From positions 1 to 40,992 of IMG/VR virus record IMGVR_UViG_3300020474_000040: a stretch of DNA of 40,992 nt; one strand, 5' to 3'. The notes beneath the pieces were generated by a model, which worked only from the letters and a program-made list of their open reading frames with translations, made no database searches and had not been told where the DNA came from. The translations under genes were made by a program, and so were the position numbers. Positions 1 through 40,992 of the stretch are shown here, piece by piece (position 1 is the stretch's first letter; every line of letters starts with the position of its first letter). The stretch is from a virus.

Positions 1-87
1 ACACCCAAATTTGAAATGAACCCAAATACATTAGCAATTGCTACAGGTGGGTTTTTTGTAGCAGTAGGATTAACTTATAGATTTTAA
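1..87 (+). CDS. C-terminal end of an unidentified protein (5' truncated)
   Basis: An open frame enters from the left edge and ends at a TAA at 85-87, giving 28 residues. The tail is hydrophobic and glycine-rich and ends GLTYRF. A final phenylalanine after alternating residues is typical of the last strand of outer-membrane beta-barrels, but the piece is too short to assign. An internal ATG at 16 could instead start a 23-residue peptide. No function is proposed. Confidence 0.5.
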   Translation, partial: TPKFEMNPNTLAIATGGFFVAVGLTYRF

Positions 88-99
88 TATAAAACAAAA

Positions 100-246
100 A
101 TGAATTTATCAATAGGATTAGCAATAAGTATATTCGTACTCGTATGGATATGGATAGCGTTTGAATTTTATCACGCACCTGAGTATGACGCAGATGGAAA
201 TCTCATTCCATCTAAGGAAAATAAATCAAAAAAACATAAGAAATAA
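100..246 (+). CDS. Small single-pass membrane protein, 48 aa
   Basis: The ATG follows an A-rich stretch 13 bases after the previous stop. Residues 4-22 are strongly hydrophobic (LSIGLAISIFVLVWIWIAF) and should form one membrane helix. The C-terminal half is polar and ends in a lysine-rich tail (KSKKHKK), so the tail probably faces the cytoplasm. No family is recognised. The stop codon lies directly in front of the -33 box of the next promoter, so this gene probably closes the upstream transcription unit. Confidence 0.6.
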   Translation: MNLSIGLAISIFVLVWIWIAFEFYHAPEYDADGNLIPSKENKSKKHKK

Positions 247-278
247 TTTGGATTTGAAGCCAGAATTTTGTATATTAT
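247..278 (+). promoter_or_regulatory. Class B promoter upstream of the thyA operon
   Basis: TTTGG at 247-251, a 19-base spacer ending AATTTTG, then TATATTAT at 271-278. This fits the Bacteroidetes housekeeping pattern (TTTG near -33, TAnnTTTG near -7) and matches four further sites in the window in layout. The predicted start of transcription is about ten bases before the ATG at 295. Confidence 0.7.
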
Positions 279-294
279 AGTTAAATAAAATTAT

Positions 295-453
295 ATGAAA
301 GACGTGCTAATACACTTATTAACTGCTGTTAAACTTGATTTTAAACGTAGGTGTGAACAAAACACCGATGAAGAATCAAGAGACAAATATGGTGAGTGGC
401 ACGGAATCATTGAAGATATGATTAACACAATAGAATCAGGTGGAATAAAATGA
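295..453 (+). CDS. Small hypothetical protein, 52 aa, overlapping thyA
   Basis: The first gene after the class B promoter, with its ATG 17 bases beyond the -7 box. The product is a charged, probably helical soluble protein; its second half is acidic (EQNTDEESRDKYGEW). Its TGA overlaps the thyA ATG in an ATGA junction, so translation of the two is probably coupled. No family is recognised. It could be a small accessory or host-takeover protein, but nothing in the sequence says which. Confidence 0.6.
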   Translation: MKDVLIHLLTAVKLDFKRRCEQNTDEESRDKYGEWHGIIEDMINTIESGGIK

Positions 454-1328
454 ATAGAGTAGACAGTCAATATCAAGACATCATTCACAACGTTTTAGAG
501 TTTGGTGAAGAACGTAATGACCGAACAGGTACAGGAACACTATCTTATTTTGGTGGTTCTTTTTCACACTGTATGTGTGATGGGTTCCCTGTACTAACTA
601 CTAAGAAGATGCCACTTAAAACCATTGCTACAGAACTTAGATGGTTCTTGAAAGGTGGGACTAACATTAGAGAACTTTTATTTGACAACTGTGGTATATG
701 GACAGGTGACGCATACAAACGATATTTGAATACTATGGATGGTCAAGTGACAGGTCTTTCAAAAGATGAGTTTATAAAGAACATAAAAGAAGATTATAGT
801 TTTAGTCTTATACATGGTGACCTTGGTCCAATCTATGGAAAACAATGGAAGGATTGGAACGGGATTGACCAAATCAAAAACTTAATAGAATCGTTAAAAG
901 AAAACCCACATGGAAGACGACATCTTGTCAACGCTTGGAATGTAGAGGACCTACATCTTATGACACTACCACCTTGTCATTATGGATTCCAATGTTACGT
1001 TAGTAACGACAACAAGTTATCTCTCTTATGGAACCAAAGAAGTGTTGATGTCTTCCTTGGGTTACCTTTTAACATTTCATCTTATGGTATGTTACTAATG
1101 ATATTGTGTAAAGAAACGGGGTATGAGCCAGGTCAACTGATTGGAAACTTCGGTGATGTACACATATATAAAAATCATTTACCACAAGTAAAAGAAATAG
1201 TAAAAAGAATTGGTTATGAATTACCTAAATTAGAAATCATAGGTTCTGATATTCTTCAGGGTGAGTTTGAATTTAAAGTAACCAACTATCAATCACACGA
1301 ATCACTAAAAGCAAAACTAAGTAATTAA
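450..1328 (+). CDS. thyA: Thymidylate synthase
   Basis: Converts dUMP to dTMP using methylenetetrahydrofolate, supplying thymidine for phage DNA. The whole ThyA fold is present in 292 residues (E. coli 264, T4 Td 286). Visible motifs are RTGTGTLSYFG at 25-35, the phosphate-binding RRH at 156-158, the catalytic cysteine C176 in LPPCHYGFQCYV, the dUMP-binding WNQRSVDVFLGLPFN region around 194-208, and GNFGDVHIYKNH near 232-243. The ATG is fixed by the ATGA overlap with the upstream small gene. Unlike T4 td, the frame is not interrupted by an intron. The class B promoter at 247-278 probably drives it as an early or middle gene. Confidence 0.97.
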   Translation: MNRVDSQYQDIIHNVLEFGEERNDRTGTGTLSYFGGSFSHCMCDGFPVLTTKKMPLKTIATELRWFLKGGTNIRELLFDNCGIWTGDAYKRYLNTMDGQVTGLSKDEFIKNIKEDYSFSLIHGDLGPIYGKQWKDWNGIDQIKNLIESLKENPHGRRHLVNAWNVEDLHLMTLPPCHYGFQCYVSNDNKLSLLWNQRSVDVFLGLPFNISSYGMLLMILCKETGYEPGQLIGNFGDVHIYKNHLPQVKEIVKRIGYELPKLEIIGSDILQGEFEFKVTNYQSHESLKAKLSN

Positions 1329-1329
1329 T

Positions 1330-1548
1330 ATGGATTTAGATAAAATGTTACCGAAAGAGAATCAAGAAATGGATGTAAACTATACTCTTGATTTTACAAA
1401 CGGTGTTTCCCAATACCTAAAAGGAAACAAAAGATTAGAAGAGGAATCTTATAGTGACTATAGGATTCGACTCAAGAACGAGAAGAAGATTTTAAAAATG
1501 TACTTAAGGGGTAGACCTGTACAAGAAGAACCTAATTTTGATTATTAA
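1330..1548 (+). CDS. Hypothetical protein, 72 aa
   Basis: Starts one base after the thyA stop, so it belongs to the same operon. The protein is short, highly charged and probably helical, without membrane segments or cysteines. The middle (LKGNKRLEEESYSDYRIRLKNEKKILK) is written here only as a description of a lysine/glutamate-rich helix. No family is recognised. Its position suggests an accessory protein of early metabolism, which is inference only. Confidence 0.65.
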   Translation: MDLDKMLPKENQEMDVNYTLDFTNGVSQYLKGNKRLEEESYSDYRIRLKNEKKILKMYLRGRPVQEEPNFDY

Positions 1549-1549
1549 T

Positions 1550-1708
1550 ATGATACATAGAGCACCAATGACAGAAGAAGATATGAAATACAGACAGGGC
1601 CGTAGTAAACAACAATACAATAATAGTTACTTCGGAATAAAATATTCAGTTGTATTTCTTGGAATCGCCCTGTTAGGTTATTTAATTTTTAAATACTTTG
1701 AAGTATGA
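1550..1708 (+). CDS. Small membrane protein, 52 aa
   Basis: The ATG lies one base after the previous stop. The first 28 residues are polar and basic; residues 30-48 (FGIKYSVVFLGIALLGYLIF) form one likely membrane helix near the C-terminus, as in tail-anchored proteins. The stop overlaps the next start by four bases. It is the first of several tiny membrane proteins in tandem between here and 3650. No function is recognised. Confidence 0.6.
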   Translation: MIHRAPMTEEDMKYRQGRSKQQYNNSYFGIKYSVVFLGIALLGYLIFKYFEV

Positions 1709-1884
1709 GTATATCAAACGCAGAACATTTAGAAGAAATACTATATGAAGCAAATGCATATGGTATTAGACTTGAAGTAATACAGTTAGCGAGTAAACTT
1801 CAAGAAGAGGATAAAACGCTAAGTAAAGTAGACGCTCATCAGATAGCGTTTACACAAATCAAAAATATATTAGATGAAGAATAA
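1705..1884 (+). CDS. Hypothetical protein, 59 aa
   Basis: Starts in an ATGA overlap with the preceding membrane protein and overlaps the next gene by 11 bases. The sequence is soluble, acidic and predicted to be all helix (EHLEEILYEANAYGIRLEV, then LASKLQEEDKTL). No motif is recognised. The overlaps on both sides support it as a translated gene. Confidence 0.55.
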   Translation: MSISNAEHLEEILYEANAYGIRLEVIQLASKLQEEDKTLSKVDAHQIAFTQIKNILDEE

Positions 1885-2116
1885 ATTTAAAAAAGTTATG
1901 TTATTTTGGGAACTATATTACCCAATAATTTTAGCATTCCTATCATTCCTATATTCAGTATCACTATGGTTTAGTGGTATGAAGTTAGAAGGAATATTTG
2001 TTGGTATATGGGTACCATCAATATTAGCCGCATCAGTTGCGATAAGACAGAGAAGACCTCAAAAGAGATTCTATCCTAAGAGAAGATACAATAAAAATTA
2101 TAAAAGAAGAAAATGA
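1874..2116 (+). CDS. Small two-helix membrane protein, 80 aa
   Basis: Two hydrophobic stretches at about residues 14-33 (YYPIILAFLSFLYSVSLWF) and 38-56 (LEGIFVGIWVPSILAASVAI) are followed by a very basic tail (RRPQKRFYPKRRYNKNYKRRK). The positive tail predicts cytoplasmic N- and C-termini. The stop overlaps the next ATG by four bases. The family is unknown; a holin-like or membrane-remodelling role is possible, but nothing specific shows it. Confidence 0.6.
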   Translation: MKNKFKKVMLFWELYYPIILAFLSFLYSVSLWFSGMKLEGIFVGIWVPSILAASVAIRQRRPQKRFYPKRRYNKNYKRRK

Positions 2117-2379
2117 TAACAGGTAATATGTTGGTGATGTTTATAATAGGATTCATTATATTCTGTTTCTATCTATTTGGTTTATTGTATGCAATATATT
2201 GGGGACATAACTCTCAAAGAAAAGAAATGGAAGAGGACCCTGAGATGAGAAATTATTACGCAAGACATAATAATGGATTGGATGCAGATTATGATGGAAT
2301 CGGAAATCAAGGTAGATTTGTAGATGTCAAAGACAAAAGAAAAAGAAGAAAGAAAAGAAATGCAAAACAAAGAGTATAA
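2113..2379 (+). CDS. Small membrane protein with basic tail, 88 aa
   Basis: One N-terminal hydrophobic segment (about residues 5-29) is followed by a charged cytoplasmic domain containing an acidic patch and a closing run of arginine and lysine (KDKRKRRKKRNAKQRV). It begins in an ATGA overlap and its end overlaps the next gene. It pairs with the preceding two-helix protein. No family is recognised. Confidence 0.6.
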   Translation: MITGNMLVMFIIGFIIFCFYLFGLLYAIYWGHNSQRKEMEEDPEMRNYYARHNNGLDADYDGIGNQGRFVDVKDKRKRRKKRNAKQRV

Positions 2380-2830
2380 AGTTATGTTAGTTAGTGGTGG
2401 GTTTGACCCTGTCCACAAAGGTCATCTTGAAATGATTGAAAAAGCACAAGAGATGGCAGAAGAAGTTTGGGTAATACTAAATAATGATTTTTGGTTAAGA
2501 CAAAAGAAAGGTAAATCTTTTATGAAAGCAGATGAGAGAGAATATATCATGTCTCGTATTAAAGGAGTAACAAGAACCTTTGTATGTAACCCAAGAAGTG
2601 CAAACGATAAGACAGTTTGTGATGGAATATATTCCGCTGTTAATACATATCGAAGAGAGTTTGATGGTGAACTATCTATGGCATTTGGAAATGGTGGTGA
2701 TAGAGGAAAAGGAAATATTCCTGAGGAAGATTACTGTGATTCTATGGGAGTAGATATGGTTTGGGGATTAGGTGATAAAGTACAATCATCAAGTTGGTTA
2801 ATTGAAAAAGCATTGAATAGTGCAGTATAG
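2360..2830 (+). CDS. Cytidylyltransferase-fold nucleotidyltransferase
   Basis: The N-terminus carries the nucleotide-binding signature of the HxGH superfamily: VSGGFDPVHKGHLEM, with HKGH at residues 19-22. Members join a nucleotide to glycerol-phosphate, heptose-phosphate, phosphopantetheine or NMN. At 156 residues it is a single-domain enzyme. A glycine-rich loop (GNGGDRGKGN) follows in the second half, and SSSWLI near the end sits where the family's ISST-type motif is expected. The substrate cannot be read from the sequence. The start is uncertain: an in-frame ATG at 2324 would add a highly charged 12-residue extension and lengthen the overlap with the previous gene to 56 bases; I prefer the ATG at 2360. 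Confidence 0.8.
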   Translation: MQNKEYKVMLVSGGFDPVHKGHLEMIEKAQEMAEEVWVILNNDFWLRQKKGKSFMKADEREYIMSRIKGVTRTFVCNPRSANDKTVCDGIYSAVNTYRREFDGELSMAFGNGGDRGKGNIPEEDYCDSMGVDMVWGLGDKVQSSSWLIEKALNSAV

Positions 2831-2981
2831 TGAACAAAAACATATAGTAAAGAACTTAAAACAGATTACGGAGTTGTGTGAGTCGGATTGTCCTATAATG
2901 GCAGCAGAAAGATTGAAGTGGTTGATTGATGAGATTGAACTCAAACCAAGAACTCCGTGGTGGATGATATGGAAAAGATAA
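2820..2981 (+). CDS. Hypothetical protein, 53 aa, GTG start
   Basis: The frame opens with a GTG that overlaps the previous gene by 11 bases and closes at 2979-2981, overlapping the next gene. The product is helical with a tryptophan-rich end (PRTPWWMIWKR). It has two cysteines close together (LCESDC). No family is recognised. It is included because otherwise about 140 bases would be empty in a very dense region; the start is a guess. Confidence 0.45.
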   Translation: MQYSEQKHIVKNLKQITELCESDCPIMAAERLKWLIDEIELKPRTPWWMIWKR

Positions 2982-3148
2982 AAGAAAAATTGTACGGATG
3001 GGCAATGAAGTCACCACTTCGTAAGTGGGCATTATCATTGACGGGTTGGAAATGGTGGTTCTATCAAATAGTGGTTTGTGGTATCATATTCCTAATTATG
3101 GAATGGATACTAAATCAAATCGGAATGACAATGTTACCATGGAGATAA
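2969..3148 (+). CDS. Small membrane protein, 59 aa
   Basis: The ATG at 2969 is chosen over two in-frame GTG codons at 2957 and 2960. A basic amphipathic N-terminus rich in Lys and Trp is followed by one membrane helix at about residues 31-50 (FYQIVVCGIIFLIMEWILN). It overlaps both neighbours by about ten bases. The function is unknown; it belongs to the local cluster of tiny membrane proteins. Confidence 0.55.
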   Translation: MEKIKEKLYGWAMKSPLRKWALSLTGWKWWFYQIVVCGIIFLIMEWILNQIGMTMLPWR

Positions 3149-3429
3149 ATTTTGCGGAAGTAAACAATATCTACGGAGTCATCCAATTCATCAAGGGGGA
3201 ACAAGTAGAAGAACGACCCTTCGTAGTATCAGACGATAATCTACGGTCATACTACTTAGACTATCCTAAGGTATACAGTAACGAGACATCGTTCCATAGG
3301 TTAGAAGAAAAAGAATTAAGTGAAATAATTAAAGAGTGGTTCGTTAACTCTCAGGATTGTCCACCCGATATGTGGGATAGGGAAAGAGTAGAGTTCTTGA
3401 CACACTCAGAGTATAAGAACAAACTATGA
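3139..3429 (+). CDS. Hypothetical protein, 96 aa
   Basis: The frame is open further upstream, but the ATG at 3139 overlaps the previous stop only slightly and begins a sensible soluble protein (MEINFAEVNNIYGVIQFIKG). It is acidic, with mixed strands then helices, and has one cysteine. The stop overlaps the next start in an ATGA junction. No family is recognised. Confidence 0.6.
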   Translation: MEINFAEVNNIYGVIQFIKGEQVEERPFVVSDDNLRSYYLDYPKVYSNETSFHRLEEKELSEIIKEWFVNSQDCPPDMWDRERVEFLTHSEYKNKL

Positions 3430-3650
3430 CAGTATTAGAATTTATATCGTACTATATAACGTTTGGTTGTGTGAACAACGTTGTAATCCTTTTGATACTT
3501 GATTGGGTAGATAAACACGGTGGGTTAACGGAAAGGTTTGAACCCAATATATATCAAATGATAATCGGACTCCTTCTCTGGCCTATAACGGGTTGGATAT
3601 TTTGGTCCGAGTTTTTCAAGTCTTGGTGGAAAGGACCCGACAAGCATTAA
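3426..3650 (+). CDS. Small two-helix membrane protein, 74 aa
   Basis: Two hydrophobic segments (about residues 4-25 and 44-63, the second containing IIGLLLWPITGWIFW) are separated by a polar loop; a short basic tail follows (KSWWKGPDKH). It starts in an ATGA overlap and is the last of the run of small membrane proteins. A hairpin follows its stop. No family is recognised. Confidence 0.6.
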   Translation: MTVLEFISYYITFGCVNNVVILLILDWVDKHGGLTERFEPNIYQMIIGLLLWPITGWIFWSEFFKSWWKGPDKH

Positions 3651-3657
3651 GCATATA

Positions 3658-3673
3658 AGAAACGCAAGTTTCT
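3658..3673 (+). other. Short hairpin with GCAA tetraloop
   Basis: AGAAAC at 3658-3663 and GTTTCT at 3668-3673 pair perfectly around GCAA, a GNRA-type loop. It lies eight bases after the stop at 3650. No T-run follows directly, so it is not a classical terminator; it may stabilise the 3' end of the upstream message. Confidence 0.4.
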
Positions 3674-3704
3674 AAACACACACGAAAATTTTTAAATTAC
3701 ACAT

Positions 3705-4031
3705 ATGAAATATAATAAATTAACTGAAAAGACCGCGATAAATAGGATGGGTGGAACGTCCCTAAAGGATAGATTAAATGGATGGTCCTATAAACAATTG
3801 GTACAAGCGTTTGGTCCACCTACATTCCCCAATCCGAATGGTGATAATAAAATTCAAAAACAATGGGTGTTTGAAAGAATTGATGACGGCGCTATATTTA
3901 CATTATATGATTGGAAAAAAGGAGACTCCGATGTTACGATGAACTTCAATACTACTTGGAACATAGGTAGTAAGGTATACGCAGGTGAATTCGTTACGGA
4001 ACTTATAACACAATTAAAGAAGAAGAACTAA
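3705..4031 (+). CDS. Hypothetical phage protein, 108 aa
   Basis: Starts after a 54-base gap that contains the hairpin. The sequence has a conserved-looking core, LVQAFGPPTF, then QKQWVFERIDDGAIFTLYDW, then a TTWNIGSK segment: the pattern of a small beta-rich domain in which an aspartate/tryptophan strand precedes a WxIG turn. I have an impression of similar small proteins in marine phages but cannot name a family. No catalytic residues are evident. Confidence 0.65.
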   Translation: MKYNKLTEKTAINRMGGTSLKDRLNGWSYKQLVQAFGPPTFPNPNGDNKIQKQWVFERIDDGAIFTLYDWKKGDSDVTMNFNTTWNIGSKVYAGEFVTELITQLKKKN

Positions 4032-4196
4032 ATGAATAGATTAACAAAACACATTGAAGAATGGATTAAAGATAAATCATACGAAGACTTAGTTAATGAG
4101 TTAGTAGACATGAAAATTAACGGGGAGAACACCCAAGAAAATAAACTTTGGATTCAAAAGATTCAACAACGATTATCTGAATTATCAAGTGACTAA
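4032..4196 (+). CDS. Hypothetical protein, 54 aa
   Basis: The ATG overlaps nothing but begins at the base after the previous stop, and the stop overlaps the GTG of the glycosyltransferase by eight bases. The product is an all-helical, lysine- and glutamate-rich peptide (MNRLTKHIEEWIKDKSYED). The tight coupling to the next gene supports translation. No function is recognised. Confidence 0.55.
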   Translation: MNRLTKHIEEWIKDKSYEDLVNELVDMKINGENTQENKLWIQKIQQRLSELSSD

Positions 4197-5673
4197 ACAA
4201 ATCAATAAAATATTTGTACTATCCGTAAAAGGAAATTATAGTGAGATTGGAAGTCGGTTAGATGATTTGGACTTACCATATCAAGTATCGTATGAAGTCA
4301 TAGATGGTATCATAGGTAAAGAAACAGATATGGAGTATAATGAGTATCCATGGGCATTGACTGAAATGAATCCATGGAATGAATGGTGGGAACGTCCAAT
4401 GTTAGATGGTGAAGTTGGTTGTGCATTAGGTCACTATAATATGTGGAAACAAGCATACGATGAAGGACATGAAGTATGTATGTTTTTAGAAGAAGACTTT
4501 GAAGGTAAAAAATCTTTATCTGACCTCGGTATGATTCCCGATGATATAGATGGTTTATACTTGGGTAGAAGACGTGTACCCGACCACGAGTGGTTATATG
4601 ATAAACCTGAAGAAAAATATAATGACAATTGGGTGTATCCACAATATAGTTACAATGCTCACGCATACATATTGACACGAGAAGGATTAAGAAAACTATT
4701 ATATGATTATAATTTAATAGATAATCTAATGCCACTTGACGAGTTTTTGATATCAACAATAAATCTACATCCACGACAAGACATCAGAGAATTTGTTAAA
4801 CCAACATTAAACTTTATTGCACCACCAACAGACGATGATAATTGGATAGCACAAACATCTATGGATATTGAATCGGGTAATGAGTATGGTACTTCACTGA
4901 CTGAGGATATAACACGATTAGAACGAAGTATTAAGTTTGATATGGTTTATGTTATCACGTTAGATAGAAGTAACGAGAACGTAGAAAGATTAACAAACAA
5001 GGTAAAAGAATTAGGTTTACCAAACGATGTTCCAATAAGAATGTGGAGAGGTACAAATGGTAAGGAAGAGTTTGATACGATTGAAAAGAGAGAACAAATG
5101 GGTATCAAGTTCTATGATGGGTGGAAGGTAGATAGTGAAAACAATTGGTGGACAAGACCTGTAACTGTTGGTGAAGCAGGTGGTGTACATTCTCATATTA
5201 GAATATGGGAAGACGTAGTTGAAAGAGAATATAATAACGTATTAATATTAGAAGATGATTTTAATCCAAAACAAAAGTTTCATTGGAACACTTTTGATGA
5301 ATTAAAAGATTATGATTGGGATTTAATATTTCTGTCAAGATTATTAATTAAGGGTAAAGATACAAACGTGGGGTTAGATAATTGGGTCAAACCAAGTTAT
5401 TCATATCAAACTCATTGTTATGTTTTAAACTATGAAGGAGCAAAAAAGTTAGTAGAAACAAATGTACCAACACTAAAACAAAACATAATAGTATCAGATG
5501 AGTTTTTACCTGCTACATATACAACCCACCCAAGAGAAGATATTAGAAAAATGTTTATTCAAAATATGAATGTATTAGCGTTTAAATCAAATCCTGTTTT
5601 ACAAGACAGGTATGAGGCAGCTAATAATTCACAAACTTCCCCAATAGAGGGAATAGATTTTAATCAATTTTAA
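4189..5673 (+). CDS. Glycosyltransferase family 25-like protein with two tandem copies of the domain
   Basis: Family 25 enzymes transfer sugars during surface polysaccharide synthesis. This 494-residue protein holds two copies. Each copy starts with a strand that opens the fold (INKIFVLSVKGN at 5-16; FDMVYVITLDRS at 250-261), then WWxRP...GExG....H...W (69-86 and 320-340), then a metal-binding LEED/LEDD (100-103; 354-357), SYxxHxYxLxxEGxxKL (from about 154 and 399), and DEFL...HPRxDIR near each end. The start is a GTG overlapping the previous gene. One copy may be catalytic and the other supportive, or both may be active. Likely roles are modifying the host surface, or glycosylating phage proteins or DNA; the sequence does not decide. 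Confidence 0.85.
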   Translation: MTKQINKIFVLSVKGNYSEIGSRLDDLDLPYQVSYEVIDGIIGKETDMEYNEYPWALTEMNPWNEWWERPMLDGEVGCALGHYNMWKQAYDEGHEVCMFLEEDFEGKKSLSDLGMIPDDIDGLYLGRRRVPDHEWLYDKPEEKYNDNWVYPQYSYNAHAYILTREGLRKLLYDYNLIDNLMPLDEFLISTINLHPRQDIREFVKPTLNFIAPPTDDDNWIAQTSMDIESGNEYGTSLTEDITRLERSIKFDMVYVITLDRSNENVERLTNKVKELGLPNDVPIRMWRGTNGKEEFDTIEKREQMGIKFYDGWKVDSENNWWTRPVTVGEAGGVHSHIRIWEDVVEREYNNVLILEDDFNPKQKFHWNTFDELKDYDWDLIFLSRLLIKGKDTNVGLDNWVKPSYSYQTHCYVLNYEGAKKLVETNVPTLKQNIIVSDEFLPATYTTHPREDIRKMFIQNMNVLAFKSNPVLQDRYEAANNSQTSPIEGIDFNQF

Positions 5674-5675
5674 AG

Positions 5676-5975
5676 ATGACCTATAGACCATTACCAAAAC
5701 AAGTTACAATCAAACAATCTAATATTGAAGGATTGGGATTATATTCAACTGAGTCATTAATACATGGAAAGTTTTTAGGAGTCAGTCATGTAGCCAATGA
5801 TAAGTTTGAAAACGGATATATCAGAACACCATTAGGTGGATTTATAAATCATAGTGAAGAACCTAATTGTGAAGTGAGAGAGGATGTAGATGGAAATCTA
5901 ATGTTATTTACACTTAGACAAATTTCACCAAATGAAGAACTAACATTAAAGTATAACCTATACAAGGTTCATTAA
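5676..5975 (+). CDS. Small SET-domain protein (putative protein-lysine methyltransferase)
   Basis: SET domains move a methyl group from S-adenosylmethionine to lysine side chains of proteins. In 99 residues the minimal fold is visible: EGLGLYST at 18-25 (the usual GxGxxA/S start), GGFINHSEEPNC at 54-65 with the cofactor-binding NHS (58-60) and PNC (63-65), and NEELTLKY at 86-93, where Y93 is the expected catalytic tyrosine. There is no post-SET cysteine cluster. It starts two bases after the glycosyltransferase stop, so it is co-transcribed. The target could be a phage or host protein. Confidence 0.85.
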   Translation: MTYRPLPKQVTIKQSNIEGLGLYSTESLIHGKFLGVSHVANDKFENGYIRTPLGGFINHSEEPNCEVREDVDGNLMLFTLRQISPNEELTLKYNLYKVH

Positions 5976-5986
5976 AAATAAAATAA

Positions 5987-5993
5987 TATTTAT
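5987..5993 (+). promoter_or_regulatory. TATTTAT motif, candidate late promoter
   Basis: TATTTAT sits in the 47-base gap before the gene at 6023, followed by ATAAAGTTAA. The same heptamer recurs in five other intergenic gaps. Its reverse complement contains ATAAATA, the core of the T4 late box, so orientation is ambiguous. Confidence 0.35.
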
Positions 5994-6022
5994 ATAAAGT
6001 TAACTAATTAAAAACAATTGTT

Positions 6023-6292
6023 ATGAGTAAAGTTTCAAGAAGATTATACCAAGCTGTTGAAGCAAAGTATACAGCAGATATCATGGACGCAAAAGCAAGA
6101 CTATCAGTCTACTTTGAGAATCCTGTGGCTATTGGGGAACACCCACAACACACAGAAGAAATCGACAAACTTATCGGACAACTCGAAAGTGCGACAGGAA
6201 AGTTAGAAACACTTTCTGAGTACTTTGGAAAAGAGTATGGTCACGACATCCCTGTATCTGAATCAGACGAGAAGGAAATCTTAAAAGGATAA
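6023..6292 (+). CDS. Hypothetical helical protein, 89 aa
   Basis: A soluble, mostly helical protein; residues 1-35 and 45-75 look like two long amphipathic helices, probably a helical hairpin. It has no cysteines or tryptophans. It precedes two tRNA genes and follows a TATTTAT motif, with an A-rich leader lacking a clear ribosome-binding sequence. No family is assigned. An abundant small structural or nucleic-acid-associated protein would fit, but this is guesswork. Confidence 0.65.
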   Translation: MSKVSRRLYQAVEAKYTADIMDAKARLSVYFENPVAIGEHPQHTEEIDKLIGQLESATGKLETLSEYFGKEYGHDIPVSESDEKEILKG

Positions 6293-6299
6293 ATTCGTT

Positions 6300-6373
6300 G
6301 GGGATATAGCTCAGATGGCTAGAGCACTACACTTGCACTGTAGGGGTCGTGAGTTCGAGTCTCACTATCTCCA
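6300..6373 (+). tRNA. tRNA-Ala, anticodon UGC
   Basis: A full cloverleaf can be drawn. The acceptor GGGGATA pairs with TATCTCC (one G-T pair), the D stem is GCTC/GAGC, the anticodon stem CTACA/TGTAG encloses loop CTTGCAC with anticodon TGC at 6334-6336, and the T arm is GTGAG-TTCGAGT-CTCAC. The discriminator is A at 6373 and no CCA is encoded. It reads GCA, a codon favoured by this AT-rich genome. Confidence 0.95.
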
Positions 6374-6379
6374 CATCAT

Positions 6380-6451
6380 GCTCGGTTCGTCTAACGGTTA
6401 GGACTTCAGGTTTTCATCCTGGCAATAGGGGTTCGATTCCCCTACCGAGTA
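6380..6451 (+). tRNA. tRNA-Glu, anticodon UUC
   Basis: The acceptor GCTCGGT pairs with ACCGAGT (terminal G-T). The D stem is GTCT/GGAC. The anticodon stem TCAGG/CCTGG encloses TTTTCAT with anticodon TTC, and the T arm is AGGGG-TTCGATT-CCCCT. CCA is not encoded. It lies six bases after tRNA-Ala, so the pair is probably cut from one transcript. It reads GAA, another very common codon here. Confidence 0.95.
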
Positions 6452-6462
6452 CAAAAAAAGTT

Positions 6463-7092
6463 ATGTTACGATTCGATATAATAAACAAAGTAATAGAAGT
6501 AAACGGGTTTACAAAGTACCTTGAGATTGGTGTATGTAATCCTTTAGATTGTTTTGATAAGATTAATTGTGAACTCAAACACGGTGTCGACCCTGGCTAT
6601 GAGTTTGAAGAAAACCCTGTCACATATCAAATGGAATCTGATACATTCTTTGAGTACTTAAAAGAACACGACCCTAATAGAAAGTATGATGTAATCTTTA
6701 TCGATGGATTACATAAGTCTTATCAAGTAAAAAAAGATATAGAAAATTCTTTAGAAGTTTTAAGTCCAAACGGATATGTCGTATTACATGATTGTAATCC
6801 ACCAACCTCACATATGGCAAGAGAAACCTATAGAACTGAATATGGTTATGAACCATGGAATGGGACTGTATGGAAAGCAATATATCAGTTAAGAACAACA
6901 AGAAAAGATTTACACGTTAGTGTTGTTGATACTGATTGGGGTATTGGTATTATAAAACGTAACGAATTACATGATACAAAACCAATAGAAAATAATAATG
7001 AATTCTATGAGTATAATATCATGGACGCAAATAGAGAAGAAGATTTAGGTTTAATTAGTATAGAAGAGTTTTTAAATGGCGTTGAAGAATAA
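6463..7092 (+). CDS. Class I SAM-dependent methyltransferase
   Basis: A Rossmann-fold methyltransferase of 209 residues resembling the Methyltransf_24 type often linked to sugar or antibiotic O-methylation. Visible motifs are motif I YLEIGV at 19-24, an acidic strand end GVDPG at 41-45, then DVIFIDGLHKSYQVKKDIEN around 76-95 and the strand VVLHDCNPPT at 106-115. The frame is open back into the tRNAs, but the ATG at 6463, 11 bases after tRNA-Glu, is the only sensible start. The substrate is not visible. With the glycosyltransferase and nucleotidyltransferases nearby, modification of a glycan is a reasonable guess. Confidence 0.85.
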   Translation: MLRFDIINKVIEVNGFTKYLEIGVCNPLDCFDKINCELKHGVDPGYEFEENPVTYQMESDTFFEYLKEHDPNRKYDVIFIDGLHKSYQVKKDIENSLEVLSPNGYVVLHDCNPPTSHMARETYRTEYGYEPWNGTVWKAIYQLRTTRKDLHVSVVDTDWGIGIIKRNELHDTKPIENNNEFYEYNIMDANREEDLGLISIEEFLNGVEE

Positions 7093-7372
7093 GAACGAGC
7101 AACAAGAATGGTTGTGGAGTCACAAAACTGATTCCGATAAGATTCTGATATTATGGAAACTTATCGAAAACTCTGAAACAATAACTAATAAACAAAGAGA
7201 CAAAGTATGGGCAGTATTACAGGGTATATTACATTACACTGATAAGAGAGAGGAACTACTACCACATCACCGTAAGTATTTAAAAGAACAATGGAATAGA
7301 GCGTGGAAGTCTCAAAGAGATAAAAAAATAAAGTGGGATATAGCCAATTGGTTAAGTGAACCACCATTTTAA
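7076..7372 (+). CDS. Hypothetical protein, 98 aa
   Basis: The ATG overlaps the methyltransferase end by 17 bases. The protein is helical and rich in tryptophan and lysine (six Trp), ending WDIANWLSEPPF. Such Trp/Lys-rich helices could bind nucleic acid, but no domain is recognised. It lies two bases before mgsA in the metabolic operon. Confidence 0.6.
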   Translation: MALKNKNEQQEWLWSHKTDSDKILILWKLIENSETITNKQRDKVWAVLQGILHYTDKREELLPHHRKYLKEQWNRAWKSQRDKKIKWDIANWLSEPPF

Positions 7373-7374
7373 TT

Positions 7375-7749
7375 ATGAAGATAGCACTAATAGCACATGA
7401 TGGTAAAAAAGCAGAGATGGTTTCATTCGTTATGAAACGATTAGACTTTTTTAACAGGGAAGATGTAGACATAGTAACAACAGGAACGACAGGTCAGTTT
7501 ATGACAGACGCGGGAGTAAAGGGAGTACAGAAGGTATTGTCGGGTCCATTGGGTGGTGACGCACAAATCGCAACAATGGTATCAGAAGGTAAACTATCTT
7601 CTGTAATATTTTTTAGAGACCCACTTGGTAAGCATCCACATGAAGTTGATGTATCAATGTTAATGAGATTGTGTGATGTACACAATGTACCATTAGCAAC
7701 AAACTATAAAGCAGGACATATCTTTATTAAACACCTATCAAAAAAATGA
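7375..7749 (+). CDS. mgsA: Methylglyoxal synthase
   Basis: Converts dihydroxyacetone phosphate to methylglyoxal and phosphate, a bypass of lower glycolysis that relieves sugar-phosphate build-up. The 124-residue sequence shows the family landmarks: TGTTG at 36-40 (phosphate binding), SGPLGGDAQIA at 56-66 with D62 matching catalytic D71 of E. coli MgsA, FFRDPL at 79-84, PHEVDV at 88-93 with H89 and D92 matching E. coli H98 and D101, and NVPLATN at 104-110. E. coli MgsA is 152 residues, so this is a compact form. It overlaps the thioesterase gene by four bases. It is an unusual auxiliary metabolic gene for a phage. Confidence 0.95.
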   Translation: MKIALIAHDGKKAEMVSFVMKRLDFFNREDVDIVTTGTTGQFMTDAGVKGVQKVLSGPLGGDAQIATMVSEGKLSSVIFFRDPLGKHPHEVDVSMLMRLCDVHNVPLATNYKAGHIFIKHLSKK

Positions 7750-8141
7750 AACTAATAACAACACATCCAATTAAGAAATCAGATTTAGGACTTCATAACA
7801 ATTTGTTTGGTGGTAAACTTTTAGCATGGATTGACGCAGCAGGAGCGGCATTTACTACTGAGTTTGTAGATAGTCCAAGACTTGTGACTGTTAAGATTGA
7901 CGAATGTATATTTAAGAAACCTGCTAAAGAAGGTCAACTACTAAAAATATATGGACAGATTAAAAAGGTTGGTAAATCATCCATAACAGCATACCTTGAA
8001 GCAAGAGCACACAACGTATATGATGGTAATCAAAAGTTAATATTATCTACATCAATTACATTTGTTAGGATTGATGAAGGTGGTGACCCGATTCCAATTC
8101 ATCAAAGAATACGAGATAAATTCGAGAAACAAAAGAAATGA
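7746..8141 (+). CDS. Acyl-CoA thioesterase, hotdog fold (YciA/BFIT-like)
   Basis: Hydrolyses acyl-CoA to free fatty acid and CoA. The hotdog signature is clear: HNNLFGGKLLAWIDAAGAA (residues 17-35), where the family has the N/D-containing helix start, followed by the strand DECIFKKPAKEGQLLKIYGQ and a later SITFVRID strand. At 131 residues it is a single-hotdog subunit of the kind that works as an oligomer. It lies between mgsA and the APS-kinase-like gene with ATGA overlaps, so all three should be translated together. It could alter host lipid or CoA pools during infection (inference). Confidence 0.88.
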   Translation: MKLITTHPIKKSDLGLHNNLFGGKLLAWIDAAGAAFTTEFVDSPRLVTVKIDECIFKKPAKEGQLLKIYGQIKKVGKSSITAYLEARAHNVYDGNQKLILSTSITFVRIDEGGDPIPIHQRIRDKFEKQKK

Positions 8142-8575
8142 TTTATTGGTTTTACGGACAACCTGGCGCAGGTAAGACAACACTCGGTAACGCATTAGAA
8201 GAACGTCTAAATAAGAAATCACCACACCAAAAAACAATCAGAATAGATGGTGATGAAATGAGAGAAATATTTCAGAACAAAGATTACTCTGAACAAGGTA
8301 GACGTAACAACTTAAGAAAGGTTAACGACCTTATTCGTTTCTTACACCACAAAGGATTCACAGTTATTGTATCAGTTGTTGGTCCATATCAAGATGTAAG
8401 AAATGAAATACATGACCTTGACCCTATGATGATTTATACATACACAAGTGAAGTCAGGGGACGAGAACACTATCATACTAAAGACTTAGAAGTAGGTAAG
8501 TATGATGTTTGGATGAATACAGATAATAGATTAATAGAGGATTGTATAGATGAAATACTCACTTTTCGTAGGTAG
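8138..8575 (+). CDS. cysC: Adenylylsulfate (APS) kinase-like P-loop kinase
   Basis: APS kinase phosphorylates adenylyl sulfate to PAPS. The sequence has the P-loop GQPGAGKTT at residues 7-15, IDGDEMREIF at 36-45 (the CysC substrate-binding DGD region) and SEQGRRNNLRKV at 51-62, matching the family's FSxxDRxxNIRR motif with the Asp replaced. At 145 residues it is shorter than typical CysC (about 200) because the C-terminal part is trimmed. A related small kinase acting on another nucleotide or sugar is possible, so the gene symbol is tentative. It overlaps both neighbours. Confidence 0.75.
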   Translation: MIYWFYGQPGAGKTTLGNALEERLNKKSPHQKTIRIDGDEMREIFQNKDYSEQGRRNNLRKVNDLIRFLHHKGFTVIVSVVGPYQDVRNEIHDLDPMMIYTYTSEVRGREHYHTKDLEVGKYDVWMNTDNRLIEDCIDEILTFRR

Positions 8576-8888
8576 ATATCAACCATGGCATAGTGGACAT
8601 AGATGGTTAATAGACCAAAGATTAAATGAAGGTAAAAACGTTTGTATAGCAGTTAGAGACGAAAACCCTGACGAAACCCACGAGTGGTACAGTGGAAAGA
8701 TTGTACACAATATAAAATCAGAACTAAACGATTTAGTTAAAGAGGGAAGGGTCAAAGTTATAGTCATACCTGATATTGAATCAATCAATTATGGTAGGAC
8801 AGTTGGATACGAAGTTATAGAACACGAACCACCAAAAAATATCTACGATATATCAGCATCAAAGATTAGAAAGGAAATGGGAAAATAG
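8550..8888 (+). CDS. Nucleotidyltransferase of the HxGH superfamily (NadM/cytidylyltransferase-like)
   Basis: A short 112-residue enzyme with both superfamily signatures: GRYQPWHSGH at residues 8-17 (HxGH at 14-17) and ISASKIRKEM at 101-110 (the ISxSxxR motif that binds triphosphate). GRYQPWHSGH resembles nicotinamide-nucleotide adenylyltransferases, but the substrate is uncertain. It overlaps the APS-kinase-like gene by 26 bases, so the two products may act on linked substrates, for instance in making and then phosphorylating an adenylylated compound. It is distinct from the other HxGH gene at 2360-2830. Confidence 0.82.
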   Translation: MKYSLFVGRYQPWHSGHRWLIDQRLNEGKNVCIAVRDENPDETHEWYSGKIVHNIKSELNDLVKEGRVKVIVIPDIESINYGRTVGYEVIEHEPPKNIYDISASKIRKEMGK

Positions 8889-8892
8889 TATA

Positions 8893-8899
8893 TATTTAT
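8893..8899 (+). promoter_or_regulatory. TATTTAT motif, candidate promoter
   Basis: TATTTAT (within TATATATTTATTTC) begins four bases after the preceding stop and 26 bases before the TTG start of the acetyltransferase gene. It is one of six intergenic copies. Confidence 0.3.
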
Positions 8900-8918
8900 T
8901 TCTTTATGAGGAATATAA

Positions 8919-9257
8919 TTGAATATCACTATCGTACCTTACAAACTTCCCGAATCTGTCCCGACTCCGAAAGAGGAGTGTGGGTGGATTGCGCTACACG
9001 ATAATAAAGCAATAGGTTGGAACTCATTACTATTTTTATCTCACAACACAATAAAGTTTGCTAATGCATTTGTAGAAGAAGAATATCGAAGTAACGGAAT
9101 CTATAGAATGTTATGGGACGCCAGATGGGAGTGGTGTCAAGAAAACCTTAAAGGATATGATGTAATAACATACTGTCTACCAACAACACTTAACTTCTAC
9201 AGAGAAAAAGGGTGGTCCGAAGGACATACATCTACATTAATGTCGTCAAAAATTTAA
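8919..9257 (+). CDS. GNAT-family N-acetyltransferase
   Basis: Transfers acetyl from acetyl-CoA to an amine. The GNAT core is visible: strand KFANAFVEEEYR at 46-57, the acetyl-CoA pyrophosphate loop RSNGIYRML at 57-65 (usual form R/QxxGxG/A), a strand DVITYCLPTT at 81-90, and NFYREKGW at 92-99, the common family ending. It is 112 residues. The start is inferred as TTG at 8919 because GAGGA lies six bases upstream and no in-frame ATG precedes the fold; the nearby ATG at 8906 is out of frame. The substrate is unknown. Confidence 0.8.
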   Translation: MNITIVPYKLPESVPTPKEECGWIALHDNKAIGWNSLLFLSHNTIKFANAFVEEEYRSNGIYRMLWDARWEWCQENLKGYDVITYCLPTTLNFYREKGWSEGHTSTLMSSKI

Positions 9258-9309
9258 CAAAAATTTAACATTTAAAGTTTGGTAATATCAAAGTAATTCA
9301 CTATCTTTG
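9251..9309 (+). promoter_or_regulatory. Class A promoter with tandem AATTTAACA repeats, copy 1
   Basis: AATTTAACA at 9251-9259 and again at 9262-9270 (11 bp apart), then seven bases, TTTGG at 9278-9282, a 19-base spacer, and TATCTTTG at 9302-9309. The last element is a perfect Bacteroidetes -7 box. The first repeat overlaps the stop of the acetyltransferase gene. Transcription would begin near 9314, just before the ATG at 9323. Confidence 0.8.
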
Positions 9310-9322
9310 ATATGTATTTGTG

Positions 9323-9490
9323 ATGAGTAAGAAAAAAGAATCATATCAGGACGAACTTGACTTCAACGGTGGATGGACACGGGGTGAGGCGAGTCATCAT
9401 ATTGGTAAAAAGACAACTGAACAAACTCACAAGTCTAAAAAGTCTTATTCTCGAAAAGAGAAACATAAGAAAAATTTAACAATTTCTTAA
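9323..9490 (+). CDS. Small basic hypothetical protein, 55 aa
   Basis: Lies between two class A promoters. It is very polar, begins MSKKKESYQDELDFNGGW and has a Lys/Ser/His-rich tail (KSYSRKEKHKK), resembling a disordered nucleic-acid-binding peptide. Its last codons overlap the repeat elements of the next promoter, so the coding end is constrained by regulation. No family is recognised. Confidence 0.6.
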   Translation: MSKKKESYQDELDFNGGWTRGEASHHIGKKTTEQTHKSKKSYSRKEKHKKNLTIS

Positions 9491-9531
9491 CATTAGAAAT
9501 TTGGAAATAAGTAAAAATTGTATTATCTTTA
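9473..9531 (+). promoter_or_regulatory. Class A promoter, copy 2, for the vWA gene
   Basis: AATTTAACA at 9473-9481 and a diverged second repeat ending TTAACA at 9487-9492, so the repeat ends are again 11 bp apart. Seven bases follow, then TTTGG at 9500-9504, 19 bases, and TATCTTTA at 9524-9531. The predicted start is near 9536, giving a leader of about 13 bases before the ATG at 9549. Confidence 0.8.
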
Positions 9532-9548
9532 TATCGTAAGATTAAAAA

Positions 9549-11684
9549 ATGGGAAATATGTATAAATCAAATCTAAATTATTCATCCTTCTGGCTCGATA
9601 GGTCTATTTGGGAAGAGGATGATGAGGTCACAAAAGTAGAAAAGAAATCAAATGACTTAATGAAACTGATGTCCTATAAAAGGAGTATCGGTAACTTCGT
9701 AAATATTGTAACAGGACAATCTATTCCTGTAACGTTTGATGGTAGGGGTAATGATTCCTACACTGATGGTAACAGTGTTGTTATATCAGCAAAATTAGAC
9801 GATAAAGAATTTGACCCCGTGGTTGGTCTTGCACTACACGAGGGTTCTCACATTAAACTTACAGATTTCGATTCTCTTAAGAATCTTTTGGAATACAACT
9901 TGTTTCCTGTATCTATGGAATCCATTATTAAACCTCACTACAAAAGACTCTCTGATGGTGAGAGAATATTCAATGATGATTGGTGGTCATATGGTCCTCA
10001 AATAAAAGACAAGTTAAAACAACTTCTTAACTATGTAGAGGACAGAAGAATTGACAACTTTGTTTATTCATCCGCGCCTGGTTACAGAGGTTACTACGAG
10101 TCAATGTATAAAAAGTATTTTCACTCTAATGTAGTGGACAAGGGTCTTAAGTCATCTGATATGAGAGATGAGACTTGGGAGTCTTATATGTTTAGATTGA
10201 TTAACATCACTAACAAAAACAGAGACCTCAACGCTCTAAAAGGGTTGAAAGAGATTTGGAATCTTCTTGACCTTAGAAATATTTCAAGACTTAAAAATAC
10301 AGAAGAGTCTCTTGAGTTAGCAGGAAAGATTTACACGATTATTCAGAAGAATGTTGATGACTTTAATGACCAAATGCCAGAACCACAAAAAGGTGGTGAT
10401 GGTCAAGGTCAAGAAGATACTGATGGTAAATCAGAAGTATCTGATTCACAATCTAATCCTACAGGTGATGGTAAACCTATGGAAGGTAAAGGTAAAGGTA
10501 AGGGTAAAGACTCTGATAGTACTGATGGTTCTGATGGTGGTTCTACTGACAAGAAAGGTTCTGTATCAAGTGGTGTTCCTAACAAGAATGGAGCAGGTGG
10601 TCAGAGTAGTCCACTAAACGACAGACTACAAAAACAACTACAAAACGCAATTGAGAAACAAAAGAAGTTTTTAGATGGTGATATTACTAAAAAGAAAATA
10701 TCTAAATCAGATAAAAAGAAGATTGATGTTCTTGATAAAGCAGATATTGAAACTGAGGTTACAGGTAAAGGTCTTGACCAAGGATACTACAGAGGTCAAT
10801 CTCAAGGTGTTCAAACTTATGTAATCAAAAACATGACTAAGAGTTTGATTGATTCAAGTATGATTCCACACTTAGGAACTTGGAGAGTTGATTCAAATGA
10901 TGTTGCAGTTAAGAAAGGTATTACACTTGGAACTATCTTAGGTAAGAAACTTAAAACAAGAAACGAAGAGAGAGTTCTTCAGACTCCAAGAATGAAGAGT
11001 GGTAAACTAAACGGTAGAATGTTACACGAGATTGGTTTCGGTAACTTTGATATCTTTGACCAAATCAATATCAATACCGCAACACCATCTTTACTACATA
11101 TCTCAATCGATGCAAGTTCTTCAATGAGTGGTGACAAGTGGTACAACACTCAGACAGCAGCGGTTGCAATCGCTAAAGCAGCATCGATGACCGAAAACAT
11201 GAATGTAGTAATTTCTTATAGAGGTATCTATTACAACCAAGGTCAAGGATGTCAACCTCTAATGATGATTGCATATGATTCAAGAAAAGATAAGTTCCAA
11301 AAGATACAAAACTTATTCAAGTTTATTTCACCAAGTGGAACTACTCCTGAGGGTCTTTGTTTTGAAGCAATACTAAAAGAGTTAATCAAGACTAAGAACG
11401 GTGAAGAGAGTTATCTAATCAACTTCTCAGATGGTTGGCCAGGATTTGACAATAAAGAAATTAGTTACGGTGGGTCCTACGCAGTAGACCACACGGCAGA
11501 CCAAGTCAAGAAAGTTAGACAATCGGGTGTTTCAATTCTATCTTACTTTATCTCTGATGGGTATTATGGAAGTAGTAAAAATCAGTTTGAGAAAATGTAC
11601 GGAAAAGACTCAGAGTTTATTGATGTAAACAATATGACTCAGTTAGCTAAAACATTAAATAAAAAGTTTGAAGTTAAAATTTAA
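9549..11684 (+). CDS. Large von Willebrand A-domain protein with HExxH motif (CobT-like)
   Basis: A 711-residue protein in three parts. Residues 1-270 are helical and hold LALHEGSHIKL (HEGSH at 97-101, the HExxH zinc-protease pattern) and EDRRID at 164-169, a plausible third ligand. Residues 275-355 are a disordered linker rich in Gly, Asp, Ser and Lys, including GKGKGKGK. Residues 515-711 form a vWA domain with the metal site DASSS at 521-525, SGTTPEG at 596-602 and FSDG at 626-629. This layout resembles CobT of the cobalt chelatase, but such pairs in phages with a MoxR-type ATPase more likely remodel protein complexes. Its partner is the next gene. Each has its own class A promoter. Confidence 0.85.
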   Translation: MGNMYKSNLNYSSFWLDRSIWEEDDEVTKVEKKSNDLMKLMSYKRSIGNFVNIVTGQSIPVTFDGRGNDSYTDGNSVVISAKLDDKEFDPVVGLALHEGSHIKLTDFDSLKNLLEYNLFPVSMESIIKPHYKRLSDGERIFNDDWWSYGPQIKDKLKQLLNYVEDRRIDNFVYSSAPGYRGYYESMYKKYFHSNVVDKGLKSSDMRDETWESYMFRLINITNKNRDLNALKGLKEIWNLLDLRNISRLKNTEESLELAGKIYTIIQKNVDDFNDQMPEPQKGGDGQGQEDTDGKSEVSDSQSNPTGDGKPMEGKGKGKGKDSDSTDGSDGGSTDKKGSVSSGVPNKNGAGGQSSPLNDRLQKQLQNAIEKQKKFLDGDITKKKISKSDKKKIDVLDKADIETEVTGKGLDQGYYRGQSQGVQTYVIKNMTKSLIDSSMIPHLGTWRVDSNDVAVKKGITLGTILGKKLKTRNEERVLQTPRMKSGKLNGRMLHEIGFGNFDIFDQININTATPSLLHISIDASSSMSGDKWYNTQTAAVAIAKAASMTENMNVVISYRGIYYNQGQGCQPLMMIAYDSRKDKFQKIQNLFKFISPSGTTPEGLCFEAILKELIKTKNGEESYLINFSDGWPGFDNKEISYGGSYAVDHTADQVKKVRQSGVSILSYFISDGYYGSSKNQFEKMYGKDSEFIDVNNMTQLAKTLNKKFEVKI

Positions 11685-11736
11685 CAATAATTTAACATTA
11701 AAAATTTGGAGTTGTGAACCTAAATCACTATCTTTA
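11678..11736 (+). promoter_or_regulatory. Class A promoter, copy 3, for the AAA ATPase gene
   Basis: AATTTAACA at 11678-11686 and 11689-11697 (11 bp apart), seven bases, TTTGG at 11705-11709, 19 bases, TATCTTTA at 11729-11736. The first repeat contains the stop codon of the vWA gene. Transcription would start near 11741. Confidence 0.82.
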
Positions 11737-11752
11737 GAGAGTAATAATAATA

Positions 11753-11785
11753 ATGAGAAATAATAATTTAAAACAAAGTCTATGA
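11753..11785 (+). CDS. Possible 10-codon upstream ORF before the AAA ATPase
   Basis: The first ATG of the predicted leader opens MRNNNLKQSL and stops at a TGA that overlaps the ATPase start codon (ATGA at 11782-11785). Such coupling could help ribosomes reach the main start in a message lacking a Shine-Dalgarno sequence. It is too short to prove as a translated peptide. Confidence 0.3.
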   Translation: MRNNNLKQSL

Positions 11786-13044
11786 AAGCACAAAAATCAG
11801 TTTTTGGAAAAGTAGTTCAGATAGATGACCTCTATTTGTTCGAGGATTCGGCAGGTGTTAAGTTTAACATCCCCGAGTTCAATGAAGAGGGTACCAACCT
11901 CTATAAAAGGGTAAAGTCAGCGTGTAACAATCCTTCTAAGTGGGGTTTCAAAATCAGAGTAAGAGGTAGACTCTCTGATGGTGAGATTGTTTACAATAGG
12001 GTTCCTGCTTCAACGGTTGAAAAGAAACCTCAACCTGTTGGTAACTTCAACAAACCTAATGGTGGGTTGATGTCTATGTTATGGGAACCAACACCAAAGG
12101 GTGTCGCATCTAAAGAAATGACTGACGATGTTCTGAACTTTATCCATAAAGAAGTTGATGGTCTAAAACCAAAAATGTTATTTATGAAATCTCTAAAGTG
12201 GAAGTATCTAATCAGAAACATCCTTAGAGGTAAAAATATTATGATGACAGGTCCTGCTGGTTGTGGTAAAACTATGGCAGCAAAAGCAGCGGCAAATTCC
12301 CTTGAAGGTTACAACACCTTTATTATCAACTTGGGTGCAACACAAGACCCAAGAACTACCCTTATCGGAAACACTCAGTTCGATACTAAGAAGGGTACAG
12401 TGTTCAACTCTTCACCATTTGTGAAAGCAATCCAAACTCCTAACACCGTGGTGGTCCTTGATGAGTTGACGAGAGCACACCCTGAGGCTCACAACATCCT
12501 AATGACAGTTCTTGACCAAGGTCAGAGATACTTGAGAATGGATGAAGCCGCTGACGCTCCTGTTATCAAAGTCGCAGACGGTGTATCATTTATCGCATCT
12601 GCAAACATCGGTAATGAATATACCGCGACGAGAGCTCTTGATAGAGCAATCCTTGACAGATTTACCGTGATTGAAATGGACACCTTAACTAAGGAAGAAG
12701 AGTCTGAGTTACTTCAGATGATGTATCCTTCAGTTGACAAGACCGTTATTGATAGTGTCGCTGAGATTACTTCAATGACAAGAAGTGATGTGATGTCTGA
12801 CAGTCCTAAATTAACCAACTCTCTTTCAACGAGAACAGCAGTTGAGATTGGTTCTCTATTGTATGATGGTTTCAATTTAGGTGAAGCTGCAGAAATTACA
12901 ATCTACCCAATGTTCGACCAAAGTGGTGGTGCTCAATCTGAGAGAGTCTTCTTGAAACAATACATTCAGAAGTTCTTAGGTGACACTCCAAAAGATGAAG
13001 ATTTGTTTAACGTAGAAGCAGATGATGTTAGTAATCCTTGGTAA
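11782..13044 (+). CDS. MoxR/CobS-type AAA+ ATPase
   Basis: A 420-residue ATPase with an N-terminal region of about 110 residues (beta-rich) followed by the AAA+ core. Walker A is GPAGCGKT at 157-164, Walker B VVVLDE at 223-228, sensor 1 lies in FIASANIG at 270-277, and an arginine-finger region is in ALDRAILDRF at 285-294. MoxR and CobS proteins work with a vWA partner to insert metals or remodel proteins; the partner here is the preceding gene. T4-like phages of marine bacteria often carry a CobS-like gene, usually without the rest of cobalamin synthesis. It is transcribed from its own class A promoter. Confidence 0.92.
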   Translation: MKAQKSVFGKVVQIDDLYLFEDSAGVKFNIPEFNEEGTNLYKRVKSACNNPSKWGFKIRVRGRLSDGEIVYNRVPASTVEKKPQPVGNFNKPNGGLMSMLWEPTPKGVASKEMTDDVLNFIHKEVDGLKPKMLFMKSLKWKYLIRNILRGKNIMMTGPAGCGKTMAAKAAANSLEGYNTFIINLGATQDPRTTLIGNTQFDTKKGTVFNSSPFVKAIQTPNTVVVLDELTRAHPEAHNILMTVLDQGQRYLRMDEAADAPVIKVADGVSFIASANIGNEYTATRALDRAILDRFTVIEMDTLTKEEESELLQMMYPSVDKTVIDSVAEITSMTRSDVMSDSPKLTNSLSTRTAVEIGSLLYDGFNLGEAAEITIYPMFDQSGGAQSERVFLKQYIQKFLGDTPKDEDLFNVEADDVSNPW

Positions 13045-13071
13045 GGGTTACTAACTTCTAACAATAAGACT

Positions 13072-13509
13072 ATGGCTTACAACAAGTTTAGATGGTGGAC
13101 AAACGGTAAAAGAAAAACACTTTCTGTAAAATCTCACCTTTGGGATAGAATACAGAACGGTGACTTTGAATACTCTCATTATTACACAGAGGAGAAGGCT
13201 GCAAGAAAGCAGTCTTCTGACCTCTACAATGAGATAATGAGTAAGTGTCCCGATGGTGGTGATTATTGGGGATATGAATATGAAGCAAGACAAAAGACCT
13301 ACCTAAAGAATGTTAGAGCAAACAAGTTAGCAGAAGAAGGACATAGAGACGATATAAAGATATTAAACAATTTCAAAAAAGAATTAGAAAAACATTTTGG
13401 TTTTTGTCTATGGAATAAACTAATGGATGAGAAACCAATGAGTACCGAAGATGTCTACGAATACTACTGTATTGAGAAGATGTTTAGGAACGGTTTGGAT
13501 GTTAAGTAA
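13072..13509 (+). CDS. Hypothetical protein, 145 aa
   Basis: Begins 27 bases after the ATPase stop and probably shares its transcript. It is rich in Lys, Tyr and Trp and mostly helical. The early WWTNGKRKTLSVKSHLWDRI segment looks DNA- or RNA-binding in character, and ADGGDYWGYEYEA-like acidic aromatic residues (here PDGGDYWGYEYEA) lie in the middle. No family is recognised. The -33 box of the next promoter overlaps its last codons. Confidence 0.65.
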   Translation: MAYNKFRWWTNGKRKTLSVKSHLWDRIQNGDFEYSHYYTEEKAARKQSSDLYNEIMSKCPDGGDYWGYEYEARQKTYLKNVRANKLAEEGHRDDIKILNNFKKELEKHFGFCLWNKLMDEKPMSTEDVYEYYCIEKMFRNGLDVK

Positions 13510-13525
13510 AAATTTTGTATATTTA
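13494..13525 (+). promoter_or_regulatory. Class B promoter, copy 2
   Basis: TTTGG at 13494-13498, 19 bases ending AAAATTTTG, then TATATTTA at 13518-13525. The next ATG is at 13531, so the message would have almost no leader. Confidence 0.68.
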
Positions 13526-13530
13526 AAGAT

Positions 13531-13881
13531 ATGAATCTAAAGTACGACCCCGACAATCCACTAACGGATAAACAACTTGACGAAATAGCAGCATATGACT
13601 TTGATATGTTTTTAGAATATTTAGATTCAAAAACAGCATACTTAAAACAATATAGTAAACCGTTAGGAAAGTATCATTGTAAAAGATTCGCAGCGTTGGA
13701 CGCTAAAATGAGTGGTAAAGAAATTACTACAAAGTTAATAAAAGACGCAGAGAAGATAGGACAGGTTGGTGATGATATCGTACAACAGAGAATCATAGAC
13801 AAGATGAATGAAAAAGGTTGGGAAGAACCTGACAAGATGGTTAAAAACGTAAAGACCCACAGGTCACAGTGGTTCGATTAA
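13531..13881 (+). CDS. Hypothetical protein, 116 aa, probably from a near-leaderless message
   Basis: The ATG comes only five bases after the -7 box. The protein is soluble and helical (LTDKQLDEIAAYDFDMFLEY, and a middle part rich in Lys), with one cysteine. It has no catalytic motif that I recognise. It leads a run of small unknown genes up to 15131. Confidence 0.65.
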   Translation: MNLKYDPDNPLTDKQLDEIAAYDFDMFLEYLDSKTAYLKQYSKPLGKYHCKRFAALDAKMSGKEITTKLIKDAEKIGQVGDDIVQQRIIDKMNEKGWEEPDKMVKNVKTHRSQWFD

Positions 13882-13891
13882 AAAAAATAAA

Positions 13892-14062
13892 ATGGGATTT
13901 AATAAAACACATTTACCAAATATAGAGGACTTAAAACTTATGGTTAAAGAATGGGGTGTTGAAGCAGTTTTAAACAAGTTCAATGGACCCAAAGTAGAAG
14001 TTCTAATTGGTGATGTAGAATCTATGGATTATTTAGATAACTTAGTAGATGGCAAAAAATAA
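13892..14062 (+). CDS. Hypothetical protein, 56 aa
   Basis: The ATG follows an A-rich spacer ten bases after the previous stop, and its end overlaps the next gene by 14 bases. It is a small acidic protein with one likely helix (IEDLKLMVKEWGVEAVLNKF) and a strand (KVEVLIGDVES). No family is recognised. Confidence 0.55.
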   Translation: MGFNKTHLPNIEDLKLMVKEWGVEAVLNKFNGPKVEVLIGDVESMDYLDNLVDGKK

Positions 14063-14417
14063 TAGAATTATGTGGAGTAAAGACGAGTTAAACGATTTAG
14101 TAACAGATATAATCTCTGAATTAAAAGAGGTTGGATTTTCAGGTGTTACCGATTGGGATACTTTCGGTGATATTTTAAAATACAAACTTAAGAATTCAGA
14201 TGAGTTTGATATGTTATCATCAGTGGTCGTTTCAACTTATAGAGACTACACAAGATTTGAAACAGATATGGCTCTTATGAACCTATCTGATAAAGGTTTG
14301 ATTCGTATGTATGTTGACGAGAAGGGAAAACTCGCATACGGTCCAACCGAAGAGGGGGCTAAACTATCCACCCTAATTGATAAAGAACGTAATAAAAATA
14401 AAAATCAAAACAATTAA
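14049..14417 (+). CDS. Hypothetical protein, 122 aa, possibly winged-helix
   Basis: Helices are followed by a segment LMNLSDKGLIRMYVDEKGKLAYGPTEEG (residues about 77-104, described not as a motif but as a helix, turn and two strands). This order, with a helix ending in KGLI then a beta hairpin, is what winged-helix DNA-binding domains look like. The tail is Asn/Lys-rich. The fold reading is a suggestion only; no family is identified. Confidence 0.6.
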   Translation: MAKNNRIMWSKDELNDLVTDIISELKEVGFSGVTDWDTFGDILKYKLKNSDEFDMLSSVVVSTYRDYTRFETDMALMNLSDKGLIRMYVDEKGKLAYGPTEEGAKLSTLIDKERNKNKNQNN

Positions 14418-14420
14418 ATT

Positions 14421-14621
14421 ATGAAGTATTATATTGCAAAAGTAAAAGTAAACCATGTCGATGATAAGGGCAGGGTAAAAAAGTTAACTGAACAATATGT
14501 TGTTAACGCAGTGTCGGTAACTGACGCTGAAACCAAGGTCGTAAAAGACTTTGAGAATTCAGGAATTGAATTTGAAGTAGGGTCTGTAATAGAGACAAAA
14601 ATAATTAAGGTAATCAAGTAA
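14421..14621 (+). CDS. Small DUF4494-like protein, 66 aa
   Basis: The pattern MKYYIAKVKV...GRVKKLTEQYVVNA...TDAETKVVKDF resembles the DUF4494 family, small proteins of unknown function that I associate with Bacteroidetes genomes and their phages. It is a mixed alpha/beta domain with strands at each end. If the match is right it supports the host inference. It overlaps the next gene by one base. Confidence 0.6.
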   Translation: MKYYIAKVKVNHVDDKGRVKKLTEQYVVNAVSVTDAETKVVKDFENSGIEFEVGSVIETKIIKVIK

Positions 14622-14857
14622 TGATATTCCAAAAAGGCGACAATATAGTTGTAAGGTTAAACGGAACTTATAGAATAGGTTCCGTTCTACACCGAACAAG
14701 ATTAAAAAGAGGACTTGTATATAAAGTTAAACTTGAGAACGGTACAACCGTAGATGAGTGTTCTGTAAACAAAGAGTTAACAAGTTGTCACATCCATAGA
14801 GGACTGACCAAATCATTAAACAAAAAAGATGGACAAGAAACAAACAAGACAGTTTAG
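14621..14857 (+). CDS. Hypothetical small beta-rich protein, 78 aa
   Basis: The first 60 residues form what looks like a small beta barrel: FQKGDNIVVRL, YRIGSVLHRTRLKRGLVYKV and KLENGTTVDECSV alternate in the way SH3-like or Tudor-like domains do, with many basic residues. A nucleic-acid-binding role is possible. It overlaps the next gene by 29 bases. Confidence 0.55.
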   Translation: MIFQKGDNIVVRLNGTYRIGSVLHRTRLKRGLVYKVKLENGTTVDECSVNKELTSCHIHRGLTKSLNKKDGQETNKTV

Positions 14858-15131
14858 AGGTTTTCAGCGAAAGGTTAGAAAAAGATATCCTAAAGCTAAA
14901 ATACAAATGAACACCAACGGGATGTTTTATATCTCAAGTGGGGTTGGTACGGTAGTAGGTGAGGAGTTATTTATCCCACCACAAACTAAAGTATTTGACG
15001 CGTGGTATTGGGCAAGTAGGTCTTGTCAGATTGAACAAAACTTCAATAGAACACATCCAATGAAGTCAGATATGGTATTTGACGAGAAAAAGTTTGATAG
15101 AGTTTCAAGAAGGAACAGAAAAAAGTCGTAA
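14829..15131 (+). CDS. Hypothetical basic protein, 100 aa
   Basis: Strongly basic at both ends (RGFQRKVRKRYPKAK near the start, RVSRRNRKKS at the end), with a central beta-rich part (GMFYISSGVGTVVGEELFI) and WYWASRSC. It could bind nucleic acid. No family is recognised. It ends the operon that starts at 13531; a 64-base gap with a TATTTAT motif follows. Confidence 0.6.
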   Translation: MDKKQTRQFRGFQRKVRKRYPKAKIQMNTNGMFYISSGVGTVVGEELFIPPQTKVFDAWYWASRSCQIEQNFNRTHPMKSDMVFDEKKFDRVSRRNRKKS

Positions 15132-15157
15132 AAGTAGTTTTATTAATTTCAAAAAAC

Positions 15158-15164
15158 TATTTAT
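15158..15164 (+). promoter_or_regulatory. TATTTAT motif, candidate late promoter
   Basis: TATTTAT in the context AAACTATTTATGTAAT, in the gap before the gene at 15196. A second AT-rich element, TATAAATC at 15182-15189, lies closer to the start and resembles the T4 late box TATAAATA in the + orientation. Either could serve. Confidence 0.35.
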
Positions 15165-15195
15165 GTAATATAACCAAAACTATATAAATCAGTTT

Positions 15196-15486
15196 ATGAA
15201 AAAATATAACAAAAGACAAAGAGGTGGTTACGTTAACCAATCTTTCGGAATCCCAACAGATGTAGCTAAAAAGAACGATAAGAGAATGGGGAACCATTGG
15301 TCTTCTATCGACTTCCAAATGCATGAACAGAAACTTACTGAATACCCTACAGGCCCATCTAAGATTGGATATCTACAAGTTGGTAAACATGACATAGAGT
15401 TAACTATGGCGGAGTGTAATAGAATAGCACACACATTAATCGAGGCGATTGATTTAGCAAAGAAGAAGTACAAACTTAATATGTAA
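15196..15486 (+). CDS. Hypothetical protein, 96 aa
   Basis: A soluble protein with a basic N-terminus (KKYNKRQRGGYVNQSFG), a central aromatic part and a closing helix (AECNRIAHTLIEAIDLAKK). The strand KHDIELTMAECNRI is the most regular element. No family is recognised. It follows a candidate late promoter and starts a small group up to 16194. Confidence 0.6.
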   Translation: MKKYNKRQRGGYVNQSFGIPTDVAKKNDKRMGNHWSSIDFQMHEQKLTEYPTGPSKIGYLQVGKHDIELTMAECNRIAHTLIEAIDLAKKKYKLNM

Positions 15487-15489
15487 TTC

Positions 15490-15840
15490 GTGCCACCTAA
15501 GGGAATTTTTAATATATTTGATGATGACGCATTATCTAATCAAACAGACATAGAGTTGTATCTAAAGTCTATTAGGGATATTCTTGTCGAAAAGAAAGAC
15601 CCCTATTATACGATGTCTAAGATTAAGATAAAGGAGTTAATATCAGAACCCGATAAAATGGCTACAAAAGAATATAAAGAAAAAATGATTCCAAGACTGA
15701 CAATGGTTAAGGATAAGTTTGGTTCTGAATATAACAAAAACATTATTGATATATTTTCTGAGGTGGTTCTTCACGACAATAGATTCATATCTAAAGATGG
15801 ATTAAAGTTTCTAAATAAGATGTGGAAAGATAAGGTTTAA
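15490..15840 (+). CDS. Hypothetical protein, 116 aa, GTG start
   Basis: The frame begins with GTG at 15490, three bases after the previous stop; the next in-frame ATG would remove 41 residues. The protein is helical, lysine-rich and acidic in patches, with the segment FDDDALSNQTDIELYLKSI near the start. No domain is recognised. The start codon choice is the main doubt. Confidence 0.6.
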   Translation: MPPKGIFNIFDDDALSNQTDIELYLKSIRDILVEKKDPYYTMSKIKIKELISEPDKMATKEYKEKMIPRLTMVKDKFGSEYNKNIIDIFSEVVLHDNRFISKDGLKFLNKMWKDKV

Positions 15841-15843
15841 GAT

Positions 15844-16194
15844 ATGTATAGTAAAGGAGATATCGTGGAACATTGGGATGAAGCAGAATATAATTACTTC
15901 ATGAGTTTAGATGATATGACTAAAGTATATTATCTACATGACTATCTCTATGGTGAATTTGAAGAAGATGTCTTTGATGGTCTTGATATTCCCCAAGAAA
16001 CCCCTCAACACAATCCAATTCAAGTTATAATAGATTCAGAAAACTTTATAGTAAGTTGTGATAATCCACTATTGATTCAAAAAACAGTTGGGTTATTTGT
16101 CTTAGATGGATTTATTTTAGAAAAAAAATCACAAAAAGGTAATCTTCACGTTTACAGAATAATCGCAGTTGGAGAACCTATGTCAGTAAACTGA
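15844..16194 (+). CDS. Hypothetical protein, 116 aa
   Basis: Three bases after the preceding stop. An acidic first half (MYSKGDIVEHWDEAEYNYF, then YGEFEEDVFDGLDIPQE) leads to a beta-rich second half (IQVIIDSENFIVSCDN, VGLFVLDGFILEKKS). No family is recognised. Its last codons lie within a small inverted repeat. Confidence 0.6.
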   Translation: MYSKGDIVEHWDEAEYNYFMSLDDMTKVYYLHDYLYGEFEEDVFDGLDIPQETPQHNPIQVIIDSENFIVSCDNPLLIQKTVGLFVLDGFILEKKSQKGNLHVYRIIAVGEPMSVN

Positions 16195-16196
16195 CA
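16181..16196 (+). repeat. Inverted repeat spanning a stop codon
   Basis: TGTCAGT and ACTGACA pair perfectly around AA, and the gene's TGA stop is inside the right arm. No T-run follows. In the further 108 bases before the hsp20 start I see only a possible 20-codon ORF at 16231 and no good promoter. Confidence 0.35.
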
Positions 16197-16304
16197 CATT
16201 GTCATTCCAAATTAATTTAAAACTAACAAAATGTCATACATTTCCGATTGGTACAGATTTGGTACTAACAGTAGTATATGTTTAATAATTTAAAAAGGAA
16301 AAAA

Positions 16305-16643
16305 ATGACAATAAGAAATTTTGACAAAATCTTTGATTCATATTTAGATTGGGATATGAGTGGTTATGGTTCAGACACTACAGCAAGAGTTGAAGACGAT
16401 GTGTTGTTAATGGACTTTGAAGTGCCTGGATTAGGTAACAAGGACGTTAATGTGAATGTAGAAGACAGACATTTACATATTAAGGCAGAAAAAGAACATC
16501 GTAAGTTTGAAAGAAAGTATAAAATTCATGATTCTTACGATTTGAATCAAACTTCTGCTATTTGTAAAGATGGTATCTTAACAATCTCTATTCCTAAATA
16601 CGAGGATAGAAAAGCTAAAAGTATTACAGTAAAAGTTAAATAA
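16305..16643 (+). CDS. Small heat-shock protein, Hsp20/alpha-crystallin family
   Basis: An ATP-independent holdase chaperone. The alpha-crystallin domain runs from about residue 25: VEDDVLLMDFEVPGLGNKDV (29-48), then strands around HLHIKAEKEH, and the family's closing DGILTISIPK at 89-98. The 112-residue length is normal for a short sHSP; the N-terminal arm is small, and a C-terminal IxI-type motif may be SITVKVK. The start at 16305 is preferred to an in-frame ATG at 16278 because AAAAAGG lies just upstream. T4-like phages often encode an Hsp20. Confidence 0.93.
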   Translation: MTIRNFDKIFDSYLDWDMSGYGSDTTARVEDDVLLMDFEVPGLGNKDVNVNVEDRHLHIKAEKEHRKFERKYKIHDSYDLNQTSAICKDGILTISIPKYEDRKAKSITVKVK

Positions 16644-16649
16644 AGTTAA

Positions 16650-16853
16650 ATGTTTTCTAACTCATGGTTTAGGTATCAAAAACTTAATTACAACAACAAG
16701 TTATATTTAATCATACGGAAGATTGCGATTGACCGAAGACCAATAGTTAACGTTTGGAAAGAACACTTAAACTGTGACACTGTACTGAAGGGAAATGACG
16801 GTTTTTTCTATTTTCTCCAAGAAGTTTCGGATGTAGAGTGGGAAGAGGTATAG
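16650..16853 (+). CDS. Hypothetical protein, 67 aa
   Basis: Six bases after the Hsp20 stop, so it shares that message. The protein is rich in aromatic and basic residues (SWFRYQKLNYNNKLYLIIRK) and ends with an acidic tail (VSDVEWEEV). No family is recognised. A terminator and class A promoter follow at once. Confidence 0.58.
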   Translation: MFSNSWFRYQKLNYNNKLYLIIRKIAIDRRPIVNVWKEHLNCDTVLKGNDGFFYFLQEVSDVEWEEV

Positions 16854-16856
16854 GAA

Positions 16857-16915
16857 AATTTAACATAAATTTAACATTGGGGACTTGGAAAAGTCCCCTT
16901 TTTTTATTATCTTTA
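16857..16915 (+). promoter_or_regulatory. Class A promoter, copy 4, interleaved with a terminator
   Basis: AATTTAACA at 16857-16865 and 16868-16876 (11 bp apart), seven bases, CTTGG at 16884-16888, 19 bases, TATCTTTA at 16908-16915. The spacer contains the right arm of a terminator hairpin and its T-run, and the -33 box lies in the left arm and loop. All class A distances are still kept. Confidence 0.78.
16879..16905 (+). terminator. Rho-independent terminator after the hsp20 operon
   Basis: GGGGACTT at 16879-16886 pairs with AAGTCCCC at 16891-16898 around GGAA, and seven T follow at 16899-16905. This is the strongest classical terminator in the window. It would end the hsp20 transcript 26 bases after the stop at 16853. 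Confidence 0.9.
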
Positions 16916-16936
16916 TTATGTAATAATAATTAAGAT

Positions 16937-17059
16937 ATGGGATATTCAAAATCACTCTACCAAGCAATTCACAAAGATACCTTAGTGAAGTATCTAATGA
17001 GTAGAGATAGAAAAATTAAATCACTACAAAAACAAATAGACGACTTAAAAACAAAGTAA
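16937..17059 (+). CDS. Small helical peptide, 40 aa
   Basis: The first ORF after class A copy 4. It is polar and predicted to be one long helix with a heptad-like C-terminal half (RDRKIKSLQKQIDDLKTK), so it may form a short coiled coil. Its TAA overlaps the next ATG (TAATG), supporting translation. No family is recognised. Confidence 0.6.
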   Translation: MGYSKSLYQAIHKDTLVKYLMSRDRKIKSLQKQIDDLKTK

Positions 17060-17529
17060 TGAGTGTAAACCTTCCACCACAGAAATTTAAAAAAGTAATC
17101 TTTGATTTAGATGGTACTCTTGCTCTTATCGATGATAGGAGAAAGATTTCTACTAAACCAAATGGTAAGATAGATTGGGACATTTTCTTTGACCCTAAAA
17201 ATATTAGTTTGGATAAACCAAACATTCCTGTAATCAAGATGGCACAATCATTGTGTGATAGTGGTCATCAGATTGTGATATTTAGTGGTAGAAGTAAAGG
17301 TACTATCAATACAACTAAAATGTGGTTAAACAAACACAATGTTCCATGGCATAGATTGTTCATGAGACCAATAAAGGATTTCACTCCCGATGATATCCTT
17401 AAAAAAGATTGGTTAGACGATATCGGGAAAGACAATGTTCTATGTACTTTTGACGATAGACAAAAGGTAGTAGATATGTGGAGAGCTAATGGTATCTCTT
17501 GTTTTCAGGTTGCGCCTGGTAATTTTTAA
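17059..17529 (+). CDS. HAD phosphatase resembling the 3'-phosphatase domain of phage polynucleotide kinase
   Basis: Removes phosphate groups through an aspartyl-phosphate intermediate. The HAD motifs are FDLDGT at 15-20 (nucleophile D16, acid D18), FSGRS at 75-79, a lysine in ILKKDW at 113-118, and FDDRQKVVDMW at 131-141. The wording FDDRxKVVDMWRxxGIxCFQVAPG is the same as I know from T4 Pnkp-type phosphatase domains, but the kinase half is absent, so this is a stand-alone 156-residue phosphatase. It probably acts on 3'-phosphates of nucleic acid ends in repair, or on nucleotides. It lies downstream of class A copy 4. Confidence 0.85.
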   Translation: MSVNLPPQKFKKVIFDLDGTLALIDDRRKISTKPNGKIDWDIFFDPKNISLDKPNIPVIKMAQSLCDSGHQIVIFSGRSKGTINTTKMWLNKHNVPWHRLFMRPIKDFTPDDILKKDWLDDIGKDNVLCTFDDRQKVVDMWRANGISCFQVAPGNF

Positions 17530-17533
17530 TAAT

Positions 17534-17821
17534 ATGAATCAGATTAAACACCCTCAAGATTGTTTCTATATAACTGATAACAATAATGGTTTGATACTTG
17601 GTTGGGCAGATGGATATCATCAGTTCAATGCATATAATAAATCAAATCCTCAAGTTAGTATTAGAAAAGGTCTTAAATGGTTAGACAAAAGTTCAGACCT
17701 CTATGATAAGTTAAGAATGATAGTTCTATGTAACTTAGGATGGAAGTACGATAATAAAAAACAATTAAAGTTTGATTACGATATACTTAAACCAACTCCG
17801 TTTAAAAGTATTCTTGATTAG
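17534..17821 (+). CDS. Hypothetical protein, 95 aa
   Basis: The ATG at 17534, four bases after the phosphatase stop, is chosen over an upstream one inside that gene. The protein has aromatic, lysine-rich character: NQIKHPQDCFYITDNNNGLI, then LGWADGYHQFNAYNK, a helix KGLKWLDKSSDLYDKLRMIV and a basic end. No family is recognised. Confidence 0.58.
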   Translation: MNQIKHPQDCFYITDNNNGLILGWADGYHQFNAYNKSNPQVSIRKGLKWLDKSSDLYDKLRMIVLCNLGWKYDNKKQLKFDYDILKPTPFKSILD

Positions 17822-17823
17822 AC

Positions 17824-17854
17824 TTGGATTTTACAAAAATATTTTGTATATTAG
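17824..17854 (+). promoter_or_regulatory. Class B promoter, copy 3, for the UV endonuclease gene
   Basis: TTGG at 17824-17827 (context CTTGG), 19 bases ending AATATTTTG, then TATATTAG at 17847-17854. The ATG at 17876 is 21 bases beyond the box. Confidence 0.75.
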
Positions 17855-17875
17855 TAATAGATTAAATAATAAAAA

Positions 17876-18805
17876 ATGACAAACTTAGGTTACGCATGTA
17901 TTAACATGACATTGGGTTCTCAGAAACCCAAGATTACTACTAACCGTAGTATGATTAAACGTACCTTCCTTAGTGAAGGTGTAAAGTATTCTTCAGAACT
18001 CGCCTTACAGAATACACGAGACTTGATTGAGATTATAAAATGGAATCACAAAAACGGATTCAAACTATTCCGTATGACATCCAATCTCATTCCGTGGTCA
18101 TCCGAGTTTCCACTTAGTTCAATGCCTGACTATCGTAAAATTTCTATTCTACTGAATGGAGCAGGTACCCTTGCTGAGAAGTATGGACAACGTATAACGT
18201 CACATCCTGGCCCTTTCAATGTTCTTGTATCACCAAACGATAAAGTCGTTCAGAACACGATTACGGACCTTTCTATACATGGTGAGATATTTGACTTGAT
18301 GGGTCTTAGTAGAACTCACTACAACAAAATCAATATACATTGTAATGGTGTCTATGGTGACAAACAATCTGCTATGGATAGATTCTGTAAAAACTTTGAG
18401 AGGTTACCCGAATCAGTACAGACAAGACTTACTGTAGAAAACGATGACAAGGGTAGTATGTATTCAGTAAAAGACTTAATGTATATACACGAGAGAATTG
18501 GTATTCCTATTGTGTTCGATTATCATCACCATACATTCAATACAGGTGGTCTGACCGAACAAGAAGCATTAGAACTCGCTATGTCTACTTGGGGTGATAT
18601 CAAACCTATCGTACATTACTCCGAGTCAAAAACTCTTGAAGATGAGACTTCAAAACCACAAGCTCACTCTGATTTTATATATTCTGAAATCAACACATAC
18701 GGTCATGACCTTGATATTGTTGTTGAAGCTAAGAAAAAAGAACTAACTGTTCAGAAATATCTTTCCATTTTTGGTAAACACGGAAAGGGCATAATTGGGG
18801 GATAG
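17876..18805 (+). CDS. uvsE: UV-damage endonuclease (UVDE/UvsE family)
   Basis: Nicks DNA on the 5' side of UV photoproducts, starting an alternative excision-repair path. The TIM-barrel family landmarks are present: LGYACIN at 4-10, HKNGFKLFRMTSNLIPW at 58-74, ITSHPGPFNVL at 107-117 with metal ligand H110, a strand INIHCNGVYG near 152-161, TVENDD at 186-191 with E188, and VFDYHHHTFN at 213-222 with D215, H217 and H218. At 309 residues it matches bacterial UvsE (about 300). It replaces the role of DenV in T4. The class B promoter sets it among early or middle genes. Confidence 0.95.
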   Translation: MTNLGYACINMTLGSQKPKITTNRSMIKRTFLSEGVKYSSELALQNTRDLIEIIKWNHKNGFKLFRMTSNLIPWSSEFPLSSMPDYRKISILLNGAGTLAEKYGQRITSHPGPFNVLVSPNDKVVQNTITDLSIHGEIFDLMGLSRTHYNKINIHCNGVYGDKQSAMDRFCKNFERLPESVQTRLTVENDDKGSMYSVKDLMYIHERIGIPIVFDYHHHTFNTGGLTEQEALELAMSTWGDIKPIVHYSESKTLEDETSKPQAHSDFIYSEINTYGHDLDIVVEAKKKELTVQKYLSIFGKHGKGIIGG

Positions 18806-18840
18806 CTTGATTTTATTTACTTAATTAAATTTCTTATTGA

Positions 18841-18847
18841 TATTTAT
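18841..18847 (+). promoter_or_regulatory. TATTTAT motif, candidate late promoter
   Basis: TATTTATACT lies in the 150-base gap between the UV endonuclease and the membrane protein genes. It overlaps the outer arm of a long stem-loop. Confidence 0.35.
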
Positions 18848-18912
18848 ACTACAGAATAACACTAAGTGAACTAAGCTTTTAAGTTACTTAAGCACTTGGT
18901 GTTTTAGTATAA
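18844..18912 (+). other. Long multi-part stem-loop in the leader of the membrane protein gene
   Basis: Three tiers are paired. The outer stem is TTATACTA (18844-18851) with TAGTATAA (18905-18912). The middle stem is AACACTAAGTG (18858-18868) with CACTTGGTGTT (18893-18903), 11 pairs with one G-T. Inside, TTAAG (18879-18883) pairs with CTTAA (18887-18891). It could be a structured leader RNA, a small RNA or a processing site. No T-run follows, so a plain terminator is unlikely. Confidence 0.6.
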
Positions 18913-18955
18913 GTACAATTTTAAAAGTTAGTAAAACCAATTTTTAGGAAAAAAA

Positions 18956-20077
18956 ATGAAAAAATTTTTTAACAAGTCAAATGGTTTTATATTATTGATG
19001 ATTATCAGTACCTTCGCACTCGCGGGGTCTGCGGCATACTACTCGGTATTTGGATTAAGTTCTTTATTCGCGGGAGCCAAGTTTGAAGTAATTATTATGG
19101 CAGGTGCATTAGAAGTTGCAAAACTTGTAGTCGCATCATACCTACATAACAATTGGAGTAAAGCAGGGTGGATGAAATGGTACCTGAGTTTATCTGTTGT
19201 TCTCTTGATGATAATAACTTCAGTGGGTATCTACGGATTCTTAACAGCAGCCTATCAAAAAACAGCAGACCAATTAGGAGTTATGGAAAAACAAATTAAT
19301 GTTATTGAATTAAAGAAAGATAGATTTCAAGAACAACTTAATTATTATAATGTAGAAAAAACTAATCTAACAACATCCATTCTTGATTTAAGAAATGGTA
19401 TATCTAATAACAGAATCCAATATACAGATACGTTAGGTAGAATCATTACAACTCAATCTTCATCAACAAGAAAATTATTAACAAGAGAATTAGAGACCGC
19501 AGTTGAATCAAGAGCAAATGTAAATATAAGAATAGAATCTCTAACAGACTCAATCACGAAACTTGATTTACAGGTATTAGACTTGGAATCTAACAACGAA
19601 GTTGCAGCAGAAGTAGGACCATTGAGATATATGGCAGAACTGACAGGTAAACCTATGAATCAAATTGTAAATTGGTTTACCCTGTTGATAGTATTTGTAT
19701 TTGACCCACTTGCTATTGCGATGGTCATTGCATTAAATAAATTAATTGGAAGGAATAAGAATGGAAACCACGGACATATTGATGATGATAGTAACATCAG
19801 TAATAATATCGATGATAGCAATATCGTTGGTGTCACTCCTGTTTTGTCTGAGAACGATGGGAACGAAGTATCTAAACGCGAAGAACCATTGGGAACAAGT
19901 GGAGAGAAAAAGGAAGAGGAAACAGTGGAAGAAGTTTTGGAAAACCCAACGAAAGAAGAAGAACAAGTAGTTGAATCACCTGAAGAAAATAAAAGAATCT
20001 TATATGGTGAAGAACAAGTAGCTAGAGAATCTAAACCTAAACGTGTACCGAAACACGTTTATGGAAGAAAAATATAA
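18956..20077 (+). CDS. Membrane protein with long periplasmic or cytoplasmic coiled coil, 373 aa
   Basis: An N-terminal membrane part has about three helices (residues 10-35, 45-62, 72-98), then a coiled-coil stretch at about 100-220 (QINVIELKKDRFQEQLNYYN, later many Leu/Ile/Glu/Lys heptads), then a fourth membrane helix (VNWFTLLIVFVFDPLAIAMV) near 235-256 and a charged, disordered tail rich in Glu, Asp, Asn and Lys. The same design, with MAGALEVAKLV and FDPLA in membrane helices, is what I recall from T4-like marine phages, without a known function. A long stem-loop occupies its leader. Confidence 0.7.
   Translation: MKKFFNKSNGFILLMIISTFALAGSAAYYSVFGLSSLFAGAKFEVIIMAGALEVAKLVVASYLHNNWSKAGWMKWYLSLSVVLLMIITSVGIYGFLTAAYQKTADQLGVMEKQINVIELKKDRFQEQLNYYNVEKTNLTTSILDLRNGISNNRIQYTDTLGRIITTQSSSTRKLLTRELETAVESRANVNIRIESLTDSITKLDLQVLDLESNNEVAAEVGPLRYMAELTGKPMNQIVNWFTLLIVFVFDPLAIAMVIALNKLIGRNKNGNHGHIDDDSNISNNIDDSNIVGVTPVLSENDGNEVSKREEPLGTSGEKKEEETVEEVLENPTKEEEQVVESPEENKRILYGEEQVARESKPKRVPKHVYGRKI
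20038..20061 (+). other. Nine-pair hairpin at the end of the membrane protein gene
   Basis: TAAACGTGT (20038-20046) and ACACGTTTA (20053-20061) form nine perfect pairs around ACCGAA. It is inside the coding sequence, 17 bases before the stop and 30 bases before a class B -33 box. No T-run follows, so I do not call it a terminator. Confidence 0.4.
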
Positions 20078-20090
20078 ACTCAACAAAACA

Positions 20091-20122
20091 TTTGGTAATT
20101 ACAAAAATTATTTGTATATTAG
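20091..20122 (+). promoter_or_regulatory. Class B promoter, copy 4, for the ClpP-like gene
   Basis: TTTGG at 20091-20095, 19 bases ending AATTATTTG, then TATATTAG at 20115-20122, 19 bases before the ATG at 20142. Confidence 0.75.
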
Positions 20123-20141
20123 TAACAAATTAATATTAAAC

Positions 20142-20798
20142 ATGAGCGAAACACTATACGGCGAAGAGTTTAACGAGGAAAGTTTAGAAAAAGAGTTAGA
20201 CATTGCAGAAAGAAAACAGAAAAACGAATCAGGGGAACATGATTTGGATAGAAAGTATTTCAGACAGTTTGATTATGGTATTGATACCAAAGATAATGTA
20301 ATCATTATAGAAGGTGAAATACAATCAGGACTTACCTTTGATATTATAGCAAAAACGAGATTACTAAATAACTTAGCAGGTGAAGACATTAAAACATTCA
20401 ATATTCTATTGAACTCGCCAGGTGGTGATGTTATAGAAACACTTGGGTTGATTGACTTCATGAAATCTCAAGAAAAATATGGTGTCAAGTTTAATGTAAT
20501 AGTAAGAGGTGGTGCAATGTCAGCAGCAGCACTTTTACTAACTTGTGCAACAGGAACCCGAATGGTTTCCAAACATTCTAAAATTATGGTACACCAATTG
20601 TCTACAATAGTAGTAGGTAAGTTAAGTGATGTAAAGTCTAACGCTAAATTTAGTGAAGAGTTAGAAACAGAATGTAACGTGTTAATGGCAGAACATAGTA
20701 AACAGGACCAAAAATATTGGGAAAATATTTCTTCAACAGATTACTTTATGTCTTCTGACAAAGCACTTGAATTAGGAATAATAGATAAAATAATATAA
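20142..20798 (+). CDS. ClpP-like serine protease
   Basis: Resembles the proteolytic subunit of Clp. Motifs are LNSPGGDVIETLGLIDFM (90-107) with the oxyanion-hole glycines, RGGAMSAAALLL at 122-133 with nucleophile S127, and MVHQLS at 149-154 with catalytic H151. The end DYFMSSDKALELGIIDKI matches the family's MSA/SxEAxxxGLID. The first 45 residues are an acidic and charged extension not usual in ClpP (about 190-200 residues in bacteria). The frame is open further back, but the class B promoter sets the start at 20142. It could interfere with or supplement host Clp, or process head proteins; neither is shown. Confidence 0.88.
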   Translation: MSETLYGEEFNEESLEKELDIAERKQKNESGEHDLDRKYFRQFDYGIDTKDNVIIIEGEIQSGLTFDIIAKTRLLNNLAGEDIKTFNILLNSPGGDVIETLGLIDFMKSQEKYGVKFNVIVRGGAMSAAALLLTCATGTRMVSKHSKIMVHQLSTIVVGKLSDVKSNAKFSEELETECNVLMAEHSKQDQKYWENISSTDYFMSSDKALELGIIDKII

Positions 20799-20799
20799 A

Positions 20800-21582
20800 A
20801 TGACAAATTTCTTTACAGCAGAGGAACTTAAAAGTAATTATGAAAAGTTCCGAAAACTAATCAACAAATCCTTTACAGGTGAAAGATTAGAAAAACTAAA
20901 TAAAATGTATGACCACTTTGAAGATAGAATTATCTACACACCTGCGTCATCATTTGAACACTTTCACAATTCATTTCCTGGCGGATACATTGACCATGTA
21001 CTTAGGGTGACAAGAAACGCACTTAAGTTATATGATATGTATTTAGAATTAGGTATGATTGAGGAAGGTGAGATATCTAAAGAATCAGTAATATTTTCAG
21101 CCGTACATCACGACTTAGGTAAGTTAGGTTCTGTTGAAGCAGACCATTATCTAAAAAATGATTCAGAATGGCATAGAAAGAATCAGGGTAAAATGTACAA
21201 GTTAAATCCAAGTAACCATTATATGGATACACATGATAGAACTTTCTTTCACCTTATACACTTTGGAATAAAATTAACTGAAGAAGAATTCTTAGGTATT
21301 AGATTAACAGATGGGGTTTATGACGACTCAAGTAAAGAGTACTTGAGGCAGTTTAATAAAGACAAGTCTCTTAAAACAATGTTACCACACATTCTACATC
21401 AAGCAGATATGATGGCAGCAAAGTTTGAATTACAAAGATGGAAAAAAAGTTCTGATAAATCAAAAGGAACTCGTAATCCAAATGGAAGACCTTCAACCCA
21501 ATCAAGGTTAAGTAACGCATTTTCAAATACAGATAGTAAAGTAAATGTATTTGACGCGTTTAAAAATATAGTAGAAGATTAA
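20800..21582 (+). CDS. HD-domain phosphohydrolase
   Basis: Metal-dependent phosphohydrolase. HD motifs are GGYIDHVLRV (H66), AVHHDLGKLG at 101-110 (H104-D105), and a later HQAD in HILHQADMMAA (near 200). This layout is found in dNTPases, nucleotidases and cyclic-nucleotide hydrolases, so the substrate is not fixed. At 260 residues it has a single HD domain plus a Ser/Asn/Lys-rich tail of about 40 residues. It begins one base after the ClpP-like stop and shares that promoter. Control of nucleotide pools or of alarmone signals is plausible. Confidence 0.85.
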   Translation: MTNFFTAEELKSNYEKFRKLINKSFTGERLEKLNKMYDHFEDRIIYTPASSFEHFHNSFPGGYIDHVLRVTRNALKLYDMYLELGMIEEGEISKESVIFSAVHHDLGKLGSVEADHYLKNDSEWHRKNQGKMYKLNPSNHYMDTHDRTFFHLIHFGIKLTEEEFLGIRLTDGVYDDSSKEYLRQFNKDKSLKTMLPHILHQADMMAAKFELQRWKKSSDKSKGTRNPNGRPSTQSRLSNAFSNTDSKVNVFDAFKNIVED

Positions 21583-21590
21583 AAAACATT

Positions 21591-21884
21591 ATGACAGAAA
21601 TAATAATAATCAGTGTACTATCAGTATCAACTCTTGTACTTGGATTTACAACTTGGAACCTTCTTAGAAAGAATGAAGCAACCGAAGATGTAATTGAGGA
21701 ACAAGAAGAACTAATAGCAAACATAGCGAGTAGAATTGATGATTCTATGAAAAAAATGAAAGAGTTAGATACACGAGGTGCTTTTGAAGCAGAGGATGAG
21801 ACAGGAACGGTATTTAAACAATTATACGAAGTCATTGAAAAATTAGAAACGTATTATGCCGAGGAAACGAAGGAAGAGGAGTAA
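21591..21884 (+). CDS. Membrane-anchored coiled-coil protein, 97 aa
   Basis: Residues 3-24 are hydrophobic (IIIISVLSVSTLVLGFTTW) and form one membrane anchor; the rest is acidic and predicted coiled coil (EEQEELIANIASRIDDSMKK), ending EETKEEE. It overlaps the sigma-factor gene by 29 bases. No family is recognised. Confidence 0.65.
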   Translation: MTEIIIISVLSVSTLVLGFTTWNLLRKNEATEDVIEEQEELIANIASRIDDSMKKMKELDTRGAFEAEDETGTVFKQLYEVIEKLETYYAEETKEEE

Positions 21885-22575
21885 AAGATATTTTACAAAG
21901 ATAACAGAAATCGCCATAAACGCGTATAATGGTTGTGATGACGATAAGTTAAAGAATAGAATATATAACAGATTCATTCATTATCCATTTGACAAACTTT
22001 CTGAAAATGTAATTCACACATATAAAACATATTACTTTGATGTACCATATGATGATGTCAAAGCAAATGTAGTTGCATTTTTGAATCAAAAGATTGATAA
22101 GTTCAATGGAACAAATGGTAGAGCGTTCTCATACTTTACAGTTGTAGCTAGAAACTACCTGTTTAATGAGAATAATCAGAACTATCAAAGAATGAAACAA
22201 AAAACAGATACAAAATATATTGACTCATCAAGAAACATAACAAACGAAGTTTATGAACAAAATCTAAAAGACAGTATGTCTGACTTCTTTGATTTCTATG
22301 TTAGATATATTGACGCAAATCTTTACAAGATGTTTGATAAACCAAGAGACCAAAAGATTGCTGACTCTGTAAATGAGTTATTTAGAACACGAAGGGACCT
22401 GTATTCTTACAACAAAAAGGCACTTTACATACTTATTAGAGAGAGAACAGGTGTTCAAACTCAATATATAACAAAAGTAATAGGAAAACTAAAATTAGTA
22501 TACAAAGAACTATACATTGATTATCTGAACGTAGGGAATCTCAGATTGAATCATAGAATAGAGGAGTTTGTCTAA
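21856..22575 (+). CDS. Late-transcription sigma factor, gp55-like
   Basis: In T4, gp55 directs host RNA polymerase to late promoters. This 239-residue protein has a basic first part (MPRKRRKRSKRYF), then the region-2-like core FNGTNGRAFSYFTVVARNYL at about 93-112, matching the gp55 family pattern in which AFxYFTxxAxN is followed by a polar helix. A C-terminal helical domain with a region-4-like look (YNKKALYILIRERTGVQTQY) follows; T4 gp55 is shorter (185) and lacks it. Identification rests on the region-2-like motif and on position just before the baseplate genes. Its likely targets are late promoters, perhaps the TATTTAT sites. Confidence 0.78.
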   Translation: MPRKRRKRSKRYFTKITEIAINAYNGCDDDKLKNRIYNRFIHYPFDKLSENVIHTYKTYYFDVPYDDVKANVVAFLNQKIDKFNGTNGRAFSYFTVVARNYLFNENNQNYQRMKQKTDTKYIDSSRNITNEVYEQNLKDSMSDFFDFYVRYIDANLYKMFDKPRDQKIADSVNELFRTRRDLYSYNKKALYILIRERTGVQTQYITKVIGKLKLVYKELYIDYLNVGNLRLNHRIEEFV

Positions 22576-22934
22576 TGAATATAGAAGACGAAATTTTTAA
22601 AGGTAGGTCATTCCAAGACCTAATGTCGGACATTTATTCAAATCAAAAAAAGAAAGACCGACAAATAAAACTACTGATAGCGCAACTTGAACCAATGGTC
22701 AAGAATCTAAATGATGCTTCGGTAGTTGTTCCTTTAATAAAAGAGTACCTTGAGATATCTGTAAAAAATGATGACGCACTAATTAAATTGGCTGCGATTG
22801 TACAAAGATTGATGAAGGACAACAACAACGAAGGTGGTGGTCTATTATTAAGTGATGAAGAAAAAAGACAACTAATGGACGCCATAGACGAGGTAGAAAA
22901 GGACCTACCTGTCAAAGGAGACGAAGATGAGTAA
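22575..22934 (+). CDS. Hypothetical helical protein, 119 aa
   Basis: Overlaps the sigma gene by one base (TAATG) and the next gene by eight. It is acidic and mostly helical (MNIEDEIFKGRSFQDLMSDI, a long middle with regular Leu/Ile, then EEKRQLMDAIDEVEKDL). No family is recognised. Its place between the late sigma factor and the baseplate genes suggests a transcription accessory or an assembly factor, without direct evidence. Confidence 0.6.
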   Translation: MNIEDEIFKGRSFQDLMSDIYSNQKKKDRQIKLLIAQLEPMVKNLNDASVVVPLIKEYLEISVKNDDALIKLAAIVQRLMKDNNNEGGGLLLSDEEKRQLMDAIDEVEKDLPVKGDEDE

Positions 22935-23985
22935 TCTTTATGGACTTGTAACGAAGATAGAGTTAGTAGACAGTGACGGTGACCAACTACACGGAATAGA
23001 AGTAGCAATAAAAACGTCAACAGGGTCCTCGTTAACTACAGAAATAGCATATCCACTTGATGTAAACATTAAAAGAGTCCCCGTAGTAGGTGAACAAGTT
23101 TACTTAGTAAAGGGTAAGAGCTCAGATAGTAAAACTTCAGGGGGTGGAAGACGATACTTTTATGTTACAAGTAATTCACTACAACACAATATAAACCACA
23201 ATGTATTACCTAAGTCTATAGTACAATCAACAGGTGGTGTTGGAACAGGTGGTTATGCAGCAGCAGCAGCGGGTAACCCTGACGCTAATAATGAAAAAGA
23301 TTTTGAATTTGAAGCAGGTTTTGATGAAGTCCCCGACTTGTCAGGACTACAACCATTTAGTGGTGATGTTTTAATTGAAGGTAGATATGGTCAGTCGATG
23401 AGACTTGGTCATACACCATCGGGAGCGGGTACAACAAAAGACCCAAGTTGGTTAGGGTCCTCGACCAAACCAATAACAATAATTAGAAACCATCAAGAAG
23501 AAGGTGGTTGGAATAAATTTGTTATAGAAGATGTTGATAAAGATGACAGTTCAATTTATATGACATCAGGACAGACAATAAAATTAACTCAAGCACATTC
23601 ATACTCTATTGGAGTACAAGCAGCAAATGTTTATTCAGATACACAAGTGTTAGTTAACTCGGGTAGGGTTGTTTTGAATGCAAGAGATGAAAGAGTTGTA
23701 ATAGCAGGTTCATCAGATGTAAATATATCTACACCCGTGTGGAAAGCAGCAATGGATAATATGTTTACACAAATTGATGAAATCAAAAATGAACTTAACA
23801 ATCTAAATACGGCTGTTAGTGCATTTTCAAGTAAAGCGATTTCTAATACTATGACCGATAATAAAGGTGGTACAGGTATTAACATTCCTATATCATCAGG
23901 TGGAGCAAAATTAAAAGCAGATACGACAGGAATTAAGGCAAGGATTGCAAAGATTACAACTGAATTAAATTTAATGAAACAATAA
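22927..23985 (+). CDS. Baseplate hub or spike-like structural protein
   Basis: A 352-residue beta-rich protein. Residues 1-100 look like an OB-fold (MSNLYGLVTKIELVDSDGDQ, then PVVGEQVYLVKG), as in gp5-type hubs. The middle part (QPFSGDVLIEGRYGQSMRLG at 141-160, EDVDKDDSSIYMTSGQTIKL near 200) is the conserved core I associate with baseplate hub proteins of marine T4-like phages. A strand-rich stretch and a short helical tail (QIDEIKNELNNLN) follow. No lysozyme domain is seen. It starts the tail module and overlaps the previous gene by eight bases. Confidence 0.65.
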   Translation: MSNLYGLVTKIELVDSDGDQLHGIEVAIKTSTGSSLTTEIAYPLDVNIKRVPVVGEQVYLVKGKSSDSKTSGGGRRYFYVTSNSLQHNINHNVLPKSIVQSTGGVGTGGYAAAAAGNPDANNEKDFEFEAGFDEVPDLSGLQPFSGDVLIEGRYGQSMRLGHTPSGAGTTKDPSWLGSSTKPITIIRNHQEEGGWNKFVIEDVDKDDSSIYMTSGQTIKLTQAHSYSIGVQAANVYSDTQVLVNSGRVVLNARDERVVIAGSSDVNISTPVWKAAMDNMFTQIDEIKNELNNLNTAVSAFSSKAISNTMTDNKGGTGINIPISSGGAKLKADTTGIKARIAKITTELNLMKQ

Positions 23986-23998
23986 TTATATATAAAAC

Positions 23999-24005
23999 TA
24001 TTTAT
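23999..24005 (+). promoter_or_regulatory. TATTTAT motif beside a start codon
   Basis: AAACTATTTATTATT ends five bases before the ATG at 24010. If this were a -10 type box, transcription would start at or inside the gene, so this copy argues for caution about the motif's role. Confidence 0.25.
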
Positions 24006-24009
24006 TATT

Positions 24010-24459
24010 ATGGATACGAATAAATTTGTAAAAGCGTTAAAACTCTTAATAAAGGAAGAGGTTCGTAAAGAAGTTAACAAACAGAAGTTAGCTATTAAAG
24101 AATCTGTTATTAAAGAGATGAGTACGCCTAAACAGACACCCAAGAAAAATAAAAAACCAAATGTCAAATTTAAGGACAATAAGTTCTCTGATATGTTAAA
24201 TGAAACAGCAGACACTTGGGATACTATGGGTGGTCAGACCTTGACATCACAACATGCTCAAGGTATGAATAGACAAACTATGGCATCAATGATGGGTCTT
24301 AGTAGTCAACCAACAGCACAATCAATGATACCAACACAAGATTCTGATGGTAGAGCAGTTGATGTAAACGCAGTGATGAACTCAGGTGTTGGACAGGCAC
24401 TGACTAAAGATTATTCTCAACTAATGAAAGCTATAAACAAAAAGAAGGGTAATGTATAA
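24010..24459 (+). CDS. Hypothetical tail-module protein, 149 aa
   Basis: A basic helical N-terminus (KLLIKEEVRKEVNKQKL), a lysine-rich linker, and a low-complexity Met/Ser/Gln/Thr-rich middle (TLTSQHAQGMNRQTMASMMG). It is probably a disordered structural or chaperone-like protein. It lies between the hub-like protein and gp25, with a one-base overlap at its end. The family is unknown. Confidence 0.6.
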   Translation: MDTNKFVKALKLLIKEEVRKEVNKQKLAIKESVIKEMSTPKQTPKKNKKPNVKFKDNKFSDMLNETADTWDTMGGQTLTSQHAQGMNRQTMASMMGLSSQPTAQSMIPTQDSDGRAVDVNAVMNSGVGQALTKDYSQLMKAINKKKGNV

Positions 24460-24896
24460 TGTCAAGAAATCGTGAAGAGAAAAAGTATCATCCATTAGAC
24501 TTACAAAAAAATGTCGGTGTCGGTATTCCACTACCAATTGGTGGAGCACCTATATTTGATACTACATTCACGACAGAAGAACAGGCAATATCCAACTTAA
24601 AAAATTTATTATTAACAAGAAAAGGTGAGAGACCATTCCAACCATTGTTTGGAACTATGGTCCCATCATTCTTGTTTGAAAATATAACGACAAAATTACT
24701 TGACAAGTTAAAACAGGGGTTACAGAAAGACATAGAATTTTGGTTACCCTACATTAATATGGAAGAAATTATCGTAGAAGATTTACGAGAAGAGAATAGA
24801 ATTAATATTTCTTTTTCGTTTTCTGTTGGGGAAAGCGGAGCAAATCAGATAATTATATTAAATGTAGATGAACAAGGTAGTCTTTCAATCGCATAG
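24459..24896 (+). CDS. Baseplate wedge protein, gp25-like
   Basis: gp25 starts the wedge and the sheath in contractile tails. The 145 residues match the gp25/GPW family: FDTTFTTEEQAISNLKNLLL (about 36-55), then LTRKGERPFQPLFGTMVPSF, the most conserved part (RKGERPFxPxFG), and EDLREENRINISFSFSV near the end. It overlaps its neighbour by one base and is followed nine bases on by gp6. Confidence 0.93.
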   Translation: MSRNREEKKYHPLDLQKNVGVGIPLPIGGAPIFDTTFTTEEQAISNLKNLLLTRKGERPFQPLFGTMVPSFLFENITTKLLDKLKQGLQKDIEFWLPYINMEEIIVEDLREENRINISFSFSVGESGANQIIILNVDEQGSLSIA

Positions 24897-24905
24897 GGTT
24901 AGAAT

Positions 24906-26819
24906 ATGGCAGACAAAATTAAAAAGGAAGTAAAACTTTTAGGGAGAGATTTTGGAGAAATAAGAAATAATCTTGTTGACTTCACAAAAACTTACTTCCC
25001 ACAAACATATAACGATTTTAATGAATCATCGCCAGGTATGATGATATTAGAACTTGCGTCATATGTTGGTGACGTTCTTTCCTATTATACTGATGTTCAG
25101 TTAAGAGAATCTTTATTAGAAGAAGCACAAGAAAAGAAAAATATATTTACAATTGCACAGGCAGTAGGATACAAACCAAAATTAAATGTACCTGCTACAA
25201 CAACACTAAGTGTATATCAAGTAGTGCCTTCAATCGGTAGTGGTGACACAGTTAGACCTGATTGGAGATACGCACTGACACTAAAAGAAAGTGCAGTAGT
25301 AACAGCAGAATCAAATGGTGATGTTGAATTTAGTACAAATCAAAAAGTTAGATTTAATTATTCATCATCATTCGACCCAACTGAAGTTTCTGTTTATCAG
25401 ATAGATGATAACACAAACGAACCTATTAAGTACCTACTTAAAAAGTATGTAAAGGCAACAAGTGGTAAAGAAAAAACACAGACCTTTACATTTGGTACTC
25501 CTAAAATATATGATAAGATTAGACTACAAGATGAAGACGGTCTTATAGATGTAATCAAAATATCAGATGATGACGGTGAAGATTGGACAAAGGTAGACTA
25601 CCTTGGTCAAGATACCGTATTTGAAGAATCTCCAAACACTGAAGAGTACTCATTAGAGTATTCAGCATACAGTTCTGATACTCCTTCATTACTAAAATTA
25701 AAAAAAGTACCGAAGAGATATATTACAAGAATATCAGACGAAGGTGAAATACATATTCAGTTTGGAGCAGGTATATCTGCAAACGCAGACGAAGAACTAC
25801 TCCCGAACCCTGACAACGTTGGGTCGGCGTTATATAACGCAAGTGGAAACCTAAATCAAGGTTTAGACCCATCGAACTTTCTATATTCTAAAACATATGG
25901 AGTGGCTCCTGCTAACCAAACACTAACAGTTACTTATAGAGTAAGTCAAGGTGTATCAGACAATGTTCCAAGTAACGACTTAACTCAGATAGCGGGTGTT
26001 GAAATTGAAACATCAAACTTAGGACTTGATACAGAATTATTTAATCAAGCAAGAAACTCTATAGCATTTTCAAACGAAGCAGCCGCAGTAGGTGGTAAGT
26101 TTGAAGAAACTGTTGATGAGGTAAGAGAGAACGCTAAATCTTATTTTGGAGCACAAAACAGGTCAGTAACAAGAGAAGACTATGTAGTTAGAACTTATGC
26201 AATGCCACCACAATTTGGTTCGGTAGCAAAAGCATTTGTCGCACCTGATTTCCAAATAGAGACAACATTAGATGATGGTCCTAATCCAATAGCAAATCCA
26301 CTTGGTATAAATTTCTATGTATTAGGATATGATTCAAATAAAAATATTACAGAACTAAATATCGCAACAAAACAAAATCTTGCGAATTATTTATCGTTCT
26401 ATAGAATACTTACAGACGCGATTAATATTAAAAACGCATACATTGTAAATATAGCAATTGATTTCGAGATAGTAGTAAAACCAAATTACAACTCAAATGA
26501 AATACTTTTAAAATGTATAAGTAAATTAAGAGATTATTTCAAAATAGACAATCAACAAATAAATCAACCAATATTATTATCAGACGTATATGTAATGTTG
26601 GACGATGTAGATGGAGTACAAAGTGTTGTAAGACCTGACAAGGATGGACTTGGTGGATTACAAATTACTAACAAGTATGGTGGAACTTATTCATCGAGAC
26701 GATACGACATGAAATACGCAACAAGAAATGGTGTAATCTATCCACCTAAAGACCCATCTATATTTGAGGTGAAATATCCTGATACAGATATTAGAGGTAG
26801 AGTGGTACCATTATTTTAA
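24906..26819 (+). CDS. Baseplate wedge protein, gp6-like (baseplate J family)
   Basis: gp6 joins the wedges into the baseplate ring. The 637-residue sequence opens with the typical start: FGEIRNNLVDFTKTYFPQTY, then NESSPGMMILELASYVGDVL and a D-V-Q-L-RES stretch (AQAVGYKPK follows). The middle has the J-family part (VDEVRENAKSYFGAQNRSVT, then REDYVVRTYAMP), and the end is strand-rich. T4 gp6 is 660 residues, so the length agrees. It directly follows gp25, the same order as in other T4-like phages. Confidence 0.92.
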   Translation: MADKIKKEVKLLGRDFGEIRNNLVDFTKTYFPQTYNDFNESSPGMMILELASYVGDVLSYYTDVQLRESLLEEAQEKKNIFTIAQAVGYKPKLNVPATTTLSVYQVVPSIGSGDTVRPDWRYALTLKESAVVTAESNGDVEFSTNQKVRFNYSSSFDPTEVSVYQIDDNTNEPIKYLLKKYVKATSGKEKTQTFTFGTPKIYDKIRLQDEDGLIDVIKISDDDGEDWTKVDYLGQDTVFEESPNTEEYSLEYSAYSSDTPSLLKLKKVPKRYITRISDEGEIHIQFGAGISANADEELLPNPDNVGSALYNASGNLNQGLDPSNFLYSKTYGVAPANQTLTVTYRVSQGVSDNVPSNDLTQIAGVEIETSNLGLDTELFNQARNSIAFSNEAAAVGGKFEETVDEVRENAKSYFGAQNRSVTREDYVVRTYAMPPQFGSVAKAFVAPDFQIETTLDDGPNPIANPLGINFYVLGYDSNKNITELNIATKQNLANYLSFYRILTDAINIKNAYIVNIAIDFEIVVKPNYNSNEILLKCISKLRDYFKIDNQQINQPILLSDVYVMLDDVDGVQSVVRPDKDGLGGLQITNKYGGTYSSRRYDMKYATRNGVIYPPKDPSIFEVKYPDTDIRGRVVPLF

Positions 26820-26829
26820 AAGGTGAAAA

Positions 26830-28905
26830 ATGATATATAGAATATACCCAAATAAAGACAACACTATCTACGAGAATGATAAACTGAAACTTCAGAATAC
26901 AGGTAAAGACCAAATTCTTGAAATAGCAAAGTTCTATAATCTTGATAACACAACGTTATTAGGTAATAGTAGAATACTTCTTGGTTTTGATTTAACACCA
27001 ATATCATCGTCTGTAGCAGATGGTACTATCACGTCACCCCAATATAGACTAAGATTAGAAAATGTAGAAAGTTCAGAATTACAAGATGACTTTAATCTAT
27101 TTGTATATCCATTAAAAGAATCGTGGAACGAGGGACTTGGTCAATTCAATGATACACCAAAAAGTGAACACGCATCAAATTGGGTATTTAGAATCAGTGG
27201 TTCTAAATGGGATGTAGATAATTCTACCGTAGGAAAACCATTAAGTGTTGATACATTAAACTCGTTAAACGCATACTATAATTTCGCAGGAAGTATTGGT
27301 AACTTTGAGTTAGTAGATAAAATAAAAGGAACAAACGGACAAGACCCATTACTATTCGTATCAGGTGGTAGACTAATAATGTCAGCATCTGAATTTAGTG
27401 GTGGTACAGCAAACTTATCATCTTCATTAGACTCGGGGTCAGTATATAATATTCAATTTGATTTTAACAGAGAGTCTTTATCGGGAGTTGATTTTAATGT
27501 AATCAATCCAAGTGGTTCTTTACTAAATAGTGATATTGTTGGATTTCAAGAATCCTTGACTTCAACAGCAACATACAAAATGGCATTTACAGCAAGTATG
27601 CCAGGAGTTCATAAGTTTCAATTTTCATATTTTGACAATGACGGGTCAAATGGTTCAGAAGGAAATATAGATAACTTTTTCTTCTTTACAACAACCGACC
27701 CTAACACTTTAGTGTTTGACCAATTCGCATCAAACCTAACTGACATACCTTCGACTTATTTACTAAATGAAGGAATAGAAAATACAGACGCAGTAACAGG
27801 TTCGGCAGTAATATTAAACAACAAACTATTCATGACCGCTTCAAAAATGGGTGGAGCAACACTTAATAGAAAATTTAGTTTACAAGAAAACGCAAACTAT
27901 ACAGCTAGTTTTGATATAGTGCCAGGAAACTTCCCCGATACACGAGGTGATGATACTCCATTAGGTATTGAGTTTACAGTACAAACACCAACAGGTAGAT
28001 TGGTAGACATAAATGACTTTACAGGTTATACAAGATACATAACATCAAGTATGACTCAAACAATTAAATTCCAAGCAAGAGAATCAGGACAACACTTATT
28101 TAGATGGTCTTATTTTGCAAGTGGTAGTGATTTACAAGCAAGTGCTTCATTAGACAACTTTAGAATAAACTCAGGTGACCACGATACAACAGGAGCAACG
28201 TTCAATGACACCGAGTATGAAGCACACTTTAATATAACATCAGGTGGTGGTACATGGTTTACCTCTTCATTTGGAAATGGAAAACATTATTATCAATCAT
28301 TTGATAGGAGTACTGATAATCTAAATGTTGAAGTAACTGATTATGTATCTGAGTGGATTGATGGAACAAGAACTAATAATGGATTTATAATCAAAAAATC
28401 TAAAACAGATGAGAACTCGACAATCAACTTCGGTAAAATTAAATTCTTCTCAACTGATACACATACAATATATCCACCTGTATTAGAAGCTAGGTGGGAT
28501 GACTCAACATTTGATACAGGGTCATTAGACGCATTAAGTGGGGATGATTTAATTATTTATGTTAAAAATTTACAAACTGAATACAAAGAATCATCAAAAG
28601 GAAAAATAAGAGTATTTGGTAGAGAACGATATCCTAACAGAAGTTTCTCTACAAGTCCATTGAAAACGGTAAAGTACTTACCATCAACTTCATATTACTC
28701 AGTGGTTGACGCAGAAACAGAACAAGTGATTGTTCCATTTGATACTAACTACACAAAGTTAAGTTGTGATAGTAGTGGTAATTACTTTAACTTTTGGTTC
28801 AACGGATTACAACCCGAAAGATTTTACAAATTTTGTTTTAGAGTTGACCAAGGTAGTAACATTAGATACTACGATGACAACTTTTACTTTAAGGTAGTTA
28901 GATAA
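26830..28905 (+). CDS. Tail or baseplate protein with duplicated lectin-like domains
   Basis: A 691-residue beta-rich protein. It begins MIYRIYPNKDNTIYENDKLK, like the start of DNRLRE-type beta domains. Two related beta-sandwich units follow, at about residues 160-295 and 305-455. Each runs through a LIMSAS/LFMTAS strand, a central strand pair ((F/S)FD), and an ending xFSYF/xWSYF...DNF. They resemble carbohydrate-binding modules. The C-terminal 100 residues (from about 590) look like a fibronectin- or Ig-like end. A purine-rich AAAAGGTG precedes the start. A role in tail-fibre attachment or receptor binding is likely. Confidence 0.65.
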   Translation: MIYRIYPNKDNTIYENDKLKLQNTGKDQILEIAKFYNLDNTTLLGNSRILLGFDLTPISSSVADGTITSPQYRLRLENVESSELQDDFNLFVYPLKESWNEGLGQFNDTPKSEHASNWVFRISGSKWDVDNSTVGKPLSVDTLNSLNAYYNFAGSIGNFELVDKIKGTNGQDPLLFVSGGRLIMSASEFSGGTANLSSSLDSGSVYNIQFDFNRESLSGVDFNVINPSGSLLNSDIVGFQESLTSTATYKMAFTASMPGVHKFQFSYFDNDGSNGSEGNIDNFFFFTTTDPNTLVFDQFASNLTDIPSTYLLNEGIENTDAVTGSAVILNNKLFMTASKMGGATLNRKFSLQENANYTASFDIVPGNFPDTRGDDTPLGIEFTVQTPTGRLVDINDFTGYTRYITSSMTQTIKFQARESGQHLFRWSYFASGSDLQASASLDNFRINSGDHDTTGATFNDTEYEAHFNITSGGGTWFTSSFGNGKHYYQSFDRSTDNLNVEVTDYVSEWIDGTRTNNGFIIKKSKTDENSTINFGKIKFFSTDTHTIYPPVLEARWDDSTFDTGSLDALSGDDLIIYVKNLQTEYKESSKGKIRVFGRERYPNRSFSTSPLKTVKYLPSTSYYSVVDAETEQVIVPFDTNYTKLSCDSSGNYFNFWFNGLQPERFYKFCFRVDQGSNIRYYDDNFYFKVVR

Positions 28906-29372
28906 TGGCAGATAGAGAATTAAAAAGAAATGTAAGAGGACAGATAGTTTCCTACGAAGCGTTTGCGATGGCAGGTGACCCGATTCCTACATACAGTAAG
29001 ATTTATATTGAGGGTCCAAACGGTGGTGGTACTACTCCCGAAAGACTAAGTTTAAATAAAGTACGACAGTTCACTGACTCAGGAATAAGTGAGTTGACGT
29101 TTCCATTTCCAACAATTGAAAGTAACATAAACATTACAAGATATTCATTTAACGCTATAAGTGGTTCTACTATTGCAGCAAGTGGATGGGATGCCGTTGG
29201 TACTCCAAGTCAACAGTCTGACCCGTCAAGTGGACTTTCAGCAACAGGGAACTCAGGAGCAGAAGAACAACCACCAAATATATCAACAACCACGGGTGGG
29301 TCAACAGGTACAGGTGGTGACATCTCAAGTGGTTTGAATTATGGTGGGTATATAGGATATGATAGTTACTAA
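28905..29372 (+). CDS. Small structural protein with Gly/Ser/Thr-rich tail, 155 aa
   Basis: Overlaps the previous gene by one base. The first 90 residues look like a compact beta domain (AMAGDPIPTYSKIYIEG, then LTFPFPTIESNINITR). The last 60 are Gly, Ser and Thr-rich and disordered (STTTGGSTGTGG), ending in Tyr. It could be a spike-tip or connecting protein. No PAAR motif is seen. Confidence 0.58.
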   Translation: MADRELKRNVRGQIVSYEAFAMAGDPIPTYSKIYIEGPNGGGTTPERLSLNKVRQFTDSGISELTFPFPTIESNINITRYSFNAISGSTIAASGWDAVGTPSQQSDPSSGLSATGNSGAEEQPPNISTTTGGSTGTGGDISSGLNYGGYIGYDSY

Positions 29373-29385
29373 ATAGGTATATGAT

Positions 29386-29967
29386 ATGTTTGAGTTTACG
29401 ATAGGGAATATAAAAACCTTCACACCTTGGGAACAACCAAGATTTGATACGTTCAGGGGTTGGTGGAATAGATTCAATAGAGATGTTGACTTATCAGATT
29501 ATAGAGTTTACTTAGTTGGTTCATTCGCAGAAAACATTTATGGAGCGAACATTCCGACCATGGATGTAGATATCGTACTTAGAAATAAAGTAAAAGATTA
29601 TAGAAAATTAAAACATATTTTAGATACCGCAATGATAATGGGTTTTGAATCTAAAATGTTTATAGATATAAAATGGGTTTGTGAAACTGTTTGGACTGAA
29701 CATCTTGGTCTTAGAAAAAAATGTCAAAGACCTTCTAAGTTAAGTGATTTTACAAGAATTAAAAATCACAACTATAGTATTAAGACAGTTAATGGTCAAA
29801 CTTTAGAAAAAAAGTTTTTACCTAAAACGGTAAATTGTAAAGAACTTATAGATGGTTTATATGAAGTAAAAGGATACGATTATATGACAACATCTAAAGT
29901 AAATAAACGTATGAGAGAAAAAACTTATACAGGAAAATATTTGGACTTGAAGAATGCCTTTAAATAG
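29386..29967 (+). CDS. Nucleotidyltransferase-fold protein within the tail module
   Basis: The pol-beta-type fold is suggested by VYLVGSFAENIYG at 41-53 (GS at 45-46) and TMDVDIVL at 58-65, giving the GSx(n)DxD metal-binding pattern (D60, D62). A second acidic strand lies in MFIDIKW (near 96-102). It is 193 residues with a basic C-terminal half. Enzymes of this fold add nucleotides to RNA, proteins or small molecules. It lies between structural genes and overlaps the next by 14 bases, so it is expressed late. The target is unknown. Confidence 0.72.
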   Translation: MFEFTIGNIKTFTPWEQPRFDTFRGWWNRFNRDVDLSDYRVYLVGSFAENIYGANIPTMDVDIVLRNKVKDYRKLKHILDTAMIMGFESKMFIDIKWVCETVWTEHLGLRKKCQRPSKLSDFTRIKNHNYSIKTVNGQTLEKKFLPKTVNCKELIDGLYEVKGYDYMTTSKVNKRMREKTYTGKYLDLKNAFK

Positions 29968-32900
29968 ATTTACAAATATAGACGAAGTACAAAGTAAACA
30001 ACCTGTTTTTGGTGAAGTGTTTACACCCGAAGACGCTGCTCTAATCGGTGAAGGAGCACAATATCCTATATTAGAGTCTGAAGATATCACGGGTATTCCA
30101 ACAATTTCAGCACCAAATATGGAAGTTCACTACTATAGTCCACAAGGAGTGTACTTAAATGGTAGATATAACTTACCACTTACTACTGTTGGTGATGAGG
30201 GTAGTAAAACATTATTTGTAAGGCCAGAACAAGATTTAAGAGATGGTGGTTATGTAACTGGCACATATAAATTAGTTTACAACTTTTTCCATCAAATAGC
30301 AGCAGGGGTAACAATAACAGAAATATCACCAAGTAGAAAAGAAGTTAAAATTAAATCAGTAACAGCAAATGGGTTATCTAAATTTTACAACATATACCAA
30401 AGACCAAACGGACTTGTAGGAAACACATTTTCAGGTGATGATACATACTTACCGGCGCATTTAAATTTTGGTAATAATAGTACATTCCCAATCCTTAGTG
30501 CAGCGTTTTATGGAAATGTTGGTGGAGCATATACTGCACGACTACCATTTCCTGTAGGTGATACTACTGTAAATGACCCAACAAGAAATACTGTATTTGT
30601 ACCTGCAAGTAACATTGCACAATTAGCATTAGAAGACCAACCATTTGGAGTAAATAACAGGTCAGACTACGTTACATTTGTAGAAATAGACTTAAATGAC
30701 GCAAGAGCAAGAGGACTATCTACATTTTACAAATATAGAGCTACAGGTATTTTTGAACAATTCAGACTTAGAAAAAACCAAGATAGTAGTTTAACTTGGG
30801 AAAGAAAAGGTGAAGTATATACTGACCCTGACCAACTTCCTGCTGATGTTACTGACCAAAATTTAAGAAATGTATTAGACCCTGACCCAAATTCGCCTGG
30901 AACATATGTAGGAATTTCACCAATTATTAATATTACACAACAACAAGCACTGAGTGTTGCTTATCAAGCAGTTGACTTAAACTTAAATAGTGTAAATGAA
31001 GTAATTGTAAAACTAAGTAAAGAATTACCATCAAGTGTTGTTGTTGGTGACGGACTTGATATATCACTACAGTTACATAAATCATATATAGATAATGTAA
31101 TAGCATACGATGCGATTGAAGATGGAAGTGTAGTTCCATTCTTTTCAAATCCAAACTTTAATATTGATTTAGGTGATAACAAAGGAGCATCGGGTGAGTT
31201 TGAATCATGGTCATCTTTATTAGACGCAGGTTTACCAACAAGACAACAGATTGTAGACAAGTTCTTTAGTGGTTCACTTGGAAATGTAAAATTAAATATA
31301 GATTATTCTGACTTTCAAAACTTCATCAACTTCTCATCAGCAGAAGAAAGAGTTAGAAACTTTAAATATAAACTACAACTTGTAGAAGGATATAATTCAA
31401 GAATCACAACTCTAACAGGAGTAAGTGGTTCTGAAGCAATAACAAACATTTCATCTTCAACAAGTAGAAGAGACGCGTTAATTGGTGGATTTGACGACTT
31501 TGAATATTGGTTATATTACAATCATGATTCATCATTATATACACACTTTAGTTCGTCTGAATATAGAATAGACCCGTATCCAAAAGAATTAAAAAATCCA
31601 CATACATTATATGATTTAACATCATCACAAGGTACAAGTTGGTTTAACACTACAGTAGAAACAGCAAAATCATATGACGCATTTAATGATACTAAGTTAA
31701 CTGAAATGATTCCTGCTAACTTAGCGTTTGACGAAAGAAATACGGAGTACATTGACTTTGTAAAAATGTTAGGTCAACACTTTGATATATTCTACAACTA
31801 CATACAAGAGATTACACAAATCAATGACAGAGAAGAACATCCTAAAGACGGTATGGCTCAAGACTTGATAGAAATCATTGCAAACTCTTTTGGTTGGAAA
31901 CTGTTTAATGGATACTCTGATGTATCGTTGTGGAAGTATGAATTCGGAGTTGACCAATCAGGTAATCCAATACAATCAGGTTCTCTATATTCTAAACCAA
32001 CAAAAGAAATTGTTTACGAAACTTGGAGACGATTGTTAAACAATGTGCCAGGAATATACAAAAGTAAAGGTACAGCACGTTCATTTAAAACACTGATATC
32101 TTCATACGGTATTCCAAGTGCGTTCCTAAAGATTAGAGAGTATGGTGGTCCAAGAATAAAAGATACTAAAGAAGTATATGAACACGAAAGATATATCTAT
32201 AAACTACAATTAGATGGATTAACAAATTCAGAAAACCCGTGGGATGTCATTAATGATAGTAGACCTAAGACAATTGAAATAATCGCAAAACTACCACAGG
32301 GTAATCATACAATCATGAGACATGCTACAGGAAATGTCTATGATTTAAAATGGGAGTACAATCAATCAACAGGAAAAGCAAGATGGGTTGTCAGATACAA
32401 TAATACCTCAGATGTAGCAACAACACCATTCGTTCATTACAAACAACAAAGAAATGTTGTAGTCGCAATATCATCAGGTTCAGATGGGTATCAACTTAAT
32501 TCAGCATGGATTGATGATTGGGGTAACATATTAGCAAACCCAACTGCGTCTTGGACAACAAATACAATAGACAACGTTTGGTCAGGTAATAACAACGATG
32601 GTGTATTAGTACCATTTGTTAATTCAGTAGGTAATACTACATCAAGTATTCAAGAAATAAGATATTACAAAAAAGTATTATCGAATGAAGTAATACAGGG
32701 TCACGCAGCAAATACAGACGCATACTATTCTGATGATAACACATCAGACTTAGACATTGACACTTCATACGACAATGTTCTTTATAGAATATTCCCTGAT
32801 AGTACATATAACACTAACAGTGGTTCTATAGTATCAAGACATCCTAACCAAAAGTTTACAGCATCAGCAGCAGGTCATTATTTATCCGCCTCTTTTGATA

Positions 32901-34483
32901 GTTCAAGAGCAGACGCAGGAAGACTATCAGGTGAAGTAGATACTCAGTTTGTAAGTATTCCATCCGTTGGAGCACTAAACTTAACTAACAAAAAAGTAAG
33001 AATAGAATCCTCATCTTTAAGAGGACCACTACAATTTGATGTCAGTAATGAAAAAAGTCAATATGATGAAGCTCCTCTTGATTCAAATCTATTAGGAACG
33101 TATTTTTCAACAACAGATACAATCAACTTTGATATTTACGCTTCTGAAGGATATTTTAGTGGAGATGATTTAATAGGTGACACTGATGTTAGAAATAATG
33201 ATGGATATGACTTATTAGATTTTAGAGCAAGAAATTACTTCCAAAAGTACACTTCAAGAACAGCACTTCAGATTCAGTTAGATATGTTATCAAGATACGA
33301 TATGTCTATCTTTGATTCTATGAAACAAATTGTTCCCGCAAGATGTGATTGGCATAAAGGTATTTTAATTGAACCACATATATTTGAAAGAAATAATTAT
33401 CTAAGACCACAAGGTATATCCTTTACACAAAATCAATATGATAACGAAGATTCACCAATAGGTATAGTAAGTCTTATATCAGGGTCGTATCTAACATATA
33501 CAAGTAGTATAAGTAAAGATGTGTTTAAACCATCTATATACAAATATACTGATATACTTAGATTAAGTTCTTCAGGAGAATATTTTACAGATACAAATCC
33601 ATATTGGGAATATTCACCGACAGGGTCAGTGATATTAAACGCAAGACTTTCAAGAACAGCATTAGAACCAAAATATTTTTATAGTAATGCTATAAGTGCA
33701 TCATTAGGACCCGAGTTCTCAAATTCAGCATCATTCCATTTTGCAAGAGTTCAAGATGATAGATTGACAGGTAACTTAAATAATTTATTTTATGAAGGGT
33801 GTAAAATATCAAGTACATCTTTAACAGCCAAATCGACTGATACACCTGACAATAGTCCTGTAATAGAAGTCACTACTGTTGATAGTAAAGAAATAGTAGT
33901 AAGTACTACAAAAGAAACAAATATTGTAGACACAATAGGTAAAGAAAAAGTAATAGGTATAATTCCATCTGAAGATTTATTAGCAGTTAGTAATCATATT
34001 TCAAGAAAAGAACAAGCAAATAAATCACAATGGAATTTAAAAGATATAGTAACGGAATGGGATATATTTAAAAATCCACCAGCGTTACCTAAACCACCTA
34101 AGAAAATAGCAAGACCTACAGCTAAAATAGCAGGTGGTGATAAAAAAATATCATTTAGTTTTATACCAACAGTAGGAAACACAAGAAAAAATGTTACATT
34201 AAATGTTGACGCAGCAAACAAAGCAGTTGACAATGTAGCCAGAAAACAATTAAAAAGACAATATAGAAATGGTGGGTTAAGTGCGGATTATAGACCGCCA
34301 ACTTCACCAACTTCTACAAAAACAAATGTATCTAATGTTAGATACGGTTTTGGACAAAATCCACCCGTGACTAATACGTCAACTTTTGGTGCAGCAAATA
34401 CATCTAAGGGAGCAACAGAAGATGTAAATAAGAACAGAAGAAGACGAGGACGAGGGGGAGTTTATTCGAGTAGAGGTGGATAA
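29954..34483 (+). CDS. Very large tail/baseplate protein with LamG-like domain, 1509 aa
   Basis: The largest gene in the window. It has a beta-rich N-terminal half, then a region with TWRRLLNNVPGIYKSKGT and FKTLISSYGIPSAFLKI (about 695-735), a pattern I associate with large tail proteins of marine T4-like phages. A concanavalin-like (LamG) domain follows at about 775-925 (KTIEIIAKLPQGNHTIMR to SIQEIRYYKKVLSNEVI). Further beta structure follows, then a basic, low-complexity tail (NRRRRGRGGVYSSRGG). It is probably a baseplate-linked protein, perhaps carrying the fibres. The start overlaps the previous gene by 14 bases. Confidence 0.72.
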   Translation: MPLNRFTNIDEVQSKQPVFGEVFTPEDAALIGEGAQYPILESEDITGIPTISAPNMEVHYYSPQGVYLNGRYNLPLTTVGDEGSKTLFVRPEQDLRDGGYVTGTYKLVYNFFHQIAAGVTITEISPSRKEVKIKSVTANGLSKFYNIYQRPNGLVGNTFSGDDTYLPAHLNFGNNSTFPILSAAFYGNVGGAYTARLPFPVGDTTVNDPTRNTVFVPASNIAQLALEDQPFGVNNRSDYVTFVEIDLNDARARGLSTFYKYRATGIFEQFRLRKNQDSSLTWERKGEVYTDPDQLPADVTDQNLRNVLDPDPNSPGTYVGISPIINITQQQALSVAYQAVDLNLNSVNEVIVKLSKELPSSVVVGDGLDISLQLHKSYIDNVIAYDAIEDGSVVPFFSNPNFNIDLGDNKGASGEFESWSSLLDAGLPTRQQIVDKFFSGSLGNVKLNIDYSDFQNFINFSSAEERVRNFKYKLQLVEGYNSRITTLTGVSGSEAITNISSSTSRRDALIGGFDDFEYWLYYNHDSSLYTHFSSSEYRIDPYPKELKNPHTLYDLTSSQGTSWFNTTVETAKSYDAFNDTKLTEMIPANLAFDERNTEYIDFVKMLGQHFDIFYNYIQEITQINDREEHPKDGMAQDLIEIIANSFGWKLFNGYSDVSLWKYEFGVDQSGNPIQSGSLYSKPTKEIVYETWRRLLNNVPGIYKSKGTARSFKTLISSYGIPSAFLKIREYGGPRIKDTKEVYEHERYIYKLQLDGLTNSENPWDVINDSRPKTIEIIAKLPQGNHTIMRHATGNVYDLKWEYNQSTGKARWVVRYNNTSDVATTPFVHYKQQRNVVVAISSGSDGYQLNSAWIDDWGNILANPTASWTTNTIDNVWSGNNNDGVLVPFVNSVGNTTSSIQEIRYYKKVLSNEVIQGHAANTDAYYSDDNTSDLDIDTSYDNVLYRIFPDSTYNTNSGSIVSRHPNQKFTASAAGHYLSASFDSSRADAGRLSGEVDTQFVSIPSVGALNLTNKKVRIESSSLRGPLQFDVSNEKSQYDEAPLDSNLLGTYFSTTDTINFDIYASEGYFSGDDLIGDTDVRNNDGYDLLDFRARNYFQKYTSRTALQIQLDMLSRYDMSIFDSMKQIVPARCDWHKGILIEPHIFERNNYLRPQGISFTQNQYDNEDSPIGIVSLISGSYLTYTSSISKDVFKPSIYKYTDILRLSSSGEYFTDTNPYWEYSPTGSVILNARLSRTALEPKYFYSNAISASLGPEFSNSASFHFARVQDDRLTGNLNNLFYEGCKISSTSLTAKSTDTPDNSPVIEVTTVDSKEIVVSTTKETNIVDTIGKEKVIGIIPSEDLLAVSNHISRKEQANKSQWNLKDIVTEWDIFKNPPALPKPPKKIARPTAKIAGGDKKISFSFIPTVGNTRKNVTLNVDAANKAVDNVARKQLKRQYRNGGLSADYRPPTSPTSTKTNVSNVRYGFGQNPPVTNTSTFGAANTSKGATEDVNKNRRRRGRGGVYSSRGG

Positions 34484-34517
34484 AACCAAAAAAATGATTT
34501 AAAAATAAAAAAAACTA

Positions 34518-34524
34518 TATTTAT
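34518..34524 (+). promoter_or_regulatory. TATTTAT motif before tail genes, candidate late promoter
   Basis: AACTATATTTATATAAG precedes the ATG at 34547 by 22 bases, with AGAGGAA between as a ribosome-binding site. Of the six copies this one is the best placed to be a late promoter. Confidence 0.42.
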
Positions 34525-34546
34525 ATAAGTAAAAGAGGAAACAACT

Positions 34547-35188
34547 ATGGGATTTTTAGACAATTCATCTGTAACAGTAGACGCTATCCTTACCAAGAGG
34601 GGAAGAGAATTACTCGCGGAAGGTAGAGACAAATTTTCAATTACCCAATTCGCATTAGCGGATGATGAGGTCGATTACGACCTTTGGAATCCTGCTCATT
34701 CATTAGGTAGTGATTACTATGGTATCGTTATTGAAAATATGCCAATCTTGGAGGCGATTACTGACGATTCATATTTGATGAAATACAAATTATTATCGTT
34801 ACCAAAGTCAACGGTAAAACTACCATTTATAGAATTATCAATAAGTTCAATATCTTCAGCGGAAGAAGGAACAGCAACAACTATAAATGTAACTACCAAA
34901 AATGGTGGTAATGAAAACTTAGGATATACAGCAATATTACTTAATAGTGATGTGGGTACAGTCGGTGGTAACGCAGGTGTGCCAGGAACAACATCACCTA
35001 TTATTAATATTAATTCATATGCTACTAATCAAGCATTAGCAGTAACAGGACTTAACGCATTCATATTTACACCTACAAATAATCTACCAACAAATCAAAA
35101 CACCAATACAAGAATTATTATTATTGGTAATGAAACAGGTGGTAGAGCAGAGATAGATGTTACGGTAACCCCAAAAATTAACGAATAG
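34547..35188 (+). CDS. Tail structural protein, 213 aa
   Basis: Preceded by AGAGGAA, a clear Shine-Dalgarno-like site. The opening MGFLDNSSVTVDAILTKRGR is a conserved start I recall from tail proteins of marine T4-like phages. Residues 1-90 are a mixed domain (ELLAEGRDKFSITQFALADD); the rest is a beta domain rich in Asn, Thr, Ile and Gly (about 95-213), like an Ig-type fold. It leads the group of three structural genes up to 38283. Confidence 0.68.
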   Translation: MGFLDNSSVTVDAILTKRGRELLAEGRDKFSITQFALADDEVDYDLWNPAHSLGSDYYGIVIENMPILEAITDDSYLMKYKLLSLPKSTVKLPFIELSISSISSAEEGTATTINVTTKNGGNENLGYTAILLNSDVGTVGGNAGVPGTTSPIININSYATNQALAVTGLNAFIFTPTNNLPTNQNTNTRIIIIGNETGGRAEIDVTVTPKINE

Positions 35189-35198
35189 GAGATAAACT

Positions 35199-36536
35199 AT
35201 GGCATTTTTAGATAATAATTTTTACGGGGGAATAGGAATGGGTGGTGGAGCCAATCCATACAATGATGGAGCAAACTTTGGTGGTTATCAAAATAACAAT
35301 ATCTATGGACCACAACCTTTCAATAATGTGATAAGTATGAACTATCAAAATGGTGGTGGTGCATCTAACACTCCAAGTAGTGGAGTAAGTGTATCCCCTA
35401 TTATTAATCCACGACCAACAATATTAACACCACCATCATCAGGTGGAGCAGGAGTTGGTGTCGCACCAATTGATGTAATATTAAATGATGATGTGGCAAC
35501 AAACGACACACCAATTGTTCCAGCAGGAGCATATGACTACGGAAGTGGTAAAGTCTATTCAGCATTTACTACTGAAGACGTAGTTGAAGGTGGAACAAAA
35601 AGAGTAACACGAGGATTATGGTCAGGTGGAAGTGGTGAACTAACTAACTTCTTTACCTCATCATTCTTATCAAATACTCAAAAAGCATATTACTATGAGA
35701 TATACAATGGTGAACCATCAGTATCAACAAACGAACCTCAGTTCTCAATAGCATATGGACATTATGCAGGTAGTGGTTCTGCAGGAACAAATGAAGATTC
35801 ACCTTCATCTGCAATATACTCACAAATGCAACAAGTGTTATTACCATCTAATCAAAAGTTTTTTAAATTTAATGACACGAATCAAGATGATGTATATGTA
35901 ATCGCAATCAACAGAGCAAGATTAAAAGATAGATTAGACCCTGGCAATTGGGAATTATGTATCTCAGGTTCAGGTGGAAATGATATGTTGAGATTGATTG
36001 ACGATAGTGGTGATACTAACCAAGCAGGTAACGCAAGACAAACTAAATACAATATTGTATCAGGTTCTCTTACAGGTGGTATCCAAAACTCAACAAGACA
36101 TTTTGGTGAAGTTTATCCACAACATGGTATTATAGTATTAGGAGCAGCACTTCTTGATACATCAGCATCATTGGGTACTGTTAGAACTCAAGCAGATAAT
36201 CAAAACCACAATAGACTATTCTTAGCGATAAGTGGAGCTGCAGCAGCAAACTCATCAAACGGGTTCCAAGCAAGAAATGAAGAAGAAGTAAAATCAACAT
36301 TCTATTTTGTTAGAGCTAAGAACGGTGAGTACAATTTTAGTAATAACCCTACTTATATTTCAGGTTCAGAGGGTAGATTGAATCAGTCAACATATGTTGG
36401 TGACCCAAAAACTTATATTACAAATGTTGGGTTATATAACAATGATAATGAACTACTTGCAATCGCTAAACTTTCTAAACCAATTTTGAAATCATTCCAA
36501 AACGAAGTATTGATTAAGGTTAAATTAGACTTTTAA
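35199..36536 (+). CDS. Tail structural protein with shared C-terminal domain, 445 aa
   Basis: TAGGAGA before the ATG gives a strong ribosome-binding site. Residues 1-110 are Gly, Asn and Pro-rich and flexible (GGIGMGGGANPYNDGANFGG). Residues from 115 on are beta-rich. The last 50 (TYITNVGLYNNDNELLAIAK, then LSKP and ending VKLDF) match the end of the next protein. It is likely a fibre or adhesin component. Confidence 0.68.
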   Translation: MAFLDNNFYGGIGMGGGANPYNDGANFGGYQNNNIYGPQPFNNVISMNYQNGGGASNTPSSGVSVSPIINPRPTILTPPSSGGAGVGVAPIDVILNDDVATNDTPIVPAGAYDYGSGKVYSAFTTEDVVEGGTKRVTRGLWSGGSGELTNFFTSSFLSNTQKAYYYEIYNGEPSVSTNEPQFSIAYGHYAGSGSAGTNEDSPSSAIYSQMQQVLLPSNQKFFKFNDTNQDDVYVIAINRARLKDRLDPGNWELCISGSGGNDMLRLIDDSGDTNQAGNARQTKYNIVSGSLTGGIQNSTRHFGEVYPQHGIIVLGAALLDTSASLGTVRTQADNQNHNRLFLAISGAAAANSSNGFQARNEEEVKSTFYFVRAKNGEYNFSNNPTYISGSEGRLNQSTYVGDPKTYITNVGLYNNDNELLAIAKLSKPILKSFQNEVLIKVKLDF

Positions 36537-36552
36537 GAATTAGTGATGAAGT

Positions 36553-38283
36553 ATGGCCAAAGTATTCAAAAGGATATTCAATCAGGGAATAACCAAACGT
36601 CCCTACAAAGCTCATAAAAGATATGAGGTAACTGATACGAATTATTCGTCATCATTCGGAATATCTACATTTAGAGCAATATCCCCATTTAATACTAAGA
36701 TTGAAGTTTCCAAATCTAAACATCAAGGTGTTGAATACGACACTACGACCCTAACGGGTTCAGGTGCAATATCAACAGAGTTAAATAAGATTCCACAAAA
36801 AATTGTATGGAGTAGTATTAAACAATCATGTTTTAAAGATTATGGTCACATGAAACTATATGCAACCGCATCGGTAGTTTCAATACCTCAACTTAAGTAT
36901 GGATTGGGAATCAAACCTGAATCAGTAACTATTTCAGATTTTTCAAGACTTGCAGGTTCTGCGTCATTACATTTAAGTGAATCTAAATATGACAACAGTC
37001 ACGGTCATTTATATGATACCGCAATAGACCATACTAAATTTGTTGATAAAAGATTCTTAAAATTCTATTTAGGATTTAATTTACTCGAACCAAATACAAT
37101 CTATAAAATTCAAAAAGATGAAGGTCCGTTTGGTAATAATCTTGAATGTAAAAATGTAACAATAGTTAATGGAATAACTACAACAGGTGAAGTATCATCA
37201 AGTGGTTATGGTGCATTTTTACAAACATCATCTTCTTTATATGTACCTGCAGCAGGTAGTAATACTGACTTTTTTAACTCATTTGAAAATTGGTCAATAT
37301 CAGCATGGGTTAAACTACCACCAAGTCAGTCTATGTTAGAATCAAATAGAAATATAATATTAGCAAAAGCGGGTCAAGAGTATAATCCATATCTTGATTA
37401 CAATCCTATGGTGAGACAGTCTTCAGACTCGTTTGGGTCAACAATAGTAACCGAACCAGCATCATTCCCATTTAAAGTAAGTGTATTCAACCAATCGGCA
37501 GGACAACAGTTGAGTGGTAAATTACAATTCCAATTTTTTGATGGAAGAGAAAATAAGATAAGTTCACTTACAGTAACCTCATCGGCGGTTAATGACAATC
37601 AGTGGCATAATATTATTGTAAATCACACAGGTGGTCAAAATGGTGGAACCATGAAATTCTATGTTGATGGAGTTCAACTCGATGACTTTGGTGCTACTCA
37701 CGTTAGAAGACCAATCGGTAATGAACAAGATGTAATGATAATGTGTAAAAACGGAATGGGTGATACAGGTACAAGTGGTTCAATAGATGAAATTAGATTC
37801 TACAATACAAACCTTACAGCAAATAATATTTCATCATTGAGTAACAATCATGTAATTAGTGGTTCAGCATATCAAACGAGAGAATGTGGATATACATTTT
37901 ATGAAAAGGGATTAATAGTAATAACAGACCCACGACCAAAATATCAAAACTGTTTCTTAGGTGATGGTAATTTTAATTATGCACAAAAAGGTTTTGAGTT
38001 TACATTTAACTCTACTAAAAAAATAGAACAACAATCAATCCTATGTGAAATAGGAAGAGGTGAGTATAACGTCTCACAAAATAACACGTTAAGATTAACA
38101 GGTGACGACAGTGGTCATGTACTAAGAGATTTTGTTACAGGGTCAGACTTCAGACCTTACATAACATCAATTGGTCTTTACAATGACAATGGTGAATTAC
38201 TTGCAATTGGTAAGTTAGGTTCACCAATGAAGAAAAGACAGGATGTTGATGTAACAGTTGATGTTAGATTAGATTTTGAATAA
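36553..38283 (+). CDS. Tail structural protein with LamG domain and shared C-terminus, 576 aa
   Basis: The N-terminal 200 residues are a beta domain. A LamG/concanavalin-like unit follows at about 235-430 (ENWSISAWVKLPPSQ, GGTMKFYVDGVQLDDFG, then SGSIDEIRFYNTNLTANNIS), a fold that binds sugars. The C-terminal 45 residues (PYITSIGLYNDNGELLAIGK, then LGSP, ending VRLDFE) are paralogous to the end of the preceding protein. It is probably part of the host-recognition apparatus. Confidence 0.72.
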   Translation: MAKVFKRIFNQGITKRPYKAHKRYEVTDTNYSSSFGISTFRAISPFNTKIEVSKSKHQGVEYDTTTLTGSGAISTELNKIPQKIVWSSIKQSCFKDYGHMKLYATASVVSIPQLKYGLGIKPESVTISDFSRLAGSASLHLSESKYDNSHGHLYDTAIDHTKFVDKRFLKFYLGFNLLEPNTIYKIQKDEGPFGNNLECKNVTIVNGITTTGEVSSSGYGAFLQTSSSLYVPAAGSNTDFFNSFENWSISAWVKLPPSQSMLESNRNIILAKAGQEYNPYLDYNPMVRQSSDSFGSTIVTEPASFPFKVSVFNQSAGQQLSGKLQFQFFDGRENKISSLTVTSSAVNDNQWHNIIVNHTGGQNGGTMKFYVDGVQLDDFGATHVRRPIGNEQDVMIMCKNGMGDTGTSGSIDEIRFYNTNLTANNISSLSNNHVISGSAYQTRECGYTFYEKGLIVITDPRPKYQNCFLGDGNFNYAQKGFEFTFNSTKKIEQQSILCEIGRGEYNVSQNNTLRLTGDDSGHVLRDFVTGSDFRPYITSIGLYNDNGELLAIGKLGSPMKKRQDVDVTVDVRLDFE

Positions 38284-38287
38284 AGTT

Positions 38288-38722
38288 ATGAATAAAAAAG
38301 GAAATTGGTCCCACATCCAAAAAATGAAGGGACACAAAAGTGGGTTGGAAACTCGTATAGATGAACAACTCAAAGCACAAGGAATTGATGGTGAATATGA
38401 ACAATACGAAGTATCATACACAGTACCAGCAACACATCACACTTACAAACCTGATTTCAGATTACCAAACGGTATCTATATTGAATCAAAGGGTTGGTTT
38501 TTACCTGAAGACAGGAAGAAACATTTACTCATTAGAGAACAGAATCCTGACATGGATTTACGATTTGTTTTACAGTCCCCAAATGGTAAAATATATAAAG
38601 GTTCTAAAACTACTTACTCTCAATGGTGTGAGAAGAATGGTTTCAAATGGGCTAAAAAAGAAATACCCCAAGAATGGATTGATGAAAAAGAGAAGGAAAA
38701 TTTCTTTGATTTTTCAAAATAA
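38288..38722 (+). CDS. Phage endonuclease I (T7-type Holliday junction resolvase)
   Basis: Cuts branched DNA such as four-way junctions. The PD-(D/E)xK residues of T7 endonuclease I (E20, D55, E65, K67) are matched with the same spacing by E21, D56, E66 and K68, in SGLETRIDEQL, YKPDFRLPNG and IYIESKGWFLPEDRKKHL. At 144 residues it is close to the T7 protein (149). The start is the ATG at 38288; an in-frame TTG at 38276 is less likely. T4 itself uses an unrelated enzyme (gp49) for this job. A class B -33 box is in its last codons. Confidence 0.93.
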   Translation: MNKKGNWSHIQKMKGHKSGLETRIDEQLKAQGIDGEYEQYEVSYTVPATHHTYKPDFRLPNGIYIESKGWFLPEDRKKHLLIREQNPDMDLRFVLQSPNGKIYKGSKTTYSQWCEKNGFKWAKKEIPQEWIDEKEKENFFDFSK

Positions 38723-38735
38723 TTTTGTATATTAG
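38705..38735 (+). promoter_or_regulatory. Class B promoter, copy 5, for the primase and gp47/46 genes
   Basis: TTTG at 38705-38708, then TATATTAG at 38728-38735 after 19 bases that end AATAATTTTG. Other class B copies have TTTGG and then 19 bases, so this one is a base shorter. The ATG of primase is at 38752. Confidence 0.68.
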
Positions 38736-38751
38736 TGTAAGTTTATACTAA

Positions 38752-39684
38752 ATGGAAGATAGATTACTTGAATTATTGGAGTCTGTTCTTGGTAAATCCA
38801 AGAAAACATCGGGTGATAATTACGCATTTTATTCCCCGTTTGTAGACCATTACAAACCTAAATTAGAAGTAAATATTAGGATTACTTCTGATGGACAAAA
38901 TCCGTGGCATTGTTGGATATCGGATGAAAAGGGTAGAAGTATTAAGACTCTTTTTAAAAAACTCCGTGTATCTAAACAAACTTGGGACGAGTACAATAGT
39001 ATATTCAGTAGAATAAACCGTTATGTTCATTCTGATAATCAGATACAGGTAAATCAAGTAGAACTTCCAAAAGAATTTAAACCACTTTACAAAAAGTCAA
39101 ACTCATTTAAGTATAAACACGCTCTTAACTATTTGTTAAAACGTGGACTTAGACCTGAGGATATTGTGAAATATAATATAGGATATTGTGAAACAGGAGA
39201 ATATGAAGATAAAATTATTATACCATCTTATGACAGTGATGGAAAACTAAACTTTTTTGTTGGTAGGTCATTCTATCAATCAAAATATAAACACAAAAAT
39301 CCAAAGGTATCTAAAGACATTGTGGGGTTTGACCTTTTAGTGAATTGGGATATACCATTGGTTTTATGTGAAGGAGCATTTGACGCAATAGCAATACGAA
39401 GAAATGTAATACCACTATTTGGAAAATCAATACAATCTAAATTAGAACAGAAAATAATTGGAAATTCCGTAAAAAAGTTGTATATTGTATTAGATTCGGA
39501 TGCTATATCTAACGCAATAGGTCTGTCTAAAAAGTTTATGTCCTACGGGATTGAGACTCATTTAGTAGATTTAGGTGATGAAGACCCATCCGAAATGGGA
39601 TATGAACGTATAAACCAAAAAATTTATGATACACCACAACTTGATTTAAAAAAGTTGATGGAGTATCAACTATTTAACGTATGA
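38752..39684 (+). CDS. DNA primase with TOPRIM domain (gp61-like)
   Basis: Makes RNA primers for lagging-strand synthesis. The TOPRIM site is LVLCEGAFDAIAI at 203-215 (E207) with LYIVLDSDA at 243-251 (D248, D250). Residues 20-60 (AFYSPFVDHYKPKLEVNI, then WHCWISDEKG) occupy the place of the zinc-binding CHC2 domain but lack its cysteines except one. It is 310 residues; T4 gp61 is 342. The stop overlaps the next ATG by four bases. Confidence 0.88.
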   Translation: MEDRLLELLESVLGKSKKTSGDNYAFYSPFVDHYKPKLEVNIRITSDGQNPWHCWISDEKGRSIKTLFKKLRVSKQTWDEYNSIFSRINRYVHSDNQIQVNQVELPKEFKPLYKKSNSFKYKHALNYLLKRGLRPEDIVKYNIGYCETGEYEDKIIIPSYDSDGKLNFFVGRSFYQSKYKHKNPKVSKDIVGFDLLVNWDIPLVLCEGAFDAIAIRRNVIPLFGKSIQSKLEQKIIGNSVKKLYIVLDSDAISNAIGLSKKFMSYGIETHLVDLGDEDPSEMGYERINQKIYDTPQLDLKKLMEYQLFNV

Positions 39685-40992
39685 GAAGAATAAAGTATAT
39701 CGATGTCGGTGTGTCCGATATCGGAAAGATATATCACATCGCAGATGTGCATATAAGAAACCTTCAACGACATAAAGAATACCGTGAGGTATTTTCTAAT
39801 CTCTATGGATATATCTTATCCACAATGAGAGAAAATGACATAATTTATATCGCAGGTGATATCGTACACGCAAAAACTGATATGTCACCTGAGGTTGTTG
39901 ATTTAACTCAAGAATTTTTATGTAAGTTATCAGACTTACTACCAACTATTGTTATTCCTGGCAATCACGATGCAAATCTAAACAATACATCAAGATTAGA
40001 CGCTCTTAGTCCAATCATGAAAGCATTAGACCACCCAAACTTATACTACATAAAAGATACAAGTGCAGTTGGAATTGGTGGTTACACGTTTGTACATAAA
40101 TCAATATGGGATAAATCAGAAGGATTCCCACCTGCTACAGACTACAAGAAAAACAATGGACGAATTGCAATGTTACACGGTCCTGTTGATAACATTGAAA
40201 CTGAACACGGATTTGTAATACAGAATCAAAATGTAAAAGTATCACACTTTGAAAATTATGATTTAGTATTGTTAGGTGATATCCATAAACCAAACAATGA
40301 GGTGATGGGTAAATCACATATCAAATATTCTGGCTCATTGATAGTTCAAAATCACGGTGAAGCTAAATATCCTATTCACGGTATCTTAGTTTGGGATATG
40401 AAAAATCTAAAAAGTGAGTTTGTTCCTATACATAATGATTATGGATATGTGACTATTGACATTGAAAATGGTAAGATAGTATCTGACAATCATATGCCAA
40501 ATAAACCAAGAGTTAGGGTAAGAGTAAAAGATACTAAGACTTCACAACTTAATAGATTAATCGCAAAGATTAAGAAACAAGCAGATGTACAAGAACTAAC
40601 TGTACAAAAAGTACTTACTCGTAAAAGAGATATAGAACACCAATCAATAGTATTACAAAACGTAAGAGATACAGGTTTCCAAAATAAACTTATTGAAGAG
40701 TATTTAGAAGAAACAGAACATCTTACAAAAGAACAACTAAGTGTAGTTACCAATATCAATAAAGATATAAATGATAAACTTGGAAAACCAAATATTGTTG
40801 GTAACTCAACATGGATTCCAAAACGATTTGAGTTTTCTAATATGTTTTCATATGGAACTAACAATGTAATTGACTTTACAAATATGAAAGGTGCATATGG
40901 AATCTTCGCACCAAATGCAAGTGGTAAATCAACTCTATGGGACGCATTATCATTCTGTATGTTTGACAAGTGTTCAAGAACAATCAGAGCAG
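39681..40992 (+). CDS. Mre11-Rad50-like fusion: gp47 nuclease joined to the N-terminus of gp46 ATPase (3' truncated by window)
   Basis: In T4, gp47 (nuclease) and gp46 (ATPase) are separate proteins that together resect DNA ends for recombination. Here one open frame of 437 codons, with no stop, runs to the edge. Mre11-type motifs are IADVHIRN (D22, H24), AGD (D60), PGNHD at 93-97, MLHGPVD (H166) and LGDIH at 198-202. A helical linker follows at about 313-370. Then residues 382-437 have the start of gp46: KRFEFSNMFSYGTNNVIDFT, the Walker A GIFAPNASGKST at 407-418 and ALSFCMFDK. The rest of the ATPase, including the zinc hook and Walker B, lies outside the window. The start is the ATG that overlaps the primase stop. 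Confidence 0.92.
   Translation, partial: MRRIKYIDVGVSDIGKIYHIADVHIRNLQRHKEYREVFSNLYGYILSTMRENDIIYIAGDIVHAKTDMSPEVVDLTQEFLCKLSDLLPTIVIPGNHDANLNNTSRLDALSPIMKALDHPNLYYIKDTSAVGIGGYTFVHKSIWDKSEGFPPATDYKKNNGRIAMLHGPVDNIETEHGFVIQNQNVKVSHFENYDLVLLGDIHKPNNEVMGKSHIKYSGSLIVQNHGEAKYPIHGILVWDMKNLKSEFVPIHNDYGYVTIDIENGKIVSDNHMPNKPRVRVRVKDTKTSQLNRLIAKIKKQADVQELTVQKVLTRKRDIEHQSIVLQNVRDTGFQNKLIEEYLEETEHLTKEQLSVVTNINKDINDKLGKPNIVGNSTWIPKRFEFSNMFSYGTNNVIDFTNMKGAYGIFAPNASGKSTLWDALSFCMFDKCSRTIRA

Follow-up and report, generated by a model that had tools for sequence, protein, structure and literature searches.

In bacteriophage T4, the Mre11-like nuclease gp47 and the Rad50-like ATPase gp46 are the products of separate genes. 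At the end of the stretch of viral DNA analysed here (the window, 40,992 nucleotides), both proteins appear to be encoded by one gene, which raises the question of whether they are truly fused, how they are joined, and what a single-chain enzyme of this kind does for the phage. An earlier note on this DNA described gp47 and gp46 as joined in one stop-free frame from position 39681, and the ORF call, Pfam and PHROGs all agree with this description. The frame (39681 to 40991, plus strand) starts with ATG, contains no stop up to the window end and gives 437 amino acids, which are the first 437 of about 1056 codons, as the gene runs off the window. Pfam recognises a Metallophos domain (1.7e-12) and an AAA_23 domain (2.3e-8) in these residues, and the PHROGs families phrog_100 (SbcD-like, 5.2e-33) and phrog_77 (SbcC-like, 3.5e-8) both match.

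The Mre11/SbcD/gp47-type nuclease and its capping domain occupy residues 1-311 (39681 to 40613, plus strand), and their fold matches the structure 7dog_A (Z 24.2, 275 residues aligned, rmsd 3.6). The Rad50/SbcC/gp46-type ATPase starts at residue 377, and its first residues, 377-437, are encoded by 40809 to 40991 on the same strand and recognised by AAA_23. The motifs listed in the earlier note all proved to be correctly placed upon re-reading: DVH at residues 22-24, GD at 59-60, GNHD at 94-97, H166 and GDIH at 199-202 in the nuclease, and the Walker A motif GIFAPNASGKST at residues 407-418 (40899 to 40934, plus strand). The Walker A motif has an alanine in place of the first glycine of most P-loops. 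This form, APNxxGKS, is found in 18 of 18 T4-like fusions, and the split pairs differ.

The part of the protein that lies beyond the window end is supplied by a 98%-identical copy (L003) on a 180.8-kb contig, where the fusion is 1056 residues long. It carries the zinc hook CEHC at 728-731, the signature SGME at 967-970, the Walker B motif IAIDEGFGSLD and the H-loop ISH. Walker B, zinc hook and signature, which the earlier note had proposed to look for in frame past 40992, are thus all present in full-length relatives, together with the H-loop. The Rad50 part matches E. coli SbcC (7yzo_D; Z 28.9, 349 aligned, rmsd 3.1). The catalytic, hook, Walker A, Walker B and H-loop residues that were checked show no variation among 42 diverse relatives; these residues include D22, H24, D60, N95, H96, H166, D200 and H202 of the nuclease and, past the window end, the hook cysteines C728 and C731.

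The relatives were collected in several scans. A scan of viral contigs with the window protein gave 22 loci, of which six are 98% identical to it (L001-L005 and L013), nine 84-89% and six 43-45%; the one remaining locus is a short piece (L022). From a second scan with an alignment of eight proteins, the best 80 of 564 confirmed stretches were taken, two of them already in the first set. A further contig scan confirmed four loci: two contigs binned in MAGs (L106, and L107 with its 5' end cut) and two Pelosinus matches (L108 and L109, 32% identity over 78 residues), which were excluded. The set, including the best 80 of the 564 stretches, holds 102 loci and 93 distinct proteins: 100 loci on viral contigs, L002 and L028 being on the same contig, and the two MAG contigs. 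One of the latter (L106, CALBOT010000005.1) is an 11.4-kb contig from a Candidatus Nitrosopelagicus MAG, with a copy of the fusion at 47% identity; either this is phage DNA placed in the wrong bin, or it hints that the host is an archaeon.

The search for the same fusion in related phage genomes was successful. In the 102-locus set, which includes the best 80 of 564 stretches, a complete and uninterrupted fusion of 1046-1073 amino acids is found in 87 loci, and the junction is crossed in one frame in 101. In 13 loci the junction is in frame and the gene is cut by the contig end, L039 keeps the frame across the junction and loses it further on, within the coiled coil, and L022, with 57 amino acids, is too short for the junction to be judged. 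Five strict motif patterns are all present in 74 of the 88 frames scored as complete by a script; the remaining 14 comprise L048, L098, L101 and L102, which were scored in the wrong frame, L039, and nine that lack one or two patterns. In close copies that align without gaps (16, of which 15 are distinct), pN/pS amounts to 0.13 in the nuclease core, 0.14 in codons 330-367, 0.32 in codons 368-376 and 0.02 at the Rad50 start. The junction is therefore under purifying selection, which is less tight than in its flanks.

The segment between the two enzymes was taken by the earlier note for a linker of roughly 70 residues (about 313-380) that had replaced the Rad50-binding helices of Mre11. Structure prediction and alignment lead to a different description. 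AlphaFold2 was run on the full-length protein (pLDDT 80.3, pTM 0.46, so that the overall arrangement of this model is uncertain) and on residues 1-376 of the window protein (pLDDT 85.4, pTM 0.78). A poorly ordered loop (about 312-329) is followed by two helices, 331-345 and 350-366/367, and by a loop to residue 376; strand 1 of Rad50 begins at 377 and spans 377-386/388. In the MAFFT alignment the helix-loop-helix (residues 331-345 and 350-367; 40671 to 40781, plus strand) coincides with the C-terminus of T4 gp47. The gp47 profile aligns with the fusion from its start to these C-terminal helices: with hhalign against four gp47 proteins, residues 16-358 correspond to residues 2-328 of the 339 of T4 gp47 (probability 98, E 2e-13). 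VIA-align extends the match to residue 367 in E. coli SbcD from SbcCD (6s85_B, Z 22.4, 313 aligned, rmsd 6.5; 7yzo_B, Z 22.2, 307 aligned, rmsd 5.8), and a structural match to 3tho_B reaches residue 361 (Z 22.9, 298 aligned, rmsd 8.1). As hhalign stops at 358 and most other Mre11 rows in the structural comparison end near residue 313, the assignment of the second helix rests on MAFFT, the models and a few SbcD/Mre11 chains.

By these matches, the helix-loop-helix corresponds to the predicted Rad50-binding C-terminus of gp47/SbcD, which has been kept in the fusion. The nuclease is thus complete, with only about nine residues added, namely the joining segment 368-376 of the AlphaFold2 models (40782 to 40808, plus strand), in which selection is at its weakest among the four regions compared. 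An exchange of the Rad50-binding helices for a new linker is rejected by MAFFT, AlphaFold2, hhalign and the structural matches alike.

Two other accounts of the gene product have to be weighed at this junction. A sequencing or assembly error could have joined two truly separate genes through a missed stop or frameshift. In favour of this, the window stops inside the gene, and the frame is broken in one relative (L039), though at a later site in its coiled coil. Such an error is scarcely conceivable. The 101 of 102 loci (best 80 of 564 included) that keep one frame across the junction come from many metagenomes, the isolate Microcystis phage Mel-JY01 has a single CDS of 1066 amino acids, and the junction codons show purifying selection; for the lineage, the independent contigs rule an artefact out. 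The fused protein might also be accompanied, or replaced, by separate parts, if an internal start or cleavage of the protein were to release a Rad50-like protein. ATG codons 388 and 402 are indeed present in 16 of 16 close copies. A Shine-Dalgarno motif is absent at both, which says little because the true start has none either. Codon 388, however, lies inside strand 1 of Rad50, in an invariant motif, so that its conservation is explained by the protein sequence, and in codons 329-387, which cover the place of the T4 gp46 start, no start codon is common to more than one of the 16 copies. A release of separate parts is thus improbable, and one uninterrupted chain is the preferred reading.

In two of its motifs, the fused nuclease differs from T4 gp47. 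At the position of GDIH, T4 gp47 has GHFH, so that a metal-binding histidine is replaced by aspartate in the window protein. GDIH is found in all 21 fused phage proteins of the alignment, and the gp47 proteins of T4, P-SSM2, Ochrobactrum phage OC and Pelagibacter phage Mosig have GHxH. The 18 T4-like fusions also have histidine in GDxxH (GDIVH), where the same four gp47 proteins have aspartate (GDxxD). Histidine in GDxxH is usual in archaeal and eukaryotic Mre11, which leaves only the aspartate of GDIH as distinctive. The aspartate also occurs outside fusions, with GDLH in Vibrio phage VCPH, whose pair is split; Yersinia phage YerA41 has GHIH. Judged from the sequences, the exchange of histidine for aspartate may give the nuclease a metal preference or an activity different from that of T4 gp47. 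The Mimivirus fusion R555 is described as having both changes, a histidine for the third aspartate and Asp242 in place of His206 of P. furiosus Mre11 (PMC3175470).

Directly upstream of the fusion lies a primase-like gene (38752 to 39684, plus strand; phrog_47, DNA primase, 4.7e-31), whose stop codon overlaps the start codon of the fusion by four bases (ATGA, 39681-39684). It is preceded by a T7 endonuclease I (gp3)-like gene (38276 to 38722, plus strand; PF05367, 1.8e-54; phrog_945). In the set that includes the best 80 of 564 stretches, 99 loci have 600 bases or more upstream of the fusion, and a primase-like ORF is present there in all 99. The four-base overlap occurs in 57 of the 101 loci that have a primase match, and of the 95 loci with 1600 bases or more, 82 have the T7-type endonuclease. 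In a T4-like phage, a gene of the T7 endonuclease I type perhaps fills the role of T4 gp49.

The carriers were surveyed in ten large records, consisting of nine IMG/VR contigs (112-181 kb, mostly partial) and Mel-JY01. The T4 major capsid family Gp23 is found in nine of the ten, Mel-JY01 included, and RecA/UvsX also in nine. It is from these large relatives, by their Gp23 sequences, that the carrier of the fusion is identified as a T4-like phage. The SbcC-like phrog_77 matches the fusion frame in all ten records and has only two additional matches, both weak (7.0e-6 and 1.8e-4) and both in Mel-JY01. PF13476 matched one gene in nine records; in the tenth it did not recover the known fusion. When T4 and P-SSM2 were run alongside, their separate genes were recovered. 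From these profile searches, the fusion would be the one credible SbcC-like gene found in these phages, that is, the gp46/gp47 equivalent which the searches recover. The SbcD-like phrog_100 matched nothing beyond the fusion in the ten records that would represent a separate second nuclease gene; as it matches the fusion itself in eight and misses it in two, a diverged second gene could be missed too.

Very probably, then, the product is a Mre11-Rad50 (SbcDC) nuclease-ATPase in a single chain, which replaces the separate gp47 and gp46 of T4 in end resection during recombination-dependent replication. A complete gp47/SbcD nuclease with its predicted Rad50-binding helix-loop-helix forms the N-terminal part; the Rad50 head starts about nine residues further on, and after it come a short coiled coil with the zinc hook and the remaining half of the head. 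A pair of such chains would make up the usual M2R2 head, in which each nuclease is tethered to an ATPase. Since the fusion retains the docking helices and has only a short tether, each nuclease would be expected to dock on its own chain and the cycle to be otherwise ordinary. ATP-gated trimming of DNA ends would then supply 3' single strands to UvsX, which drives recombination-dependent replication and repair, with the enzyme being co-expressed with the primase and, usually, with the T7-type junction nuclease. The one-to-one ratio of the partners that the earlier note expected follows from the fusion, which fixes equal amounts of nuclease and ATPase. Its further suggestion, that the opening of the complex could be changed, finds nothing here to show it, as separate Mre11-Rad50 complexes are already M2R2, and the fusion does not alter the current understanding of the mechanism of the complex.

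T4 gp46 and gp47 are regarded as the chief resection enzymes of that phage (PMC3016280), and by analogy the fused enzyme is likely to have the same role. The T4 record also has gp46 and gp47 needed for host-DNA degradation, which would suit a specialised nuclease, acting for example in host-DNA breakdown or counter-defence instead of in recombination. The GDIH sequence in place of the T4 GHFH would suit it as well, and in most cells the fused version coexists with the normal pair, and the 2011 description of these fusions suggests that the fused one has a different role there (PMC3175470). In the present phages, however, the fusion appears to be the only credible SbcC-like gene found, the primase-like ORF stands beside it in 99 of 99 loci (of the set with the best 80 of 564), and RecA/UvsX accompanies it in nine of the ten large relatives. 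A specialised function is thus unlikely compared with the resection role.

Fusions of Mre11 and Rad50 are not new in kind, and the window gene is a solid, well-supported further example. Yoshida, Claverie and Ogata described in 2011 such fusions in Mimivirus R555 and twelve further sequences, the carriers including Bacillus phage 0305phi8-36, plasmids, bacteria and eukaryotes (PMC3175470). In that paper, R555-like genes are reported to be abundant on many marine metagenome scaffolds and enriched in viral fractions, the same scaffolds carry phage primases and T7-gp3-like endonucleases, the gap between nuclease and ATPase is estimated to be bridged by nine to twelve residues, and several fusion events as well as viral spread are inferred (PMC3175470). 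The earlier note had held that the two genes are separate in other T4-like phages; this stands for T4 and P-SSM2, but the fusion is not unprecedented, given the 2011 sequences (PMC3175470) and the single CDS of Mel-JY01 and of Tenacibaculum phages pT24 and PTm1. By its published description, R555 has in common with the window fusion the order and the join, with the helix-loop-helix region kept and a linker of the estimated length (9-12), as well as the marine viral setting, the primases and T7-gp3-like endonucleases on the scaffolds, and both the histidine in GDxxD and the aspartate for His206, here GDIVH and GDIH. R555 differs in its length of 1351 amino acids, with a longer coiled coil, the window fusion having about 1056 and being found in T4-like phages. 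Carriers of at least part of the R555-like marine genes of 2011 would accordingly be T4-like phages. Among viral proteins in BFVD, the top structure matches are giant-virus DNA-repair proteins, with one from Tupanvirus first (1379 aa, 25% identity).

A named relative is the protein of Mel-JY01 (WWT39521.1), which is 40% identical over the full length and has GDIVH and GDIH like the window fusion. A primase-like gene lies two genes upstream of it, with a small hypothetical gene in between, unlike the arrangement in the window. The product is labelled only 'AAA domain containing protein', and a literature search gave no paper naming Mel-JY01 among the matches listed. T4, P-SSM2, OC and Mosig have the same two proteins in the same order, but as separate genes, gp47 and gp46 being set apart by one or two small genes in T4, P-SSM2 and Mosig; identity to the split pairs is about 22% in the ATPase part. 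The metallo-phosphoesterases of pT24 and PTm1 and a protein of the huge phage LR756501 are single chains of 1202-1318 amino acids with the nuclease first and with GDIH. They are very diverged and form a separate long branch in the tree, and at 0.001 Pfam recognises the nuclease alone in pT24 and the ATPase side alone in PTm1. In this tree, which has no cellular or giant-virus rows, the 18 fused T4-like rows (17 loci and Mel-JY01) form one clade (100/99), the five split pairs group weakly (79/60), and long branches meet. It is possible, and we propose it only tentatively, that a large and mostly uncultured aquatic branch of T4-like phages replaced gp47/gp46 by a single-chain, aspartate-altered enzyme that shares an already fused ancestor with the giant-virus R555 fusions, and that the gene passed whole between viruses of prokaryotes and eukaryotes. 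A single-chain Mre11-Rad50 would be a handy tool for dissecting the control of the nuclease by the ATPase, and the shared change from histidine to aspartate is directly testable.

Two relatives have breaks of their own. On the 484-kb genome of an uncultured phage (LR756508.1; L026, 4001-8214), the gene is interrupted just after GDIHK by about 1 kb, which contains a 305-aa ORF ending in a TnsA-like nuclease domain (PF08722, 5.8e-6); the two parts of the divided gene are ORFs of 239 and 859 aa. At the gathering score the interruption has no Rfam intron match, and it looks like a mobile-endonuclease insertion. In YerA41 (L110, 2896-5933), the nuclease and the first ATPase half form one CDS of 827 amino acids, and the next, overlapping CDS (185 aa, annotated as DNA repair ATPase) seems to hold the second ATPase half, so that the break in the nuclease-ATPase chain seems to be differently placed.

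Elsewhere in the window, a 1509-aa ORF (29954-34483) and its neighbours up to 38283 have no PHROG match at 0.001, and a baseplate wedge gene lies upstream of them. A glucosyltransferase-like protein is encoded at 4189-5673 (phrog_2835, 4.8e-19), and 11782-13044 encodes an AAA+ protein that matches phrog_249 (3.7e-23), a CobS-like family labelled 'porphyrin biosynthesis'. Two tRNA genes, Ala(tgc) and Glu(ttc), lie six bases apart at 6300-6452.
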